Source: Oscillospiraceae bacterium (GTDB lineage: Bacteria > Bacillota > Clostridia > Saccharofermentanales > Saccharofermentanaceae). From it: a DNA stretch of 64,000 bases. The notes under the pieces are model-generated. The model saw only the letters and a list, made by a program, of their open reading frames with translations, did no database searches and was not told the DNA's origin. Both the position numbers and the translations under genes were made by a program. Below are positions 1 to 64,000 of this stretch, piece after piece. Location of the stretch: contig CADAKH010000008.1 of NCBI GenBank assembly GCA_902788505.1, forward strand, positions 16,870 through 80,869, given 5' to 3'. Positions within the stretch are counted from its first letter, which is position 1. Each line of letters begins with the position of its first letter.

Positions 1-8
1 TCTGACAT
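1..8 (-). CDS. 5' end of a gene cut off by the window edge
   Basis: On the minus strand an ATG lies at 8-6, five bases after a GGAGG ribosome site (18-14), and a good promoter lies just upstream (41-69). Only the first two codons and part of a third are inside the window, so the product cannot be named. It follows the folB-folK fusion in the same direction but appears to have its own promoter. Confidence 0.5.
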
Positions 9-40
9 AAATTCCTCCATCTTCTCTTATGTGACGCTTA

Positions 41-69
41 ATTATAAACTCTGGTACCCGATAACTCAA
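41..69 (-). promoter_or_regulatory. Sigma-A type promoter for the gene at the left edge
   Basis: Read on the minus strand, TTGAGT (69-64) and TATAAT (46-41) are separated by exactly 17 bases. The promoter lies directly after the stop codon of the folB-folK fusion and about 33 bases before the next start codon, so the partial gene at the edge can be transcribed independently of the folate genes. Confidence 0.6.
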
Positions 70-906
70 TTATTCTCTCTTCCGATATAGGGACACTTCT
101 TTGTCATCAGGATGTTCTAAGTCCACATCTTTGATATCTCTGAGCGGCACCGTAACAAAAGATCTCAGATGCCATCTCGGATGAGGTATTGTCAGCTCAG
201 GCTTCATTATCACCTCATCACCGTAAAAAATAATGTCGATATCGATCGTCCTGGGTCCCCAGTGGATATCCCTTGTCCTCAAAAGATCATTCTCTATAAC
301 ATGGATCTTATCTAGCAGTTCAAAAGGCTCAATATCCGTGTAGAATCCGACACAGGTATTGAGGAAATACGGCTGGTCCTCAAGTCCTACCGGCTCTGTC
401 TCATAGAGTGAGGCATATTTGAAGCCTTCGGTACCTGGAAGCTTTCTGAGAGCTTCTTCCGCTGCCGTGATATTGGCTTCCCTATCACCCAGATTGCTTC
501 CGAGAGAAAGGATAACGAACTCTTTGCGGCGTCTTTCTATTGTTACCTTCATCGTTTCGAAAATGCCTTTCACCGGTGCTTCAGGCTTTGATACGGTAAC
601 AATGACCTTACCGATCTTTTTGTCAGCACTAAGAACCCCGTCAGAGATCTTCTGCGCAAGGCACTCAATAAGATTGCCGCAGTCTTCGTTAACTATCTGT
701 TTCGTGATATCGTAGATCTTCGAATAATCAACGGTATCTTCCAATTCATCAGTGTAACAGCCCCTGATCCTGTCAACGAAAATATCAAGAGATACGACAA
801 ATATCTGGCCGTCAGCCTTTTCGAAATCGAAACAGCCGGTATGCCCTTCAAATTCCATGTTTGACAGAGTTATCTTATCCAATCCTAATATCCTCTCGAA
901 AATCAA
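70..906 (-). CDS. folK: Bifunctional dihydroneopterin aldolase / HPPK (FolB-FolK fusion)
   Basis: Two consecutive folate enzymes in one 278-residue chain. Residues 1 to about 125 are FolB, which cleaves dihydroneopterin; the NLIECLAQKI helix and the lysine in VSKPEAPVKG match the family active site. Residues about 129-278 are 6-hydroxymethyl-dihydropterin pyrophosphokinase: LGSNLGDRE, ETEPVGLEDQPYFLN, the HWGPRTIDIDII block and IPHPRWHLR are all present. The start is TTG at 906, overlapping the folP stop as TTGA; the first internal ATG would remove the FolB beta strand. FolB-FolK fusions are known in Firmicutes. Last of three folate genes in the operon. Confidence 0.95.
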   Translation of the reverse strand: MIFERILGLDKITLSNMEFEGHTGCFDFEKADGQIFVVSLDIFVDRIRGCYTDELEDTVDYSKIYDITKQIVNEDCGNLIECLAQKISDGVLSADKKIGKVIVTVSKPEAPVKGIFETMKVTIERRRKEFVILSLGSNLGDREANITAAEEALRKLPGTEGFKYASLYETEPVGLEDQPYFLNTCVGFYTDIEPFELLDKIHVIENDLLRTRDIHWGPRTIDIDIIFYGDEVIMKPELTIPHPRWHLRSFVTVPLRDIKDVDLEHPDDKEVSLYRKRE

Positions 907-1784
907 AGATTTGCAAATGCGTAGAACGAGCTGTCGAACAGATCAAGTATCTGTCTTGAAGCAGCGACGTTGTGAACTCTTACCATAGCAGCTCCTAAAG
1001 AAGCCGCAGTCATTGAAAGGCCAGCCGTAGCATAATCGAGCGATGCTTCAGTTGCCTGATCTCCGCCCGCGAAAACCCTTGCGTAACGTTTTCTGGATGC
1101 AGCATAAAGAACCGGATATTTGCCCTGAAGTCCCATGGACAACGTAGCTGCCGTAAGTTCGGCATCTTCTGCTCTGTTGGTGCCGAATCCGATTCCAGGA
1201 TCTGTCATGATCATGTCGTCCGGAATGCCTGCCTTTTTTGCTATCTCAACGCTCTCTGTAAGTTCTTTTACGGCACGTCTGCTGATCGGCTCAAAAGCTA
1301 TCGGGTTCTCACCGTTGGTTCTCTTGTTGAACATCAGGATGGCACCTGTGCCGTTATCTGCAACTAACCTGGCCATCTCAGGATCACCCATGAAACCCGT
1401 GATGTCGTTGATGATGTCGCATCCTGCGGTGATAGCCTCTTTCGCAGTCTGTGACTTAAAAGTATCGACTGAAAGCGGAATATCGAATCTGCTTCTGACT
1501 GCCTCAAGAACAGGGATGAGCCTTGCAAGCTCTTCTTCAGATGAGACCGGAACAGCGTTCGGACCTGTTGCTTCCGCGCCGAGATCGATACAGTCAGCGC
1601 CTTCCCTGATCATGAGCGCACACCTGTCAACGGCAGCATCAACGCTGTTGAATCTTCCGCCGTCTGAGAAAGAATCGGGAGTGACATTGAGAATACCCAT
1701 TATGAGAGTTTTCTTTCCTATCTCAAGCCGGTGGTTGCCGCACCTGTAAATACCGCAATATCTTCCGTCAGTTGCTGCGTTCAT
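903..1784 (-). CDS. folP: Dihydropteroate synthase
   Basis: Condenses hydroxymethyl-dihydropterin pyrophosphate with p-aminobenzoate; the target of sulfonamides. The 293-residue TIM barrel shows the signature MGILNVTPDSFSDGG near residue 29, then IDLGAEATGP, the DTFKS strand, DPGIGFGT and the C-terminal RVHNV phosphate site. The pterin-site segment ASRKRYARVF departs a little from the common SRK(R/S)F form but keeps the SRK core. ATG at 1784 follows AAGGAG. It lies 15 bases after folE and overlaps the next gene, so translation is probably coupled through to the FolB-FolK fusion. Confidence 0.96.
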   Translation of the reverse strand: MNAATDGRYCGIYRCGNHRLEIGKKTLIMGILNVTPDSFSDGGRFNSVDAAVDRCALMIREGADCIDLGAEATGPNAVPVSSEEELARLIPVLEAVRSRFDIPLSVDTFKSQTAKEAITAGCDIINDITGFMGDPEMARLVADNGTGAILMFNKRTNGENPIAFEPISRRAVKELTESVEIAKKAGIPDDMIMTDPGIGFGTNRAEDAELTAATLSMGLQGKYPVLYAASRKRYARVFAGGDQATEASLDYATAGLSMTAASLGAAMVRVHNVAASRQILDLFDSSFYAFANL

Positions 1785-1799
1785 ATTCCTTTATCTCCT

Positions 1800-2420
1800 T
1801 TATACGGAGCGCTGTCTGTTGATCAGAGCGAGCGCTTCGTTTCTGGTCCTGATATCAGATCTGCATCCGCCGCGCATAGCAGATGTAACAGTCTTTGAAC
1901 CGGGCTTTCTGATACCTCTCATCGTCATGCATAGGTGCTCTGCTTCAAGAACGACACATACGGATCTTGCATCAACTGCCTTTTCGATTGCATCGGCAAT
2001 CTCAGACGTGAGCTTCTCCTGAAGCTGCGGCTTTCTTGAGAGCGTATCAACGATCCTTGCAACCTTTGAAAGGCCGAAGATCTTACCGTCCTTGGGGATG
2101 TATACAACATGAGCTTTTCCGTGGAAAGGAAGAAGGTGATGTTCACACATCGAATAGAACGGAATGTCACCAATCAGGATCATCTCGTCATTGCCTTCAC
2201 CGTGGAAAGTCTTGATATCCTTGCTGATATCTCTGTGAAGTCCGGCAAAGACTTCCGCATACATTCTTGCAACTCTCTGGGGAGTCTCCTGAAGACCTTC
2301 TCTGTCAGGATCTTCGCCTATTGCCTCAAGGATCTCTCTTACCGCATGCTCGATCTTGGGAAGATCCATGTTCCGGCGGCTTTCCTCAGGTATAGAGTTA
2401 TCATTATCATAATCGTACAT
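1800..2420 (-). CDS. folE: GTP cyclohydrolase I
   Basis: First committed step of folate synthesis, GTP to dihydroneopterin triphosphate, in a cytosolic decamer. The 206-residue protein carries the zinc and active-site block [19 protein letters not shown], the second zinc cysteine in EAEHLCM, and the signature LSKVARIVD with the TSEIADAI helix. ATG at 2420 follows an AGGGG site. It is 19 bases after the AraC gene and 15 before folP, within one apparent transcription unit. Confidence 0.97.
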
Positions 2421-2439
2421 TTATCTGTTCATCCCCTTC

Positions 2440-3435
2440 TCAAAGGTATTTCTTTCTGTATTCCATGGGTGTCATGCCCATCTGTTTTCTGAAAGCCACG
2501 TTAAATCTCTGCGGAGAAGAGAAACCTGACTGCAGAGAAATAGCGGATACCTTGATCTCGTTATTCTGAAGAAGTTTGCATGCCTTCTCGATCCTCTTCT
2601 TCATCAGGTAGTTCATCGGGCTTATTCCCGTATCGTCTCTGAAAGCACGTGTGAAATAACCCTGACTTAAGAAAACATAAGAAGCAGCTTCGGATACCGT
2701 GATCCCCTGATCGAAATTCTCATCCATATACTGCTTTGCGATAGCCACAAGTTCCTTTGCCTTGCCGTTCTTAACCCTGAGATTCTCTTCCCATTCGCCT
2801 CTGATGGCTCTTGAGAGGATGATCATGAGTTCAACGGTAAGTGTGTGGACCATGAGATCTTTTGCATAGCGGTTCTCGGCTTCCTCGATCACTATGCGCT
2901 CTGCAAGCTGGTTGATCTCCTTCTTCTCGTTGCCCTTGATAACAAAGAAAGGCTGTCTTGTTATGTCGTTATCTTCCGTGATACCGAGATCTGCGAACTT
3001 GAGAAAGCTTTCAAGGGAGATCTTGGCAAGCGAACCCGGGATAGATACGCTCGGGCCTGCGCTGTTGCTCTTTGTCTGAGCATTTTTGTTGGTCTTTCTT
3101 GACTCCTTTGTAAGTTCAAGATCTGATGTGTCATGAACAAAGCCGAAATAGAGATTGAGCATATCGGCTTTGCCGCTCTTTATCAGTATCTTGTGTCTTA
3201 CCAGAGGTCTGATAACAACTACAGCGCCTTTGGTGAGCGTGACTGTCTCACTGCCCAGCACAAGGTCGATCTTGCCTTCTCTCAGATACAGAAGCTCATG
3301 AGAGTTGTGCATGCTGTCATCAGGAAGAGAATCCTTGGTATCGTAAGAATGCTCAAGGCCTTCAATTACGATTGGCACCGAACCTTCCGATAAAAAGACA
3401 TCATCTTCGATTGCAGAAAGAAGCTTGTTGCTCAT
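2440..3435 (-). CDS. AraC-family transcriptional regulator with cupin sensor domain
   Basis: 331 residues. An N-terminal cupin-like sensor (about 15-115, with HELLYLREGKI and a glycine-rich turn) is typical of sugar-responsive AraC proteins. The C-terminal two-helix-turn-helix domain (about 228-331) ends in the family signature GFSSPQRFNVAFRKQMG and MTPMEYRK. It lies between the esterase-like gene (15 bases upstream) and folE (19 bases downstream) in the same unit. By position it probably senses a carbohydrate and may control the esterase-like gene; control of the folate genes by co-transcription is only inferred. The ligand cannot be read from the sequence. Confidence 0.9.
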   Translation of the reverse strand: MSNKLLSAIEDDVFLSEGSVPIVIEGLEHSYDTKDSLPDDSMHNSHELLYLREGKIDLVLGSETVTLTKGAVVVIRPLVRHKILIKSGKADMLNLYFGFVHDTSDLELTKESRKTNKNAQTKSNSAGPSVSIPGSLAKISLESFLKFADLGITEDNDITRQPFFVIKGNEKKEINQLAERIVIEEAENRYAKDLMVHTLTVELMIILSRAIRGEWEENLRVKNGKAKELVAIAKQYMDENFDQGITVSEAASYVFLSQGYFTRAFRDDTGISPMNYLMKKRIEKACKLLQNNEIKVSAISLQSGFSSPQRFNVAFRKQMGMTPMEYRKKYL

Positions 3436-3450
3436 TTAGTTTGTCCTCTT

Positions 3451-5706
3451 TCAGATAAAATTGATCGCGTCGATATAGATCTCGCCGTTACGTTCTTTGT
3501 CCTCGATATAGATCCTCAGGCTGTTGAGTCTGATGGGTCCGTCTTCGGAATAATCAAGCGTTATCGTCTGCCATGTCAGCTGCTGCTTGATCTCGGCTTC
3601 ACCGAAGTCCTCAACGATGAGTTTCTTTTTCTTCTGATCAGGATTGAAGATAGAAAGCTGGATCCTTGATCTTCCATAGATCTCGATCGGTGAGAAGAGC
3701 GAAGCATATTCAAGGCAGGGCTCAAATCCGTAAAGCGACTTGTCTGTCTCATAACGGATCCTGAGAGAAGCACTGCCGGTGAGCTTGTGGATATTATCCT
3801 GGGAGATGATTCCCTTGCCCTTGAAAGTTCTGTACATCTCGAGAGTCTCAAACTCGGAATCAGGTGTTCTCTTACCTACGAATTCAAGGCTGTCGCAATG
3901 CGTAAAGCTGAGATCGGGTGCAAAATATGCAGGATCCCTGTCGAATCTGAAAGGCAGGATCGGAAGATCCTCACCGTTCTTCAGAGTTGCATCATGCGGG
4001 AAAGGTGTGAAGCCGTAAGTGATGGACTGCGGCTCTTCAACATCATCTCTCCAGACCATAACGCACATTCCGTATAGGCTCTTTGCATGTGCCGGATAGA
4101 AGATCCTGTCTTCACCTGCTACGGCAAAGCCTGTGATCTCACCGGATGCATCATTGTAGTTAAGACCGGACCCCAGGTTGCTGAACTTGATGATCCTCTT
4201 GTTGCCTGCGATCTCGATATCATTCGGCTCAGGAGATGATTTGCTCATCTTCGGCGAGAAGTGTGTGCCCAAAGCGATGGTCGCAAGTCTCATGCCGAGA
4301 ATAAAGCTGATAGTCTTATCCGGAAGCAGCATATCGTGCATGCTTACGATTCCGGAAGGCATGCTGAGCATCTTGGTAAATGCCGTGAAATTCTCGTTGA
4401 ACTCAAGCACACTGTACGGATTGTCAAAATCGACATCATCCGGATGCATGGTTACGAAAAGGATCGAAGGCATGACTGAATCGTCATAGACTTCCTTGGG
4501 TTCGAATACTTCTGCAAGAGTCGTAAGAAGACCCATGAGGAAAAGATCGTATCTTTCGAAAAGGAGTTCACCCCTGTCAGGCGAGAAACAGAATCCTCTG
4601 ACAGCGAGATTCTTCAAAGGCGCAAGCTTGGTCCTGTAAAGGATGGACATTCTGTACTTGAGCTTGATGAACTTCTTCTCATCGTCACGTGTGAGCTTGT
4701 CGTCATCCTTCTTGTCGGGAACCATATTGAAATCGAGCTGGCTCGCGGTTGAGAACGAGATATTCTCTTTATGTCCTTTTGCCGAATTAAGAGAACTGTC
4801 ACCTGACGTCGGGAAGTCAATATCAAGCGGCTTGATATCGTCAGGATCCTGACCTTCAAGTCTCTTGATCTCATCCTGCATAGATATATCGATATCTCCG
4901 GATTCGATAGTCTCCTTGTACTCTTCCTTGAGTTCGACGGCCTTCTTCTTTTTCTCGTCGATCTTGAGAAGCTTCTTATAGCCTTCGTCATCAAGATAAA
5001 GGCCTGACTGGATAAGCACGTCCTTCAGTGCTTCTACCCTGTCTAATGCAAAAGGTGCGATCCAGTTAAGAATAGTCGAATCCTTGTAGGAAAGATCAAC
5101 GATACCGACAGGATATGAAATCTGGTCACTCAGGCGGTATGCGAATGCAAATGCGGAAGATGAGACTTCCGAAAGCTTCTGTGTCTCAGTGACTTTGATC
5201 CACTCTTCATTCTTGTAGTATTTCTTCTCTTCTGCCGGATAAACTTCTTCGCCCTCTTCAAGACCTGATCTGACGGGTGAGAAGAATCTCAGATAGTTCA
5301 TTACCTTGCGCTTCAAAGGTGCCTTTGTAGCATTAGCTTCCTTCATCGGGATCGATAGGAAGTCGGAACCTAAGAAGATCCAAACATCGCCGCATCTGAT
5401 ATCTGTCAGCGTAGTCTGATCCGTAAGGCACTTGAACGTGAATGTATAGGCATCGCCTGATGCCTTGTATGGCGGGATAACGAAACTGAACTTACCCTTA
5501 GCCGTTGTCGTAGCCTCACGGCTCAGGATGACACCGTAATCAGTATCCAGCTTACTGACCTTTCGGCCGTCTGTAGGGTCTTTGACTATTTCGAGCGTGA
5601 CAGTAGCACTCGGTGCCGCAACGCCTTCGATCTTAAGTTCTACACCCTGCTGGAATACACATTTGCTCGTGAGCCAGCTGGGCAAAATAATCGGATTAAT
5701 CTGCAT
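3451..5706 (-). CDS. Sialate O-acetylesterase-like protein lacking the catalytic residues
   Basis: 751 residues, no signal peptide. The first 120 residues follow the sialate O-acetylesterase pattern (LPS...FQQG, a beta-sandwich, then GDVWIFLG at 106-113). Family members have GDVWLCSGQSNM here with the serine nucleophile; this protein reads LGSDFL, with Asp at the nucleophile position. The middle block usually reading WYQGESN is FCFSPDRGE, and the C-terminal DIHP block that supplies histidine reads MLLPDK, although the flanking GMRLATIALG helix is kept. The last 150 residues look like a beta-jelly-roll, perhaps carbohydrate binding. It is probably a non-catalytic ligand-binding relative. First gene of the AraC/folate unit. 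Confidence 0.65.
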   Translation of the reverse strand: MQINPIILPSWLTSKCVFQQGVELKIEGVAAPSATVTLEIVKDPTDGRKVSKLDTDYGVILSREATTTAKGKFSFVIPPYKASGDAYTFTFKCLTDQTTLTDIRCGDVWIFLGSDFLSIPMKEANATKAPLKRKVMNYLRFFSPVRSGLEEGEEVYPAEEKKYYKNEEWIKVTETQKLSEVSSSAFAFAYRLSDQISYPVGIVDLSYKDSTILNWIAPFALDRVEALKDVLIQSGLYLDDEGYKKLLKIDEKKKKAVELKEEYKETIESGDIDISMQDEIKRLEGQDPDDIKPLDIDFPTSGDSSLNSAKGHKENISFSTASQLDFNMVPDKKDDDKLTRDDEKKFIKLKYRMSILYRTKLAPLKNLAVRGFCFSPDRGELLFERYDLFLMGLLTTLAEVFEPKEVYDDSVMPSILFVTMHPDDVDFDNPYSVLEFNENFTAFTKMLSMPSGIVSMHDMLLPDKTISFILGMRLATIALGTHFSPKMSKSSPEPNDIEIAGNKRIIKFSNLGSGLNYNDASGEITGFAVAGEDRIFYPAHAKSLYGMCVMVWRDDVEEPQSITYGFTPFPHDATLKNGEDLPILPFRFDRDPAYFAPDLSFTHCDSLEFVGKRTPDSEFETLEMYRTFKGKGIISQDNIHKLTGSASLRIRYETDKSLYGFEPCLEYASLFSPIEIYGRSRIQLSIFNPDQKKKKLIVEDFGEAEIKQQLTWQTITLDYSEDGPIRLNSLRIYIEDKERNGEIYIDAINFI

Positions 5707-5748
5707 CTTCTAAAACCTCATAAAAAGCGAAAATGACTCTATCCGAAT

Positions 5749-5757
5749 ATTATAACA
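5749..5757 (-). promoter_or_regulatory. Extended -10 promoter upstream of the esterase-like gene
   Basis: On the minus strand TGTTATAAT (5757-5749) is an extended -10 element with a perfect TATAAT. No convincing -35 box is seen 17 bases upstream. The start codon at 5706 is about 43 bases downstream, preceded by a GAGG site. Confidence 0.5.
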
Positions 5758-5796
5758 TTAAAAGAAAAATAAATAGAAATTTTGAACGCTTGCTGA

Positions 5797-6573
5797 TCAG
5801 ACGTCGGCAATAAGGACTTCAATACCTTTTGCACGGCATAATTCAACGATCTCAGGGGATGCTCCCGAATCCGTAACAAGATAATCGATCCTGTCGGCTG
5901 GAATGAAGGATGATGCTGAATCGGCACCGAGCTTAGTGGAGTCGATAAGCGCAACTATCTTTTTCGCGCGGTCGGCACAAAGTCTCTTGAGCTCAAGTTC
6001 AAAGAAATTATCACCTGAAAGGCCTGCATCCGCAGAAAAACCGTTTCCGGAAACGAAATAAAACTCTGCTGAAAGCCTGCCGATCATCTCCTTCGACGAA
6101 AGCCCTTCAATAGCACCTGAATGGGGTCTTAACATTCCGCCGAGAATAATGATCGACTTGAAATTGCTGTTGCGCTGAAGCTCCATAGCAGTATGGATAC
6201 CGTTGGTGATGACCGTTACGTCCTTAACCTTCTTGAGATAAGGGATCATGTGAAAAGTTGTCGAACTCGCATCCATAAAAATGGAGTTGCCGCTTCCTAC
6301 GAGCGTTGCAGCCTTAGCACCTATGGCATTCTTAAGATCCACATGTGTGACGGCTCTGACCATATAGTTCTCGCCGCTGTAGGAAGGCATCTTGTGAGGA
6401 AGCTTTATTCCGCCGTGAAATCTCACGATCGCGCCCTCACGCTCAAGTGCTCTGATATCAGTTCTGATGGTTGCGCCGGTAACGCCAAGCCTTGTAGAAA
6501 GGACGGTCGTATTGATCTCGCCCTCTTCTTCCAAAATATCCAGGATCTGTTTTCGTCTGTCAGGAATTATCAT
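5797..6573 (-). CDS. DeoR/GlpR-family transcriptional regulator
   Basis: 258 residues with the standard DeoR layout. The N-terminal winged helix (1-57) contains RRKQILDIL and TVLSTRLGVTGATIRTDIRAL, followed by the FHGG turn. The C-terminal sugar-phosphate sensor (about 75-230) has the MDASSTTFHMIPYL and VITNGIHTAMEL strands and the DSTKLG segment. Such proteins usually repress sugar-uptake genes and are released by a phosphorylated sugar. No transport operon is adjacent, so the target is unknown. The ATG at 6573 has only a weak ribosome site. Confidence 0.9.
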   Translation of the reverse strand: MIIPDRRKQILDILEEEGEINTTVLSTRLGVTGATIRTDIRALEREGAIVRFHGGIKLPHKMPSYSGENYMVRAVTHVDLKNAIGAKAATLVGSGNSIFMDASSTTFHMIPYLKKVKDVTVITNGIHTAMELQRNSNFKSIIILGGMLRPHSGAIEGLSSKEMIGRLSAEFYFVSGNGFSADAGLSGDNFFELELKRLCADRAKKIVALIDSTKLGADSASSFIPADRIDYLVTDSGASPEIVELCRAKGIEVLIADV

Positions 6574-6626
6574 TCCAAGATATTATCAAGTGAAAATCAG
6601 TTAGTCAAATCCTTTTCACTTCAGGC

Positions 6627-7616
6627 TTACATTTGAAAGTGCTGATAGTCCTTCGGGCTCGACCAGCTCCCGCCCCAAGTCCATCCGTAATCGATGAAAA
6701 GTTCGTATGCCCTGTCGGATGTGGTTATCATGTGATCGCCGTCATATCTGTCGTAAACATAATCAGATGCATTGTCATGAGAATAGTGGGCATCACCGTC
6801 AGAATCGTATGTTACATAAGGATTCTGCTGCGGGTTGATGTCTATCGCCCTGCCAAGAGCATGCTTTGAAAGATTACCTGAACCTGTTGCAGTCCTGTAG
6901 CAGAAACACGAAGTGTTATTGGCTTCAATCGAATACCAGTCCGAATCATCGGGATCTCCTGACCAGTAGTCATCGATAAGGCGCATAGAATATATCTCGT
7001 ATCCCTCTTCACAAAGGGTCTGGAATATATCCAGAACATCTGAAACGACAAGTTCATTTACTATCATTTCACCAACCTGGTAATCCCCGTCAAAATTGAT
7101 ATGAAGCATTTTGAGATATCTGAGATCACTCAGATCTATATTATCGTTATCGACAAAAGACTGTCCGTATATGCGGTCATATACGCTGTCGCCTTCTTCT
7201 ATCTCCTCTGAAGTGAAATACTGTGAAAGATTATCTTCATCGATCTCATCCCTGTTCAAAACTGTTCCCGCACTGTATCCTCTGATACTAGTCAGCTTCT
7301 CGGGTTCAGGCTCAGGTGTCGGTGAAGGCTCTTCTGTCGGTGTGGGTTCAGGCGTAGTCTCTGTTGTTTCTTCAGTTGTCTCAGAAGTCTCGAGAGCCGT
7401 TGTCTCTGAAGTAACAGAAGTAGTACTTACAACATCCGTCATGCTTTCAAGTGAAATGTCAGTTGCTTCTGTCATTCCTGCCGACAACAGTTTATTCTCG
7501 TCACCGCTCCGCGAAAACTTAATGACAAAGATTATCGTTCCGCCTACAACTATGCACATTCCTGCAATAAGAAGTGCCGTGATAATATTTTCTCTGCGCT
7601 TTCGTTTCTCCGACAA
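6627..7616 (-). CDS. Membrane-anchored M15-family D,D-/L,D-peptidase
   Basis: A cell-wall peptidase with a short basic N terminus, one transmembrane helix (about residues 10-33), a Ser/Thr/Glu/Pro-rich spacer that should cross the wall, and a C-terminal M15 zinc domain. The zinc ligands are visible: SKHALGRAIDINP gives His and Asp, and KDYQHFQM gives the third, preceded by WTWGG. The family trims peptidoglycan stem peptides. I start it at TTG 7616, seven bases after AGGAG; an upstream TTG at 7649 would add 11 residues but lacks a good ribosome site. No second domain is seen. Confidence 0.85.
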   Translation of the reverse strand: MSEKRKRRENIITALLIAGMCIVVGGTIIFVIKFSRSGDENKLLSAGMTEATDISLESMTDVVSTTSVTSETTALETSETTEETTETTPEPTPTEEPSPTPEPEPEKLTSIRGYSAGTVLNRDEIDEDNLSQYFTSEEIEEGDSVYDRIYGQSFVDNDNIDLSDLRYLKMLHINFDGDYQVGEMIVNELVVSDVLDIFQTLCEEGYEIYSMRLIDDYWSGDPDDSDWYSIEANNTSCFCYRTATGSGNLSKHALGRAIDINPQQNPYVTYDSDGDAHYSHDNASDYVYDRYDGDHMITTSDRAYELFIDYGWTWGGSWSSPKDYQHFQM

Positions 7617-7725
7617 TTTTCTGCTCCTCAATGAAAATGAAGATTTCAAAACTTACCGCTCAATATTAACACACGTTTCCGATTTTGCTATTATCTGTCT
7701 CTCATTATGATATTTGTTGCCAAAG

Positions 7726-7734
7726 TGTTATAAT
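7726..7734 (+). promoter_or_regulatory. Extended -10 promoter of tRNA-Leu
   Basis: TGTTATAAT is an extended -10 with perfect TATAAT, ending 12 bases before the mature tRNA. A -35 box is weak, with TTATGA at 7705-7710 the best candidate. Confidence 0.6.
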
Positions 7735-7746
7735 GGTCGCCGATAA

Positions 7747-7831
<85 letters not shown>

Positions 7832-7840
7832 ATTCAAATG

Positions 7841-7874
7841 AATAGAGGCTGTCCCATCAGAGACAGCCTCTATT
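7841..7874. terminator. Bidirectional terminator between tRNA-Leu and the surface-protein gene
   Basis: A perfect 13-base-pair hairpin: AATAGAGGCTGTC (7841-7853) and its complement (7862-7874) around an 8-base loop, with AT-rich flanks on both sides. It lies between converging transcription units. Its GGCTGTC core recurs in other terminators of the window. Confidence 0.8.
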
Positions 7875-7895
7875 TAATTTCAGTTAAAATCCCGA

Positions 7896-9482
7896 TTACT
7901 TAACTGAGTCAACAATGTGCTTTCTCAGTGTCAGTACAGCACCTGCGAGGAGGACTGCTGATATCCCGAGGATAACATAATGGCTTACGGACTCACCTGA
8001 TGCGGGAACAGAAGCAGCAGGCTTGATAGTAAATTTGGAAGTAACAGTTACATCGTTATCAAACAATACTGTAATCGTGTGCTCACCTGTAGAAAGAGTC
8101 TTAAGGAACTCAGGCATGATGGTAATGATTACACTTCCCTCTTCTGCCGTAATGAACTTGCTGTCAGTAAGTTCACCGTCAATATAGATCTTGCTTCCGG
8201 CACATTCAAAACTATAGAAAGTGTTATCGAAAGTCTTATCCTTGATACCGGCCTGAAGGATCCTGATTACGATTGAATCAGTACTGCCGGCAGTCCATAC
8301 TGCGTCAGCACCTCCAATTACTTTATAAATATCGTAAAGTTCGAAACTTGCATAGAAAACAGGCCACAGCAATTCTTCAAATTCATCATAAGAAGGCATC
8401 TTACCAGCTTCAACCATTGCAGCAGCTGCATCAACTACTTTCTTAAGTTCATTGTACGTTTCTTCTTCTAAATCAGCACCATAATCTGAAAGCAATTGCT
8501 CGCCTGCTTCCAACGCCAATGAATACATGGCTTTTACTGCTTCATCAAGCTTTTTCTTAGCAGTAGTATCGAAACCAGCCTGCTCTTTTTCTGTTAAGAT
8601 TTCATTGAATTCATATGCAGCATCGTAAACGTCATAATAATTTGCTATGGTGAGTTTATCTGCAGCAGGAAGAGCATTGATCTTGTCTGTAACTTCCTTA
8701 ATGAGTTTGTCTCTTATCAAGCCAATGTATTTTTCTTCAGCTGCTGTCATATCATTAAAGTTAGTTACATATCTACTCTGATTTTCTGTCAATTCATTAT
8801 ATGCTTCTCTTGCAGCATGGATCCTGTCACGGCACTCATCAGAATCATCAACTTCACCGATTGCATCTATAAGATCAATTACCTCAGCCGCTTTGTTTTT
8901 ATCAATCTGTTCCTCAACCTCAAGCAAATGGTTAATGTACATATCTTCTTTCTGTTCATCGGTTAACGCTTCATACGCTTCTCTGGCAGCCTCGATATCA
9001 GCTCTGTCTTCTTCAGTGACCTCATCAACACCGGGAAGGGCATCGATCATATCCTGAACAGCCTTCTGTTCGTCATCAAGAGTGCTGTGAGATGCAAACT
9101 CAAACGGATATTCATCAGAACCATTACCGTTTATCAGAATTAATCCATCCGTCTGGAAAGAGCATTTTGCTGACTCAAGCTCGATAAACTCTGTACCTCT
9201 GGTAAAGCCATAGTGACCAAAACCTTGCTCATCAACTTCTTTACTTACAACAAGCACATCGCTGTTATGAACATATATCTTCGTAGTGGAAGCAGTACGA
9301 ATGGCAAGTTCTTGTGCAGTGATCGTAATCTCATCACCCTCTTGATAAATACCGTCGTACTCAAAGTCGTGGATCGATTTTGTTTCTACAGCAACCGATG
9401 TCATACCGATACCGATCAGGCATGAGATTGCAATGGTAAATGACAGCAGTACTTTGAGCACACTTTTTCCTGCAGTTTTCAT
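7896..9482 (-). CDS. Cell-surface helical-repeat protein with sortase-like anchor
   Basis: 528 residues. A signal peptide (1 to about 31) is followed by a beta-rich region, then about 250 residues of alpha-helical repeats with the recurring pattern AREAYEALTDEQK...L...E (two clear copies near 165 and 225, a diverged third), as in many Firmicute surface proteins. An Ig-like module follows, with the usual AVWTAGSTDS start and LSTGEHTITV strand. The C terminus has VPASGE, a 20-residue hydrophobic segment and a basic tail, the layout of a sortase signal with a non-standard LPXTG. No sortase is in the window. ATG at 9482 follows AAAGGGG. Ligand unknown; likely a wall-attached adhesion or structural protein. 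Confidence 0.75.
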   Translation of the reverse strand: MKTAGKSVLKVLLSFTIAISCLIGIGMTSVAVETKSIHDFEYDGIYQEGDEITITAQELAIRTASTTKIYVHNSDVLVVSKEVDEQGFGHYGFTRGTEFIELESAKCSFQTDGLILINGNGSDEYPFEFASHSTLDDEQKAVQDMIDALPGVDEVTEEDRADIEAAREAYEALTDEQKEDMYINHLLEVEEQIDKNKAAEVIDLIDAIGEVDDSDECRDRIHAAREAYNELTENQSRYVTNFNDMTAAEEKYIGLIRDKLIKEVTDKINALPAADKLTIANYYDVYDAAYEFNEILTEKEQAGFDTTAKKKLDEAVKAMYSLALEAGEQLLSDYGADLEEETYNELKKVVDAAAAMVEAGKMPSYDEFEELLWPVFYASFELYDIYKVIGGADAVWTAGSTDSIVIRILQAGIKDKTFDNTFYSFECAGSKIYIDGELTDSKFITAEEGSVIITIMPEFLKTLSTGEHTITVLFDNDVTVTSKFTIKPAASVPASGESVSHYVILGISAVLLAGAVLTLRKHIVDSVK

Positions 9483-9535
9483 AATAAAACCCCTTTCTTT
9501 TTTTAACGCTCATTGAGAATTTCCCATAATGTTTC

Positions 9536-9562
9536 ATTATACATTAATATCGGAAATGTCAA
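9536..9562 (-). promoter_or_regulatory. Promoter of the surface-protein gene
   Basis: On the minus strand perfect TTGACA (9562-9557) and TATAAT (9541-9536) boxes are present, but the spacer is only 15 bases, shorter than the usual 17. The start codon is 54 bases downstream of the -10. The short spacer is typical of promoters that need an activator, although that is inference. Confidence 0.55.
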
Positions 9563-9647
9563 AAAGAAATTATTTATTTTAATGCAACAAAACAATATTG
9601 AGGTGTCTCAGATCTCGGGTTTAGAAAGGTGGCATGCCGGAATCCAT

Positions 9648-9664
9648 ATACCCCCAGGGGGTAT
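9648..9664. promoter_or_regulatory. GC-box palindrome resembling a CsoR-family operator
   Basis: ATACCCCC-A-GGGGGTAT is a perfect 8+8 inverted repeat. C/G-tract palindromes flanked by TA are the known operator type of CsoR/RcnR/FrmR repressors. It lies about 90 bases upstream of the surface-protein promoter. A half copy, ATACCCCCA followed by CCCC, occurs at 9855-9867. No CsoR gene is in the window, so the assignment rests on the motif only. Confidence 0.35.
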
Positions 9665-9687
9665 GCAGTTGCTTTCGAAACCGATAT

Positions 9688-9726
9688 TTACCTACTAAAT
9701 TACAAAAAATGGTTTTTAGTAGGTAA
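9688..9726. repeat. Hairpin repeat, copy 1
   Basis: TTACCTACTAAA (9688-9699) pairs perfectly with TTTAGTAGGTAA (9715-9726) around a 15-base loop. A second copy lies at 9869-9907. Both copies are preceded by a run of C with TATACCCCC. No coding potential is seen here. Confidence 0.6.
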
Positions 9727-9868
9727 TTTCTATCTGAATATCCGCTTGAATGACGCCTTATAGAACTCCTATACCCGTTAAGACTTCGAAAAACACGGCA
9801 AAATCAGCTTCAAACACCACATTCAACATTCAAAACGGGCTGATTATGGGTCATATACCCCCACCCCC

Positions 9869-9907
9869 TTACCTACCATATTCGAAAAATCGGATTTTAG
9901 TAGGTAA
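9869..9907. repeat. Hairpin repeat, copy 2
   Basis: TTACCTAC (9869-9876) pairs with GTAGGTAA (9900-9907); the right arm with its TTTTA flank matches copy 1 at 9715-9726, while the left inner arm has diverged. Total length, 39 bases, equals that of copy 1. The remainder of 9563-10068 holds further short inverted repeats but no gene that I can support. Confidence 0.55.
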
Positions 9908-9944
9908 ATTCGAATTTAAAGGGCTATTCAAATTAGGTAGAACA

Positions 9945-9979
9945 TATTGGGCTGATCGTATTGGGCTACCCCTATTGGG
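9945..9979 (+). repeat. Three TATTGGG direct repeats at 14-base period
   Basis: TATTGGG begins at 9945, 9959 and 9973, exactly 14 bases apart, the first two continuing as TATTGGGCT. The third overlaps the loop of a terminator-like hairpin. Confidence 0.5.
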
Positions 9980-9986
9980 ACAGCCC
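9963..9986 (-). terminator. Terminator-like hairpin downstream of the ABC transporter
   Basis: GGGCTACCCC (9963-9972) and GGGACAGCCC (9977-9986) form a stem with two mismatches around TATT. It follows the minus-strand ABC transporter gene (stop at 10069) and belongs to the GGCTGTC hairpin type. No clear T tract follows on the minus strand. Confidence 0.4.
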
Positions 9987-10068
9987 CTTCTGTTTGAAGT
10001 TAACCCTTGAAGATCATATTGAATTAGACCCCTGAAGTCAGACAAACTCCAAGTGGTCACTTAAAACT

Positions 10069-11799
10069 TCAGGCGTTAAACTTATAGAGCGAAGCGTAAA
10101 CACCATTCTTACGCATCAATTCATCGTGGGTTCCGCTCTCTTCGATGCCGTTCTCGGTAAGGACTAAGATCCTCTCGGCATTTCTAATAGTCGAAAGCCT
10201 GTGAGCAATAACGAGCGTAGTCCTGTTCTTTGCTAGTCTTTCAAGAGACTCTTTGACGATATTCTCACTCTCGTTATCGAGCGCGCTCGTAGCTTCATCG
10301 AAGATCAGTATCGGCGGGTTCTTAAGGAAGACTCTGGCAATGGATATGCGCTGTTTCTGTCCGCCGGAGAGCTTTACGCCGCGCTGGCCTATATCAGTTG
10401 CATAACCGTGAGGCAGAGACATAATGAAATCATGAGCATTGGCGAGCTTTGCCGCCTCGATGATCTCTTCTTCAGTCGCACCCGGTCTTCCGTAGCTGAT
10501 GTTGTCGTAGATAGTACCGGCAAACATGTAAACATCCTGCTGAACGATTCCGATGTTGTCACGAAGGCTCTTCAGAGTAACATCCCTTATGTCTTTGCCG
10601 TCGATCTTAATAGATCCGTCAGTAACATCATAAAATCTCGGTATAAGGCTGCAAAGCGTTGTTTTGCCGCCGCCGGAAGATCCGACAAGAGCAACATATG
10701 AACCAGCGGGAACCTCCAGATTGATATGCCTTAAGACTCTGTGGGCACCGTCTTTGTATTTGAACGACACATCCTCGAATCTGATATCGCCCTTAACATC
10801 AGAGAGTTCAGCCGCGCCTTCCTTATTCTGGATATCAGGCACGATCCTGATCATCTCAACGAAACGCTCAAAACCCGTATATCCGTTCTGAAACTGTTCC
10901 GTGAAGTCTATAAGGGTCCTTACAGGTTCAGTAAAGACATTGATATAAAGAAGGAAAGCAACAAAGTCAGGTACCGCAACAAGTCCCCTGGTCATGAGAA
11001 CGCCGCCTGCGACAATAACGATTATGTTGATAAGAAGCGTAAATGCCGTCATTCCGGAATGGAAGATCCCCATGTTTAGATAGCTTGCCTTTTTTGCTTT
11101 GAGGAAGCCGTCATTACCGATCTTAAACTTCTCATTCTCTATCGCTTCATTTGCAAAAGACTTAACAACTCTGATTCCGGAGAGATTATCTTCGATCTGC
11201 GTATTGATCTCTGCAATCTTTACTCTGTTCATCTTAAAAGCCTTGCGCATCCGCTTGTTGAGAATAAACGCGAAAACAAACATGAGCGGAAGCATTATAA
11301 ATGCCGCCAGCGTAAGATAACCGCTTATTCCCGCAAGGATAACGAAGGCACCGATGATCTTTATAAGAGAGATGACTATATTCTCAGGTCCGTGATGCAG
11401 GAGTTCTGTTATCTCGAAAAGATCGTTCGTGATCCTGCTCATGAGCTGTCCCACCTTCTGATCATCGTAGAACGAGAAGGAAAGCTTCTGATAATGCGAG
11501 AAGATCTCGGCTCTCATGTCGTATTCCATCTTCGCACCCATGACATGACCGACATAACTTATATAGTAATTAGCAAAGAACTGGACTATGAGAAGCGCCA
11601 AAAGGATGCCGCCGATAATCAGGATCTTCCTCATACCCTCATCTGCAGTAAGATTCGGTATTTCTGATGTGATGCTTCTTACAGCGAGCGGTATAACAAG
11701 CGCGATTCCGGATGCAATGACCGCGAAAAACATATCCAGGAAGAATACTCCCAGATAGGGCTTGTAGTAGCTTAGCATCCTTTTAAGATTATCCCTCAT
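10069..11799 (-). CDS. ABC exporter half-transporter (transmembrane and ATPase domains fused)
   Basis: 576 residues from ATG 11799, which follows a GGGGTG site; an open frame extends 33 codons upstream but lacks an equally good start. Residues 1 to about 320 hold six transmembrane helices of the type IV exporter fold. The C-terminal ATPase has Walker A GSSGGGKTT, signature LSGGQKQR, Walker B ILIFDEATSALD and the switch histidine in VIAHRLSTI. MsbA/LmrA-like proteins work as homodimers or paired with a partner; no partner gene is adjacent, which favours a homodimer. There is no C39 peptidase domain, so it is not a typical double-glycine peptide exporter. Substrate unknown. Confidence 0.93.
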   Translation of the reverse strand: MRDNLKRMLSYYKPYLGVFFLDMFFAVIASGIALVIPLAVRSITSEIPNLTADEGMRKILIIGGILLALLIVQFFANYYISYVGHVMGAKMEYDMRAEIFSHYQKLSFSFYDDQKVGQLMSRITNDLFEITELLHHGPENIVISLIKIIGAFVILAGISGYLTLAAFIMLPLMFVFAFILNKRMRKAFKMNRVKIAEINTQIEDNLSGIRVVKSFANEAIENEKFKIGNDGFLKAKKASYLNMGIFHSGMTAFTLLINIIVIVAGGVLMTRGLVAVPDFVAFLLYINVFTEPVRTLIDFTEQFQNGYTGFERFVEMIRIVPDIQNKEGAAELSDVKGDIRFEDVSFKYKDGAHRVLRHINLEVPAGSYVALVGSSGGGKTTLCSLIPRFYDVTDGSIKIDGKDIRDVTLKSLRDNIGIVQQDVYMFAGTIYDNISYGRPGATEEEIIEAAKLANAHDFIMSLPHGYATDIGQRGVKLSGGQKQRISIARVFLKNPPILIFDEATSALDNESENIVKESLERLAKNRTTLVIAHRLSTIRNAERILVLTENGIEESGTHDELMRKNGVYASLYKFNA

Positions 11800-11913
11800 A
11801 TTTATCACCCCATTTCCTTCATAAAGGTCAGGCAGAAAAATATTATTATAATCATAGTGTGGTTTGTGCGCCATACATGATACTGCCTGAAATCCCAATT
11901 AAGACACCCGGAA

Positions 11914-11942
11914 CATAAAAATTGCCGGAAAACTCATCCGGC
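11914..11942 (-). terminator. Terminator downstream of the decayed GGDEF gene
   Basis: On the minus strand GCCGGA (11942-11937) and TCCGGC (11929-11924) enclose a 7-base loop and are followed by AATTTTTAT. It lies 30 bases after the pseudogene stop. Confidence 0.65.
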
Positions 11943-11971
11943 CATGCTGATCACCAAAACAAAACAGATAA

Positions 11972-12360
11972 TTATCTGTACTTCTTTTCGGGATGCAAAT
12001 CGTAATATGCCTTCTTGTCGGCATACATTCTTTCATCGGCAACACGCATTGCGCTACGGTAAACATCAGCATCGAAGAATACTCCGCTCAGGATATTCGC
12101 AGCTTTCTTGAGTATCTTATCGCCTTCGTTATGGCCGCTTTCGTCGTTTACCCGCTTAAGACCGTTAAGGTCCGTAAATATAACGGAATAAGGATACCTG
12201 ATCTCCGTCTTGCCTGACAGGATATCGCTTACATCATTATTCATGGCATTACGGTTTTTAACTCCGGTACGGATATTTCCGTATCTTCCGTCGGGCAGTT
12301 TATCGACCGACATAATACAGGTTTTACCTTATAATCAGAGAGCAGTTTTTCAAAATCCAT
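11972..12360 (-). pseudogene. Decayed diguanylate cyclase (GGDEF) gene
   Basis: ATG at 12360 opens a frame reading MDFEKLLSDYKVKPVL, then a one-base shift at about 12314 moves the reading to the frame of MSVDKLPDGRYGNIR. That segment jumps directly to a GGDEF-domain start (GVKNRNAMN, SVIFTDLNGLKRVNDESGHNEGDKIL), so the sensor part between has been deleted. A second deletion joins DADVYR to SAMRVADERMYADKK, removing the GGDEF signature itself. What remains (113 codons after the shift) keeps the metal-site FTDLNGLK and the end of the domain, but cannot make cyclic di-GMP. The gene keeps a terminator. Confidence 0.75.
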
Positions 12361-12494
12361 GCCGGTATTACCCCATTAACTTGATAGGTACAAAATATCA
12401 CACACATTTTCCATGTGTATAGCGAAACGGCAACCGTTAAACAATCTTTACAAAAACGATTATTTCTGGACATTGTTATACGATTCTGCCCAAA

Positions 12495-12535
12495 GTCAAT
12501 TATAATTGACAACGATTTATTTCTTATTGTATATT
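12495..12535 (+). promoter_or_regulatory. Promoter of the zinc-ribbon gene with an overlapping palindrome
   Basis: TTGACA (12506-12511) and TATATT (12530-12535) are 18 bases apart, 36 bases before the start codon. The -35 box overlaps a perfect 16-base palindrome, GTCAATTATAATTGAC (12495-12510), which could bind a regulator. Confidence 0.6.
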
Positions 12536-12570
12536 TATTGAGGAATAAGAAAGTTAAAGGGGTAGTTATT

Positions 12571-14157
12571 ATGGCTATTTGGGACAATCCTGTCGGCAAC
12601 GCAGGTAGGTTTGGCGCATCCAAGATTAGGACATTCTCTGCAGATTCGGTCAAGTGCCCGAACTGCGCTTCAAATCTGGTTTTTGACCTTCAGCACGGTG
12701 CCTGTATATGCAGGAACTGCGGCGGTCTTTTCGATCCTGAGACTCTGGAGAAAGTCGGATCTTTCGGGCTTATAGATCCCGAGAAGAATTACGATGGCAC
12801 GATCGAAGTCAGCAAGGAAGATGCCGACCGCATCGAGATCGTATGCAACTCATGCGGCGCCGAGATCGTAACCGATAAGAACACCGCATCGACATTCTGT
12901 GCATTCTGCGGCTCGCCCGCGCTTATCACAAGAAGACTTACCCGTGAGTTCAAACCGGATTACATCATTCCGTTTAAGATCGATAAAGAGAAAGCTATCA
13001 GCATTTTTGAGGAACACTGCGCAGGAATCTCACATCTTCCTAAGGATTTTAAATCTAAAAAAGTCCTGGCGAAGATGACCGGTCTTTATGTTCCTACCTG
13101 GATCATCTCAACGGAAGTAGAAGTCGATGTTGTCGGTCAGGGTAAAATGGGAAAGATGGTCGATTCCGTTTATTCCGAGAACTATAATTCTTCAAGTGGT
13201 AACTATGCCCAGCTTACTTATGGCAAAGTTAAGTTCAGACTCAAGGATGTTCCTTTTGACGGAGAGCTCAAAATCGCCAACAATCTGATGGCGGCAGCAG
13301 AACCGTTTGATTATTCGGAACTCGTAAGATTCAGACCTGAATATCTCCAGGGTTTCTTCGCAGAAAAATACGACGAACAGCCTCTTGATATGATGGACAG
13401 GATCTACAAGCGTTTAGACAGATATGCTTTGAAGGTATGCGATGAAGTAACTTTCGGATACGATGATTTTGTTCCGAACTCTGACAGCAGTTTTACAAGA
13501 TATAACAATCAGGACATCAAGTACGCACTTCTTCCCTGCTGGTTCCTGAGCCTTGATTACAACGGTGATAACTATCAGTACATCGTTAACGGCCAAACAG
13601 GTAAAGTATCCGGCGAGTTCCCTTATGCCAAAGGCTGGGAAACGATCGAGCGCACCGGCAGAAAAGCCAGGATGGAAGCGATCAGCTGGAACACGAGTAT
13701 CCGCGGACTGTTATATCTGACACCTGTTATCGTTCTGGGAATACTCCGTGTATTTGCATCTTTCAGCAGATCTTCGGCATTCATGATGTTCATCTTTAAT
13801 CACCCTTTTGAGTTGCTTCTCCTGCTTCTTGCAGCAGGCGGCGGTGCATATGTTTGCGCAGAGATCCTTCCGAAAATTCTGCGCGGACGCGAAAAGCATG
13901 ACCTGGATATGCTCTCGCAGTCAAGCAGCCACGAACTGGCACCTGAACAGGGCGTTGAGGCTTATTACGATTCTTCCTTCCCTATCACGGCTTACGAGAC
14001 CACCAAAGACTTTATATCTCTTGAAACCGGCTGGAAATATGGCGAAGAAGAAAGATTCGACTTTAAGTCCGCAATGCCTGATGCTGATGAAACAGAGCTC
14101 GACGAGAATGCTACTGAATTCCAGAAACATGGCTTTGACAGAAAGATGATGCAATAA
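12571..14157 (+). CDS. Membrane protein with two N-terminal zinc ribbons
   Basis: 528 residues from ATG 12571, which follows AAAGGGG. Two CxxC...CxxC zinc ribbons lie at the N terminus: Cys29/32/47/50 and Cys92/95/110/113. A long middle region (about 120-370) of alternating beta strands contains the membrane-protein phrase VPTWIIS, and two transmembrane helices lie at about 378-395 and 413-432, followed by an acidic C-terminal tail. It resembles the uncharacterised TFIIB-type zinc-ribbon membrane proteins of clostridia; no function is established for them as far as I know. It is the only gene of its unit. Confidence 0.75.
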   Translation: MAIWDNPVGNAGRFGASKIRTFSADSVKCPNCASNLVFDLQHGACICRNCGGLFDPETLEKVGSFGLIDPEKNYDGTIEVSKEDADRIEIVCNSCGAEIVTDKNTASTFCAFCGSPALITRRLTREFKPDYIIPFKIDKEKAISIFEEHCAGISHLPKDFKSKKVLAKMTGLYVPTWIISTEVEVDVVGQGKMGKMVDSVYSENYNSSSGNYAQLTYGKVKFRLKDVPFDGELKIANNLMAAAEPFDYSELVRFRPEYLQGFFAEKYDEQPLDMMDRIYKRLDRYALKVCDEVTFGYDDFVPNSDSSFTRYNNQDIKYALLPCWFLSLDYNGDNYQYIVNGQTGKVSGEFPYAKGWETIERTGRKARMEAISWNTSIRGLLYLTPVIVLGILRVFASFSRSSAFMMFIFNHPFELLLLLLAAGGGAYVCAEILPKILRGREKHDLDMLSQSSSHELAPEQGVEAYYDSSFPITAYETTKDFISLETGWKYGEEERFDFKSAMPDADETELDENATEFQKHGFDRKMMQ

Positions 14158-14165
14158 AAACTAAG

Positions 14166-14196
14166 AGGGCTGTCTCATTTGTTTTGAGACAGCCCT
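14166..14196. terminator. Bidirectional terminator between the zinc-ribbon gene and lepA
   Basis: AGGGCTGTCTCA (14166-14177) pairs perfectly with TGAGACAGCCCT (14185-14196) around a 7-base loop. The plus side ends in TTATTCTT and the minus side in CTTAGTTTTTATT, so it can serve both converging genes. Confidence 0.85.
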
Positions 14197-14260
14197 TATT
14201 CTTCAATTATATTAATAACCGGACTTGTATTGTGTAAGCAATGCTCTCCGCCTCTTCATA

Positions 14261-16075
14261 TTACTCGTCATCCAATTTGAGAACACTCATGAAGGCTTCC
14301 TGCGGAACTTCGACAGAACCTACCTGTCTCATACGCTTCTTACCTTCCTTCTGCTTCTCGAGGAGCTTCTTCTTACGTGAGATATCACCGCCGTAACACT
14401 TGGAAGTAACGTCTTTGCGGTAAGCTTTGATCGTCTCTCTTGCAATTATCTTGCCTCCGATAGCAGCCTGTACGGGGATTTCGAACTGCTGCCTCGGGAT
14501 GTTCTCCTTGAGCTTCTCGCACATTCTTCTTCCTCTGGCATAGGCCTTGTCCGTATGTACGATGAATGACAATGCATCGACGGGGTCTCCGTTAAGGAGG
14601 ATATCGAGCTTAACGAGCTTGGATCTCTGGTATCCTGCAGGCTCGTAGTCAAGTGAAGCATAACCTCTCGTGCGTGATTTGAGCGCATCGAAAAAGTCAT
14701 AGATTATCTCATTCAAAGGCATCTTGTAGTGAAGCATTACACGCTTTTCATCAAGATACTTCATGTCTGTATATTCACCGCGGCGCTCCTGGCAGAGTTC
14801 CATGATGTTTCCGACATATTCTTTAGGAAGCATTATCGTTGCCTTAACGATAGGCTCTTCCATGTAATCGATGGATGCCGGATCAGGCATGTTCGTAGGG
14901 TTGGAGCAATCAACGACAGAGCCGTCCGTAAGATAGATCTTATAGATAACGGAAGGTGCTGTGCTGATAAGATCGAGATTGAACTCTCTCTCAAGTCTTT
15001 CCTGGATTACTTCATAGTGCAGTAGTCCTAAGAATCCGCATCTGAAACCGAAGCCCAAAGCTGCTGATGTCTCTGCATCAAAGGAGAGCGCCGCATCGTT
15101 AAGCCTGAGTTTTTCTAGTGCATCCTTAAGGTCGCCGTATCTTGCACCGTCAACGGGATAGATTCCGCAGAATACCATCTGCTGGATACCCTTATATCCG
15201 ATGAGCGGTTCTTCTGCAGGATTCTCTGCAAGCGTAACAGTATCGCCCGGCGCAGTATCTCTTACATTCTTGATCGAAGCACAGATATAGCCTACCTCTC
15301 CTGCCTTAAGGCTCTCGGTAGGAACAAGTTCGCCCGGATGGAACATACCTAATTCGGTTACGGTGAACTCTTTGCCGGAGTGCATCATCCTGATACGGTC
15401 GCCGGTCTTTACCGTGCCGTCCTTGACTCTTACGCTGACGATAACACCTTTGTATGAATCGTATTTGGAATCGAATACAAGAGCCTTTAAAGGCGCATTC
15501 TCGTCACCTTCAGGCGCCGGAAGATACTCGACAACCTTTTCGAGCACCTCATCGATATTGATATCGCTTTTCGCAGAGATAAGAGGCGCATAGGAAGCAT
15601 CCAGACCGATATCGTCTTCTATCTCCTGACGGACCTCTTCAGGCCTTGCAGAAGGAAGATCGATCTTGTTGATAACGGGAAGGACTTCCAGATCTGCATC
15701 AACTGCAAGATAAACATTTGCGAGAGTCTGCGCTTCGACACCCTGGGAACTGTCAACGACAAGGATAGCTCCGTCGCACGCGGCAAGTGACCTTGAAACC
15801 TCATAGTTGAAGTCAACGTGGCCAGGAGTATCAATAAGGTTAAGCAGATATGTATTGCCGTCAGAAGCCTCGTAAGGTAGTCTTACGGCCTGTGATTTGA
15901 TCGTGATTCCACGCTCACGCTCAATGTCCATGTTATCCAGGATCTGGTCCTGCATCTCACGCTTTTCCCTTACATGTGTATGCTCGATCAGACGGTCAGC
16001 CAAAGTAGACTTACCGTGGTCGATGTGCGCGATAATGCAGAAATTTCTTATGTACTTACGATAGTTGTCACTCAT
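14261..16075 (-). CDS. lepA: Elongation factor 4 (back-translocating GTPase LepA)
   Basis: 604 residues, full length. The GTPase motifs are in order: [26 protein letters not shown] and NKIDLP. Domains II to IV follow, with the LepA-specific C-terminal region beginning near [13 protein letters not shown] and ending [17 protein letters not shown]. It acts on stalled ribosomes. ATG at 16075. It is the last gene of the apparent hisS/aspS-lepB-lepA group, 19 bases after lepB. Confidence 0.98.
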
Positions 16076-16094
16076 TGAAAATCTAATCCTTTTG

Positions 16095-16760
16095 TCAGAG
16101 TATCTTTACCTCATTGAGCGGGAACACTCTGATAACTGCGACAGCTTTGATCCTGTCTACAGTAAAAGGTCCGAGATTACGTGAATCGTTACTTACAGGT
16201 CTGTTATCACCCATGCAGAAGTATTCGTTATCAGCAAGAGTAATCTCATTGTTGCCCCTCTTTATTGCATCATCCATCATGGTAGTCTTTGTTCCTTCAG
16301 GAAGATAATTCTCCTGAAGCATATAGAACTCCGATGAATCGGCAGGCTTGATATATACGTTGCCGTCTTCGATCCTGATAGTCTCTCCCGGAAGAGCAAT
16401 GATCCTCTTGATCAGGTACTCCTTCGAGTTATAACCTTCCATGTCCTTTCCGTCGAGAACAACTATGTCGCCTCTCTTATATGTATGGAAATAATTGGAA
16501 AGCTTCTGCGTAAAGATAACGTCGCCGGAAGATAATGTCGGTGACATCGAACTGCCGTAAACATTATCTTTCTGGACAAGGAATACCACAATGAATACTC
16601 CCGCAAGAATACCTATGCAGATAGTGCGAAGCCAGTCGAAGACTTCGTAAGCAGGACTTCCCTTTTCGAACTTCCTTGACTTACCTGAAACCTTCTTGTC
16701 AGAAAGATCCGTATCTTCCTTCAAAACCTCTTCAGCTGCCTTATTCTCGTCGTTGATCAT
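16095..16760 (-). CDS. lepB: Signal peptidase I
   Basis: 221 residues. One transmembrane helix (about 46-64) is followed by the extracellular catalytic domain. The nucleophile is Ser71 in GSSMSPTL and the general base Lys118 in [12 protein letters not shown]; the box E segment [13 protein letters not shown] is intact. It removes signal peptides from secreted proteins. The first 45 residues are highly charged. Its ATG overlaps the aspS stop as TAATG, so the two genes are probably translated together. Confidence 0.96.
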
Positions 16761-18556
16761 TAATTATCTCCGCTTTCTTCATCAGTTGTTTCGGGCTTTG
16801 TGATACTGATATGCAATTCTTCAAGCTGCTTGTCTGTTACATATCCCGGAGCATCCATCATGATGTCCTGTGCATTCTTGTTCATCGGGAAAGGGATAAC
16901 CTCACGGATAGTATCCTCTCCTGATAGGAGCATTACCATACGGTCAACGCCGGGAGCGATACCTGCATGCGGTGGAGCGCCGTAGCAGAATGCGTTATAC
17001 ATAGCCGGGAACTTCTTCTTAACGTCTTCCTCGCCAAGTCTTACAAGCTCAAATGCCTTGATCATGATTTCCGGATCGTGATTACGTACAGCACCTGAAG
17101 AGAGCTCGATTCCGTTAACTACGAGGTCGTACTGGTCTGCCATGATGGATAGAGGATCGATCTCACCTTTCTCAGCCTTGAGAAGAACATCAAGACCGCC
17201 AGAAGGCATTGAGAAAGGATTGTGGCAGAACTCCAATTCGCCTGACTCCTCACCGATCTCATACATCGGGAAATCAACGATCCAGCAGAATGCATACTGT
17301 TCCTTATCCATGTGGCCAGGAACTGCAGCGCCGAATGTCTTTACGAGAACGCCTGCCATCTTCTGTGCCTGGCCCTTAGTGCCTGCTGACAATACAACGA
17401 GTGTATCGGGCTTAAGGCCGAGCTTAGCGACAACTTCATCTTTCTTCGGAGCTACGAACTTGGAGATTCCTCCGACGATCTCGCCGTTCTCATCCATTCT
17501 GAACCAGTAGCCCTTGCTACCTGACTGGATCTCGCAGTCAGCCATTGTCTTATCGATGAACTTACGGCTCTCGTGGAAATCAGAGATAACGACTGCCTTG
17601 ATCTCGCCTTCTGCGAAAGGTACGAACTCCTCTGTTCTCATGAGGTCTGTTACGTCTGTAACCGTAAGGTCGATACGGAGATCCGGCTTATCTGTACCGT
17701 ACTTCTCCATTGCCTCAAGATAAGGAATGCGTACAAAAGGAGAACCTGATGCCCTGTTGTACTTACCATACTTTGCAAATACAGGAGGCAGTACGTCTTC
17801 AATGATCTCGAATACATCTTCCTGGCTTGCGAAAGCCATTTCCATATCGAGCTGGTAGAACTCACCCGGGCATCTGTCGCCTCTTGCATCTTCATCTCTG
17901 AAGCAGGGTGCGATCTGGAAATATCTGTCGATGCCAGAAACCATCAGGAGCTGCTTGAACTGCTGGGGTGCCTGGGGCAATGCATAGAACTTGCCGGGAT
18001 GCTTTCTTGCAGGAACGAGATAGTCTCTTGCACCCTCAGGTGAAGAAACCGTAAGGATAGGTGTTGTGATCTCCATGAAGTTGTGGTCTATCATCGACTG
18101 TCTCAAGGCAGCGATAACGTTGCTTCTCAAAATGAGATTCTTCTTAACTTCAGGATTACGGATATCAAGATATCTGTACTTAAGTCTTGTAGCTTCATCA
18201 GCTTCACGGCTGTGGTTGATCTCGAAAGGAAGCTCGTTATAACGGCATCTGCCGAGTACTGTAACCTTCTCGGGTACTACTTCGATATCGCCTGTTGCCT
18301 GCTTATCGTTCTTGGAACTTCTTTCTCTTACCGTTCCCTCAACCTTGATCGTGGACTCCTTTGTGATAGCCTTGAATGTCTTCATCATCTCGGCTGTCTC
18401 GATAACGATCTGTGTTGTGCCGTAGAAATCGCGGATTACGACGAAGCCGAGCTCCGCACCGACTTCACGGAAATTCTCGAGCCATCCTGAAAGCATAACT
18501 TTCTTGCCCGCATCTCCGAGTCTTAATTCTCCACATGTATGTGTACGTGACTGCAT
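16760..18556 (-). CDS. aspS: Aspartyl-tRNA synthetase
   Basis: 598 residues, the bacterial type. The N-terminal OB-fold anticodon domain (about 1-105), class II catalytic core with FRDEDARGDRCPGEFYQLD, and the inserted bacterial GAD domain (about 290-420) are present; motif 3 reads GIAPGVDRMVMLLSG. ATG at 18556 follows GGAGG. Whether it is discriminating for tRNA-Asp or also charges tRNA-Asn cannot be decided from this alone. No T-box leader is seen upstream. It lies 34 bases downstream of hisS. Confidence 0.98.
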   Translation of the reverse strand: MQSRTHTCGELRLGDAGKKVMLSGWLENFREVGAELGFVVIRDFYGTTQIVIETAEMMKTFKAITKESTIKVEGTVRERSSKNDKQATGDIEVVPEKVTVLGRCRYNELPFEINHSREADEATRLKYRYLDIRNPEVKKNLILRSNVIAALRQSMIDHNFMEITTPILTVSSPEGARDYLVPARKHPGKFYALPQAPQQFKQLLMVSGIDRYFQIAPCFRDEDARGDRCPGEFYQLDMEMAFASQEDVFEIIEDVLPPVFAKYGKYNRASGSPFVRIPYLEAMEKYGTDKPDLRIDLTVTDVTDLMRTEEFVPFAEGEIKAVVISDFHESRKFIDKTMADCEIQSGSKGYWFRMDENGEIVGGISKFVAPKKDEVVAKLGLKPDTLVVLSAGTKGQAQKMAGVLVKTFGAAVPGHMDKEQYAFCWIVDFPMYEIGEESGELEFCHNPFSMPSGGLDVLLKAEKGEIDPLSIMADQYDLVVNGIELSSGAVRNHDPEIMIKAFELVRLGEEDVKKKFPAMYNAFCYGAPPHAGIAPGVDRMVMLLSGEDTIREVIPFPMNKNAQDIMMDAPGYVTDKQLEELHISITKPETTDEESGDN

Positions 18557-18590
18557 TATATTACCTCCAGCAAATGCTTACTTTTTCTAA

Positions 18591-19847
18591 TTATTTTCCA
18601 GTCATGAAATCAACAAGACCGTCAAGCTTAACAGGCGTTTCCGTACCGTCAGCCATGCACTTGACCTTTACTTCGCCTGAAGCAAGCTCATCGTCTCCGA
18701 TGACAGCAAGGAAAGGAATTCCCTGCTTACCCGCATACTTCATCTGTGCCTTAAAAGACCTTCCTGCCATATCTGTCTCGCAGCCGATGTCAGCAAGTCT
18801 TAATGCATAGCAAAGCTTCAGTGCTTCGATTTTCGCTGCGTCAGACATGGAAGCGATGTAGATCCTCGTGTAAGAAGGTGCTTCCTTCAATACGCCCTGA
18901 GCCTCAGCTTCGAGAAGGAGTCTTTCAACGCCCATGGCGAAGCCGATACCGGGTGTGGATGTACCGCCGCAGTCTTCTACGAGACCGTCATATCTTCCAC
19001 CGCCGCAGATAGTTCCCTGTGTACCGACGTTCTCAGATACGAACTCGAAAACCGTTCTTGTATAGTAATCCAAACCTCTTACGATATTCGGGTCGATAGT
19101 GTAAGAAATGCCGATCGCCTCAAGTCTTGTCTTGAGGGATTCGAAGTGAGCCTTGCAGTCATCGCAAAGGTGATCGATGAGTCTCGGCGCATTCTTGACG
19201 ATGTCCTTGCCGCCGTCGACCTTGCAGTCGATCATTCTCAAAGGGTTCTTCTCGAATCTTGCCTGGCAGTCCTCACACATTGTTCCGACGTGAGGTCTGA
19301 AATAATCCTTCAAAAGTGTGTTGTATTCTTTGCGGCATGTGGGGCAGCCGATCGAATTGATGTGGAGCGCGATGTTCTTAAGTCCCATCTTCTTGAAGAA
19401 AACATCGACAACAGAAATGATCTCAGCATCGATATCAGGACCTGCCGAACCGAATGACTCGAGGCCGAACTGGTGGAACTCACGCATTCTGCCCTTCTGC
19501 ATCTTCTCATAACGGAATGCCGTGATGTTGTAGAAAAGTCTTACCGGCGAAGGCAGGCTTGTCATGCCGTTCTCGATAAAGCTTCTTACCACACCTGCTG
19601 TACCTTCAGGTCTGAGAGTAATGCTTCTTCCGCCCTTGTCCTCAAAGGTATACATCTCTTTTGTAACAACATCGGTGGTATCACCGACACCTCTCTGGAA
19701 CAGATCTGTCTGCTCGAATGTCGGGATCCTGATCTCTTCATAGCCGAAGGAATGGCATACATTAGCAAAAGTCTTCTCTGCAAGCTGCCAATTGTAGATC
19801 TCTGAAGGAAGAATGTCCCTCGTACCCTTCTGTGCCGCGTATCTCAT
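18591..19847 (-). CDS. hisS: Histidyl-tRNA synthetase
   Basis: 418 residues, class II. The N terminus AAQKGTRDILP, motif 2 with TLRPEGTAGVVRSFIENGM, the histidine-specific RGLDYYTRTVFEF and GGGRYDGL blocks and the C-terminal anticodon domain (about 325-418) are seen. Two ATG codons stand in tandem; the second (19847) is seven bases from AGGAG and the first (19850) only four, so I prefer the second. A CxxC pair (CPTC) and a CEDC lie in the inserted domain. The upstream region has two repeated hairpins but no T-box motif. Confidence 0.97.
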   Translation of the reverse strand: MRYAAQKGTRDILPSEIYNWQLAEKTFANVCHSFGYEEIRIPTFEQTDLFQRGVGDTTDVVTKEMYTFEDKGGRSITLRPEGTAGVVRSFIENGMTSLPSPVRLFYNITAFRYEKMQKGRMREFHQFGLESFGSAGPDIDAEIISVVDVFFKKMGLKNIALHINSIGCPTCRKEYNTLLKDYFRPHVGTMCEDCQARFEKNPLRMIDCKVDGGKDIVKNAPRLIDHLCDDCKAHFESLKTRLEAIGISYTIDPNIVRGLDYYTRTVFEFVSENVGTQGTICGGGRYDGLVEDCGGTSTPGIGFAMGVERLLLEAEAQGVLKEAPSYTRIYIASMSDAAKIEALKLCYALRLADIGCETDMAGRSFKAQMKYAGKQGIPFLAVIGDDELASGEVKVKCMADGTETPVKLDGLVDFMTGK

Positions 19848-19970
19848 CATAGTTCTCCTAGTCTAATAAATAACACGCGCTATTATAATATTAAAAAGGG
19901 CAATAAACAACCTGAAAGCAGGGGTTTGGACAATCTGCAACACGAACAGCCTTTGGGCAAGTGATTCGAG

Positions 19971-20007
19971 ATGCAATTGTTTGCTCAAAAAAAGCCAACA
20001 ATTGCAT
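19971..20007. repeat. TGCAATTGTTG hairpin, copy 1
   Basis: ATGCAATTGTT (19971-19981) pairs perfectly with AACAATTGCAT (19997-20007), with two more GC pairs inside after a mismatch and an A-rich loop. A near copy lies 14 bases to the right. Both sit 120-210 bases upstream of hisS. Confidence 0.6.
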
Positions 20008-20020
20008 AAATCAGCCTTTT

Positions 20021-20060
20021 TGTGCAACTGTTGCCGTAAAAACCGGTCAACAATTGCACA
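20021..20060. repeat. TGCAATTGTTG hairpin, copy 2
   Basis: TGTGCAACTGTTG (20021-20033) pairs with CAACAATTGCACA (20048-20060) with one mismatch and an A-rich loop. The arms repeat those of copy 1. The rest of 19851-20347 holds a terminator-like hairpin and short coding-like remnants. Confidence 0.6.
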
Positions 20061-20116
20061 CGCGTCCCATTTTCGAAGCTTTACACCGCTTTGCTTTTTT
20101 CCCGTACACCACACAC

Positions 20117-20145
20117 TAAAAGGCCGCCTCTATAAGAGACAGCCT
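20117..20145 (-). terminator. Imperfect terminator downstream of prmA
   Basis: On the minus strand AGGCTGTCTCT (20145-20135) and AGAGGCGGCCT (20131-20121) form a stem with two mismatches around a 3-base loop, followed by TTTTAG. It is a degenerate member of the GGCTGTCTC hairpin type, about 200 bases after the prmA stop. Confidence 0.5.
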
Positions 20146-20174
20146 CGCCATTGATCAGTTCTGATATTCGAAAA

Positions 20175-20329
20175 TCATGGCTTTGGCATTGTGTCGCCGG
20201 ATACCTTCTCGAGAACGACTGTATTTGAGATCAAGCCCATTTTGAGGTGAGCCTTAATATAGGTGAACCCATACAGTAGATCTGGATCATACCTTCTTCA
20301 GGAAGGTTTAAAGCATTGCCGCATAACAT
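20175..20329 (-). pseudogene. Possible frameshifted coding remnant
   Basis: An open stretch of 32 codons from ATG 20329 (MLCGNALNLPEEGMIQIYC, then a stop at 20231) overlaps a second frame open from about 20301 to 20175 whose residues include YGFTYIKAHLKMGLISN and LEKVSGDTMPKP. Read with one shift the two would make a plausible protein-like sequence of about 50 residues. No ribosome site is visible and I do not recognise the family. Confidence 0.2.
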
Positions 20330-20347
20330 TGATTATTCCGAGAAAGA

Positions 20348-21379
20348 TCAAATCTTCTTAGCTATATACGCCATCCAGTCGTTCTTGGACTGCTCGGCAA
20401 TGATCTCCATTCCGGCAGCCTTCAAAGCCTCGATCACACGCTCTTTCTTGTTATTGATGATTCCGGAGCATACGAAGATTCCGTCATCTGCAAGATCTGC
20501 GGGAATATCAGTTGCGATCTCTGCGATAACGTCAGCTATTATGTTAGCTACAATAAGGTCATAAGGCGCATTCTTAACGCTCTTAAGCTCGCCTGTATAG
20601 CATTGAACATTGGAACACTCATTGATCGCGCAGTTCTCTTCAGCGACCTTTACTGCCAGAGAATCAATATCTACAGCATCTACGCTCTTTGCACCGAGCT
20701 TGCTTGCGATTATCGCAAGGATACCCGAACCGGTACCGAGATCAAGAACTGTGGTGTCAGGCTTGATCACACGGTCAAGGATCTCGGCGCACATTGAAGT
20801 CGTCTCGTGGGTACCCGTACCGAAAGCAGAACCGGGATCGAGGATAACCTTTATGGCATCCTTTTCGAGAGCAGCATCGCCTTCTTCGATCCAAGAAGGA
20901 CAGATAACGATCCTGTCAGAGAGCTTGAACTCTTCATAGTACTTCTTCCAGTTGTTAGCCCAGTCTTCATCGTCAACATAGCGGAAGCCTTCAAAGCCCT
21001 TACCTACATCAAGGAATTCGCCTATGGAAGCGATCCTCTGCTTAATGAAGTCCATTGCTTCGTTTGTGGGCAGTTCCTTGTCGGTGATCGAACCGTATAT
21101 CATGCCGACACCTTCAGGATTTGCGAACTCCTCGCTCTTGGCACCCATGCGGATAACGCCTTCATCGGTCTCTGCAAAATATGCCTTAATAACGACATCC
21201 TGGCCATAGCTCTCGATAGTGCCGTCATCGCAATAGCTTAACGGGTCGTTGTCTATGGTATTTCTGAACTCCTGGGGATCCTGTGATGCAATGCCGTCAG
21301 CACCGACCTGTGCAAGCATCTCACTGATCGCTTCAGCAGCTTCTTCAGTTGTTCTGATCGTTATTTCTGCCCATCTCAT
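20348..21379 (-). CDS. prmA: Ribosomal protein L11 methyltransferase
   Basis: 343 residues, slightly longer than the usual 290-320. The N-terminal substrate-binding domain precedes a Rossmann methyltransferase domain with the SAM motif VLDLGTGSGILAI (about 193-205), DAVDID and the catalytic NIIADVI strand; GTGTHETT is the usual family block. It trimethylates L11. In Firmicutes prmA commonly follows dnaJ, as here. A terminator (21396-21430) sits 24 bases upstream of its ATG, so expression from the heat-shock operon is probably reduced. SD GAGGAC. Confidence 0.95.
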   Translation of the reverse strand: MRWAEITIRTTEEAAEAISEMLAQVGADGIASQDPQEFRNTIDNDPLSYCDDGTIESYGQDVVIKAYFAETDEGVIRMGAKSEEFANPEGVGMIYGSITDKELPTNEAMDFIKQRIASIGEFLDVGKGFEGFRYVDDEDWANNWKKYYEEFKLSDRIVICPSWIEEGDAALEKDAIKVILDPGSAFGTGTHETTSMCAEILDRVIKPDTTVLDLGTGSGILAIIASKLGAKSVDAVDIDSLAVKVAEENCAINECSNVQCYTGELKSVKNAPYDLIVANIIADVIAEIATDIPADLADDGIFVCSGIINNKKERVIEALKAAGMEIIAEQSKNDWMAYIAKKI

Positions 21380-21395
21380 AGTCTTGTCCTCTTCA

Positions 21396-21430
21396 ATAAA
21401 AATGCGGGAACCCGTATACAGAATTCCCGC
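21396..21430 (-). terminator. Terminator between dnaJ and prmA
   Basis: On the minus strand GCGGGAA (21430-21424) and TTCCCGC (21410-21404) form a perfect 7-base-pair stem around a 13-base loop, followed by ATTTTTATT. It is close to the prmA start, so it may act as a partial terminator. Confidence 0.75.
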
Positions 21431-21449
21431 GTTAATACATCAATCCGTT

Positions 21450-22592
21450 TTACTTAAAAAGATTCTTGATCTTCTGGAAGAACAGGCTTCTCTTTGCATA
21501 GTTGCGGTCAGTAAGAGAGTTGTTAAACTGGGTAAGCAACTGCTTCTGCTCGCGTGTAAGTCCTGTCGGAACCTCCAGAACAAATTTGACGACATGATCG
21601 CCTCTCATGTTCGGATTCGGGTTGTTCTTGTTCGGAATACCCTTGTTCCTGAGTGTGATCGTGTCACCCGGCTGAGTACCTTCTTTGAGATTGTACTTCT
21701 CCTTGCCGTGAATAGTCGGAACTTCGATCTCACCGCCCAAAGCCGCCTGTGCAAATGTTATCGGCACGTTGCAGTATGTTGTATTGCCGTTTCGTTCGAA
21801 AACATCATGCTTCTTGACCTTGAACTCGATATAAAGATCGCCGTAAGGACCGCCGTTGGTACCGGGCTCACCTTCGCCTCTTATCGGGAGAAGATCGCCT
21901 GTATCAACACCTGCGGGAATATTAACGGAAATATTCTTGACCGTCTTAAGCCTTCCCTTACCTCTGCACTGAGAACAGGGTGTCTTAATAACAGTACCCC
22001 TGCCGTTACATGTGGGGCATGCCTTGGTAACCATGGTCATACCGAAAAGCGTCTGTGTCTGCTGCTGTACTCTTCCGGCACCTCTACATGTAGGACATGT
22101 CTCAGGTGTTGTTCCGGGCTGTGCACCGGATCCGTTACATGACTTGCAGAGATCTTCTTTTGTCAGCTGGAAAGACTTGGTGCAGCCGAATGCCGCCTCC
22201 ATGAATTCAAGCGCCATGTGATACTTAAGGTCAGCGCCCTTCTGCGGACCGGTACGTCTTCTGGAAGAACCTCCGAAGCCGCCGCCGAAGAATGAATTGA
22301 AGATATCTCCAAGGTCAACATCGTAGGCGCCGCCGCCGTATCCGCCGCCACCGCCGCCGAATCCGTTGGGATCGACACCTGCATGACCGAATCTGTCGTA
22401 TTTAGCTTTCTTATCGGGGTCAGAAAGGATGGAATAAGCTTCGTTGACTTCCTTGAATTTAGCCTCAGCCTCCTTGTCACCAGGATGCAGATCCGGGTGA
22501 TATTTCTTGGCCTGCTGTCTGAAAGCCTTCTTTATCTCATCATCGGAAGCACTTTTGGTGACTCCCAATACCTCATAATAATCTCTAGCCAA
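21450..22592 (-). CDS. dnaJ: Chaperone DnaJ (Hsp40, class A)
   Basis: 380 residues. The J domain (1-70) contains the HPD tripeptide in [11 protein letters not shown]; a glycine-rich linker (about 76-105) follows; four CxxCxGxG zinc repeats ([32 protein letters not shown]) lie at about 145-220; the C-terminal substrate domains are complete. It stimulates DnaK ATPase and hands over clients. It is separated from dnaK by 116 bases with two hairpins, which probably sets the DnaK:DnaJ ratio. Confidence 0.98.
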
Positions 22593-22616
22593 AGAGGAAC
22601 CCCTCCGATCTTATTT

Positions 22617-22636
22617 CAGCGCTCTAATAAGCGCTG
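22617..22636. other. Small hairpin upstream of dnaJ
   Basis: CAGCGCT (22617-22623) pairs with AGCGCTG (22630-22636) around a 6-base loop, 25 bases before the dnaJ start on the minus strand. With the hairpin at 22655-22685 it makes the dnaK-dnaJ gap strongly structured. Confidence 0.5.
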
Positions 22637-22654
22637 ATTCATTAACATACATGT

Positions 22655-22685
22655 GTCCGGCACATCCATATCGGACATGCCGGAC
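22655..22685. other. Hairpin in the dnaK-dnaJ gap
   Basis: GTCCGGCA (22655-22662) pairs with TGCCGGAC (22678-22685), and an inner ATGTCCG segment could pair alternatively. No T tract follows on the minus strand, so an RNA-processing or stability role is more likely than full termination. Confidence 0.5.
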
Positions 22686-22708
22686 TATTGTATCAGATTT
22701 TGTTTTAA

Positions 22709-24598
<1,890 letters not shown>

Positions 24599-24600
24599 CT

Positions 24601-24619
24601 AAAGTCCTTTACGGACTTT
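24601..24619. other. Hairpin touching the dnaK ribosome site
   Basis: AAAGTCC (24601-24607) and GGACTTT (24613-24619) form a perfect 7-base-pair stem with a 5-base loop. On the minus strand it ends directly at the AGGAGG of dnaK. It could mark an RNA 5' end after processing between clpP and dnaK, or influence ribosome access. Confidence 0.5.
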
Positions 24620-24636
24620 CAAATTATCTATCTCTT

Positions 24637-25239
24637 TTATGCTTTCTTGCTGTCAAGGATCTTGTCTACGATGCCGTAATCAAGTGCTTCCTGAGCTGTC
24701 ATCCAGTGGTCTCTGTCTGTATCCTTCATCAAGGTCTCAAGGTCCTTGCCGCAGTTGTCTGCGAGGATCTGGTTGAGTCTCACTCTTGTATCCTTGATGT
24801 GGTCAGCAGCGATAAGGATCTCTGTTGCCTGGCCCTGAGCGCCGCCCAAAGGCTGGTGGATCATGACTTCTGCGTTAGGAAGGATACATCTCTTACCCTT
24901 TGTACCTGCTGAGAGAAGTACTGAACCCATTGAAGCTGCCATGCCCATGCAGATCGTCTGGATGTCAGGCTTGATCAGACGCATTGTGTCGTAGATCATG
25001 AGACCGTCAGATACGGATCCTCCGGGGCTATTGATGTAGAACTGAATATCCTTATCGGGATCCTCTGCCTCGAGGAAGAGGAGCTGTGCCGTAATAAGGC
25101 TTGCTGTTACTGAGTTAACTTCTTCTGAAAGGATAACGATTCTTTCCTTTAGAAGTCTTGAATAAATGTCATAGGCACGCTCGCCGCGGCCTGTAGTCTC
25201 GATTACTGTAGGAACCAAGCTTGATCTGATTAAATCCAT
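24637..25239 (-). CDS. clpP: ATP-dependent Clp protease proteolytic subunit
   Basis: 200 residues from ATG 25239, which has correct spacing to AAAGGAG; the ATG two codons earlier almost touches that site. The catalytic serine is in GMAASMGS and the histidine in MIHQPLGG; the oligomer-forming [12 protein letters not shown] loop is intact. ClpP forms the double-heptamer chamber that works with ClpX or ClpC, neither of which is in the window. Unusually it lies between grpE and dnaK in the heat-shock operon, so it should be under HrcA control. Confidence 0.97.
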
Positions 25240-25272
25240 TGTCATTCTCCTTTAGCTTCAAATTGTTTTTAC

Positions 25273-25896
25273 TTAGTTGGCTACCTGGACCTGAGCATGT
25301 CTGATGACTCTGTCCTTGTACTTATATCCCTTAGCGAAAACCATCGCTATCTCCTGCTCTCCCAGCTCTTCATCGTCGATGTGCATCATCGCATCGTGAA
25401 GATTTGGATCGAATTTTGTTCCGCGTTCTGCGGGTATTTCTTCAACACCGATCTTAGAAAGAGTATCCTGTGCCTGTCTTCCGACGAGCTCCATTCCCTG
25501 GATGACTTTATCAAGCGATGTCTCGTCAGCTTTCTTAGCACCTTCTGTTGCTCTGTCAAGATTATCGATAAGTGTTAAGAACTCTTTTGTTACGCTTGCG
25601 ACAGCGTCTGCGTAAAGGTTGTCCTTTTCCTTCTGTGTACGTCTTCTGTAGTTGTCGTACTCTGCGTAAAGGCTCATGTATCTTGCTTCAAGTTCGCTTG
25701 ACTGATCGTCGGCTTTCGCCTCTTCCTTTACCTCAGTTTTTTCTTCAGAAGGAGCTTCCTCTGCCTTTGCATTCTCTTTCTCGGAGCCTTCTGCCGAAGC
25801 CTTGTCGGAAGCTGCAGCATCTTCTACTGCGCTGCCCTCTGCTTCGTCCTTTACAGGCTCATCATCAGCCCCGAAAAATAACTCTTCATCTGCCAT
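25273..25896 (-). CDS. grpE: Nucleotide exchange factor GrpE
   Basis: 207 residues. The first 65 residues are a low-complexity acidic and Ala/Lys/Glu-rich tail, longer than in many relatives. The long coiled coil follows (about 68-130, with YMSLYAEYDNYRRRTQKEK) and then the beta domain with NLHDAMMHI and VFAKGYKYKDRVIRHAQVQVAN. It opens the DnaK nucleotide pocket. Second gene after hrcA, with clpP immediately downstream. Confidence 0.97.
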   Translation of the reverse strand: MADEELFFGADDEPVKDEAEGSAVEDAAASDKASAEGSEKENAKAEEAPSEEKTEVKEEAKADDQSSELEARYMSLYAEYDNYRRRTQKEKDNLYADAVASVTKEFLTLIDNLDRATEGAKKADETSLDKVIQGMELVGRQAQDTLSKIGVEEIPAERGTKFDPNLHDAMMHIDDEELGEQEIAMVFAKGYKYKDRVIRHAQVQVAN

Positions 25897-25934
25897 TTTT
25901 ATCTTCCTTTCCCTTTTGTAATCTATGTTATGTA

Positions 25935-26984
25935 TCAGGTAAATCTCTGCATCTCTTTGTTAAGCTTTTTCTTAACAAAATCTATCTGGGATATTACCTT
26001 CGAATAAAGCATTCTCTTAGGTCCAATGACTCCGATGTTGCCGGAGACTGAATCAGTAAGATTGTATGTAGCCGTAATGAAGCTGCAGTCATCAAGACCT
26101 TCAAGTGTTATCTCCTGTCCGATCCTGATCATGAAAGAATCATCAGCACTGTGCTCTCTGGCATTCTCCATCTCGTTTACGTATCCGGCGACCATGCCTG
26201 AATCGGAAAGCGTTCCAAGAAGATCTCTTGCACGTCCCAGAGAACTGAAGTCAGGGAGTTCCAAGATCCTGTGCTCACCGTCAAGATAGATATTGAGCTC
26301 GTCAGCCTGCTTGATGGCAGCATACGCTTCGTACAAAACTTGTTTGAGTAGAGGTTCGGGCACTTCAGTTCCCTTGCCTGCTGTCTCTACTGTAACGAGA
26401 GTGATCTCATCTAACGGCTTGCCTGTAAGGTTCTTCTCGATGGCGCCTGAGATCTTCATGATCTGCTCGTCACTTAAGAAATTAGGGATCCTTACAACCT
26501 TATCCTTAACAACGCCTGCTGAAAGCACCATAACCACAAGAGCTTTGCCGGGTTCGATCATTAAGATCTTGAGCTGCTTCAAAAAGCTCTTCTTAAGTCT
26601 CGGGCTCATAGCAAGGGATACAAATCCCGTTGTCTCCGAGAGCGTATGTGTAGCATTCTTTATGAGATCTGTTACCTCATCTACGCTTGAATCGATCCTC
26701 TTCTCGATCTCGAGCTGTTCCTTGGGAGACAGCTCCTCGATCGTCATGAGTGAATTGACGTATTCGCGGTAACCTTTATCTGAAGGAATACGACCGGCAG
26801 ATGTGTGCGGCTTCTCGATAAGTCCGAGATGCTCTAATTCTGCCATGTCGTTACGGAGAGTAGCGGAGCTGACCTGGAAATTGTGACGCTCGATCAATGA
26901 CTTCGAACCGACAGGCTCGTTAGTAGATACGTAGTCATCTACGATAGCATGCAGAACTTCTTTTTTACGGTTGTCTAAAAGCAT
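25935..26984 (-). CDS. hrcA: Heat-inducible transcription repressor HrcA
   Basis: 349 residues. A winged-helix DNA-binding domain (about 1-75, with SSATLRNDMAELEHLGLIEKPHT-type signature) is followed by the GAF-like dimer domain ending in IGVIGPKRMLY. HrcA binds the CIRCE operator and needs GroEL for folding in known species. A CIRCE element is 23 bases upstream of its own start, so the operon hrcA-grpE-clpP-dnaK-dnaJ should be autoregulated. Confidence 0.97.
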   Translation of the reverse strand: MLLDNRKKEVLHAIVDDYVSTNEPVGSKSLIERHNFQVSSATLRNDMAELEHLGLIEKPHTSAGRIPSDKGYREYVNSLMTIEELSPKEQLEIEKRIDSSVDEVTDLIKNATHTLSETTGFVSLAMSPRLKKSFLKQLKILMIEPGKALVVMVLSAGVVKDKVVRIPNFLSDEQIMKISGAIEKNLTGKPLDEITLVTVETAGKGTEVPEPLLKQVLYEAYAAIKQADELNIYLDGEHRILELPDFSSLGRARDLLGTLSDSGMVAGYVNEMENAREHSADDSFMIRIGQEITLEGLDDCSFITATYNLTDSVSGNIGVIGPKRMLYSKVISQIDFVKKKLNKEMQRFT

Positions 26985-27006
26985 TTCAAGTTTCTCCCTT
27001 CTCCGA

Positions 27007-27033
27007 TTAGCACTCTATCCCTTCGAGTGCCAA
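27007..27033 (-). promoter_or_regulatory. CIRCE operator for HrcA
   Basis: TTAGCACTC-N9-GAGTGCCAA. The consensus is TTAGCACTC-N9-GAGTGCTAA, so there is one mismatch. It lies between the -10 box and the hrcA start codon, the standard position. Confidence 0.95.
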
Positions 27034-27037
27034 CAAC

Positions 27038-27066
27038 AATATACTCTTAAAGTCAAAAATAGTCAA
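27038..27066 (-). promoter_or_regulatory. Sigma-A promoter of the heat-shock operon
   Basis: On the minus strand TTGACT (27066-27061) and TATATT (27043-27038) are 17 bases apart and the CIRCE follows directly downstream. Confidence 0.8.
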
Positions 27067-27224
27067 ATGAATATTTGAGTGAAATCTGAGGTACTGCGAA
27101 AAGCCCTAATTCTGGGCATTTCACGGACATTTACCGCCCTGACATTTCTGACCTTATTCCAAAAATCCCACGTGATTCATTATAATACGAAGAATCTTAA
27201 CCTAACCTTAAACCGGAGTTCTTG

Positions 27225-27929
27225 ATGAGGGGAATCGTTTTCGACATAGATGACACGCTCTACTGTAGACAGGATATGCTCGTTCAGGCGGCAGAGAGCG
27301 TTATTGGAGTTAAAGTCAGAGACTGGCGTGAATTCATAAGCATTTTCTACGAGAAGAGCGACATCAACATGGCAGCGCTCGAATCAGGAGAGATCTCCAC
27401 CAGGGACATAAACGGCTGGCGCTACAATGAGACATTCAGAATACTGGGTCTCCCCTTTAAGCCCGAAGACGGGTGCCTCTCGGCTGATGCATATCTTGAG
27501 CTTCAGAGCCACATGTTCTTAAGTGATGACATGAAGAAGGCATTGGACAGATTTGCTTCAGATCCTGAATTCAAGCTCGCGATACTTACAGCAGGCGAAT
27601 CAAAGCACCAGTGGCACAAAGTAGACATGCTCGGCCTTGATAAATGGTTCGACCGCGCAAATATTCTCGTTACCGGCGACACGGGCTTCTCGAAGCCTGA
27701 CATAAGATTATGCAGGATAATAGAAGACAATCTTGATCTTAAGCCCGGAGAACTTTGGATGATCGGTGACAATTACGACAAGGACATCACGGGAGCATTG
27801 GATTCAGGCTGGCATTCCATATGGATCAACAGAAGAAATCTTCCAAAGCCGGAAAGACTTCCCGACTATGAGGTCCTTACGGATAAAGAACTAACGGATC
27901 TTCTGCTTACGGATTTTTATAAGAATTAG
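27225..27929 (+). CDS. HAD-superfamily hydrolase
   Basis: 234 residues from ATG 27225, six bases after GGAG; a TTG one codon earlier is less well spaced. Motif I is FDIDDTLY, motif II is in LTAGES, the lysine of motif III is in FSKPDI, and motif IV reads MIGDNYDKDITGA. The cap of about 70 residues after motif I is helical (C1 type), as in phosphoglycolate-phosphatase-like enzymes. The substrate cannot be told. TATAAT at 27181-27186 is a likely -10. Its stop overlaps that of the converging radical SAM gene and no terminator separates them. Confidence 0.9.
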   Translation: MRGIVFDIDDTLYCRQDMLVQAAESVIGVKVRDWREFISIFYEKSDINMAALESGEISTRDINGWRYNETFRILGLPFKPEDGCLSADAYLELQSHMFLSDDMKKALDRFASDPEFKLAILTAGESKHQWHKVDMLGLDKWFDRANILVTGDTGFSKPDIRLCRIIEDNLDLKPGELWMIGDNYDKDITGALDSGWHSIWINRRNLPKPERLPDYEVLTDKELTDLLLTDFYKN

Positions 27930-28996
27930 GCTTTTACTGCAAAGAAATCAGCGAATTCCTTGGCATTATACTCGTAGAGCTCGTCGCCGAGTCTGTCGGC
28001 AACTTCAATTATCGTGCGTTCATACGTGCACTGTAGAGGAGATACTTTATCCGCGCTGCCGGTATTCATGCGGTTAGCACATCCGCAGGAATTCGTGCAT
28101 CTGCTCTTAAGGTCACATTCCTTGCATGTCTCAGGAGTATTGCTCTTAGCTGCGATCTTAGCCATGCGTTCTTTATCGAGTCCCTCGAAAACATTACCCA
28201 TGTAATACTCTTCGTCGTTTATAAAAGATGTGCACGGATAGATGTTGCCGTCGGGAGTTACAGAAAGCTGTCTTACGCCAAGATGGCAGTGCTCTGCAGG
28301 ATTCTTACCGTTAACACACTCTCTTATCTTGTTGACAAGCGGAGTGACATAATGCTTTCTTCCTGCCTTGAATTCATCTCTTAAGAAATCAGCTACCTTA
28401 TTGATCTCAACTTTATATACTTCAAGATCTTCGTCAGTCCATGAGACATTCTTGCCGTATGCCATGACAGTCGACACATCCCTGAAACCCAACGAAAGAA
28501 GATACTTTACGGAGTCGCATAAAACGCCGCATGCCTTGGGGTCGAGCGTCAGCATAGCCATAGTGTTCGGAAGATAGGACAGGATGAGTTTTGCCTTCTT
28601 CTCAAGAATTTCTGCAGTTGAACTTCCGTCAGGAAAACGTCTTGAAATGTCCTGACCTTTGCCGTCAAAAGAAAGTCCGATCTTCATGTTGACTGCCTTG
28701 GCTCTTTTTAAGAATTCCTCATCAATGAGAGTTCCGTTCGTGGTCATCTTGCAGGCGAAAGGAATGCCTGTCTCAGAAGTCTTCTTTTCGCAATAATCGA
28801 GAGCCTCATAGATGAGGTCTTTCTTTAACAGAGGCTCGCCTCCGAAAAAGCAAAAGCCCGCTTTGTTTCCTTTGGAATAAGCGAGGTCTATAGTCTTATA
28901 TAATGTCTCCAAAGACATGTCCCGGGGAGTCTTTTCTCTAAGGCAGTAACTGCATGCCATGTTGCAGTTCTCTGTAAGATGGACCGTAAAATTCAT
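27926..28996 (-). CDS. SPASM-domain radical SAM enzyme, candidate peptide maturase
   Basis: 356 residues. The radical SAM cluster ligands are Cys11, Cys15 and Cys18 (CNMACSYC), with the SAM motif FFGGEPLL. The C-terminal SPASM pattern is complete: Cys237, then Gly250-x4-Cys255, Cys291-x2-Cys294-x5-Cys300-x3-Cys304, and Cys323, enough for two extra iron-sulfur clusters. SPASM proteins modify peptides or protein side chains (sactipeptides, ranthipeptides, sulfatase maturation). Six bases upstream ends a small lipoprotein-like gene with a paralogue behind it; its ribosome site lies within that gene, implying coupled translation. These two peptides are the obvious candidate substrates; the reaction is unknown. 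Confidence 0.85.
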   Translation of the reverse strand: MNFTVHLTENCNMACSYCLREKTPRDMSLETLYKTIDLAYSKGNKAGFCFFGGEPLLKKDLIYEALDYCEKKTSETGIPFACKMTTNGTLIDEEFLKRAKAVNMKIGLSFDGKGQDISRRFPDGSSTAEILEKKAKLILSYLPNTMAMLTLDPKACGVLCDSVKYLLSLGFRDVSTVMAYGKNVSWTDEDLEVYKVEINKVADFLRDEFKAGRKHYVTPLVNKIRECVNGKNPAEHCHLGVRQLSVTPDGNIYPCTSFINDEEYYMGNVFEGLDKERMAKIAAKSNTPETCKECDLKSRCTNSCGCANRMNTGSADKVSPLQCTYERTIIEVADRLGDELYEYNAKEFADFFAVKA

Positions 28997-29002
28997 GTCA
29001 GA

Positions 29003-29209
29003 TCATTCCTCTGCTTCAGTTTCTTCAACCGCTTCGGTCTCAGCTGTCTGTGCAGCGCCTCCAAGCTGTACTTCGGTCTCGACAATATCCATACCGCCTG
29101 CAATCTGAGGTCCGCATGCAGTACCGAACAAAGCAGTTGCTCCAATAAGAGTTGCAATGCCGACAGCATACAAAGGCTTCTTATAATCATGTTTAGGATT
29201 TATCTTCAT
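29003..29209 (-). CDS. Small lipoprotein-like peptide A, candidate radical SAM substrate
   Basis: 68 residues after a strong GGGGGGAG site. Residues 1-34 (MKINPKHDYKKPLYAVG, a hydrophobic run, then FGTACGP with Cys32) form a basic N terminus, membrane segment and possible lipobox, although Gly rather than Leu is at -3. They differ from peptide B at only four of 34 positions. The remainder is acidic and repetitive: IVETEVQLGGAAQTAETEA, ending EETEAEE. The conserved leader with a variable tail, and the gene's position directly before a SPASM radical SAM enzyme, suggest a precursor peptide. A simple lipoprotein is the alternative. Confidence 0.6.
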   Translation of the reverse strand: MKINPKHDYKKPLYAVGIATLIGATALFGTACGPQIAGGMDIVETEVQLGGAAQTAETEAVEETEAEE

Positions 29210-29245
29210 ACTCTTCTCCCCCCTATTAAATAAATCAGATATGGA

Positions 29246-29536
29246 TCAAGTCTCCGGCTCACATACTGTTTCACCGCCGGCAAGCTCAACATCTGTAGGA
29301 TCTGTCTCAACAACTGCCACATCACCGTCAAGCTCAACATAACCGGGATCTATCGTCTCTTCACCCGCAAGCTCGATCTCTGGTTCTGAAGGCTTTGAGT
29401 CTCTGTTGCTCTTTGTTCTTCCGGCAGAATCTTTCGGACCGCAGGCCGTACCGAATAAAGCTGTTGCACCGATAAGAGTTACAACGCCGATAGCATATAA
29501 AGGTTTTTTATAATCGTGCTTAGGATCGATCTTCAT
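29246..29536 (-). CDS. Small lipoprotein-like peptide B with repeated VELAG motifs
   Basis: 96 residues from ATG 29536, eight bases after AAAGGAG; an upstream in-frame start would lie inside that site. Residues 1-34 are nearly the same as peptide A, with Cys32 in FGTACGP. The tail has three imperfect repeats: EIELAGEE...DPG, YVELDGDV...DPT and DVELAGGE...EPE, each about 15-18 residues; peptide A has one related unit, EVQLGG. A second cysteine is at 92. Repeated short motifs behind a conserved leader are a common feature of multi-core modified peptides. It lies 36 bases before peptide A in the same direction. Confidence 0.6.
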   Translation of the reverse strand: MKIDPKHDYKKPLYAIGVVTLIGATALFGTACGPKDSAGRTKSNRDSKPSEPEIELAGEETIDPGYVELDGDVAVVETDPTDVELAGGETVCEPET

Positions 29537-29663
29537 TTTTATGTCTCCTTTAATCAATCATAACATCTTTGGTTTTTCACCGGAAATCCGGCACCTTTTA
29601 ATCTATATACAGATAAGGAAAAAGAATTGTTGCATCGGATTTTATTTTTTTTATGGAAGTTAC

Positions 29664-30530
29664 TTACCTGGAACCATTATATCCGACTCCATATGTGTCC
29701 GTGTAATAATCGATCCTTTTAGAAGCATTGAAAACGGGCTCATATATGTTCTTGTCAGGATCGATACCAACGAGTGAACATACTGCCCGGTTTGCTCTTA
29801 CCGTAAGGTCTTTCTCGCGTTCTTTAGGCTTGAGATCCATATCGGGATATATCGGCTCACCCACATGAAGTGTGAAAACCGCGATCTGACGGAATATGTT
29901 TTTACGAATCCAGTTTGGTTCACGGTAAGAGAAGCCCAAAGGAATAACAGGCTTGTTGTTGCTTACGGCGATCATTGACGCGCCGCGCTTAAAAGGACGG
30001 ATGGGCTGATAGTATTCCCACATTGAACCTTCAGCATAGATGTGAAGCCAGCCGTGATCTTCACAAAGAAGACCGCTGAGCGTTTTCAGAAATGCTTTCT
30101 GGCCGGCAACGTTTTTTTCAGGGATAGGAATACCTCCGACAAGACGTATCAGCGTACCGTTCTCACCGTTGATGTTTTTGTCCCATGCAAGAAGATTGGA
30201 TCTATAAGGTCGTATGGCTTTCATCACGGCAAGATAATCCCACATGTGAACATGGTTACAGACCGAGATAATGCCGTCATCAAGAACGTCTTTATATTTC
30301 TTGATGTTTTCGCGGCCTTCGATCTTAAGGCCAAGACGTATCGTCGCAACCGGAAAAACAAACACATTTAGAATGATGCGGACCATCTTCTGCTTGAATC
30401 TGAACCAGCCTGACTTATCGATATAAGGATACGAGGAATCAAAAACATACCCGCGGTCCTTATGGATCTTCAGGTAATGTTTGTCTGTTATCTCTGTATA
30501 CGGAAATCGGTTTGTCTTCGGATCAAACAT
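29664..30530 (-). CDS. PlsC-like lysophospholipid acyltransferase
   Basis: 288 residues from ATG 30530. The acyltransferase motif I HVHMWD (H-x4-D) is intact at about 94; motif III is EGSM instead of the usual EGTR, and motif IV is PVIPLGF. The first 50 residues form an unusual N-terminal extension before a hydrophobic segment (about 50-66). The family adds a second acyl chain to lysophosphatidate. It lies 127 bases upstream of peptide B in the same direction without a terminator, so it may be co-transcribed with the radical SAM locus. The replaced Arg in motif III makes the exact substrate uncertain. Confidence 0.8.
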   Translation of the reverse strand: MFDPKTNRFPYTEITDKHYLKIHKDRGYVFDSSYPYIDKSGWFRFKQKMVRIILNVFVFPVATIRLGLKIEGRENIKKYKDVLDDGIISVCNHVHMWDYLAVMKAIRPYRSNLLAWDKNINGENGTLIRLVGGIPIPEKNVAGQKAFLKTLSGLLCEDHGWLHIYAEGSMWEYYQPIRPFKRGASMIAVSNNKPVIPLGFSYREPNWIRKNIFRQIAVFTLHVGEPIYPDMDLKPKEREKDLTVRANRAVCSLVGIDPDKNIYEPVFNASKRIDYYTDTYGVGYNGSR

Positions 30531-30573
30531 AGTCACTCTTTCAGGTTCAGATCATAGTCTGTTTATAAAATTG

Positions 30574-30582
30574 ATTATATCA
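30574..30582 (-). promoter_or_regulatory. Extended -10 promoter upstream of the acyltransferase gene
   Basis: TGATATAAT on the minus strand is an extended -10 with perfect TATAAT, 44 bases before the start codon and after the terminator of the neighbouring peptide gene. Confidence 0.5.
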
Positions 30583-30600
30583 TTTGTTTCCGAAGTGCCC

Positions 30601-30645
30601 TAAAACAAACAACGGCAGATCACTCAAGCGTCTGATCTGCCGTTG
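30601..30645 (-). terminator. Terminator of the double-glycine peptide gene
   Basis: A perfect 13-base-pair hairpin: CAACGGCAGATCA (30610-30622) with its complement at 30633-30645 and a 10-base loop. The minus strand continues TTTGTTTTAG. It makes the peptide gene a one-gene unit. Confidence 0.85.
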
Positions 30646-30662
30646 AATTGAAGTTACTGCTG

Positions 30663-30995
30663 TCACGGAAGAGGGATAGCGATCTTTGGTCCTTTAATCA
30701 ATTTCTGTTTGGCAATCTCTCTTGCCTCATCATATGTAATGGGATGGCCATTATAAAAATATTCATTGTCGCTGACAGGATGAGTGACGCAGGTAATGCC
30801 GATCGTTTCCCATGCTTTGCTCACTTTATCAGAACAGTCATTCCAGTTGAACGTAGCCTCAAAGCTGTTAAAATCTCCGTCCATAAGTCCATTCTTATGA
30901 AGAAATTCACTGTCATTTACGACCTCACCGATAACTCCGCCGCTTACGATTTCGAGATCTTTCATATCGAGATCTTTCATTTTTTTGTTTTTCAT
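30663..30995 (-). CDS. 110-residue peptide with double-glycine leader
   Basis: Start ATG 30995 seven bases after AAGGAGG. The N terminus MKNKKMKDLDMKDLEIVSGG is a classic double-glycine leader of the bacteriocin type (LEIVSGG, Gly19-Gly20), with a small duplication of MKDL. The predicted mature part (21-110) has two cysteines (54 and 69), aromatic residues around FNWNDC and YFYNG, and a hydrophobic Pro-rich end, KIAIPLP. At 90 residues it is long for a bacteriocin. No C39 peptidase/ABC exporter or immunity gene is adjacent. It could be a secreted signalling or antimicrobial peptide, or a modified-peptide precursor. I do not recognise the mature part. Confidence 0.65.
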   Translation of the reverse strand: MKNKKMKDLDMKDLEIVSGGVIGEVVNDSEFLHKNGLMDGDFNSFEATFNWNDCSDKVSKAWETIGITCVTHPVSDNEYFYNGHPITYDEAREIAKQKLIKGPKIAIPLP

Positions 30996-31055
30996 GTTGA
31001 AGCCTCCTTGTTTGATGTTTTTATGTTATAGCTTCATTATCACGGTCCGCGGAAA

Positions 31056-31079
31056 GCCGGACAATCAGTAATGTCCGGC
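31056..31079. other. Hairpin upstream of the double-glycine peptide gene
   Basis: GCCGGACA (31056-31063) pairs perfectly with TGTCCGGC (31072-31079) around an 8-base loop, followed on the plus strand by CTTTTT. As a terminator it would face the plus strand, where no gene ends. On the minus strand it overlaps a possible -35 (TTGTCC) with GATAAT 17 bases on, so it may instead be an operator or leader element. Confidence 0.45.
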
Positions 31080-31127
31080 CTTTTTGTCGGTTAAGCAACA
31101 AATACAGGGTTTACTGTTGCAGAACAT

Positions 31128-31155
31128 AAAAAAGGACCCGGTTTGATCCGGGTCC
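31128..31155 (-). terminator. Terminator of glnA
   Basis: On the minus strand GGACCCGG (31155-31148) and CCGGGTCC (31141-31134) form a perfect 8-base-pair stem around 6 bases and are followed by TTTTTT. Confidence 0.9.
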
Positions 31156-31180
31156 CGAGTGTGTTTTTGTTGTGATCAGT

Positions 31181-32605
31181 TTAGAGATCGTAATACATCT
31201 CATACTCCATAGGTGTAGGCATCGAGATGTGACGGCCCAAGTCCTTTCTTCTGTTTGCGATCCAGAGATTTATAAGTTCGATCGGGAAAACGCCGCCTGC
31301 TGTAAGGAAGTCGTGATCCTTTTCGAGTGCTTTAAGAGCAGAACCCAGTGACTTGGGAAGACCCTTGATCTTTTTCTTGTCTTCTTCGGAAAGATTGAAA
31401 AGGTTAAAGTCATAAGGGCCATAGCCTTCAGCTTCGGGGTCGATCTTATTCTTAATACCGTCCAGACCTGCCATGAGGATTGCAGCATAGCAATAGTAAG
31501 GATTGCATGTGGCATCAGGATTTCGAAGTTCGAACCTTTTCTTGTCAGGAGTCTTGGCGTATGCGGGGATACGGATCACAGCGCTTCTGTTAGCGGTAGC
31601 ATAACCGATCGTGACAGGCGCTTCAAAGCCAGGAAGAAGTCTCTTGTAAGAGTTGGTTGAAGGATTTGAGAATGCACAGATCGCAGAAACATGCTTTAAG
31701 ACTCCGCCAATGAAATAAAGAGCAGTCTGTGACAGGCCCGAGTATCCGTTCTCATCGTAGAAAACAGGCTTTCCGTCCTTGAACATAAGCATGTGGACAT
31801 GCATGCCTGAACCAGCTTCACCATAAACGGGCTTCGGCATGAATGTAGCGGTCTTTCCTTCTGCTACAGCCTCATTCTTGACGATGTACTTGGTAAGCAT
31901 CGTCTTATCTGCCATCTCAGTCATGGTACCGAATTCAACTTCGATCTCCATCTGCGCGGAACCTACTTCGTGATGGTGATACTTGACCTTGATGCCCTGG
32001 TTCTCCATGAGCATTGCAACACGGCTTCTGAAGTCATAAGCGACATCCTGAGGAGGAGCGATATGGTATCCGCCCTGATGAGGAGTCTGGAAACCTAAAC
32101 TTCCGATCTCGCCTGAATTCCAGAACGCTTCATCACCGTCAATGGTAAAGCCGGAACTGTTTGGTTTGTTGGCGAATGTGACCTCATCGAAAACATAGAA
32201 CTCGAATTCAGGTCCCAAAAGGAACTGGTCAGCAACGCCCGTTTCCTTCATGTATTCTTCTGCTCGCTTACTGACGTTTCTGGGTTCCTGGTTAAAAGGA
32301 ATGTTCCCGTCTTTTCCGATGATGCGTACGTCACCGATCATGGAGAGAGTCTTGATCTCGCAGAAATCATCGATAGCGGCACTTGAGAGATCAGGAATAA
32401 ATACCATGTCACTCTTCTCGACGGGTGCAAAACCATAATTGCTGCCGTCAAAACCTATGCCTTCTGTCATGATAGATTCAGTGAATCTTTCTGCCGGGAT
32501 CGTCAGATGATGCCATCTTCCGTTGAGATCTATCATCCTGAAATCGATCATCTTGATGTCATTCTCGTCGATGTAGATCCTCGCTTCCTCAAAGTTACTC
32601 AGCAT
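31181..32605 (-). CDS. glnA: Glutamine synthetase, type I
   Basis: 474 residues from ATG 32605, eight bases after GGAGG; a GTG three codons upstream is too close to that site. The N-terminal beta-grasp domain (about 1-105, GIGFDGSNYGF) and the catalytic barrel with GPEFEFYVFD, PHQGGYHIAPP, GSGMHVHM, the NPSTNSYKRL signature and TANRSAVIRIP are present. It makes glutamine from glutamate, ammonia and ATP. It appears to be monocistronic with its own terminator. The leader contains a long hairpin (32631-32675). No glnR or glnK is nearby. Confidence 0.97.
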   Translation of the reverse strand: MLSNFEEARIYIDENDIKMIDFRMIDLNGRWHHLTIPAERFTESIMTEGIGFDGSNYGFAPVEKSDMVFIPDLSSAAIDDFCEIKTLSMIGDVRIIGKDGNIPFNQEPRNVSKRAEEYMKETGVADQFLLGPEFEFYVFDEVTFANKPNSSGFTIDGDEAFWNSGEIGSLGFQTPHQGGYHIAPPQDVAYDFRSRVAMLMENQGIKVKYHHHEVGSAQMEIEVEFGTMTEMADKTMLTKYIVKNEAVAEGKTATFMPKPVYGEAGSGMHVHMLMFKDGKPVFYDENGYSGLSQTALYFIGGVLKHVSAICAFSNPSTNSYKRLLPGFEAPVTIGYATANRSAVIRIPAYAKTPDKKRFELRNPDATCNPYYCYAAILMAGLDGIKNKIDPEAEGYGPYDFNLFNLSEEDKKKIKGLPKSLGSALKALEKDHDFLTAGGVFPIELINLWIANRRKDLGRHISMPTPMEYEMYYDL

Positions 32606-32630
32606 ATATTCCACCTCCGCAAAAGTAAGA

Positions 32631-32675
32631 TAAGCGCTGACCTGAAGTAATATTGCACGTCCAGGTCAACGCTTA
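32631..32675 (-). other. Long hairpin in the glnA leader
   Basis: TAAGCGCTGACCTG (32631-32644) pairs with CAGGTCAACGCTTA (32662-32675) with a single mismatch around a 17-base loop. It lies between the probable promoter (32685-32693) and the glnA ribosome site, so it is at or near the 5' end of the mRNA. A regulatory or stabilising RNA element is likely; I cannot match it to a named riboswitch. Confidence 0.55.
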
Positions 32676-32684
32676 ACTAATAAA

Positions 32685-32693
32685 ATCATAGCA
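32685..32693 (-). promoter_or_regulatory. Extended -10 promoter of glnA
   Basis: TGCTATGAT on the minus strand is an extended -10. It lies just upstream of the leader hairpin. No good -35 box is visible. Confidence 0.45.
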
Positions 32694-32785
32694 CAGGGAA
32701 TATCAAATAAAATTGTTAAAACTGGGGCAAAACGCCCTTTTTTCCATATCAAAAGGGACAATCTGCACAAGCGGGATAGTTATCT

Positions 32786-33097
32786 TTACTTCCTCTTGAA
32801 GACCATCTTCATACTGTCTTTGCCTTCGCCGACTGTATAAGTCATTTTATTGCCGTGGACCTCCGGCGATACCAAAACAAAATCTCCCAACATATTGAAA
32901 TCATATGTATTGTCACCTGTCTGCTCCACAGTAAAAGTCATCGTTACCGGCTTTTTCATTAACGATGCTTCGCATGTATATTCAGCTGTAGTTCCGTTCA
33001 CCACATACTGCTCGGATACTCCCAGATCCTTAAGTTCAGAAGAGGAAACCTTCGTTCCGTCACTCTCATATTCTTCAACGAGGACCCATGGAAGAGC
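32786..33097 (-). pseudogene. 3' remnant of a lipocalin-like secreted protein gene
   Basis: The frame from 33097 (just after an in-frame TGA at 33100-33098) to the stop at 32786 reads as a continuous beta-rich domain: ALPWVLVEEYESDGTKVSS, YVVNGTTAEYTCEAS, then FTVEQTGDNTYDF and GNKMTYTVGEGKD. This is the kind of domain found at the C terminus of small clostridial lipoproteins. There is no ATG, GTG or TTG with a ribosome site in its first 30 codons, no signal peptide and no room upstream, since the larA promoter region begins there. A 72-residue protein from the GTG at 33004 is possible but would split the domain. Confidence 0.5.
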
Positions 33098-33108
33098 TCA
33101 AAAGTTCA

Positions 33109-33143
33109 CCGAAAATCAGTAAAATTAACGATTTTCGGCTTTT
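33109..33143. terminator. Hairpin between the lipocalin remnant and larA
   Basis: CCGAAAATC (33109-33117) pairs perfectly with GATTTTCGG (33130-33138) around 12 bases and is followed by CTTTT on the plus strand. It looks like an intrinsic terminator facing right, just upstream of the larA promoter, although no plus-strand gene precedes it. Confidence 0.45.
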
Positions 33144-33157
33144 AGGCATATATCTCC

Positions 33158-33185
33158 TTGTGAATAGCGGTTATCAAGGTAAAAT
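33158..33185 (+). promoter_or_regulatory. Promoter of larA
   Basis: TTGTGA (33158-33163) and TAAAAT (33180-33185) are 16 bases apart, 32 bases before the start codon. Confidence 0.5.
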
Positions 33186-33217
33186 AGAAAAATCTTATAT
33201 TTATTTTGGAGCGGCAT

Positions 33218-34471
33218 ATGAAGGTAGAATTCGGCTACGGCAAAGGCGTACAGACAGTAGATATCCCCGATAAGAATCTCGATCAGATCCTTGTAGCAAA
33301 TGAGATCGAGCATGAAAGACGCGGCCCTGATGCCGTTGTTTATGCGCTCGAAAACCCTATCGGATCTCCCCGTCTCAAAGACCTTGTAAAACCGGGTCAG
33401 AAGATCTGCATCATCACAAGTGACATCTCAAGACCGATACCGAGTTTTGACGTAATCCCCTCCATACTTGATGAGCTCTATCTAGCCGGATGCAAAAAAG
33501 AAGATATCTTTGTCGTTTTCGCATTGGGCTCACACAGACCCCACACCGAAGAAGAAAAGAAAAAGCTTGTCGGCGAGCGTGTATACAGCGAAGTAAGATG
33601 CATCGATTCAGATCCTTCCGACTGCATTCATATGGGAGATACTTCAAGAGGAACTCCCGTTGATATTACAAGAAGCGTTGCAGAAGCTGATTTCAGGATC
33701 GGCGTAGGCAACATCGAGTTCCACTATTTTGCAGGTTACTCAGGCGGTGCCAAGGCCCTCATGCCCGGCGTATCAACACCTTCCGCCATCCAGGCAAACC
33801 ACCGCATGATGATCGATGAGAAAGCATGCGCAGGCAATCTCAACGGCAACCCGATCAGAGCAGACATCGAAGAGTCAGAGACATTCTGCCATCTCTCGTT
33901 CATCGTTAATCCTATCCTTGACGAACATAAACACATCGTTTACTGCGTTGCAGGCGACGTTACAAAGGCTCACAGAGCAGGGTGCAGCTATCTCGATAAG
34001 ATGTACAGAAAGCCGCTCAAGAGAAGAGCCGATATAGTATTGGTCTCTCAAGGAGGCGCGCCCAAGGATGCTAACCTTTATCAGACACAGAAAGCTTTGG
34101 ACAACTCCAAGTATGCAGTAGCTGACGGCGGTACGATAATCGTTATCGGCGCTTGCAACGAAGGTTTGGGAAGTGCCAAGTTCGAGGAATGGCTCACTAC
34201 TGCCAATACACCGGACGAACTCATCGAGAGAGTCGGAAGGGATTTCCAGCTGGGCGGACATAAAGCTGCAGCCATCGCAATGGTATTAAAGCATGCGAAG
34301 ATCGTTCTCATCTCCGAGATGGATGACGACTTCGTAAGAAGCATCTTCCTTGAGCCCATGCATTCTGCACAGGAAGCATTCGATGAAGCATACGCAAGAT
34401 ATGGAGAAGACTGCTCTGTCATCTGCATGCCTTTTGGCGGTGCCACACTTCCGATGCCGCCTGTAGACTGA
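33218..34471 (+). CDS. larA: LarA-family nickel-pincer lactate racemase
   Basis: 417 residues from ATG 33218, six bases after GGAG. Family blocks are clear: TSDISRPIPS, GSHRPHTEEE, the cofactor-binding EFHYFAGYSGGAKALMPG with the lysine that tethers the pincer nucleotide, and the following ANHRMM histidine. LarA interconverts D- and L-lactate or related 2-hydroxyacids. The cofactor needs LarB, LarC and LarE, none of which is in the window, and no lactate permease or dehydrogenase is adjacent. Many relatives act on other 2-hydroxyacids, so the substrate is uncertain. Confidence 0.88.
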   Translation: MKVEFGYGKGVQTVDIPDKNLDQILVANEIEHERRGPDAVVYALENPIGSPRLKDLVKPGQKICIITSDISRPIPSFDVIPSILDELYLAGCKKEDIFVVFALGSHRPHTEEEKKKLVGERVYSEVRCIDSDPSDCIHMGDTSRGTPVDITRSVAEADFRIGVGNIEFHYFAGYSGGAKALMPGVSTPSAIQANHRMMIDEKACAGNLNGNPIRADIEESETFCHLSFIVNPILDEHKHIVYCVAGDVTKAHRAGCSYLDKMYRKPLKRRADIVLVSQGGAPKDANLYQTQKALDNSKYAVADGGTIIVIGACNEGLGSAKFEEWLTTANTPDELIERVGRDFQLGGHKAAAIAMVLKHAKIVLISEMDDDFVRSIFLEPMHSAQEAFDEAYARYGEDCSVICMPFGGATLPMPPVD

Positions 34472-34482
34472 GAATTCACTAA

Positions 34483-34517
34483 TTTATAACTAAATTCTTT
34501 TCAGGTTTAGTTATAAA
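34483..34517. terminator. AT-rich hairpin between larA and the PAP2 gene
   Basis: TTTATAACTAAA (34483-34494) pairs perfectly with TTTAGTTATAAA (34506-34517) around 11 bases. It lies 12 bases after the larA stop. There is no T tract, and the right arm contains a possible -10 (TATAAA) for the next gene. Confidence 0.5.
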
Positions 34518-34551
34518 ATCCGTAATAGAGATATTTGAATAGGGGATAAAT

Positions 34552-35163
34552 ATGGATTGGGAAGCGTCGTTTCTTCTTTATATTCAGGAACACATAAGAA
34601 CGGATTTTATGAATCCGTTCATGACTGCTCTGACTCATACAGGTGATTACGGTATATTTCTGATCGCGCTGGCAGTTCTTCTGCTCATCATCCCGAAGAC
34701 CAGAAGGATCGGACTTATTGCAGGGATCAGCATTGCGATAGAAGCACTTCTAACCAATGTTTTCATAAAGAATGCCGTTGCAAGAACAAGACCTTACGAA
34801 GCCATTGACGGACTTGTAAACCTCATAGAAAAGCAGAAGGACTACTCCTTCCCTTCCGGACACAGCGGCGCGGCATTTGCAGTAATGGGAGCTATACTTG
34901 TAATAGCAATATTAGGACTTCCCGTAGCAGAAAAAACAGGTAAGATCACAAGATCAAAGATGAGCACTGCATATAAGATCGTTGCAGTCATAGCAATCAT
35001 CTATGCAACAGCACTGGCGTTCTCAAGACTTTATGTAGGCGTTCACTATCCGACCGATGTTCTCGGAGGAATACTCCTGGGAATCGCAACTAGTTTTGCA
35101 TCATATTTTATCTACCACGCAATACTCAAGGTCTATACTCAGAAAAAAGCAAATGCAAACTAA
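34552..35163 (+). CDS. PAP2-family membrane phosphatase
   Basis: 203 residues with about five transmembrane helices. The three phosphatase motifs are intact: KNAVARTRPYE, the nucleophile-histidine block SFPSGHSGAAF, and SRLYVGVHYPTDVLGG. Such proteins dephosphorylate undecaprenyl pyrophosphate or phosphatidic acid and glycerophosphate at the membrane. ATG at 34552 follows AGGGG. A bidirectional terminator begins right after the stop. Confidence 0.9.
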   Translation: MDWEASFLLYIQEHIRTDFMNPFMTALTHTGDYGIFLIALAVLLLIIPKTRRIGLIAGISIAIEALLTNVFIKNAVARTRPYEAIDGLVNLIEKQKDYSFPSGHSGAAFAVMGAILVIAILGLPVAEKTGKITRSKMSTAYKIVAVIAIIYATALAFSRLYVGVHYPTDVLGGILLGIATSFASYFIYHAILKVYTQKKANAN

Positions 35164-35194
35164 ACAGGGCTTTCTCATTATGAGCAAGCCCTGT
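35164..35194. terminator. Bidirectional terminator between PAP2 and GGDEF genes
   Basis: ACAGGGCTT (35164-35172) pairs with AAGCCCTGT (35186-35194), extended inside by CTCA/TGAG. It is immediately behind the PAP2 stop and six bases before the converging GGDEF gene's stop codon. Same hairpin type as those at 7841 and 14166. Confidence 0.75.
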
Positions 35195-35199
35195 TCTGA

Positions 35200-37503
35200 T
35201 TACTGGTTAAACTGTCTGCCTTTCTTCTTCCTTATCTTCTCATCATAAAGCAGTCTGTCAGCATTGTTCATCGCTTCGTAGATATCAACTTTACCGGCGA
35301 TCTTGAACTTATAAATACCTGTACTCATCTCAATGGGATAAGGCTTTCCGACGATCTGATTGTGTCTCTTTGTTACCTTCTCGATCCTCTCTTTCATTGA
35401 ATCGACATCACAGTCAGAACCTGTAACTGCCAGAGAAATGAATTCATCGCCTCCGATACGTCCTATGATATCCATGTCTCTGAATGATTCCTGAAGGACA
35501 TGGGCGATAGTCTTAAGTGCAAAGTCTCCGTCATCGTGGCCATACTTGTCATTGATCGTTTTAAGATTATCCATATCGGCATAACAGATGATCGCAACCT
35601 TTCCCTGATTGGAAGGCTCTTCCAATTCACGCTCAGCGTTTGTGATGAATCCTCTTCTGTTATAAAGACCCGTGAGCTCGTCTTTCTGGGCGATCTCTTC
35701 AAGTTTTGTATTGTCTCTTATAAATCTCTCAAGAGACATCTGCAAAGACTGCTTGACCTTGTTCTGTTCTTCTATCATGAACAAAGATCTGAGAGTGACT
35801 GAGAGCTGCGATGCAGCAGATGACACGCTGTATGAGCTCGTAATATCAAGTTCGTTCACAAGAAGACCGTATATATCCGCGCCTACGAACAAAGGTGCAA
35901 CGATCATAGTGCGGCGCCCGTCACCTTTAATGAATTCATTTTGGAAGATGCTCTCCGTGCGCAGGAGCTGCTTAGCTTCAGGCAAAGCTCTGAGGCCTTC
36001 ATCATCAAGAACAGCTTTAAGCAGGATCGATGCCGGCGGCATCCAGTCAGATGTTCCGTAATTCTTGATATTACCCTGGAACAGATACAGCAATGATTTC
36101 TTAAATCCGATTCCTTTAAGGCTTCCCAAAAGCTGTTCATAAGGAATCTCTCTTTCGTTCTCGATCAGGAAGACTTCACCAACCTGACGGTTGATAACAC
36201 CCTGCATCCTCTCATTCCTTCTTCTTGCAACATCTGCGGGAAGAGTACTCGAGAATGTCATGCGCCTGAAGTATTTTGAGAAAACATCATTTACGATTAC
36301 ACGGTCATGATCGTTAGTGAATAATCCAAGAGCCTTACTCTGCATCGCCTGAAAGGAATTGAAGCATTTCTCACGCGATGAAAGCAGGAAAAGATCTGTT
36401 CTTAAAAGCTCGTTAAAGCATTCATTCATAGCAGGTATCTTCGAAAACTTATCATCAGCTTTTAAGAAATCAACATAAGCCTCAACAAATCTGCCGAGAC
36501 ATTCTGATATCGGTTCATTATCAACAAAATCAGTGAAAAGATATTCCTCAAGGCCATTAAAGAAAGCGTTGCTGTCTTCTAAAACGCCTTCGAGTTTTAT
36601 ACGCCTGCAGATTGCGCTTATATCGAACTCATCACATCCGCAAGAGCTTCTCTGCACAAGGTGCGTATCAACGGTCATATCCCTTAATGCGGTTCCTTCC
36701 AGGTAATTTCCGGCATTAAGAACAGCTTTATAGGCCAGCGAAGCAGAGCTTGCTTCAACTGTGGTAAGAGGTGGCTCGAGCGAGATTGCAAAAGCATCAT
36801 CATCAAAGCCTCCGATCAGAATATCCTTGCCCGGAACAAGTCCTCTTTTTCTAAGTGCTGTATAACCGCCGGCAGCCATGGAATCGTTGGCGAAAACGAT
36901 TGCATCAAGATGATCGTTATTGTTTAAAAGCTCCTTGATCTGTTCTTCACAGTTCATCGAGAAGTCGCCATATACGACCTTATGCGCATCAAAAGGAATG
37001 CCGTTCTTCTTAATCACTTCTTTATATATGCCAAGTCTTTCAAGTGCATCCCGGTTGGTTACGGGACCTGATACAAAGCCGATATCTTTTGCGTTGTGCT
37101 TTTCGATAAAATGTGTCAAAAGCTCTGTCAGACCTGAACGGTTATTGAATGTAACCGACGGATAGCCTTCAAAATCAGAGAACAGGCAGACGACCGGAAC
37201 ATTCGGCATCTTTTTAAGAAATCTCTGCTGGGTTTCCAAATCAGCTCTCGAGCAGATCATTCCCTGAAGGATATAGATGATATCAACATTTCTTTCTGTC
37301 GGAAGGCTGAAGATAGAATTATACTGATACTCATATTTCTTATCCGCATATCTGCTGTCGGTCTTCCCGATATAGTGGCCTGGAAAGATAAACAGATTTG
37401 CATCAAGAGCTTTGGCTGCCTGTTCGGCGCCAATCGCTGCCTGATTGGTAAAGTAATTATCTATATCATCAACGATCAAACCTATATTGATCCTGCGGTC
37501 CAT
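35200..37503 (-). CDS. Diguanylate cyclase with a LacI-type ligand-binding sensor
   Basis: 767 residues, no signal peptide and no HTH. Residues about 5-285 are a periplasmic-binding-protein fold of the LacI/GalR kind (GLIVDDIDNYFTNQ, IGFVSGP, AIVFANDSMAAGGYTALRKRG, IGGFDDD), followed by SSCGC. A roughly 300-residue middle part is helical and possibly GAF-like. The C-terminal GGDEF domain (about 600-767) has intact RIGGDEF (684-688) and a product-inhibition RxxD site (RDMD, 675-678), five residues upstream. It should make cyclic di-GMP in response to a small, perhaps sugar, ligand. It lies 24 bases after a paralogue in an apparent three-gene unit. Confidence 0.88.
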   Translation of the reverse strand: MDRRINIGLIVDDIDNYFTNQAAIGAEQAAKALDANLFIFPGHYIGKTDSRYADKKYEYQYNSIFSLPTERNVDIIYILQGMICSRADLETQQRFLKKMPNVPVVCLFSDFEGYPSVTFNNRSGLTELLTHFIEKHNAKDIGFVSGPVTNRDALERLGIYKEVIKKNGIPFDAHKVVYGDFSMNCEEQIKELLNNNDHLDAIVFANDSMAAGGYTALRKRGLVPGKDILIGGFDDDAFAISLEPPLTTVEASSASLAYKAVLNAGNYLEGTALRDMTVDTHLVQRSSCGCDEFDISAICRRIKLEGVLEDSNAFFNGLEEYLFTDFVDNEPISECLGRFVEAYVDFLKADDKFSKIPAMNECFNELLRTDLFLLSSREKCFNSFQAMQSKALGLFTNDHDRVIVNDVFSKYFRRMTFSSTLPADVARRRNERMQGVINRQVGEVFLIENEREIPYEQLLGSLKGIGFKKSLLYLFQGNIKNYGTSDWMPPASILLKAVLDDEGLRALPEAKQLLRTESIFQNEFIKGDGRRTMIVAPLFVGADIYGLLVNELDITSSYSVSSAASQLSVTLRSLFMIEEQNKVKQSLQMSLERFIRDNTKLEEIAQKDELTGLYNRRGFITNAERELEEPSNQGKVAIICYADMDNLKTINDKYGHDDGDFALKTIAHVLQESFRDMDIIGRIGGDEFISLAVTGSDCDVDSMKERIEKVTKRHNQIVGKPYPIEMSTGIYKFKIAGKVDIYEAMNNADRLLYDEKIRKKKGRQFNQ

Positions 37504-37527
37504 ATAAAGATGCTCCCTTCAAAATAA

Positions 37528-40500
37528 TCAGATGCCGCGTTCTTTTTTTCTTTCCATCTTGTCGGCATACATCCCGGAATCGGCTTCCGTGATCATATCT
37601 TCAATATTTATGCGGCTGTCAATCGTTCTTTCAGAGACACCGAGACTTGCATAAACTTTAAAAGGCTTGCCGGTCATAGCAGGGTCACTGTCTGCAGCTT
37701 CCTCTATCTCATTTCTGATCTTCCCTATCTCGCCTTCAAGATTCTTATCGCCGATGATCGCAAAAGCAAATTCATCACCGCCGTATCTGGCTGCAATACC
37801 GTTATCTCTTACATACTTCATGATCGCTCTTGCAAGAGTCTGGATAGCGATATCCCCGTTCTCATGTCCGTATGTATCGTTTATTGCCTTAAGCTTATCC
37901 ATATCGATCGAGAACAGAGATAATATCCTGCCTGAATTGGAAGACTCATTAAGAAGTTTTTTAATAACTGCGAAAAATCCTCTTCTGTTGTACAGTCCTG
38001 TAAGGAAATCCTGCTCCGACAGCAGCTCGTTTGTACGGCTTGTTGATATGAGTTTGCGATTGTTGTTGACCGCATTTACGGCAGCGTTAATGAAGTGGCC
38101 GAACTCCTCAAATCTCTGCTCGGATCTCATAGTTACGGAATCATAACCGTTAATGACATAACCGAAAGACTCGGTATTGGATCTTATCTGTTTGAACAGA
38201 AGAACATTGATATTACTGCTTCTTGATAAGATGATGTCGTAATCCGGGATCGGATATATCATGCGGTAGAATTTCTGTGCAAAGGTGTACTTGTTCTCCC
38301 TGCCATGGAAAATGGCATGGCAGCATTCATCCAGTTCCGTTACACCGACAAAATAATACTGGCTGCGCCACATCCAGATGGAATTCTGAAGATTGTCGGC
38401 AGCTTCATCGAGATTATCGGATGAAGTCATACGCGAAACGAAACGGCCCATCTCAAGCATGTGTCTGAACGAATCCTGATTCTCTGCCGCGAGTTCATCA
38501 ACGATCCGTGACCACGGGAATTCGGAACTCTTTCTGCATCCGCAGGACTGCATGAACATCGACCTGTAAGGAATAAAGAATGAATCTTCTTTTTTGTTTT
38601 TGATCTTATCCCATTCGCGTATCCTCGACAGGATGTTAGCTGAGATCTGCTCATAATCAAGTTCGCATGTGGTCAATACCGGATCGTTATACTGTCCCTG
38701 CCAGATGCCGTCAAAGCCTGTAACAATAACGTCTCCGGGAATGCTTATCTCATGTTTTCTGAGCGCATCGATTACACCTAAAGCCATGGAATCGTTAGCA
38801 CAGATGATCGCATCGGGGAGTTCGTACTCACTGCTCTCCAAAAGCTCGTTCATAACATTGAACGCTGGTGCTTCCCAGAAATCACCGTAATAAATATGCG
38901 CTTCCGAAGGATCTATATCGTGTTCTTTAAGAACTCTCTTGAATATCATGATCCTCTCTTCCGAGAAGGGATTATCACGGAATCCGCCGAACATATCGAG
39001 CTTCTTTGCACCGTGAACCTCTATGACATGTTTTACAATAGTCTCGAATGCAGTACCGTATTCGAAATCAGCATTTATGCAGCCCTCAACAGGATGCTGG
39101 AAAGTAATTACCGGAATGTCCTTCTCATGTCCTATCCCGGCAAGTCTGTCGATTACATCTTTGGACTTGATCATCTCACCGAAAATAATGATCGCGGCAA
39201 GATCCATCCTCAAAAGAAGGTTTGCAAAATTCAGTTCAAGTTCAGTCTGGACCGGATCCGGATTATCAACGTTAAATGTAAAGCTTGAGACTATATAATC
39301 CCTGTTGATCTCTTCGGTCTGAAGAGCTCTTAAGAACAGACTGTAGTTATCCGAATCATCCCACACACCGCATACGGCAATGAGTTTGCGGGTCTCTTTT
39401 ATTCCTTCCCTTCTTCTGAGAATGATATTTCTTATGTGGATAGAAGCCTTTGAGACAGCATTTATTGCAAAGATAATGGATGCGCTCTCATAATCTTTCG
39501 GCGCTTCGAATACCATACGGTGCTTCTGCCAGTTGCAGTCAAGCGAGATAACATACGGTTCGGTGATCTGTTCGCTATTCCCATCATCAGACTTGAAGAT
39601 GCATCTGATAGAGCGAGCTTCGTCAGCTCTTCCCTCAAACGCGAATTCATAGAATTCGCCTTCCCTGAAAGTGAATCCGCCCTGCAAAAGTCTTGTCTCA
39701 CCCGAGACACCTGATATATAAGACGGGGTGATGATGAGCTCGTCTTCCATAAAGCTCACATTTGTGCTCAGATCGCCTTCCGCAATATAAAAAGCATTAT
39801 TCCTGTTAACTTTGCCGGAACCATCCGTATCGAGATCAAGGACTCTTGCAGGTCTCGTGACCTGTCTGTTATAGATAGGCTTCTGATAAAGTCTTACATA
39901 ATCGATAAGGAGTTTTGAATCGTTATCTTCCGTTCCTGCCTCCGGACCTGACTTATCTTCAGGGAAAGCAACACCTATTACCAGGTGGAACGACTTGTTG
40001 AAAGGCGCCGGATAAGGCTCTTCTGTTTCACCGGTTCTTGAGAACCAGTATGAAGTCCTGTAATACTCTTTTCCGTCACATGAGAATATTATCTCATCCT
40101 GATCCCACTCACATGCAAATATATGGAAATCCTTTGCAAAGTCGGTATTTAGTCTGTGGAAATTACCTGAGCGCTGTGTATAAGGATAACCGAATGCAAT
40201 ACCGGAGAATGCCTCATCAGTCTTAGAACCGGAAACCTCGCAAACATTGATCTGACCGTGAAGCGGGAATTCCTTATATTCATCCTTTTCGCTGTCATAG
40301 CCTTCAGTGGGCATAAGCCTGATATAGCTTAAGGCTCCATTTGCTTTGGGGAATCTGACTCTGATTATCAGCTTGCCGTATGTGAAGTCCTTTTTGAAAA
40401 GCGTGGAGATGCGTCCGGAAAGATATCTCATCTCCCCGTTACTGTCAGTTGTTATCTTTGGACTTATGGAAATGCAGCCGTCTTTTATTCCAAGACATTT

Positions 40501-40647
40501 AAAGCCGCAGTATTCCTGACGCTCGCCTTTATACCATCCGGGCGCACGCGTTTCAGCGCTCCAGACTGATTCGTTGATAGCATTACTGTTAAACTCTTCG
40601 GACCAGACAATGTGGTATCCGTCCGGCAGCGAAACTTTGTCACTCAT
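37528..40647 (-). CDS. GH16-like / carbohydrate-binding / sugar-sensor / GGDEF fusion protein
   Basis: 1039 residues, no signal peptide. Residues about 10-256 have a GH16 glucanase fold (YHIVWSEEFN at the start, LLIDYVRLYQ at the end), but the catalytic GEIDIMEY reads GQINVCEV (131-138): the nucleophile Glu is Gln132 and the helper Asp is Asn134; only Glu137 remains. Residues about 265-410 look like a CBM4/9-type jelly roll. Residues about 415-700 are a LacI-type binding domain (AIICANDSMALGVIDALRKH) ending in SCGC. The C terminus is a GGDEF domain with YGGDEF (956-960); the inhibition site reads RDNG and is not intact. Probably a cytoplasmic oligosaccharide sensor making cyclic di-GMP. No clear ribosome site. 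Confidence 0.8.
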   Translation of the reverse strand: MSDKVSLPDGYHIVWSEEFNSNAINESVWSAETRAPGWYKGERQEYCGFKCLGIKDGCISISPKITTDSNGEMRYLSGRISTLFKKDFTYGKLIIRVRFPKANGALSYIRLMPTEGYDSEKDEYKEFPLHGQINVCEVSGSKTDEAFSGIAFGYPYTQRSGNFHRLNTDFAKDFHIFACEWDQDEIIFSCDGKEYYRTSYWFSRTGETEEPYPAPFNKSFHLVIGVAFPEDKSGPEAGTEDNDSKLLIDYVRLYQKPIYNRQVTRPARVLDLDTDGSGKVNRNNAFYIAEGDLSTNVSFMEDELIITPSYISGVSGETRLLQGGFTFREGEFYEFAFEGRADEARSIRCIFKSDDGNSEQITEPYVISLDCNWQKHRMVFEAPKDYESASIIFAINAVSKASIHIRNIILRRREGIKETRKLIAVCGVWDDSDNYSLFLRALQTEEINRDYIVSSFTFNVDNPDPVQTELELNFANLLLRMDLAAIIIFGEMIKSKDVIDRLAGIGHEKDIPVITFQHPVEGCINADFEYGTAFETIVKHVIEVHGAKKLDMFGGFRDNPFSEERIMIFKRVLKEHDIDPSEAHIYYGDFWEAPAFNVMNELLESSEYELPDAIICANDSMALGVIDALRKHEISIPGDVIVTGFDGIWQGQYNDPVLTTCELDYEQISANILSRIREWDKIKNKKEDSFFIPYRSMFMQSCGCRKSSEFPWSRIVDELAAENQDSFRHMLEMGRFVSRMTSSDNLDEAADNLQNSIWMWRSQYYFVGVTELDECCHAIFHGRENKYTFAQKFYRMIYPIPDYDIILSRSSNINVLLFKQIRSNTESFGYVINGYDSVTMRSEQRFEEFGHFINAAVNAVNNNRKLISTSRTNELLSEQDFLTGLYNRRGFFAVIKKLLNESSNSGRILSLFSIDMDKLKAINDTYGHENGDIAIQTLARAIMKYVRDNGIAARYGGDEFAFAIIGDKNLEGEIGKIRNEIEEAADSDPAMTGKPFKVYASLGVSERTIDSRINIEDMITEADSGMYADKMERKKERGI

Positions 40648-40671
40648 TTAAATAGATAAAACAACTGATCT

Positions 40672-41325
40672 TTAATCAGCAGCGAAAACATCCTCTGGGC
40701 TGTTATCGCGCGCCATAACGTACTTGTAACAATCGTCGGCACTGACTTCAAATGCCTTGAAGATATCCTTGACCGCATCATAGATTGCCTTGCATCTGAT
40801 GATGTCGACAGTATCGTGAGCCTGTGAGAAAAGGCCGAAGATAAGCATGTCATACATCTTATAGAAGTCTACCTTGAAAGCATCAAATTCATTGATGGCT
40901 CTTAAGAACAATTCCTTATTCTCCGGAGAGTATGTGCGCAGGAGATTGAGAAGATGAGCTTCTTTCTTGCCGCATCCTGCTATCGCATTGACACTTGCCT
41001 TGATTCCCGGATTAACAGTCCTGGTGTTGTATCTTACGATCGTCATGGAAAGCTCGTCGATCATGTCAACACACTCTTCAATATGTCTTGCCATCTGGAA
41101 GATGCTCATTCTCTTCTCAGGATCCTGCTCTACTGCGTGAAGCCTGTCAGCAAAAGCGTGGAAAACATGATCGGCATCATCTTCCAGTTTATTGATACGT
41201 CTTGAGATCGCAACTCTGTCCTCGATCTTCTCGAGCATGCCCAAAAGCTCAACACATTCTTCGTTAAGAAGCTCAGACAGCTTCTGAGCCTGATCAAATA
41301 AAAACTCGCGATCTTCGTTGTTCAT
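40672..41325 (-). CDS. DUF47 (PhoU-like) protein
   Basis: 217 residues from ATG 41325, eight bases after GGAGG; an upstream TTG would overlap that site. The protein is all helical with the DUF47/UPF0111 pattern: INKLEDDADHVFHAF, the metal-binding region around ARHIEECVDMIDELS, and YNTRTVNPG. These proteins often accompany Pit phosphate transporters and act like PhoU; no transporter is adjacent. It is 24 bases upstream of the GH16-GGDEF gene and probably co-transcribed with both cyclases. Confidence 0.8.
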   Translation of the reverse strand: MNNEDREFLFDQAQKLSELLNEECVELLGMLEKIEDRVAISRRINKLEDDADHVFHAFADRLHAVEQDPEKRMSIFQMARHIEECVDMIDELSMTIVRYNTRTVNPGIKASVNAIAGCGKKEAHLLNLLRTYSPENKELFLRAINEFDAFKVDFYKMYDMLIFGLFSQAHDTVDIIRCKAIYDAVKDIFKAFEVSADDCYKYVMARDNSPEDVFAAD

Positions 41326-41430
41326 CAATCTATCCTCCAAGGGTATTCCCTTATAATTTACAGCTTATTATATCTTAACAAATATATTTTATTCAATAGA
41401 ACACATTAGTCCGGAAAAGTGTATGAAAAC

Positions 41431-41466
41431 AAAAAAATGCTGTCCCGTGATCCGTGAGACAGCATT
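41431..41466 (-). terminator. Terminator downstream of sepF
   Basis: On the minus strand AATGCTGTC (41466-41458) and GACAGCATT (41444-41436) form a 9-base-pair stem followed by a T tract (TTTTTTT overlapping the stem end). It ends the long unit that begins near pfkA. Confidence 0.85.
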
Positions 41467-41493
41467 TTGATTTTGTTTTGTATTCGTATCGGA

Positions 41494-41973
41494 TTAAAGT
41501 GCGGAAACCTTAGTACCCATCTGCTCTGAGTCCTGATTCTCAACAACGAGATTAACAGACTTAGGTGTGCAAACGAATGTTGTCTTAACAGGTGTAGGTT
41601 CAACTCTTCCGCCCAATGCATAAACACCGCCGGAGATGTAGTCAACTACTCTCTGATTCTTATCAGTATTTGTGAGATTGCAGATAACGATGTGGCCTTC
41701 ACGGATGTGATCACAAACGATCTGGCTTGTTCTGATGTCATAAGGTGTAAGCATTATGACTGTTGCGTTCTGCTGCATTACAGGTGTTGTAACTGCGGGT
41801 TCCTGAACGAAGGTGCGGGGTTCTTCAACGTAAGACTCCTCTGCGATAGGCTCCTGCTCGTATGCATCTTCTTCAATGTAGCCCTCTTCCTCACCGTAAT
41901 AGTTTTCTTCCACATCATCTTCTACAGGTGTGAACATGCTTCCGAAGAAATTCTTAACGTTAAAAGTGCCCAT
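41494..41973 (-). CDS. sepF: Cell division protein SepF
   Basis: 159 residues from ATG 41973 after AAGGAGG. The short N-terminal membrane-binding helix (NVKNFFGSMF) is followed by an acidic Glu/Tyr-rich linker (about 18-65) and the SepF domain (about 70-150) with VIMLTPYDIRTSQIVCDHI and the RVVDYISGGVYALGG block. SepF ties FtsZ to the membrane. As in many Firmicutes it lies downstream of yggS. The linker is repetitive (YVEE, YIEE). Confidence 0.95.
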   Translation of the reverse strand: MGTFNVKNFFGSMFTPVEDDVEENYYGEEEGYIEEDAYEQEPIAEESYVEEPRTFVQEPAVTTPVMQQNATVIMLTPYDIRTSQIVCDHIREGHIVICNLTNTDKNQRVVDYISGGVYALGGRVEPTPVKTTFVCTPKSVNLVVENQDSEQMGTKVSAL

Positions 41974-42150
41974 TTGTTTTTTCCTCCTTAAAAATTCGCC
42001 CGACCAAGGACATTCATATAACATAATCGGATATTAACGAATTTTGATTTTCGCCTCAATAGTTTTGGGCGATATGACACAAGAAGGTAACTTAAAACGG
42101 GGTTTTATTACAAAATGTAACAAAAATTAACGTTTTTTGATTGAACAATG

Positions 42151-42888
42151 TTACACAGGCTTATATTCGGCCCTGTTTCCGAATATTGCCGTACCGATCC
42201 TGATATGCGTGGAACCCTCGTAAATAGCGCTCTTATAGTCCTGGCTCATACCCATCGACAGGACCTTCCAGCTTTCAAGACCCGTATAAGACTTAAGATC
42301 TTCGAATATTACTCTTGTCTTTGCGAAAACTTCCCTTGCCTGTCCCTCATATGTCTCAATAGGAGCCATTGTCATAAGACCGCAGATCTCAACAGAAGGC
42401 AGATCCATTATCTTATCTATGGCAGGTTTAAGTTCATGCGGCGCAAAGCCGTGCTTGCTCTCCTCACCTGATACATTTGCCTGCAACAGGATCCTCGAAA
42501 TAACATTGTTACTTAATGACCTTTTCGATATCTCTTCTGCAAGTTCAACACTGTTTACAGAATGGATAAGATGAGTCTTTCCTATAATGTACTTTACTTT
42601 ATTCTTTTGAAGAGTACCTATAAGATGCCAGTTAACATCAAGATCCAGACTTGAGAATCTCTCGACCTTGGGGACAAGTTCCTGCACCCTGTTCTCACCT
42701 AAGTCCTTAAGTCCTGATACGGCCGCAGCTTCCGCATATTCAACAGGGAAGACTTTTGTGACACCTATAAGGGTTACACTTCCCTTCGCTCTGCCTGAAG
42801 CAGCCTCTGCCTCTTCTATGGATCGTTTAACGGATAAGATATTATCTGAGATCTTCTTCTTTAAATCTTCAGTGTAATCGTATTCCAT
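42151..42888 (-). CDS. yggS: PLP homeostasis protein, YggS/PLPBP family
   Basis: 245 residues, a single TIM barrel binding pyridoxal phosphate. The PLP lysine is in IGVTKVFPVE, followed by the family signature LGENRVQELVPKV, WHLIGTLQKNK, and the C-terminal LSMGMSQDYKSAI phosphate site. It buffers free PLP and has no enzymatic activity known. The family is commonly next to sepF in Firmicutes, as here. Confidence 0.95.
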   Translation of the reverse strand: MEYDYTEDLKKKISDNILSVKRSIEEAEAASGRAKGSVTLIGVTKVFPVEYAEAAAVSGLKDLGENRVQELVPKVERFSSLDLDVNWHLIGTLQKNKVKYIIGKTHLIHSVNSVELAEEISKRSLSNNVISRILLQANVSGEESKHGFAPHELKPAIDKIMDLPSVEICGLMTMAPIETYEGQAREVFAKTRVIFEDLKSYTGLESWKVLSMGMSQDYKSAIYEGSTHIRIGTAIFGNRAEYKPV

Positions 42889-42889
42889 A

Positions 42890-45070
42890 TCAGTCGACCT
42901 TATCTCCCGGCTTTACAGTCTTCGGGTTAGTAATGATTACAGTATTGAGATTCGGAACGGATGACTTGCCTACCTGGTCAATGATCGCAAACTCTCTGTC
43001 GTTATCGAGAACGATTACCCTGACTTCTTCCACGAAGCCCTGGTTGTTCGTATAGACAGATGCAATTCCGGAATAATCCGTTACAACGATCTTGTCGGCC
43101 GTCATGCCGAGTCCCGTAGCAGTATCGACAAAGGATGCCATATAGCCTTCGGTATAGAGCCTGTCGAGTCTCTTAAGATTTGCAAATTCGTTAGGTGTCG
43201 AGAAAGCTACGAGATAACCGCCGTCTGCAAGTGTTTCGGTGTAGATTACGGAGCATCCGCCGACAGAAGTATTCTGCTGCTCAACCGGATTACCCTCTTC
43301 ATCTGTCTTGGCATTAGGAATTATCGTTACATTGAAGATAGCATCCTGGGCAAATGTGTCAGGACCGACGTTTGCACCCGGAGCAAGATATACGCAGAAA
43401 GCAGGATTGCCCTTAGGAGCATATGTGTCGTTTACAAGGCTCGATACGGAGACTCTCATACCGTCTGTCTCTGTGATAACGATCTCGATATCAACAGTTC
43501 TTAAATCGAGCAGTGCCTCCACACATCTTGAAGTCTCAAATGTAATAAGCATACCCGAAGAATCGCTCTCGCAGCGTACAACCCGGCAGTTGTCTATCGC
43601 AATACCTTCTGTACGGATATTGATGTCATGTACCGTACCGACAGCGAAGTCAGATACACCCGCATCATTCGAAGAAAGATAAACAGAAAGGTACTGGCTC
43701 TCGTTCTGGGCGATCCTTACTACAGGCGTATCTGCTTCAACAGTCAGGTCGGAAGAGATCGCGCCGACTGAATTGTTGATATATCCCTTAACTTCAGATG
43801 CTGGCATCGTAAGGAATGTTTCATAGTCAAGCAGTTCCTCATTGCCGTCAAGTCTGAAAGAGACGATGCCCGGTCTGTGAGCAGTTACGACGGAAGCATA
43901 TTTCTCGACCTGAGCCTCATATACTGCTTCGTCATTTCTTAAGACAGCTATCCTCTCATCATCGAAATTGATCTTACTCATCTCGTCTTCACGCTCATCA
44001 AGGATAACGTTGACAGATGACGAGTAAGAAGACATATTGCTCAGATTACCGCCCATTGAATCGAATCTTACAGAGTCAAGGATCGCAGAAAGATTCTTGT
44101 TGTAGTTTCTGTAAATTACATCTGCTTCAATTACGCCGCCCGACAGGATGATCTCCTGCTGAACATCGGATATCTGTGACTGAACGTTTCTCAAGTCCTG
44201 TACGACAGACTTCATTTCTTCAGGAACAACGATAGCGAGCTCCTGTCCTTTTGCGACTCTGGAACCTTCTGTGATCTGTGTGACAAGCTCACCCGAATTG
44301 ACACACGGAATAACATCCTCATCTCTTACGACAAGTGCTCTTGCACCGATCGTATGCTCAACAGAACCTGTAGTAACAAATGAGAAATTAGGTTTCTCTG
44401 CGATATAGTCATATAAGTGATGCACAACGAAAACGAGAACGAACAGAGCAGCTGCCACAGCTATAGCGCCCAGAAGGCCGTTTCTTATTGCACGGCCTTC
44501 CGCACTCTTCTGTGAAGGGTTCTTTCGCTTATACTCGTTCTTTTCGATCTTTTCCTGTTCCCTGATCTTGGCTTCCTCTTTGCGCTTAGCCTGCTCAAGG
44601 ATCTTCTGCTGCTCTCTTGCTCTAGCCATCTCTCTGGCTTTTGCCTTTTCGGCAGGAGTCATCGGTCTCTTGGAAACAGGCTTGGAAGAAGGCCTGGTCC
44701 CGTGTCCGCGCTTAACAGGAACGGAATTCTTAGCTCCGCCCATCTTCTGAGCTTCTTTCTTAACATCACTCATCTGCGGAATGATGCTCTTACCGGAATC
44801 CGTGTCATTTAAAGGCTTGCCGGGAGCTTTGTGAACCTGGTTATTTCCATGCTTTACTGTGGGCCTGGCACCTGAAGACTGCTTTCTGCCCTGCTTAAAT
44901 GAGCCGGACTTCTTGCCCATAGGCTTGCCTGAATGTGAAACAGGTCTGTTTCCTGACTTTTGAGCAGAGGAATTTCCGGGCTTTTTAACAGAGCCTGCCG
45001 GCTTTCCGGCGGGTTTCTTCCTGGCAGGTTCTCCCTGAGGCTGGTTGTACCACTGCTTACCGTCTGCCAT
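42890..45070 (-). CDS. HlyD-like membrane protein with long basic N-terminal region
   Basis: 726 residues. Residues 1-195 are cytoplasmic, rich in Lys, Gly, Pro and Ser, with a charged helix at about 138-182 (AKAREMARAREQQKILEQAK). One transmembrane helix (about 198-218) precedes an extracellular HlyD-like part: barrel-sandwich half (ITEGSRVAKGQELAIVVPEE), a short coiled coil (about 288-310), and later beta domains. Similar proteins are frequent beside yggS/sepF in clostridia, usually annotated as efflux adaptor proteins; no ABC or RND partner is here. A role in division or envelope is suggested only by the neighbours. Confidence 0.75.
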   Translation of the reverse strand: MADGKQWYNQPQGEPARKKPAGKPAGSVKKPGNSSAQKSGNRPVSHSGKPMGKKSGSFKQGRKQSSGARPTVKHGNNQVHKAPGKPLNDTDSGKSIIPQMSDVKKEAQKMGGAKNSVPVKRGHGTRPSSKPVSKRPMTPAEKAKAREMARAREQQKILEQAKRKEEAKIREQEKIEKNEYKRKNPSQKSAEGRAIRNGLLGAIAVAAALFVLVFVVHHLYDYIAEKPNFSFVTTGSVEHTIGARALVVRDEDVIPCVNSGELVTQITEGSRVAKGQELAIVVPEEMKSVVQDLRNVQSQISDVQQEIILSGGVIEADVIYRNYNKNLSAILDSVRFDSMGGNLSNMSSYSSSVNVILDEREDEMSKINFDDERIAVLRNDEAVYEAQVEKYASVVTAHRPGIVSFRLDGNEELLDYETFLTMPASEVKGYINNSVGAISSDLTVEADTPVVRIAQNESQYLSVYLSSNDAGVSDFAVGTVHDINIRTEGIAIDNCRVVRCESDSSGMLITFETSRCVEALLDLRTVDIEIVITETDGMRVSVSSLVNDTYAPKGNPAFCVYLAPGANVGPDTFAQDAIFNVTIIPNAKTDEEGNPVEQQNTSVGGCSVIYTETLADGGYLVAFSTPNEFANLKRLDRLYTEGYMASFVDTATGLGMTADKIVVTDYSGIASVYTNNQGFVEEVRVIVLDNDREFAIIDQVGKSSVPNLNTVIITNPKTVKPGDKVD

Positions 45071-45076
45071 ATCCCT

Positions 45077-46351
45077 TTAGCTCCCTATCGCGAGCATGCA
45101 GGCAAGCTTAGCCTGCTCTTTTGCAAGGCTTCCCTGCATATATGCAATATATGGCGGTTTCATAGGACCGTCACAGGAAAGTTCCGTGGTCGCACCCTGA
45201 ACGAATGCACCTGCGGCCATTATTACCTGATCATCGTAACCGGGCATATCCCACGGCACGGGTGTAACAAATGAATCAACGGGAGAGCAGGACTGAATAG
45301 CTGCGCAGAATCCTGACATCTTCTCGGGATCGCCGAATTCAACAGTCTGAACGATATCTCCTCTTTCTTCCGTTGAAGAAGGGCTTGTCTTATATCCTTC
45401 GCTGCCCAATATCTCAGCAGCAAACACTGCGCCTTTAAGGCACTCGCCAACACATGCGGGAGCGGTAAAAAGGCCTCTGGCGATCATGGAATTGGCACCC
45501 ATAGTAGGACCTACCTCGCTTCCGAGACCTGGTGTCGTAAGATGCCTTGCGGCATTCTCGACAAGATCTGCTCTTCCTGCAATATAACCGCCTGTCTTAG
45601 CGATTCCGCCGCCCGGATTCTTTATGAGCGAACCGGCAATAACGTCAGCGCCGACTTCCAAAGGCTCTCTCTTTTCCGTGAATTCACCATAGCAGTTATC
45701 TACTGCCACGATTATATCTTCTCTTACAGAGTGAACGAGTTCGGCGATCTTCTTTATGTCTTCACAAAGCAGTGCTCTTCTTCCCGTATATCCTCTGGAT
45801 TTCTGGATAAATACCATCTTTGTCTGGGGCTTGATAGCTGCCCAGATAGCATTGAGATCGGGCGTACCGTCGTCTTTAAGCTCAACTTCCTCATATTTAA
45901 TGCCGTAAGACATAAGTGACATATCATTGTTCTCCGAAGAGAGTCCGATCGTAGCCATGAGCGTGTCATAAGGTCTTCCCGTAACCGAGAGCATGATATC
46001 TCCCGGTCTTAAAGCACCGTAGAGCATCGCGGAAATAGCCTGGGAACCGGTGCTGATCTGCCATCTTACATATGCCTTCTCGGCTTTGAATACCTTGGCA
46101 AAAATATTCTCGATCTTCTCACGGCCGACATCATCGTAGCCGTAGCCTGAGGTTGAACCCATATGAGTATCTGAGAATTTCTCGCTTCTGAAAGCATCAA
46201 GTACCTTGAGCTCATTGAAAGTCACAATATCGTCAATGCGTGCGTAAACATCTGCAAGCGCTTCTTCAGCCTTAACTGCGGCCTCGATCGCCTTATCGCT
46301 TACACCGTATTTTCTGTAATTTTCTATACTGTTCTTAGTTATGCTTTCCAT
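45077..46351 (-). CDS. Aluminium-resistance / methionine gamma-lyase family PLP enzyme
   Basis: 424 residues, fold type I PLP enzyme of the YnbB family. Family blocks include DTHMGSTSGYGYDDVGRE at the N terminus, the RWQISTGSQAI phosphate-binding region, DNCYGEF and the Schiff-base lysine in SLIKNPGGGIAKTGGYI. The family is called aluminium-resistance protein, but its true reaction is probably a C-S lyase on a methionine- or cysteine-like substrate. Six bases upstream of the HlyD-like gene in the same unit. Confidence 0.88.
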   Translation of the reverse strand: MESITKNSIENYRKYGVSDKAIEAAVKAEEALADVYARIDDIVTFNELKVLDAFRSEKFSDTHMGSTSGYGYDDVGREKIENIFAKVFKAEKAYVRWQISTGSQAISAMLYGALRPGDIMLSVTGRPYDTLMATIGLSSENNDMSLMSYGIKYEEVELKDDGTPDLNAIWAAIKPQTKMVFIQKSRGYTGRRALLCEDIKKIAELVHSVREDIIVAVDNCYGEFTEKREPLEVGADVIAGSLIKNPGGGIAKTGGYIAGRADLVENAARHLTTPGLGSEVGPTMGANSMIARGLFTAPACVGECLKGAVFAAEILGSEGYKTSPSSTEERGDIVQTVEFGDPEKMSGFCAAIQSCSPVDSFVTPVPWDMPGYDDQVIMAAGAFVQGATTELSCDGPMKPPYIAYMQGSLAKEQAKLACMLAIGS

Positions 46352-46375
46352 AACTTTTGATTATAACATATTTAA

Positions 46376-47341
46376 TTAAATATAAAGAGCCAGTCTGATG
46401 GCACCCGGATAGCATTCAAAAACGACCTTATGTCCGGAGAAGTCCTCTCCGTCGTAATTACCGTTAAGATCTCTTGTTCCGGTTGCCTCAACGGTCAGTT
46501 TTGTAGTAACAAAAGTGTCAGCTTCCTTATATCCTTCGTGTTTTCCGTTTTTGTACTTCAGGAGAAGGAAAAGAGACTTCGGAAGGTTTACAGCATCGAT
46601 CGCGCAGCAGTTTATGAGACCGTCATCTATCAAGGCATGTGGGGCCGGGCAAAAACCGTCACCGTAGTAAGATGCATTACAGACTGCAAGCAGTGTGAAA
46701 CTGCTCTTAACTGATTCAGAGGGCTTACCGTCTCCTCTTAAGGCCTTATATTTGAAATCGAACTTTCTGTTGCCGAAAATACATTCCAGAGCAGAACTCA
46801 GATATGCAGTACTCCTTATAAAGCTTGAATTCGGGTGAGCAAGAACCTTACCCTTTGCCCTGAGCTGAACTTCTGTATCAAGACCTATCGATGCGACATT
46901 GTTGCACCATGCAGAACTCGCGTCTATCCTGTTGCCGTCTGCATCAAAGGATGTGACCTTGATCAGATCCGTATTCTTGATCTTAAAACTGTCATTAAAG
47001 ATCTCGCTGACACAGATCTCACAGTTGCTTCTGTGGTTTTCGTCCATTATGGACCTGGTGAAATCATTGCCGGTACCGAGCGGGATCACAGCCATAGGTG
47101 TCTTGGATTCGGCAAGTGAATTAGTGACTTCATGAATAGTTCCGTCACCGCCGCAGGCAATGACAAGAAGGTCGTCCTCTGTTGCCGCCTTTTTTGCAAC
47201 CTCACTTGCATGTCCGGCGAACTCCGTGTAGACCACACTTGATTCACCTTCATGCTCTTCAGAACACCTGGAATATGCCGACTTAAAACGTGCCAGAGCT
47301 TTGGAATCCGCTCTGCTGTTTACGATAAATAACTTCTTCAT
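46376..47341 (-). CDS. Diacylglycerol/sphingosine kinase-family lipid kinase
   Basis: 321 residues with the DAGK catalytic signature GGDGTIHEVTNSL (about 65-77), PLGTGNDFTRS and the C-terminal LNGNYDGEDF. The family (YegS/DgkB) phosphorylates diacylglycerol so that it re-enters phospholipid synthesis. It sits between an acyl carrier protein gene and a PLP enzyme, in a lipid-related part of the unit. A 12-base gap separates it from acpP. Confidence 0.88.
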   Translation of the reverse strand: MKKLFIVNSRADSKALARFKSAYSRCSEEHEGESSVVYTEFAGHASEVAKKAATEDDLLVIACGGDGTIHEVTNSLAESKTPMAVIPLGTGNDFTRSIMDENHRSNCEICVSEIFNDSFKIKNTDLIKVTSFDADGNRIDASSAWCNNVASIGLDTEVQLRAKGKVLAHPNSSFIRSTAYLSSALECIFGNRKFDFKYKALRGDGKPSESVKSSFTLLAVCNASYYGDGFCPAPHALIDDGLINCCAIDAVNLPKSLFLLLKYKNGKHEGYKEADTFVTTKLTVEATGTRDLNGNYDGEDFSGHKVVFECYPGAIRLALYI

Positions 47342-47352
47342 GTACCTTCAGA

Positions 47353-47616
47353 TCACTTCTGCGCCGAAAGCTTTACTACGACATCGATCATGTCATCCAC
47401 GGTCTTGACTTCATCGAGAAGTTCATCGGGAAGACGGATGTTGTAAGTCTCCTCCACATCGATTACAAACTCATAGAGCTGCAGAGAATCAAAGGGCAGA
47501 TCGGTATTGAACTGAAGTTCGGACGATATCTCCTCAGGAGACATCTCGAGCGTTTCGGACATGATCCTGATCACATCCTCTTTTACCTTCGCTCTCAGGT
47601 TGTCAGAGTCAGCCAT
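47353..47616 (-). CDS. acpP: Acyl carrier protein
   Basis: 87 residues from ATG 47616. The phosphopantetheine serine is in LPFDSLQLYEF, slightly different from the usual DSL(D/E)xVE; helix II and the VKTVDDMIDVV helix follow. The start is about 11 bases after AAGGAG. It overlaps closely with the MarR gene upstream (stop at 47618). The DSLQ site suggests a specialised carrier rather than the main fatty-acid ACP, but this is uncertain. Confidence 0.88.
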   Translation of the reverse strand: MADSDNLRAKVKEDVIRIMSETLEMSPEEISSELQFNTDLPFDSLQLYEFVIDVEETYNIRLPDELLDEVKTVDDMIDVVVKLSAQK

Positions 47617-47617
47617 C

Positions 47618-48133
47618 TTATTTTTTCTCCTTAGTGGTATCTTTAGCAACCTGCCTTGCGGTTGCTCTTACATTCTCACTGCTGTCGTACTTTCTAAGCT
47701 GCTGCTCAACATACTGGTCAACCTCGTTTACGAGATCAAGCAGATGCTGTCTGTCATCAGCATTGTATCCGGCAAGGATATGCTTAGCCAAAACCCTGTG
47801 AAACTTGCTGTTCATTCTGCAGGCAAGTTTACCTGTATGCGTAAGGCTTATCCTTACGATTCTTTTGTCACGCTTATCACGCTCTCTGTGAACATATCCC
47901 TTCTTAACAAGCCTGTCTATGGCAACAGTCAAAGTGCCTGTGGTAATACCCAGGTCTTCGGCGGTATTGGTCATTGTACGGGCATCATAGGGACCGATTG
48001 CGGTAAGAGTATGCATCTCAGCAATAGACAGATCCTTGAAATAACCTGCCTGAAGAGACTTCTCTTCTGTCAAAACAACATTTTCAAAGATCCTTACCAG
48101 GGCCTCTGACATCTGTTCTTCTTCGCTCTGCAA
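47618..48133 (-). CDS. MarR-family regulator, FabT-like
   Basis: 171 residues if started at TTG 48133, eight bases after GGAG; a TTG at 48151 has no ribosome site and would lie in the operator. The winged helix (about 35-115) has SIAEMHTLTAIG, TAEDLGITTGTLTVAIDRLVKKGYV and the wing RERDKRDKRIVRISLT. Paired with acpP, and preceded by a FabT-type palindrome, it probably regulates fatty-acid synthesis and itself. FabT of lactic acid bacteria is likewise next to an acpP. Confidence 0.75.
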   Translation of the reverse strand: MQSEEEQMSEALVRIFENVVLTEEKSLQAGYFKDLSIAEMHTLTAIGPYDARTMTNTAEDLGITTGTLTVAIDRLVKKGYVHRERDKRDKRIVRISLTHTGKLACRMNSKFHRVLAKHILAGYNADDRQHLLDLVNEVDQYVEQQLRKYDSSENVRATARQVAKDTTKEKK

Positions 48134-48150
48134 AACAATCTCTCCATTCA

Positions 48151-48176
48151 ATTTGAATTACAAATTAATTATATCA
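48151..48176 (-). promoter_or_regulatory. FabT-like operator overlapping the marR promoter
   Basis: ATTTG-N5-CAAAT (48151-48165) matches the arms and spacing of the FabT box (TTTGA-TTA-TCAAA). Just upstream on the minus strand TGATATAAT (48176-48168) is an extended -10, so the operator covers the probable transcription start. Confidence 0.5.
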
Positions 48177-48206
48177 AATTTTTAAGCGATTTTAGCAAGA
48201 GGTATC

Positions 48207-49106
48207 TTATGAACGAACGGCTTTCTTATCTTTGCTTACGAGAACTATTGCAAATGCCAGAACGAACAGCGATATTCCGCCCAGAATATATACCAGTCCG
48301 TCACCGGGTTCCATTGCCGCAAAAGCCTCACTTACATATGTTCCCATGAAATTAAACAGGATATGCGTAAATATCGTGATCTTCAGTGAACGGTACTTGT
48401 ATCTGAGGAAACCAAGGAAAGCACCGATAACCGTAGCATATATGACCTGAACTACGATCATATGTATAGCTCCGAATAAAAGAGCAGTAATCAGGATTAT
48501 ATATACCGGCTTTATGCCCGACTTTTCCAGAAAACCGAAAACAACTCCTCTGAAACACAATTCTTCAAGAACAGGGCCCAAAATGATAGCATAGACGATG
48601 GTTACAATGGGATTGCTTACAAGTCCTGCCGTTTCGATCATCTCGGCATATGACTCCATAAAACTCGGAGCAATCTTTTCGGCAAGAGTCATTCCGGCAG
48701 TGATCACAAAGAACAGACCTGCGCCAATGCAAAGCGCTGCAGATATGGATTTAACTCCGAACACCTCACCAATTCTGACCTTCGGCTGCTTTTTGACAAA
48801 GCCTTTGTAATACCATATCCCGAAAACAACAAGACCGACTGCAACATATGCAAAATATGCAAAAGAGGAATACTTTTCATTGAAAATCTGCAGGAGCAGA
48901 TCGTATATATCCATTGCGTTCGATGAATCATGTGCTTCTTTGGTCGCATCAACTACAGACAGGATCAGGAACGGGACCTGAGCCATAGTCTGGATCATCA
49001 CAAGCACTGCGACCGGGACAAGTGAAAGGAAGATCATTCCTATCTTTCTGCCCGTTGATACAGTCTGCTCAGTTTTCTGTTCCTGAAATGTGTTATTCTC
49101 GCTCAT
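48207..49106 (-). CDS. CPBP-family intramembrane metalloprotease
   Basis: 299 residues with about seven hydrophobic segments. The glutamic-type protease motifs are present: EELCFRGVVFGFLE (EExxxR), FGAIHMIVV (FxxxH) and HILFNFMG (HxxxN). Homologues process prenylated proteins or act in bacteriocin self-immunity. No peptide gene is adjacent, so its role is unknown. It lies 12 bases after mutS2. Confidence 0.85.
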   Translation of the reverse strand: MSENNTFQEQKTEQTVSTGRKIGMIFLSLVPVAVLVMIQTMAQVPFLILSVVDATKEAHDSSNAMDIYDLLLQIFNEKYSSFAYFAYVAVGLVVFGIWYYKGFVKKQPKVRIGEVFGVKSISAALCIGAGLFFVITAGMTLAEKIAPSFMESYAEMIETAGLVSNPIVTIVYAIILGPVLEELCFRGVVFGFLEKSGIKPVYIILITALLFGAIHMIVVQVIYATVIGAFLGFLRYKYRSLKITIFTHILFNFMGTYVSEAFAAMEPGDGLVYILGGISLFVLAFAIVLVSKDKKAVRS

Positions 49107-49118
49107 ACTTTTGCACCA

Positions 49119-51614
49119 TTACCTGAACTTTACGATAGTAACGCCTGCGTCTCCTTCTCCCTGTGCTCCCGCACGGAAAGATTCGACTCTGTCATCTTTA
49201 ATAAGGATATCTTGAACGCAGGACCTTAACGCTCCTGTGCCTTTGCCGTGAACTATCCTCGCTTCCTTTATTCCTGCAAGCACGCAGTCTTCCAGATACT
49301 TGCCAAGACTTGATTCGGCCTCTGCGGTCGTCATGCCTATCAGCATTATCTCTGAAGTCGTACTGGATGCACTGTTGAATCTGACCTTGGAAAGATCCTC
49401 AGCGCCGCTCTTTACCTGTCTTACCTTCGGTTTGGATGCAGCTTTGCCGTTCTTTGTCCTCATGAACTCGTCACGCTGCGCCTTGGTAGGCATCATGAGC
49501 TGACTCTTTTTTACGGCAATCTTCATGCTTCCGCACAGGATATTGACCGAACCGCTCTTTGAAAGATCTGATTCCGCAATACCTGTCTGTCCAAGAGAAG
49601 GAACATAGTAGCATTCTCCCTTGATGACTTCCTTAACAGGCTCGCCGCTCAATGCAACGGATTCAACTGCCTCATCATCTTCAACTTCAAGATCATTGAT
49701 CCCGGCTCTGAGCTTTCTTCTGATCTTATCGAGTTCCTTCTCCCTCTGTGCCCTGTCCATATCCTTGGACCTGCGTCTCAATTCGCGGAGTTCGTCTCCG
49801 ATATCCCTCTCCTGTTCCTGAAGAAGTCTCTTCTGCTCAGATCTCATGTCGTTTAAGATCTTCGTCTTCGACTGCTTGAGCTTGGCATTCTCTTCTTCAA
49901 GTCTGGTCTTCTCAGCCCTGAGTTCTATGTTGAGACGTTCGTTCTCATAAGCCAGAGTCTCGGCTCTCTTGGATTCTTCTTCAGCCTTTGCAAGAAGTGC
50001 CTCATAGTTGAGCTCATCTGAAGACATCCTTGTCTTAGCATTATCAAGGATATGCTTGGCAAGACCGAGTTTGCTCGAAATAACAAACGCGTTGGAAGAT
50101 CCGGGTCTTCCCGTTATCAGCTTATATGTCGGTGCCAGAGTCTCAGTATCGAATTCACATGAAGCATTCATTACGCCATCCGTGATCTCGGCGTAACCTT
50201 TGAGTTCTCTGTAGTGTGTCGTCGCCATGACGATGCAGCCCTTCTTTCTGAGCTCTTCTATAATGGATAAAGCAAGTGCGGCACCTTCAGCGGGATCCGT
50301 ACCTGAACCAAGCTCATCAAGAAGCACAAGTGATTTGCCCCGGATGTTCTTCAGGATGAATACGATATTTGACATATGCGCGGAGAATGTCGAAAGACTC
50401 TCTTCGATGCTCTGCTCGTCACCGATATCTGCCAGCACTCTCTCGAAAACACAGACCTCCGAACCGCTCTCTGCAGGAATAGGAAGTCCTGCCATCGTCA
50501 TGAGGACAAGAAGTCCGCATGTCTTAAGCGATACCGTCTTACCACCTGTGTTAGGTCCTGTTACGACAAGAGAATCGTAATCGCTGCCGATATTGATATC
50601 CACAGGCACAACAGTCTCTTTGGAAATGAGAGGATGTCTTGCACCTTTAAGATCTATCCTTCCGTCCACATTGAGTTTCGGGCAGAAAGAGTTATTCTCC
50701 ACACCATATTCAGCCTTCGCAAAGATATAGTCAAGCGAAGCTGCGATCTCCATGTTGTTCTCGAACAGCCTTTTTACCGCAACAACTTCATTCGTAAAAC
50801 TCTTTAAGATACGCTGAATCTCCGCCTGTTCTGCAAAATTCAGTTCGGCGATCTTGTTATTTGCTTCAACCACGCTCATCGGCTCAATGAACAGAGTCTG
50901 ACCGGATGAGGAGGCACCATGGACGATACCTTCGATCCTTCCGTTAAAATCCGCCTTTACGGGAATACAGTATCTGCCTTCCCTGAGCGTAACGATACTC
51001 TCCTGGAGCATATCAGCGTGGTTGGATATAACGCGGTCCAAGAGCGCTCTTATACCGCCGGCAATATTTTTACGTTCTCTTCTGATGGAAGATAATTCCC
51101 TGCTGGCTCTGTCGGATACCTCATCCTGACCCAGGATAGATGTCTCGATCTTTTCAAGGAGCTTATCGGAAGTCTCAAGCCTGTCGGCAAGTGCGCAGAT
51201 ATCAGGCTCTGTCTCGTCTACCATAGGAGAACCGGCAGATCTTGCTTTCGAAATTGCTTTTAAGATCTCACCTGAAGCCCTGAGAAAAGATGCGACTTCC
51301 AAAAGCTGTCCGCATGTGAGAGTGCCGTCCGCTTTCGCATATACGAGCGATTCTCTGAGATCTCTCATACCGCTCAAAGGCAGCATTCCGAATCTCATGA
51401 TGTGGTCCATCGCCTGTCTTGTACATGAAAGTTCTTTGGTTACATAATCAGGATCACAGCAAGGCACCATGCTCTCACAGAGCTCACGGCCGTATGTTGT
51501 TCTTGCTTTGGAAACAACGGTTTCCCTGATCTTATTAAATTCAAGCGTATTCAAGACACGCCCGCGGATCTTCTTCCGCTCAAGGCTGTCTTCAAAGCTC
51601 AGATATTCATACAT
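49119..51614 (-). CDS. mutS2: Endonuclease MutS2
   Basis: 831 residues. An N-terminal clamp and core region lead to the ABC ATPase with Walker A TGPNTGGKTVSLK and Walker B LVLLDELGSGTDPAEG (about residues 340-445). A long charged coiled coil (about 515-640) and a C-terminal Smr nuclease domain (about 760-831, with ARIVHGKGTGALR) follow. MutS2 acts in rescue of collided ribosomes and suppression of recombination, not in mismatch repair. The protein has about 20 extra residues before the usual LNTLEFNKIRE start. Confidence 0.95.
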   Translation of the reverse strand: MYEYLSFEDSLERKKIRGRVLNTLEFNKIRETVVSKARTTYGRELCESMVPCCDPDYVTKELSCTRQAMDHIMRFGMLPLSGMRDLRESLVYAKADGTLTCGQLLEVASFLRASGEILKAISKARSAGSPMVDETEPDICALADRLETSDKLLEKIETSILGQDEVSDRASRELSSIRRERKNIAGGIRALLDRVISNHADMLQESIVTLREGRYCIPVKADFNGRIEGIVHGASSSGQTLFIEPMSVVEANNKIAELNFAEQAEIQRILKSFTNEVVAVKRLFENNMEIAASLDYIFAKAEYGVENNSFCPKLNVDGRIDLKGARHPLISKETVVPVDINIGSDYDSLVVTGPNTGGKTVSLKTCGLLVLMTMAGLPIPAESGSEVCVFERVLADIGDEQSIEESLSTFSAHMSNIVFILKNIRGKSLVLLDELGSGTDPAEGAALALSIIEELRKKGCIVMATTHYRELKGYAEITDGVMNASCEFDTETLAPTYKLITGRPGSSNAFVISSKLGLAKHILDNAKTRMSSDELNYEALLAKAEEESKRAETLAYENERLNIELRAEKTRLEEENAKLKQSKTKILNDMRSEQKRLLQEQERDIGDELRELRRRSKDMDRAQREKELDKIRRKLRAGINDLEVEDDEAVESVALSGEPVKEVIKGECYYVPSLGQTGIAESDLSKSGSVNILCGSMKIAVKKSQLMMPTKAQRDEFMRTKNGKAASKPKVRQVKSGAEDLSKVRFNSASSTTSEIMLIGMTTAEAESSLGKYLEDCVLAGIKEARIVHGKGTGALRSCVQDILIKDDRVESFRAGAQGEGDAGVTIVKFR

Positions 51615-51654
51615 GGTCTAAGATTCCTGTCTTCTTGTAAAAGAACCCGGGAAA

Positions 51655-52710
51655 TTAACCGAGTCTTTTTGCATTCGCGATAAGCTCAGGCGTAATTGTC
51701 TTAGTCATTGCAAGACCTTCTTCGATATCGATATCGGTGATCTCACCATGCTGTCTGACAACAAGCCTGTTATATCTCTTCTCCATAAGGCAGTCGATTG
51801 CCTTGATGCCCATAAGGCTGGCCATCGTTCTGTCTCTTAATGTCGGTGAACCGCCTCTCTGAAGGTGTCCAAGGATAGTGGGACGAGCTTCGATTCCCGT
51901 TGCATCTTCGATCTGCTTTGCGATCTCATCGGCATGGCATACACCCTCTGCAACGATAACGATGTAATGCTTCTTGCCTGTATTACGGCCGTCAAGGATA
52001 ACTCTCAGGACGTCCCTGTTAAAATCATAAGGAACTTCAGGAATGAGAATGCTCTCGGCACCTGTTGCGATTCCTACGTTAAGCGCGATCCATCCGGCAT
52101 TTCTTCCCATTACTTCTATAACGCTGCAGCGCTCGTGAGATGAAGCCGTATCTCTGAGCTTATCGATGCACTGCATTGCGGTATTCATAGCCGTATCGTA
52201 ACCGATAGTATATTCAGTTGAAGCGATATCATTATCGATCGTTCCTGGGATACCGATGACCGGCATACCGATTCTTGCCAGTGCTCTTGCGCCCTTATAA
52301 GAACCGTCACCGCCGATTACGATAAGCGCATCGAGCTCATAAGCTTCCATCATGCGCGCGCCCTTAAGCACACCCTGATCAGTCATGAATGACTTGGATC
52401 TTGCTGTCATGAGGAAAGTACCGCCGCGCTGAAGGGTCTCGGATACACTTCTGCCGTCAAGCTTCATTATCTCGCCCTTCCAGAGACCGTGATAACCTCT
52501 TGTTACACCATACATCTCGAAGCCTGCATTAATTCCGGCTCTGACAACAGCTCTGATAGCCGCATTCATTCCGGGAGCATCGCCGCCGCTCGTAAGGACA
52601 CCGACACGCTTAACAGGTTCAACCGTATCCTTATCTACAGTATCGTAATTTGTAGCCTTAAGACTGCTGATCTCAGGGAGATTACTCTCATCATAAAGAA
52701 GTCTGCCCAT
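51655..52710 (-). CDS. pfkA: ATP-dependent 6-phosphofructokinase
   Basis: 351 residues from ATG 52710, seven bases after GGAGG. It phosphorylates fructose 6-phosphate, the key step of glycolysis. The ATP site GVLTSGGDAPGMN, GGDGSYKGA (glycine at the position that selects ATP over pyrophosphate), the catalytic PGTIDNDI and MGRNAGWIAL are intact. It has an unusual N-terminal extension of about 35 residues before the fold. TATAAT at 52753-52748 (minus) is a probable -10. Confidence 0.94.
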   Translation of the reverse strand: MGRLLYDESNLPEISSLKATNYDTVDKDTVEPVKRVGVLTSGGDAPGMNAAIRAVVRAGINAGFEMYGVTRGYHGLWKGEIMKLDGRSVSETLQRGGTFLMTARSKSFMTDQGVLKGARMMEAYELDALIVIGGDGSYKGARALARIGMPVIGIPGTIDNDIASTEYTIGYDTAMNTAMQCIDKLRDTASSHERCSVIEVMGRNAGWIALNVGIATGAESILIPEVPYDFNRDVLRVILDGRNTGKKHYIVIVAEGVCHADEIAKQIEDATGIEARPTILGHLQRGGSPTLRDRTMASLMGIKAIDCLMEKRYNRLVVRQHGEITDIDIEEGLAMTKTITPELIANAKRLG

Positions 52711-52813
52711 AAAATGCCTCCGAAACAAAAAAAGAATTGCTCTCTGAATTATACACTAATTGAAGGCAGTCCGTATTTTAAATAATTAATATATTTATGT
52801 TAACGGTGCCGTA

Positions 52814-53347
52814 TTATACGTCATACTCAGACGAAAAACCGCCAACTTCAATAAATCTGCCTGTTTCGGGAATCTTGACGGTAAATACATTTATACCTTC
52901 GAGTTCGGGATTGGCGGTATCGATCCTTGTCTGGTAATACCCAAGTTCGTCATAGACCGCGCCGGTATCAGTTTTTACACCGTTAAAATTGACGCTCAGG
53001 TGCGAATCACTGATCTCACCGTCATTATCGAAGCTCATTCCCTCCCCAGGAAAAGAAATGCTTTTATAAGAAACTATATTACCGTCTATGCGGTCAAAGA
53101 AGATCTCCCACTCTATCTCAAGATCATGGTATTTCCTTGAATCCTCCGAAAACACTTCGCACAGGCTGTCAATATCCTTGTTCTTCAGATATTCGAATAC
53201 CTGTTCCGCATCTTGTTTTGCAAGTTTCTTGGCACCAAAACGTTCCGAATTCATCGCATCAGAGAGCATATTGCAACCCGTGAATGCGAAAAGAACAGAA
53301 AAGATAAGTACTGTGCTGATAATTCCGGTTAAAAATCTTTTGCTCAT
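52814..53347 (-). CDS. DUF5104-type lipoprotein
   Basis: 177 residues from ATG 53347, seven bases after GGGAG. The signal peptide ends in a lipobox FAFTGC with Cys25, so it should be a membrane-anchored lipoprotein. The mature domain has a helix (AKKLAKQDAEQVFEYLKNKD) and an NTF2/cone-like beta sheet with MSFDNDGEISDSHL and DELGYYQTRID. It resembles the DUF5104 family of clostridial lipoproteins, whose function is not known. It lies 64 bases after the sirtuin gene. Confidence 0.75.
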   Translation of the reverse strand: MSKRFLTGIISTVLIFSVLFAFTGCNMLSDAMNSERFGAKKLAKQDAEQVFEYLKNKDIDSLCEVFSEDSRKYHDLEIEWEIFFDRIDGNIVSYKSISFPGEGMSFDNDGEISDSHLSVNFNGVKTDTGAVYDELGYYQTRIDTANPELEGINVFTVKIPETGRFIEVGGFSSEYDV

Positions 53348-53411
53348 GATCATTCTCCCATCTATCCCATGGAAGACAGTATACATCAAACCTGATCGAA
53401 GCAAAAATCTG

Positions 53412-54161
53412 TCAGTCTTCGAGCTTGATAGAGTCCATGACCTCACCGATGTTATCGTGGAATACAAGCGCTGCATTTCTGTCAGCCATTGTCTTATCCC
53501 TGTTGATAACGATCAGATATCTGCCGCTGAAATCATATGCAAGTGATGCAGCCGGCTGTACAGCAAGTGATGTTCCGCCTATGATCAAACAGTCTGCTCT
53601 GAATACAAGTCTCTTGGATTCTATCCATGCAGTTTGGGGAAGTCCCTCACCGTATAAAGTTACGTCAGGTCTTACCATGCCGCCGCATTTGGGGCACTTC
53701 GGTATCGGTCCTTCGGATTTGAAAATGAAATCAAACGGATACTTCTCATGACACTTCATGCAGTAATTGCGGTATGTTGTTCCGTGTATTTCCTGAACAT
53801 TTTTGCTTCCTGCTCTCTGATGAAGTCCATCGATATTCTGCGTAATTATTCCGTCGAGTTTACCGGCCTTCTCCATCTCGGCAAGTTTATAGTGAGTCCT
53901 GTTCGGCTCTATTCCTGCCGTATCGAGCTTTTGTCTGTAGAACTCATAGAAGACATCCGGGTGATCGATAAGACAGTCAATACTCAAAAGATATTCAGGG
54001 CTGTATCTGTCAAACTTTACATCGTGCTGATTATAAAGTCCGTCCTTGCTCCTGAAATCAGGAATACCGCTCTCTGTCGAGACTCCGGCTCCTCCGAAAA
54101 AGACAATGTGATTGCAGGTTCTTATTATCCGGTTAAGTTCAGCAACTTTCTGTTCGTCCAT
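53412..54161 (-). CDS. Sirtuin (NAD-dependent protein deacylase)
   Basis: 249 residues. The NAD motifs GAGVSTESGIPDFRSKDG and QNIDGLHQRAG, the catalytic histidine in EIHGTTYR, and the zinc ribbon with CMKC and CPKC are all present. It removes acetyl or acyl groups from lysine, giving O-acyl-ADP-ribose. The zinc ribbon and length are those of bacterial class U/Sir2 proteins. ATG at 54161 follows AAGGAGG, 12 bases after dnaE. Confidence 0.95.
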   Translation of the reverse strand: MDEQKVAELNRIIRTCNHIVFFGGAGVSTESGIPDFRSKDGLYNQHDVKFDRYSPEYLLSIDCLIDHPDVFYEFYRQKLDTAGIEPNRTHYKLAEMEKAGKLDGIITQNIDGLHQRAGSKNVQEIHGTTYRNYCMKCHEKYPFDFIFKSEGPIPKCPKCGGMVRPDVTLYGEGLPQTAWIESKRLVFRADCLIIGGTSLAVQPAASLAYDFSGRYLIVINRDKTMADRNAALVFHDNIGEVMDSIKLED

Positions 54162-54173
54162 AAACTGCCTCCT

Positions 54174-57100
54174 TTATAAGATCTCGATATTATCTGCTCC
54201 TACAAGTTCTGCCAATTTACCAAGCACCGCTTCCTCAGGTGAGATCCTGCATATATCATCAAGTCTGGTTATGCTCTTATCCGATTCGAAAAGGATCTCT
54301 ACAGGCATATTACCATGAAAATATGCAAGGAAATTAAGAAGTCTTGCAAAACCCTTTGAATCAGGCTTGCCGGAATAACGGATCCTCATGACCTGCTCTC
54401 TGTTACACGTATCTCCCTGACCTTCCGGCTGCTGAACGGCAGGTGCGGGATTTGAAAGATTCGGTCTTTGCGCGGCTGCCGTGCGGATACCGTCTCTTTC
54501 TCTTAATGCAGTCTGGTACGCCCTGTCATTTCTTATCATGCTCAAAAGAGCAGGATCATCCGACAGTTCATAACAGCAGTCTGCAAACATAGACAATTCG
54601 CCGCCTTCTCTCATTTGTCTTCTGCCGATGAAAAGATAAGGCTTATTTTTCTCAACCATTCTGTTGTAAGTATCAAAGTTCTTTCCGAACAGCAACACTT
54701 CAAAAGAACCGCTCAGGTCTTCACAGCTGACAGTGCTCATCATGGTCTTCTTCTTCGTGTAACCGGTCTTTTTGTCCGTAACCATTCCGCACATTGCAAC
54801 CTGTTTGTTGTCATCCAATGCATCTGTTCCTGAAAGAGCAATGATATCTGACGCTTCGGACATATCAAATGTGGCGATCTCAGATATAATCTTCGTGAAA
54901 GATCCCAGCGGATTACCTGAAAGATATATGCCCACCATTTCCTTCTCATATCCTAGCTTCTGACTGTCAGGATATTCCGCAATATCCGGAATATATACGG
55001 CAGGTCCTGAATCAGCAGCATCTCCGAAATCAAAGAGAGACAGCTGTCCTTCGATATTACGGCTGTCCTCGTGGGCGATCCTGTCGAGCTCAGTCTGAAC
55101 ACATGCTGTCATCTGGCTTCTTGTATATCCGAATGAATCCATACATGACGCAAGGATCAAAGCTTCAGCAACAGTCTTCTTAACTCCTGTTTTGGCAGCT
55201 CTTACCACAAAGTCTTCAAACGACTTGTATTCACCGTTCTTCTCTCTGTCATTCAGTATCTCAAGCACGGCACCTTCACCGACATTCTTGATGACAGAAA
55301 GACCGATCCTTATCTTGCGGTCACCCTCAGTCGTAAACCTCTCACGGCTCTTGTTGATATCAGGCGGCAGCACTTCAATTCCCATAGCTGAACAGCATGA
55401 GATGTAATAAGAAGCCTTTCCGAGATCACCTCTGAAAGAATTCAATGTTGCCGCCATAAATTCTGTCGGATAGTAATACTTGAAATAAGCTGTCCAGTAT
55501 CCGACTACTGCATAACATGCAGCATGCGATTTATTGAATGCATAACCTGCAAAACCTGAAACATCATCGAAGATCTTGGCAGCGGTTTTTTCGGGCACAC
55601 CACGCCTGATACAGCCATCGATCTGACGTCCCTTGTCATCCGTTCCGCCATACATGAACAGATTCCTGTAGTTCTCCATCATCGACTTTTTCTTTTTGCT
55701 CATCGCACGTCTGATGTTGTCAGACTGTCCCATGGAAAAACCAGCAAGATCTCTTACTATCTGCATGACCTGTTCCTGATAGATGGCGCAGCCGTATGTA
55801 ACGTTGAGAATAGGCTCAAGCAACGGATGATCGTATGTGATATGCGAAGGATTTTTCTTGCAGTCAATATACTTAGGGATCTGATCCATAGGTCCCGGTC
55901 TGTAAAGCGAGATTCCGGCGATGATATCCTCAAGACTTTCAGGTTCAAGCTGCTTCATGAACGAAGTCATTCCGCGGCTTTCAAGCTGGAATATTCCGAC
56001 TGTCTCGCCGCGCCCGATCATCTTAAACACTTCGGGGTCATCCAAAGGTATCCTGTCAAGATCGATATCCTTGCCGTAGTTATTATTAACAAGTTCTTTT
56101 ACATCCTGCAAAACGGTAAGCGTCCTGAGTCCTAAAAAGTCGAACTTAAGCAGTCCGATGCTTTCAACATCAGTCTTGGCAAACTGGACAGCAACCGTGT
56201 CATCATTTACAGCCAAAGGAGCGATATCGGTAATGTCTTTACCTGATATGATTATTCCCGCCGCATGAGTTCCCGCATTTCTCGGAAGTCCTTCGACACG
56301 CATAGCCATATCAATGACCTTGCGCGAATCAGGATCCGTGTCATAAGCCTCTTTAAATTCGGTACTTATCTCAAGCGCCTGCTTCAAGGTCATTCCGACA
56401 GAAAACGGTATCATCTTTGTTAGCTTATTGCTCTGTGAGATCGGCATATTAAGAACTCTTGCTACATCCTTGACGGCCTGTCTTGCCGCAAGCGTACCGA
56501 AAGTGATTACATGTGCAACCCTGTTCTTTCCGTACTTCTCGGTAACATAGTCGATCGCGATCTGTCTTCTCTCATCGTTGAAATCAACGTCGAAGTCCGG
56601 CATAGAGACTCTCTCGGCATTAAGAAAACGTTCAAACACAAGACCGTATCTGATCGGATCGATATCGGTGATACCTACTGCATATGCAACAAGAGAACCC
56701 GCGCCTGAGCCTCTTCCCGGGCCTACAGTAACATCATGAGTCTTGGCATAATTAATGAAATCCCAGACTATGAGATAGTAATCGGTATAGCCCATGCTGT
56801 TTATGACCGACAGCTCATATTCGGCACGCTTCAGATAATCTTCTTCGCTTCCGGTGGGTGGTGTTACTTCAAACCTTTTCCTGAGGCCCTTGTATGTCAG
56901 ATCTGACAGGTATTCCTCATGTGAACTGTAACCTTCAGGCACTTCATAAACCGGAAGATGGATAGTATCAAAGTCATATTCGGCATTGCACATATCGGCG
57001 ATCTTACCTGTATTTTCGATCGCTTCAGCAAGTTCAGGGAAGAATCTTCTCATCTCCGTCTCTGACTTGACGTAGAACTCATTACAGGACATACGCATCC

Positions 57101-57812
57101 TGTTCTCGTCATCTATCCTTGCTGCAGTAGAGATGCAAAGGAGAATGTCCTGTGCCTCATAATCCTCCTTCATAAGATAGTGACAGTCATTAGTCGCAAC
57201 AAGAGGTATTCCTGTCTCATTAGAAAGCTTAACCAGAGCAGCATTTACTTTGGCCTGCTCGGGTGTGGTATTGGCCCGGATCTCAAGATAGTAGTTGCCC
57301 CTGCCAAAGAGATTGTCATACCACATTGCAGTCTGTGCAGCCTTCTCCATTTCGCCGTTAAGAATATGCGAAGGAACTTTACCTGCGATACATGCGGAAA
57401 GACATATCAGACCTTCATGCCACTTCTCAAGGAGTTCCTCATCGATCCTGGGCCGCCTGTAAAAGCCTTCGGTAAATCCCGCTGAAACAAGTCTGTTCAG
57501 ATTAGTAAGGCCATGATTATCCTTCGCCAAAAGAATAAGATGGTTATAGTACTTATCTTCCCTTCCGGGAACAGGATTCTTGTCAAATCTTGAACCGGGA
57601 GCAACATAGACTTCACAGCCTATGACAGGATGAATGCCGTTAGCCTTCATCTCCCTGTAGAATGAGACAGCACCGTACATAACGCCGTGATCCGTAATGG
57701 CGCATGAAGTCATACCCATATCCTTAAGTCTTGCGGCCAGATCCTTGATCTTTATCGCACCGTCAAGAAGACTGAATTCGGTATGCAGATGTAAATGACA
57801 AAAACCGCTCAT
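54174..57812 (-). CDS. dnaE: DNA polymerase III alpha subunit, DnaE type
   Basis: 1212 residues. A PHP domain begins HLHTEFSLLDGAIKIKDL. The palm with catalytic aspartates is in PDFDVDFNDERR, with GPGRGSGAGSLVAYA upstream; thumb, fingers with the beta-binding region and an OB domain near 1000-1090 follow. It lacks the 3'-5' exonuclease of PolC. ATG at 57812 overlaps the uvrB stop as TAATG, so dnaE translation is coupled to uvrB, and both lie behind a LexA box. Confidence 0.97.
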   Translation of the reverse strand: MSGFCHLHLHTEFSLLDGAIKIKDLAARLKDMGMTSCAITDHGVMYGAVSFYREMKANGIHPVIGCEVYVAPGSRFDKNPVPGREDKYYNHLILLAKDNHGLTNLNRLVSAGFTEGFYRRPRIDEELLEKWHEGLICLSACIAGKVPSHILNGEMEKAAQTAMWYDNLFGRGNYYLEIRANTTPEQAKVNAALVKLSNETGIPLVATNDCHYLMKEDYEAQDILLCISTAARIDDENRMRMSCNEFYVKSETEMRRFFPELAEAIENTGKIADMCNAEYDFDTIHLPVYEVPEGYSSHEEYLSDLTYKGLRKRFEVTPPTGSEEDYLKRAEYELSVINSMGYTDYYLIVWDFINYAKTHDVTVGPGRGSGAGSLVAYAVGITDIDPIRYGLVFERFLNAERVSMPDFDVDFNDERRQIAIDYVTEKYGKNRVAHVITFGTLAARQAVKDVARVLNMPISQSNKLTKMIPFSVGMTLKQALEISTEFKEAYDTDPDSRKVIDMAMRVEGLPRNAGTHAAGIIISGKDITDIAPLAVNDDTVAVQFAKTDVESIGLLKFDFLGLRTLTVLQDVKELVNNNYGKDIDLDRIPLDDPEVFKMIGRGETVGIFQLESRGMTSFMKQLEPESLEDIIAGISLYRPGPMDQIPKYIDCKKNPSHITYDHPLLEPILNVTYGCAIYQEQVMQIVRDLAGFSMGQSDNIRRAMSKKKKSMMENYRNLFMYGGTDDKGRQIDGCIRRGVPEKTAAKIFDDVSGFAGYAFNKSHAACYAVVGYWTAYFKYYYPTEFMAATLNSFRGDLGKASYYISCCSAMGIEVLPPDINKSRERFTTEGDRKIRIGLSVIKNVGEGAVLEILNDREKNGEYKSFEDFVVRAAKTGVKKTVAEALILASCMDSFGYTRSQMTACVQTELDRIAHEDSRNIEGQLSLFDFGDAADSGPAVYIPDIAEYPDSQKLGYEKEMVGIYLSGNPLGSFTKIISEIATFDMSEASDIIALSGTDALDDNKQVAMCGMVTDKKTGYTKKKTMMSTVSCEDLSGSFEVLLFGKNFDTYNRMVEKNKPYLFIGRRQMREGGELSMFADCCYELSDDPALLSMIRNDRAYQTALRERDGIRTAAAQRPNLSNPAPAVQQPEGQGDTCNREQVMRIRYSGKPDSKGFARLLNFLAYFHGNMPVEILFESDKSITRLDDICRISPEEAVLGKLAELVGADNIEIL

Positions 57813-59830
57813 TATCTCTTTCCCTTAAGTTCGATGATTATATCCCTGATCTCAGCTGCTCTCTCGAAATCAAGATCCTTTGCAGCCTTAGTCATCTCGA
57901 CCGTAAGCTTATCGATAAGCTTGTTGTTCTCTTCTTCAGTACCGCCAGATACACCCTCATTAATAAGCTTGGCTGCATCGATTCCGCCGCCTTTGGACGA
58001 CTTGCCCCTGCCTTTGCTTCCGGGCTCCCTGCTGCTCTCGGCAACAATATCAAACACATCTCTTACAGCCTTCTTGATAGTCTTCGGAGTAATGCCGTGT
58101 GTTTCGTTATATTCCTGCTGTATCTTCCTTCTTCTGTTCGTCTCGGATACCGCATTCATCATGGAATCGGTAACTTCATCTGCATATAGAACGACTCTTC
58201 CGTGATCATTTCTGGCGCATCTTCCGATAATCTGGATAAGTGACCTCTCAGATCTGAGGAAGCCTTCCTTATCGGCATCAAGTATCATGAGAAGCGATAC
58301 TTCAGGAAGATCGATACCTTCTCTTAGGAGATTGATTCCTACGATTACATCAACTTCGTCATTACGGAGCTGATTTAAGATCTGCATACGTTCAACGGCC
58401 TTGATATCTGAATGAAGATATGTGACCCTGACATTCTCTTTTTTGAGGAAGTCAGTAAGGTCTTCTGCCATCCTCTTTGTAAGTGTCATTATGAGGCTCT
58501 TGTCACCTGTCTTCTTCTGTTCTTTGAGCATAGAAAGGATATCTTCGATCTGGCCTTCGACAGGACGGATGAATATCTCAGGTTCAAGAAGACCTGTAGG
58601 CCTGATCACCTGTTCAACTATCTGCTCGCTGTGTTCCTTCTCATAATCGGCAGGAGTTGCACTGACAAACACAGTCTGACCCATTCGTTCCTCAAACTCA
58701 TTGAACTTCAAAGGCCTGTTGTCAAATGCAGACGGAAGTCTGAAGCCGTACTGAACAAGCATCTCCTTCCTCGATCTGTCGCCGTTATACATGGCGCCTA
58801 CCTGTGGAATTGTCTGGTGTGACTCATCGATAAAGAGCAGGAAATCATCCGGGAAGAAGTCCATAAGCGTGCAGGGAGGTTCGCCCTCTTCTCTTCCCGC
58901 GATATGTCTGGAATAGTTCTCGATGCCTTTGCAGAAGCCGGTCTCTCTTAACATATCCATGTCGTAGCGGGTACGCTGTTCCAGTCTGTATGCCGCGATC
59001 ATGTCGCCTGCTTCCCTTAACTCTTTGAGTCTTACCTCAAGTTCAGCTTCGATCCTGTCGATCGCCTTATTAAGCTTGGCCCTGCCGGTTGCATAGTGCG
59101 ATGCCGGGAACAGTTCAATGTAATCCTTGGTAAACTCTGTCTTGCCGGTGATCGCATCTACATAACTGATCCGGTCTATCTCATCGCCGAAGAAACTGAT
59201 CCTCGTGAGAGTATGCTCGGAATCAGGTGTCCAGATATCAATGATGTCACCCTTTACTCTGAAGGTACCTCTCTGGATATCGAAATCATTCCTTGAATAC
59301 TGCATGTTGATGAGCTGGGACATAACGACATCCATAGGGATCTCAAGACCTGTCTCAAGCATGAGAGCAAGCGAAAGATAATCTTCCTTCTCGCCTATGC
59401 CGTATATGCAGGATACTGAAGCAACGATGATAACATCATCTCTTGTGAGCAAAGACTTGGTAGCCTCATGACGCATACGGTCGATCTCGTCGTTGATGGA
59501 CGAGTCCTTCTCAATATATGTGTCGGTGGCGGCTATATATGCTTCAGGCTGATAGTAATCGTAGTATGAGATAAAGTATTCAACGGCATTCTCAGGAAAC
59601 AGCTCCTTGAATTCGGCATAAAGCTGGCCTGCAAGAGTCTTATTGTGAGCAAGGACCAGGGTCGGTCTTTGGACTCTCTCGATAATATTGGCCATCGTGA
59701 AAGTCTTGCCTGAACCTGTGACACCCAAAAGTGTCTGCCCCTTCATGCCATCCTTAATACCCTGAACAAGGGAATCTATTGCCTGAGGCTGGTCACCTGA
59801 CGGCTTGTAATCCGATACGAGCTTAAACAT
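57812..59830 (-). CDS. uvrB: Excinuclease ABC subunit B
   Basis: 672 residues. Helicase motifs are in order: Walker A GVTGSGKTFTMA, the damage-binding beta hairpin with YYDYYQPEAYI, DESHQTIPQ, and motif VI QIIGRCARN. The C-terminal UVR helix pair (KLTVEMTKAAKDLDFERAAEIR) binds UvrC. It loads at DNA damage after UvrA. A LexA box sits inside the promoter 57 bases upstream. uvrA is not behind it as in many genomes; dnaE is. Confidence 0.98.
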   Translation of the reverse strand: MFKLVSDYKPSGDQPQAIDSLVQGIKDGMKGQTLLGVTGSGKTFTMANIIERVQRPTLVLAHNKTLAGQLYAEFKELFPENAVEYFISYYDYYQPEAYIAATDTYIEKDSSINDEIDRMRHEATKSLLTRDDVIIVASVSCIYGIGEKEDYLSLALMLETGLEIPMDVVMSQLINMQYSRNDFDIQRGTFRVKGDIIDIWTPDSEHTLTRISFFGDEIDRISYVDAITGKTEFTKDYIELFPASHYATGRAKLNKAIDRIEAELEVRLKELREAGDMIAAYRLEQRTRYDMDMLRETGFCKGIENYSRHIAGREEGEPPCTLMDFFPDDFLLFIDESHQTIPQVGAMYNGDRSRKEMLVQYGFRLPSAFDNRPLKFNEFEERMGQTVFVSATPADYEKEHSEQIVEQVIRPTGLLEPEIFIRPVEGQIEDILSMLKEQKKTGDKSLIMTLTKRMAEDLTDFLKKENVRVTYLHSDIKAVERMQILNQLRNDEVDVIVGINLLREGIDLPEVSLLMILDADKEGFLRSERSLIQIIGRCARNDHGRVVLYADEVTDSMMNAVSETNRRRKIQQEYNETHGITPKTIKKAVRDVFDIVAESSREPGSKGRGKSSKGGGIDAAKLINEGVSGGTEEENNKLIDKLTVEMTKAAKDLDFERAAEIRDIIIELKGKR

Positions 59831-59881
59831 AAATACCTGATCCTAAAACACCTGAAAAAACCAATAAAATATTCTGTTTCA

Positions 59882-59910
59882 ATTTTAGAACGTTTGTTCT
59901 TTATTTGCAA
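59882..59910 (-). promoter_or_regulatory. uvrB promoter with LexA (SOS) box in the spacer
   Basis: On the minus strand TTGCAA (59910-59905) and TAAAAT (59887-59882) are 17 bases apart. Between them lies AGAAC-GTTT-GTTCT (59900-59887), which matches the Gram-positive LexA core GAAC-N4-GTTC as a near-perfect palindrome. LexA would block RNA polymerase here. Confidence 0.85.
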
Positions 59911-59922
59911 TACACATGAGCG

Positions 59923-60843
59923 TCATTGGCCGCAAAACGGGATCTGTTCATACAATTCGAATACCCGTTCTTTCGAAGGCGGCATCGTACCTTCCGTTTC
60001 GGCAGCGGCAGTTGCCAGAGCCATGCACAGTCTGAATGTCTCATCAGAAGATTTTCCTTCGTCTGACGCATAGGCAAGACCTGCCGTCATGGCATCACCG
60101 CAGCCGGTCGTGCAGTTGACCTTAACCTCTATGGATTTAGAACGGAAACTGTTTTTTGAGGAATCGGCAAAGACCGCACCGTCCTTTCCCATAGAGATAA
60201 GACAGTTTGTTATTCCTTCGGATGTGAGTTCTAAAGCTTCCCGTAAAGCGCACTCTGGATCGTTCTCCATACCGAGTTCATCACATGTCGGCTTTACCGC
60301 GTAAGGCAATGCATCAATTCCTTTTTGGAGATACATGCCGGAACAGTCAAGGATAACCTTAACCCCTTCCACAGCCTTAAATCCTTTTATGAGATCGGCA
60401 TATATTTCCGAAGGCGAGCCAAGCGGAGGTCTTCCGCAGATAACGACTATGTCACCTGATCTCAGGACTTCAAGGATAAGTGACATCAGTCTGTCAACTG
60501 AATCCCCGTCATAAAAAGGGCCTTCGGCATTGATATCGGTGGTAACCCCGTTCTCACCGGTTATCTTGATGTTGGTCCTTGTATTGCCTGACGGATAAGC
60601 AACACTCAATACCTTAAAGTCAGATTTAAGACTATCTAATAGTCTTTGGCCGTCTTCGCCGCAGATACCGACACAGACAACCGATTCTTTTCCCAGTACC
60701 TTGAGAGTCTTGGAAACATTGATTCCCTTGCCGCCGGGATCATTCCGCATACCATAAGACTTGTTGATACTTCCCGGCATAAGACCGTCTTTGACATGAA
60801 GGCTCACATCGATTGCGGGATTAAGTGTGACGGTGTAGATCAT
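59923..60843 (-). CDS. fruK: 1-phosphofructokinase / tagatose-6-phosphate kinase (PfkB family)
   Basis: 306 residues from ATG 60843. The PfkB-family sugar site NDPGGKGINVSKTL and the C-terminal ATP/anion-hole signature TGCGDAMTAGLAYA are clear; the N terminus TVTLNPAIDVSLHV is typical for the 1-phosphofructokinase subgroup. It phosphorylates fructose 1-phosphate, or tagatose 6-phosphate in close relatives. No fructose PTS or regulator is adjacent, which is unusual for fruK. The preceding gene's stop is four bases upstream, so the two are coupled. Confidence 0.87.
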   Translation of the reverse strand: MIYTVTLNPAIDVSLHVKDGLMPGSINKSYGMRNDPGGKGINVSKTLKVLGKESVVCVGICGEDGQRLLDSLKSDFKVLSVAYPSGNTRTNIKITGENGVTTDINAEGPFYDGDSVDRLMSLILEVLRSGDIVVICGRPPLGSPSEIYADLIKGFKAVEGVKVILDCSGMYLQKGIDALPYAVKPTCDELGMENDPECALREALELTSEGITNCLISMGKDGAVFADSSKNSFRSKSIEVKVNCTTGCGDAMTAGLAYASDEGKSSDETFRLCMALATAAAETEGTMPPSKERVFELYEQIPFCGQ

Positions 60844-60847
60844 GGCT

Positions 60848-61537
60848 TTACGCCTTTCTTCTGAGACTCTTAAGATATTCCTTCTGTTCTGGTGTAATAC
60901 GGTAGCTTTCAACCGCTTTCTGAATGGTCTTGTTATGAGTCCATTTATCGAGCTTATGCGTCTCTATGAAGGGAATCGTGCTCTCATACTGTTTTGCAAG
61001 TGCCGTTGCAAAATACCATGCGGTCATCATGTTGACGTAGTACTCATCAGATCGGATCTTTGCTACCTTCGTCAGATAGGAAGTCTTGAAATCCTCATCC
61101 AGAAAGTGTTCCATAAGCATTCCGACCGCAAATCGCTTAACGTATGTGTGATCGGACCTGATCCATTTTTCGACATAGTCCAGCAACAGACCTTTATTCT
61201 TCTTAAAGACCTTGGGAGACATCTGATCACATGTGGCCCAATTGTCAACATAGGGAAGAAAAACGTCAACAAGCTTAATACAGGATAGGGCATCTTTCAT
61301 TCCGGAAAGGATAAATGCGTGAAGCTGGTTTTCTTCAAAGTACTTGTGCGGAAGCTCATCCAGGAATAAGGATATGTCATCTCTTTTGGAAAGCTCTTTT
61401 GCCAGATTCCTGAGAGCGGGAGTCCTGACACCTATTATCGAATCCGCATCCACCGTGGGAATCGTGGTTACCTGCATCTTGCGGTAACCGGTATCCTGTA
61501 GCTTCAATAATTCTTTGCGGATATCGTCGGTGATCAT
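60848..61537 (-). CDS. AlkD-like DNA alkylation repair protein
   Basis: 229 residues, all helical with HEAT-like repeats. The pattern VRTPALRNLAKEL and the VDNWATCDQMSPKVF segment (Trp and Asp of the AlkD active site) match the DNA alkylation repair family; later repeats include RFAVGMLMEHFL and YVNMMTAWYFATAL. It would excise N3- and N7-alkyl purines. ATG at 61537 has no clear ribosome site and lies 7 bases after the preceding stop, suggesting coupling. Confidence 0.85.
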   Translation of the reverse strand: MITDDIRKELLKLQDTGYRKMQVTTIPTVDADSIIGVRTPALRNLAKELSKRDDISLFLDELPHKYFEENQLHAFILSGMKDALSCIKLVDVFLPYVDNWATCDQMSPKVFKKNKGLLLDYVEKWIRSDHTYVKRFAVGMLMEHFLDEDFKTSYLTKVAKIRSDEYYVNMMTAWYFATALAKQYESTIPFIETHKLDKWTHNKTIQKAVESYRITPEQKEYLKSLRRKA

Positions 61538-61544
61538 GGCGGTA

Positions 61545-62006
61545 TCAGAACAAAAGATACATGATTATTGCTGTAGCTACACCCAAAAGACAGCCTGCGG
61601 CAACCTGAAGAGGCGTATGGCCCAAAAGTTCCTTGAGCTTCTCCTCATTTGGAAGATCCGCGCCTGTAACCTTCTCAAACATCTCTGCCATTACATTCAG
61701 GAGTTCTGCCTGCTTACCGGCCTGATATCTGACATTCATGGCATCGTGCATGACAACGATCGCAACGATCATCGCAATAGCGAAAACAGCCGTGTCAAAA
61801 CCCTCATAAAGGCCCGTAGCCACGGCAACCGAAACAACGGTAGCAGAATGTCCGCTCGGCATTCCTCCGTCACCGAAAAGTCTTTCAAAACTGAATTTCT
61901 TTGTCAGGATAAGATTGCTGATGCATTTAAAGACCTGGGCCAAAAACCAGGATGCAACTCCTACGATCAGTATCTTATTCGTAATTATCTGAAGAAAAAA
62001 ATCCAT
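61545..62006 (-). CDS. DUF212 / divergent PAP2 membrane protein
   Basis: 153 residues, four or five transmembrane segments. The GGMPSGHSATVVSVAVATGL block and the MHDAMNVRYQAGKQAELLN block are characteristic of the DUF212 family, distant relatives of PAP2/vanadium haloperoxidases. Function not established; a membrane phosphatase is likely. First gene of a three-gene unit with alkD and fruK. Confidence 0.85.
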   Translation of the reverse strand: MDFFLQIITNKILIVGVASWFLAQVFKCISNLILTKKFSFERLFGDGGMPSGHSATVVSVAVATGLYEGFDTAVFAIAMIVAIVVMHDAMNVRYQAGKQAELLNVMAEMFEKVTGADLPNEEKLKELLGHTPLQVAAGCLLGVATAIIMYLLF

Positions 62007-62086
62007 GCTGTCCCTTTCAATTCCAAAATCTAATTTATTTTACTCTATAAAAAGCAAAAAAAAAGACTTGCAAAGTCTCTATAAAG

Positions 62087-62120
62087 CAAAAAGATGCCGC
62101 AGGTCTTCCCTACGGCATCT
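62087..62120 (-). terminator. Hairpin with T tract upstream of the DUF212 gene
   Basis: On the minus strand AGATGCCG (62120-62113) pairs with CGGCATCT (62099-62092) around 13 bases and is followed by TTTTTGC. It lies 81 bases before the DUF212 start, so transcription coming from the right would stop here, or a leader RNA could be attenuated. Nothing gene-like is seen in 62121-62325. Confidence 0.6.
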
Positions 62121-62254
62121 CTACAAACAAACTCAAAACTTATATATTGTGGTCTCGTTCTTACGCTTTTGATGATACATTACCATTAAGGCACCACAAG
62201 GAAACATCTGTTAACAATATGTGAACAAAACCGTTAAATTTTGAAATCTCTTTC

Positions 62255-62270
62255 ATAATGCATGCATTAT
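62255..62270. promoter_or_regulatory. 16-base palindrome ATAATGCATGCATTAT
   Basis: A perfect inverted repeat in the 380-base gap between the DUF212 gene and obgE. It could be a regulator site for the DUF212 unit, whose promoter should be in this gap. I see no better-supported feature in the stretch. Confidence 0.35.
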
Positions 62271-62325
62271 TATGACAGCACTTTATGAGGAAAAGGCCAC
62301 GGAAACATCAGTCAAATAATATCTT

Positions 62326-62356
62326 AGGGGTGTCTCATACAAAATGAGACACCCCT
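62326..62356. terminator. Terminator downstream of obgE
   Basis: A perfect 13-base-pair hairpin: AGGGGTGTCTCAT (62326-62338) with its complement (62344-62356) around ACAAA. It is 32 bases after the obgE stop on the minus strand and belongs to the GTCTCA hairpin type. The T tract is poor. Confidence 0.75.
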
Positions 62357-62388
62357 GTTAAATCTCCTGAATCTATGAGACTTCAATA

Positions 62389-63666
62389 TCAGTCGTAGTA
62401 ATCAAATTCAAGCTCACAGACCTTGACCGTGTCGCCTTCTTTGACTCCCATCTTCTTAAGTTCTTCGAAAACACCTTCATTCTCAAGTGTTCTCTGGAAA
62501 AAGTTGGTTGACTCGGTATCTTCAAAGTTTGTCGAGTTGAAGATCTTGTTGATCCACTTGCCAGTAACTTCAAAATTGCCGTCATCGTTAATGATGATCT
62601 CATATTTCTTGCCCTCGTCAAACGAGTAGACTCTCTCTCCGCCGTCAGCGATATCGTGAAGGACCGTGGGCGGAAGCTTGCTTACTGTCTCGGTGATCTT
62701 ATCTGCAAGCTCGGTAATTCCGATCATGCCGGCAGCCGAGATGATATAGACATCTTCATATCCCATGGACTTAACTGTGTCAACGAACTTCTTTGCATCC
62801 TCTTCGGATACTCCGTCACACTTGTTTCCTACAACGATCTGAGGTCTTGAAGCAAGCTCAAGGCTGAACTCCTCAAGTTCGTTATTGATAGTCTTGAAAT
62901 CTTCAATAGGGTCTCTTCCGTCAGCTGAAGACAGATCAACAACATGAACAAGAAGTCTTGTTCTCTCGATATGTCTTAAAAAGTCGTGACCTAAACCCGC
63001 GCCTTCATGAGCATTCTCGATGATTCCCGGAATATCTGCTATTACATATGAGAAATCGTCCTTGGTAACCACACCGAGGACAGGCTCAAGTGTGGTGAAG
63101 GGATAATCCGCGATCTTCGGCTTGGCTCTCGTAAGCACAGACAGCAGCGTTGATTTGCCCGCATTCGGGAATCCTACAAGGCCGCAATCGGCAATGAGCT
63201 TAAGCTCGATCGAAAGTTCTCTTTCTTCTCCGGGTGCGCCGGGTGTAGCAAACTGGGGAGCCTGTCTTACGGAATTGGCATAGTGCATATTTCCAAGACC
63301 GCCCTTGCCGCCTCTTGCTACCGTGATCTTCTGACCTTCTTCTGTAAGATCTGCAATGATCTCGCCTGTTGTAAGATCCTTTACGACAGTTCCGACGGGA
63401 ACACCGATTATAAGGTCCTCACCGCGCTTGCCGTACATCTTCTTGCCCATTCCCTTGGCGCCGTTCTGAGCAACAAACTTGTGCTTGAATCTGAAGTTCT
63501 GAAGGCTCGTCAGATTCTTGGCAGCCTGAAGGATTACATTACCGCCGTCACCGCCGTCACCGCCGTCGGGACCGCCGTTGGTAATGTATTTCTCGGTATG
63601 GAAGCTCAATGCTCCGTTGCCGCCGTCACCGGCTTTAACATAAATCTTAGAGTGATCTATAAACAT
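62389..63666 (-). CDS. obgE: GTPase Obg
   Basis: 425 residues from ATG 63666, six bases after GGAG; the frame runs 13 codons further upstream without a site. The glycine-rich Obg fold (about 1-157, GGPDGGDGGDGGNV), the G domain with GFPNAGKST, DIPGI and NKCD, and the C-terminal OCT domain (about 345-425) are complete. It acts in large ribosomal subunit maturation and stress control. Follows rpmA in the usual Firmicute order, but a terminator lies between them. Confidence 0.97.
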   Translation of the reverse strand: MFIDHSKIYVKAGDGGNGALSFHTEKYITNGGPDGGDGGDGGNVILQAAKNLTSLQNFRFKHKFVAQNGAKGMGKKMYGKRGEDLIIGVPVGTVVKDLTTGEIIADLTEEGQKITVARGGKGGLGNMHYANSVRQAPQFATPGAPGEERELSIELKLIADCGLVGFPNAGKSTLLSVLTRAKPKIADYPFTTLEPVLGVVTKDDFSYVIADIPGIIENAHEGAGLGHDFLRHIERTRLLVHVVDLSSADGRDPIEDFKTINNELEEFSLELASRPQIVVGNKCDGVSEEDAKKFVDTVKSMGYEDVYIISAAGMIGITELADKITETVSKLPPTVLHDIADGGERVYSFDEGKKYEIIINDDGNFEVTGKWINKIFNSTNFEDTESTNFFQRTLENEGVFEELKKMGVKEGDTVKVCELEFDYYD

Positions 63667-63680
63667 CTGATTCTCCCTGC

Positions 63681-63723
63681 AAAAACAAGAGCAGTCCAAT
63701 CGCAATATTGCGACAGACTGCTC
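63681..63723 (-). terminator. Terminator between rpmA and obgE
   Basis: On the minus strand GAGCAGTC (63723-63716) pairs with GACTGCTC (63696-63689), enclosing a second perfect palindrome CGCAATATTGCG, and is followed by TTGTTTTTG. It ends 15 bases before the obgE start, overlapping the region of its ribosome site. Confidence 0.75.
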
Positions 63724-63750
63724 CTCTTGGTTTCTTCGTAATACCTGAAA

Positions 63751-64000
63751 TCAGGCTACAGGATAAACACTAACCTGCTTCTTATCCTTGCCCATACGCT
63801 CATACTTGACCTTACCGTCAATCAAAGCGAAAAGTGTATCATCAGATCCGATTCCGACGTTTGTTCCGGGATGGATCTTTGTACCACGCTGTCTGACAAG
63901 AATATTGCCGGCCAGAACTGACTGTCCGTCACCTTTCTTCGCTCCTAATCTCTTGGACTGGGACTCACGGCCGTTCTTGGTGGAACCCATTCCCTTCTTA
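63751..64000 (-). CDS. rpmA: 50S ribosomal protein L27, 5' end outside the window
   Basis: Ends SVYPVA, with [15 protein letters not shown] and [18 protein letters not shown] as in all L27 proteins. The ATG at 63990 is an internal Met: the frame continues upstream as [10 protein letters not shown], matching the conserved HKKGxGSTKNG, so the true start and the N-terminal extension that Firmicutes cleave by Prp lie beyond position 64000. In Firmicutes rplU and the prp gene should follow on the right. Confidence 0.96.

Follow-up and report, generated by a model that had tools for sequence, protein, structure and literature searches.

In a window of 64,000 nucleotides (the whole stretch of DNA analyzed) from an Oscillospiraceae bacterium, we found a radical SAM/SPASM enzyme gene next to the genes of two lipoprotein-type peptides, A and B, which share a conserved leader and carry tail units built around an invariant glycine. 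We predict, with somewhat more belief than doubt, that the enzyme recognizes the shared leader and forms one new bond within each L-x-G unit before export and lipid anchoring. If this is true, RiPP-type radical chemistry serves anchored surface proteins and not small secreted products, an ordinary lipoprotein signal peptide acts as the leader, and the ordinary lipoprotein pathway takes care of leader removal and export. The enzyme and precursor pair would then be a minimal and testable two-gene system. We found no published description of such modified surface peptides in the open-licence literature.

All the features described here lie on the reverse strand of the window. The enzyme gene (27926..28996) encodes a PapB/CteB-like protein of 356 amino acids without an N-terminal extension, which belongs to the radical SAM/SPASM proteins by its CX3CX2C motif, its match to Pfam SPASM, and its seven-cysteine SPASM pattern. 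The initial annotation had called it complete, and this was confirmed, with the radical SAM motif Cys11-x3-Cys15-x2-Cys18 at 28943..28966 and the full set of cluster ligands (C237, C255, C291, C294, C300, C304, and C323), plus an extra conserved Cys306, at 28028..28288. GGEP occupies residues 52 to 55. The catalytic cysteines, GGEP, and the SPASM cysteines were all retained across enzyme homologues. Altogether, 2,471 relatives of the enzyme were counted, 120 of them listed. The radical SAM motif was kept in 75 of 76 near homologues, with one gap, and in 16 of 16 distant ones; this count comes from the best 80 of 151 matches, leaving out four of the 80 and the distant enzyme L222, all of which have a stop inside the matched stretch.

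Peptide A (29003..29209, 68 amino acids) adjoins the enzyme upstream, its stop codon being six bases ahead of the enzyme ATG, and the ribosome-site-like AGAGGA that would serve the enzyme (29012..29007) falls within gene A, both as first described. Peptide B (29246..29536, 96 amino acids) has its own ribosome-site-like AGGAG at 29545..29549. Promoter and terminator scans gave results not above those of shuffled sequence. Over the first 34 residues, the two peptides indeed share 30. In each, residues 1 to 31 form the leader, a predicted lipoprotein signal peptide (29117..29209 in A, with a leader profile E value of 2.7e-16 in its own genome; 29444..29536 in B, with 1.1e-15), followed by the lipobox Cys32 (29114-29116 and 29441-29443, respectively). 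By this profile, only A and B carry the leader in their own genome, where the third match had an E value of 0.056 and the assembly is 87% complete, and no orphan substrates turned up. A weak third peptide match (L003; E value of 0.019) was rejected as chance, as it lies inside a 315-amino-acid hydrolase-like ORF without the leader. Peptide B had 70 homologues at an E value of ≤1e-3; peptide A is a recurrent paralogue whose close relatives are about 40 residues longer, with a further unit and a cysteine.

The reading of the leader as a lipoprotein signal is supported. The basic n-region, hydrophobic stretch, and lipobox cysteine of bacterial lipoproteins are present, the genome encodes Lgt and LspA, and 103 of 104 HMM leader matches, inspected by alignment and by eye, had a lipobox cysteine (100 by script and 3 more by reading). 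The most frequent lipobox form was xTGC among 35 leaders compared, mostly picked by a regular expression that demands Cys and Pro/Arg, so that the invariance among them is partly built in. The exception is the upstream leader peptide at locus L087, where a leader lipoprotein lies immediately downstream. The proposed precursor logic, a conserved leader before variable, repeat-bearing tails, was also upheld, with leaders 48% and tails 25% identical over 867 pairs from 61 loci whose enzymes were 55 to 65% identical. The locus thus has the ribosomal precursor, conserved leader, variable core, and adjoining modifying enzyme of a RiPP-type system, the modification itself being predicted. Leader and enzyme distances were correlated (0.66; 0 of 2,000 permutations), a relationship from which species descent is not separated and which is therefore no proof, and leader conservation could be due in part to secretion alone. 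As the most conserved part of the precursor, the leader might instead be what the enzyme alters, at or near the lipobox, or the lipoprotein might serve as a scaffold, with the repeats otherwise employed, for example, as an acidic stalk; some leader proteins with globular parts do have few or no repeats. We regard this as quite improbable, given that LspA would cut the leader off and any change there would be lost, and that the repeats hold an invariant glycine and a preferred spacing across genera.

The pairing of enzyme and peptides was followed through other genomes, where we looked for enzyme homologues that consistently lack the peptides; it withstood this test. Of the named loci, 70 had 1.4 kb or more of sequence upstream of the enzyme homologue, and 69 of these carried leader peptides there. 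The 70 were drawn from the best 80 of 151 matched, some of which are near-identical and some of which are contigs from the same-genus genomes surveyed below. The regular expression detected 60 of them and the HMM 65 (68 together), and L109 was added by reading. The remaining 10 of the 80 loci, with <1.4 kb upstream, were left out; four of these show a precursor, and six have ≤158 bases upstream. Outside the genus, all 17 of 17 enzymes adjoin such lipoproteins, with one locus seen in part. At least two precursors were found by regular expression in 26 of the 70 loci (from the best 80 of 151). Carriers that appear under strain names and not as MAGs include Ruminococcaceae bacterium KHP2, AB4001, YAD3003, and YRB3002.

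In 63 of 64 measured loci, the nearest precursor overlapped the enzyme start by at most 26 nt or stopped no more than 49 nt short of it, and an overlap of 4 nt recurred in 13 of the 64. When ORFs of at least 90 amino acids were grouped into families across the 80 loci (the best of 151), the lipoprotein appeared in 52, always upstream and on the same strand, and the next most frequent family in 10. No second family recurred widely, which suggests a system of two genes, and none of these ORFs was a recurrent second gene that could be a discrete RRE candidate. Among 59 genomes surveyed within the genus (enzyme E value of ≤1e-60; leader E value of ≤1e-4), the leader was present in 34 of 34 enzyme-bearing genomes versus 1 of 25 enzyme-free ones (Fisher's exact test, 1.2e-15, uncorrected for phylogeny). 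Genome G081 has a leader lipoprotein, and the enzyme was not found in it (85% complete), while a weak peptide match in G024 (E value of 1.8e-4) was discarded, being unsupported by the leader profile. The neighbors might of course be functionally unrelated, an orphan radical SAM enzyme beside ordinary acidic lipoproteins; L085 has the enzyme (56% identity), and no leader peptide was found within 5 kb upstream. Against the near and distant neighborhoods, the co-occurrence in every enzyme-bearing genome among those surveyed in the genus, and the rarity of any other family at the loci, such a coincidence is already very unlikely.

In the tails, peptide B has three units, as originally counted: EIELAGE (LAGE at 29360..29371, within EIELAGEETIDP), YVELDGD (LDGD at 29321..29332, within YVELDGDVAVVE), and DVELAGG (LAGG at 29273..29284, within DVELAGGETVCE and followed by the optional cysteine position five residues after the glycine). 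In peptide A, a single related unit is clear, EVQLGG (LGGA at 29054..29065, within EVQLGGAAQ). The units were thus correctly recognized, but the motif is wider than the VELAG first given: the consensus is V-E-L-x-G-(D/E)-V-x-V, with [LYIT]-x-G as its core. The glycine was invariant in 60 of 60 units collected under a pattern blind to it, and the spacing from unit to unit peaked at 16 residues. The L-2-G pattern occurred 178 times versus 30.5 expected. In 82 non-redundant tails, [EDQR]LxG[DEG] occurred 84 times versus 4.0 in shuffles (standard deviation, 2.0; maximum, 11; 200 rounds); three of these tails contain a few leader residues because the script took an earlier cysteine for the lipobox. 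Thirteen of the 82 had no [LIMY]xG[DEG] at all, and six had no unit under a looser pattern. In its place, a (H/N)GxGRGxxGC stretch is found in the precursors of 8 of the 17 distant loci, so the L-x-G unit may not be the target everywhere.

Among 44 units that match [VI][EDQ]LxG[DEG], the glycine is preceded by A in 18, D in 15, E in 6, S in 2, and G, M, and V in 1 each. The side chains near the glycine are variable, with no obvious bond partner among them. Epimerization tolerates many side chains, and an epimerase of the same architecture, converting the residue before the glycine (A/D/E), or the preceding L/Y, to the D form with the mass unchanged, would fit this variability. Cys306, which lies just past C304 and outside the canonical SPASM ligands, could donate the hydrogen; it was conserved in 76 of 76 near homologues (from the best 80 of 151) and 15 of 16 distant ones. 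We hold this alternative to the formation of a bond in each unit to be unlikely.

Most repeat units have no cysteine. Beyond the lipobox, at least one cysteine was found in 39 of 58 short tails, a single one in 35, and none in 19, and 15 of the 83 tail cysteines examined stood exactly five residues past the motif glycine. These positions could point to a true maturase of the ranthipeptide type, joining such tail cysteines as occur to a nearby Asp/Glu, the cysteine-free repeats being mere spacers, all the more as PapB (NCBIfam NF047865) was the top-scoring curated family for the enzyme and six of its relatives. However, the enzyme scored 186.3 bits, below the curated cutoff of 340, and so falls outside that family (the relatives scored 180 to 229 bits), peptide A and the 19 tails have no such cysteine, and the distance from cysteine to acid was variable, the tails not showing the repeated Cys-X3-Asp/Glu of PapB-type precursors. 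This explanation appears distinctly unlikely to us, and an obligatory cysteine thioether was rejected in view of the cysteine-free tails.

Other known systems resemble the one proposed here in part. The enzyme scored 47.3 bits against TIGR04133 (rSAM_w_lipo; curated cutoff, 425), whose name implies an enzyme-lipoprotein pair as here and which is the radical SAM/SPASM family paired with a lipoprotein in Bacteroidetes; by score, ours is a separate subfamily. In structure alignments, the enzyme model begins at residue 94 of CteB, the SCIFF maturase (PDB 5wgg; TIGR03974), so that the ca. 93 extra N-terminal residues of the latter, its RRE domain, are absent, and the CteB substrate is cysteine rich (family name six_Cys), unlike the mostly cysteine-free units here. 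ChlB (PDB 9gm3), a cyclophane synthase, aligned with the enzyme start from residue 8 and likewise has no long N-terminal extension; the two are 16% identical. Its entry is titled as a complex with the substrate leader region, which sets a precedent for an enzyme that docks a leader with no RRE at its N terminus. TigE (PDB 8vpo) is a cyclopropyl synthase grouped with TvgB. For TvgB itself, conversion of TVGG repeats to cyclopropylglycine with a loss of 2 Da at Val is reported (PMC9062424), a repeated modification of a cysteine-free, glycine-containing tandem repeat comparable to ours. Val or Ile directly before the glycine, the mark of TvgB/TigE-type repeats, almost never occurs in the tails, and cyclopropane formation as in TVGG was therefore rejected as the general reaction. 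PapB is likewise reported to be a SPASM enzyme that acts repeatedly on one short-motif precursor, PapA, with a loss of 2 Da (PMC9413430), whereas the precursors here are lipoprotein-like. Bufferins are MNIO-modified RiPPs with a Sec signal peptide replacing the typical leader, with ca. 16% of Buf2 precursors predicted to be lipoproteins and with long precursors and fusions (PMC12452194). They share with our system the signal peptide in the leader role and some lipoprotein-type precursors but differ in using the MNIO superfamily with a partner protein and motifs that contain cysteine.

Under the bond-forming reading that we favor, the leader would be signal peptide and recognition tag at once, the enzyme docking on the n-region P-x(6)-P-x-Y-A, as is suggested by its having no RRE-like N-terminal extension. 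Hydrogen would be abstracted from the backbone or a side chain beside the invariant glycine, giving in each unit a C-C or C-O bond with a loss of 2 Da, for which cysteine would not be required; the characterized relatives PapB and TvgB likewise bring about a loss of 2 Da. As the mostly cysteine-free, glycine-centered repeat is unlike the residue patterns of the SPASM products compared, this bond may be new. Modification would come first, followed by Sec export and removal of the leader by signal peptidase II, which would make a dedicated protease or exporter unnecessary, and the end product would be a lipid-anchored surface stalk.

A more general lipoprotein-modification system of gut Clostridia, in which the signal peptide docks one radical SAM enzyme that rewrites glycine-centered repeats in the stalks of many lipoproteins, some next to the enzyme and others elsewhere in the genome, large globular ones included, and which would amount to new backbone-centered chemistry and the first radical-SAM-modified display lipoproteins, is conceivable but doubtful. 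Leader lipoproteins without a clear unit occur elsewhere in the genus (L191, L192, and L205). The globular C-terminal domain of a Ruminococcus-type precursor, A5, was modeled (mean pLDDT of 67, with nearly all of residues 14 to 94 at <50 and the globular domain mostly at >80), and Foldseek gave no PDB match to it at an E value of ≤0.001, so that no function can be named. No NCBIfam family scored above its cutoff for A, B, or 10 diverse precursors, and Pfam had none for A and B. A phage origin was dismissed, PHROG giving no match for B and a single one, at an E value of 0.06, for A. The pair was present in 34 of the 59 sampled genomes of the genus. Relatives of it turned up in 8 of the 391 genomes sampled from the class beyond the genus and, not counting the window's own, in 2 of the 299 taken from the phylum. 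The carriers are gut and rumen Clostridia.

On the reverse strand, the gene for the 96-aa peptide B (29536..29246) is followed by that for the 68-aa peptide A (29209..29003) and then by that for the 356-aa SPASM radical SAM enzyme (28996..27926). The elements described in the initial annotation, that is, the two lipoprotein-type peptides, their shared leader, the repeated units, the enzyme and its ribosome site, were all present in the window. Within their first 34 residues, A and B are identical at 30; B carries three (I/V)EL(A/D)G units and A one QLGG unit, and six bases separate the stop of A from the start of the enzyme, with an AGAGGA site inside A. Peptide A is ca. 40 codons shorter, in frame, than its close relatives, without a further unit and a Cys, and B, too, stops before its relatives do. 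Both lipoprotein-processing enzymes, Lgt and LspA, are encoded in the genome, where no leader-bearing proteins were found besides A and B.

Homologous loci came from one scan of GTDB species contigs, and we analyzed the best 80 of 151, which were chiefly rumen and gut MAGs (Saccharofermentans, Ruminococcaceae, Lachnospiraceae, Oscillospiraceae, Clostridiales, and Ruminococcus) with a few named strains. Among these best 80 of 151, a leader peptide was located upstream in 69 of the 70 loci that offer 1.4 kb or more of sequence there (68 by HMM or regular expression and L109 by reading). At the sole exception, L085, no leader peptide was found within 5 kb upstream of the enzyme homologue; an opposite-strand gene is adjacent and an ABC transporter-like gene lies downstream. 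A profile built from residues 1 to 34, run on 3,806 ORFs, produced 104 matches, 103 of them upstream and on the strand of the enzyme and one (L087) just downstream. The upstream peptide of L087 (4786-5004) has the leader n-region and a TGGIV unit but no lipobox Cys, the leader lipoprotein being on the downstream side of the enzyme instead. Up to five precursors were seen per locus; in 63 of 64 measured loci, the nearest one overlapped the enzyme start by no more than 26 nt or stopped no more than 49 nt before it (a 4-nt overlap in 13 of the 64). The only widely recurring family among ORFs of at least 90 aa in the 80 loci was the lipoprotein (52 loci and 68 genes, every one upstream and on the enzyme's strand), while the next most common family appeared in 10.

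The enzyme was present in 34 of the 59 genomes of the same genus and the leader in 35, namely all of these 34 and G081, whose assembly is 85% complete (Fisher test, 1.2e-15, uncorrected for shared descent). Since some genomes are common to both sets, the locus and genome counts cannot be treated as independent. Beyond the genus, 17 enzymes (34 to 43% identity to that of the window in the 16 measured) were all adjoined by lipoproteins of the leader type, 15 upstream, one (L215) ca. 750 bp downstream, and one (L221) upstream with only its C-terminal end visible. The enzyme and its lipoprotein precursor are a real, widely conserved two-gene system, and we hold its architecture to be highly probable.

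A second, longer leader type (YPxxE..LLKxxPxRWK and variants) was found at 11 of the 17 distant loci (L212, L214-L220, L222, L225, and L226), and precursors at 8 of the 17 contained (H/N)GxGRGxxGC, with the core form (H/N)GxGRGxxGC...FLSEEEA. LAGD was kept at L219 and L222 and LAG units at L208, L209, L211, and L213. The lipoproteins of this distant clade, beside PapB-like enzymes of other clostridial families, may form a sister system that carries a different modification. The L220 enzyme (3859-4914) has CNYAYDNLN in its SPASM stretch, with no Cys at the places of C304 and C306; three leader proteins precede it despite their absence.

The leader followed the consensus MKIxPxKxYKKPLYAxG...(T)GC, in which the invariance of Cys and Pro/Arg is partly built in because selection mostly required Cys plus Pro or Arg. 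The lipobox Cys was nevertheless present in 103 of the 104 HMM matches, obtained without that selection. A conserved n-region of ca. 15 residues exceeds the known needs of secretion. At 55 to 65% enzyme identity, leaders were 48% identical and tails 25% (867 pairs from 61 loci).

Counted over 82 non-redundant tails, each taken up to residue 120, the top residue pair was L-2-G (178 observed versus 30.5 expected), followed by V-4-G, G-2-V, A-1-G, V-2-L, and L-6-V. These counts define a unit V-E-L-x-G-(D/E)-V-x-V with hydrophobic residues at alternate positions. When the pattern left the Gly position free, Gly occupied it in 60 of 60 cases; position -2 was mostly L or Y and position -1 mostly A, D, or E. 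By a loose pattern, tails had 0 to 9 units with a spacing peak at 16 residues; 6 of the 82 had none, and 13 had no [LIMY]xG[DEG]. Tails were strongly acidic (median net charge of -15 in the 58 short ones), and 19 of these 58 were Cys free. Of 83 tail Cys, 15 were exactly five residues past the motif Gly, so that this Cys is an optional extra, not the rule; perhaps it gives a second, Cys-dependent product on some units, in tails such as that of peptide B (29246-29536).

From the genes, their order, conservation and co-occurrence, the motif and the processing enzymes, all observed, we infer the remaining steps of a mechanism. The enzyme would bind the signal-peptide n-region, reach every L-x-G unit of the flexible tail, and abstract a hydrogen beside the invariant Gly, after which a bond would close with the loss of 2 Da; Sec, Lgt, and LspA would then provide export, lipidation, and leader removal. 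A signal peptide in the role of a leader is already known from the MNIO-modified bufferins, ca. 16% of the Buf2 type being predicted lipoproteins (excerpts of PMC12452194). The main rival is that the enzyme epimerizes residues instead of forming bonds. We prefer bond formation because the characterized relatives PapB, a ranthipeptide maturase, and TvgB, a cyclopropyl synthase, form bonds: each PapB thioether costs 2 Da (PMC9413430, in part), and TvgB causes a 2-Da loss on a Cys-free Gly repeat (PMC9062424, in part). As the exact chemistry, bond formation in the units is only weakly supported and, in our judgment, moderately probable. Membership tests rejected identity with PapB, TIGR04133 (rSAM_w_lipo), and TvgB/TigE. 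The system would resemble a radical-SAM RiPP pathway whose leader is of the lipoprotein type. Searches of an open-licence library gave no description of it; passages of a study of graspetide loci with lipoproteins (PMC8939145) and of an RRE survey (PMC12710340) describe nothing comparable to the enzyme-precursor pair.

The genomes of relatives encode more proteins with the same leader distant from the enzyme, several of 200 to 400 aa with globular parts. One of them (L195:2270-3433) has a metallopeptidase-like HELTH sequence and no Pfam match, and none of nine larger leader proteins, which lie next to the enzyme in some cases and apart from it in others, scored above the Pfam cutoff. In a Ruminococcus-type precursor modeled with its relatives, a stalk with pLDDT below 50 and likely disordered holds most units and is followed by a folded domain, for which a PDB search gave no match. 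The same leader on remote globular proteins, together with this modeled layout, suggests that leader and stalk are a portable tag.

Elsewhere on the reverse strand of the window, a 110-aa ORF (30663-30995) starts with MKDLEIVSGG, resembling a double-glycine leader, and had no match in Pfam or NCBIfam. An unusual 1,039-aa protein (37528-40647, reverse strand) fuses glycosyl hydrolase family 16, LacI-type periplasmic-binding, and GGDEF domains and is adjoined by a second LacI-type-GGDEF protein (35200-37503).
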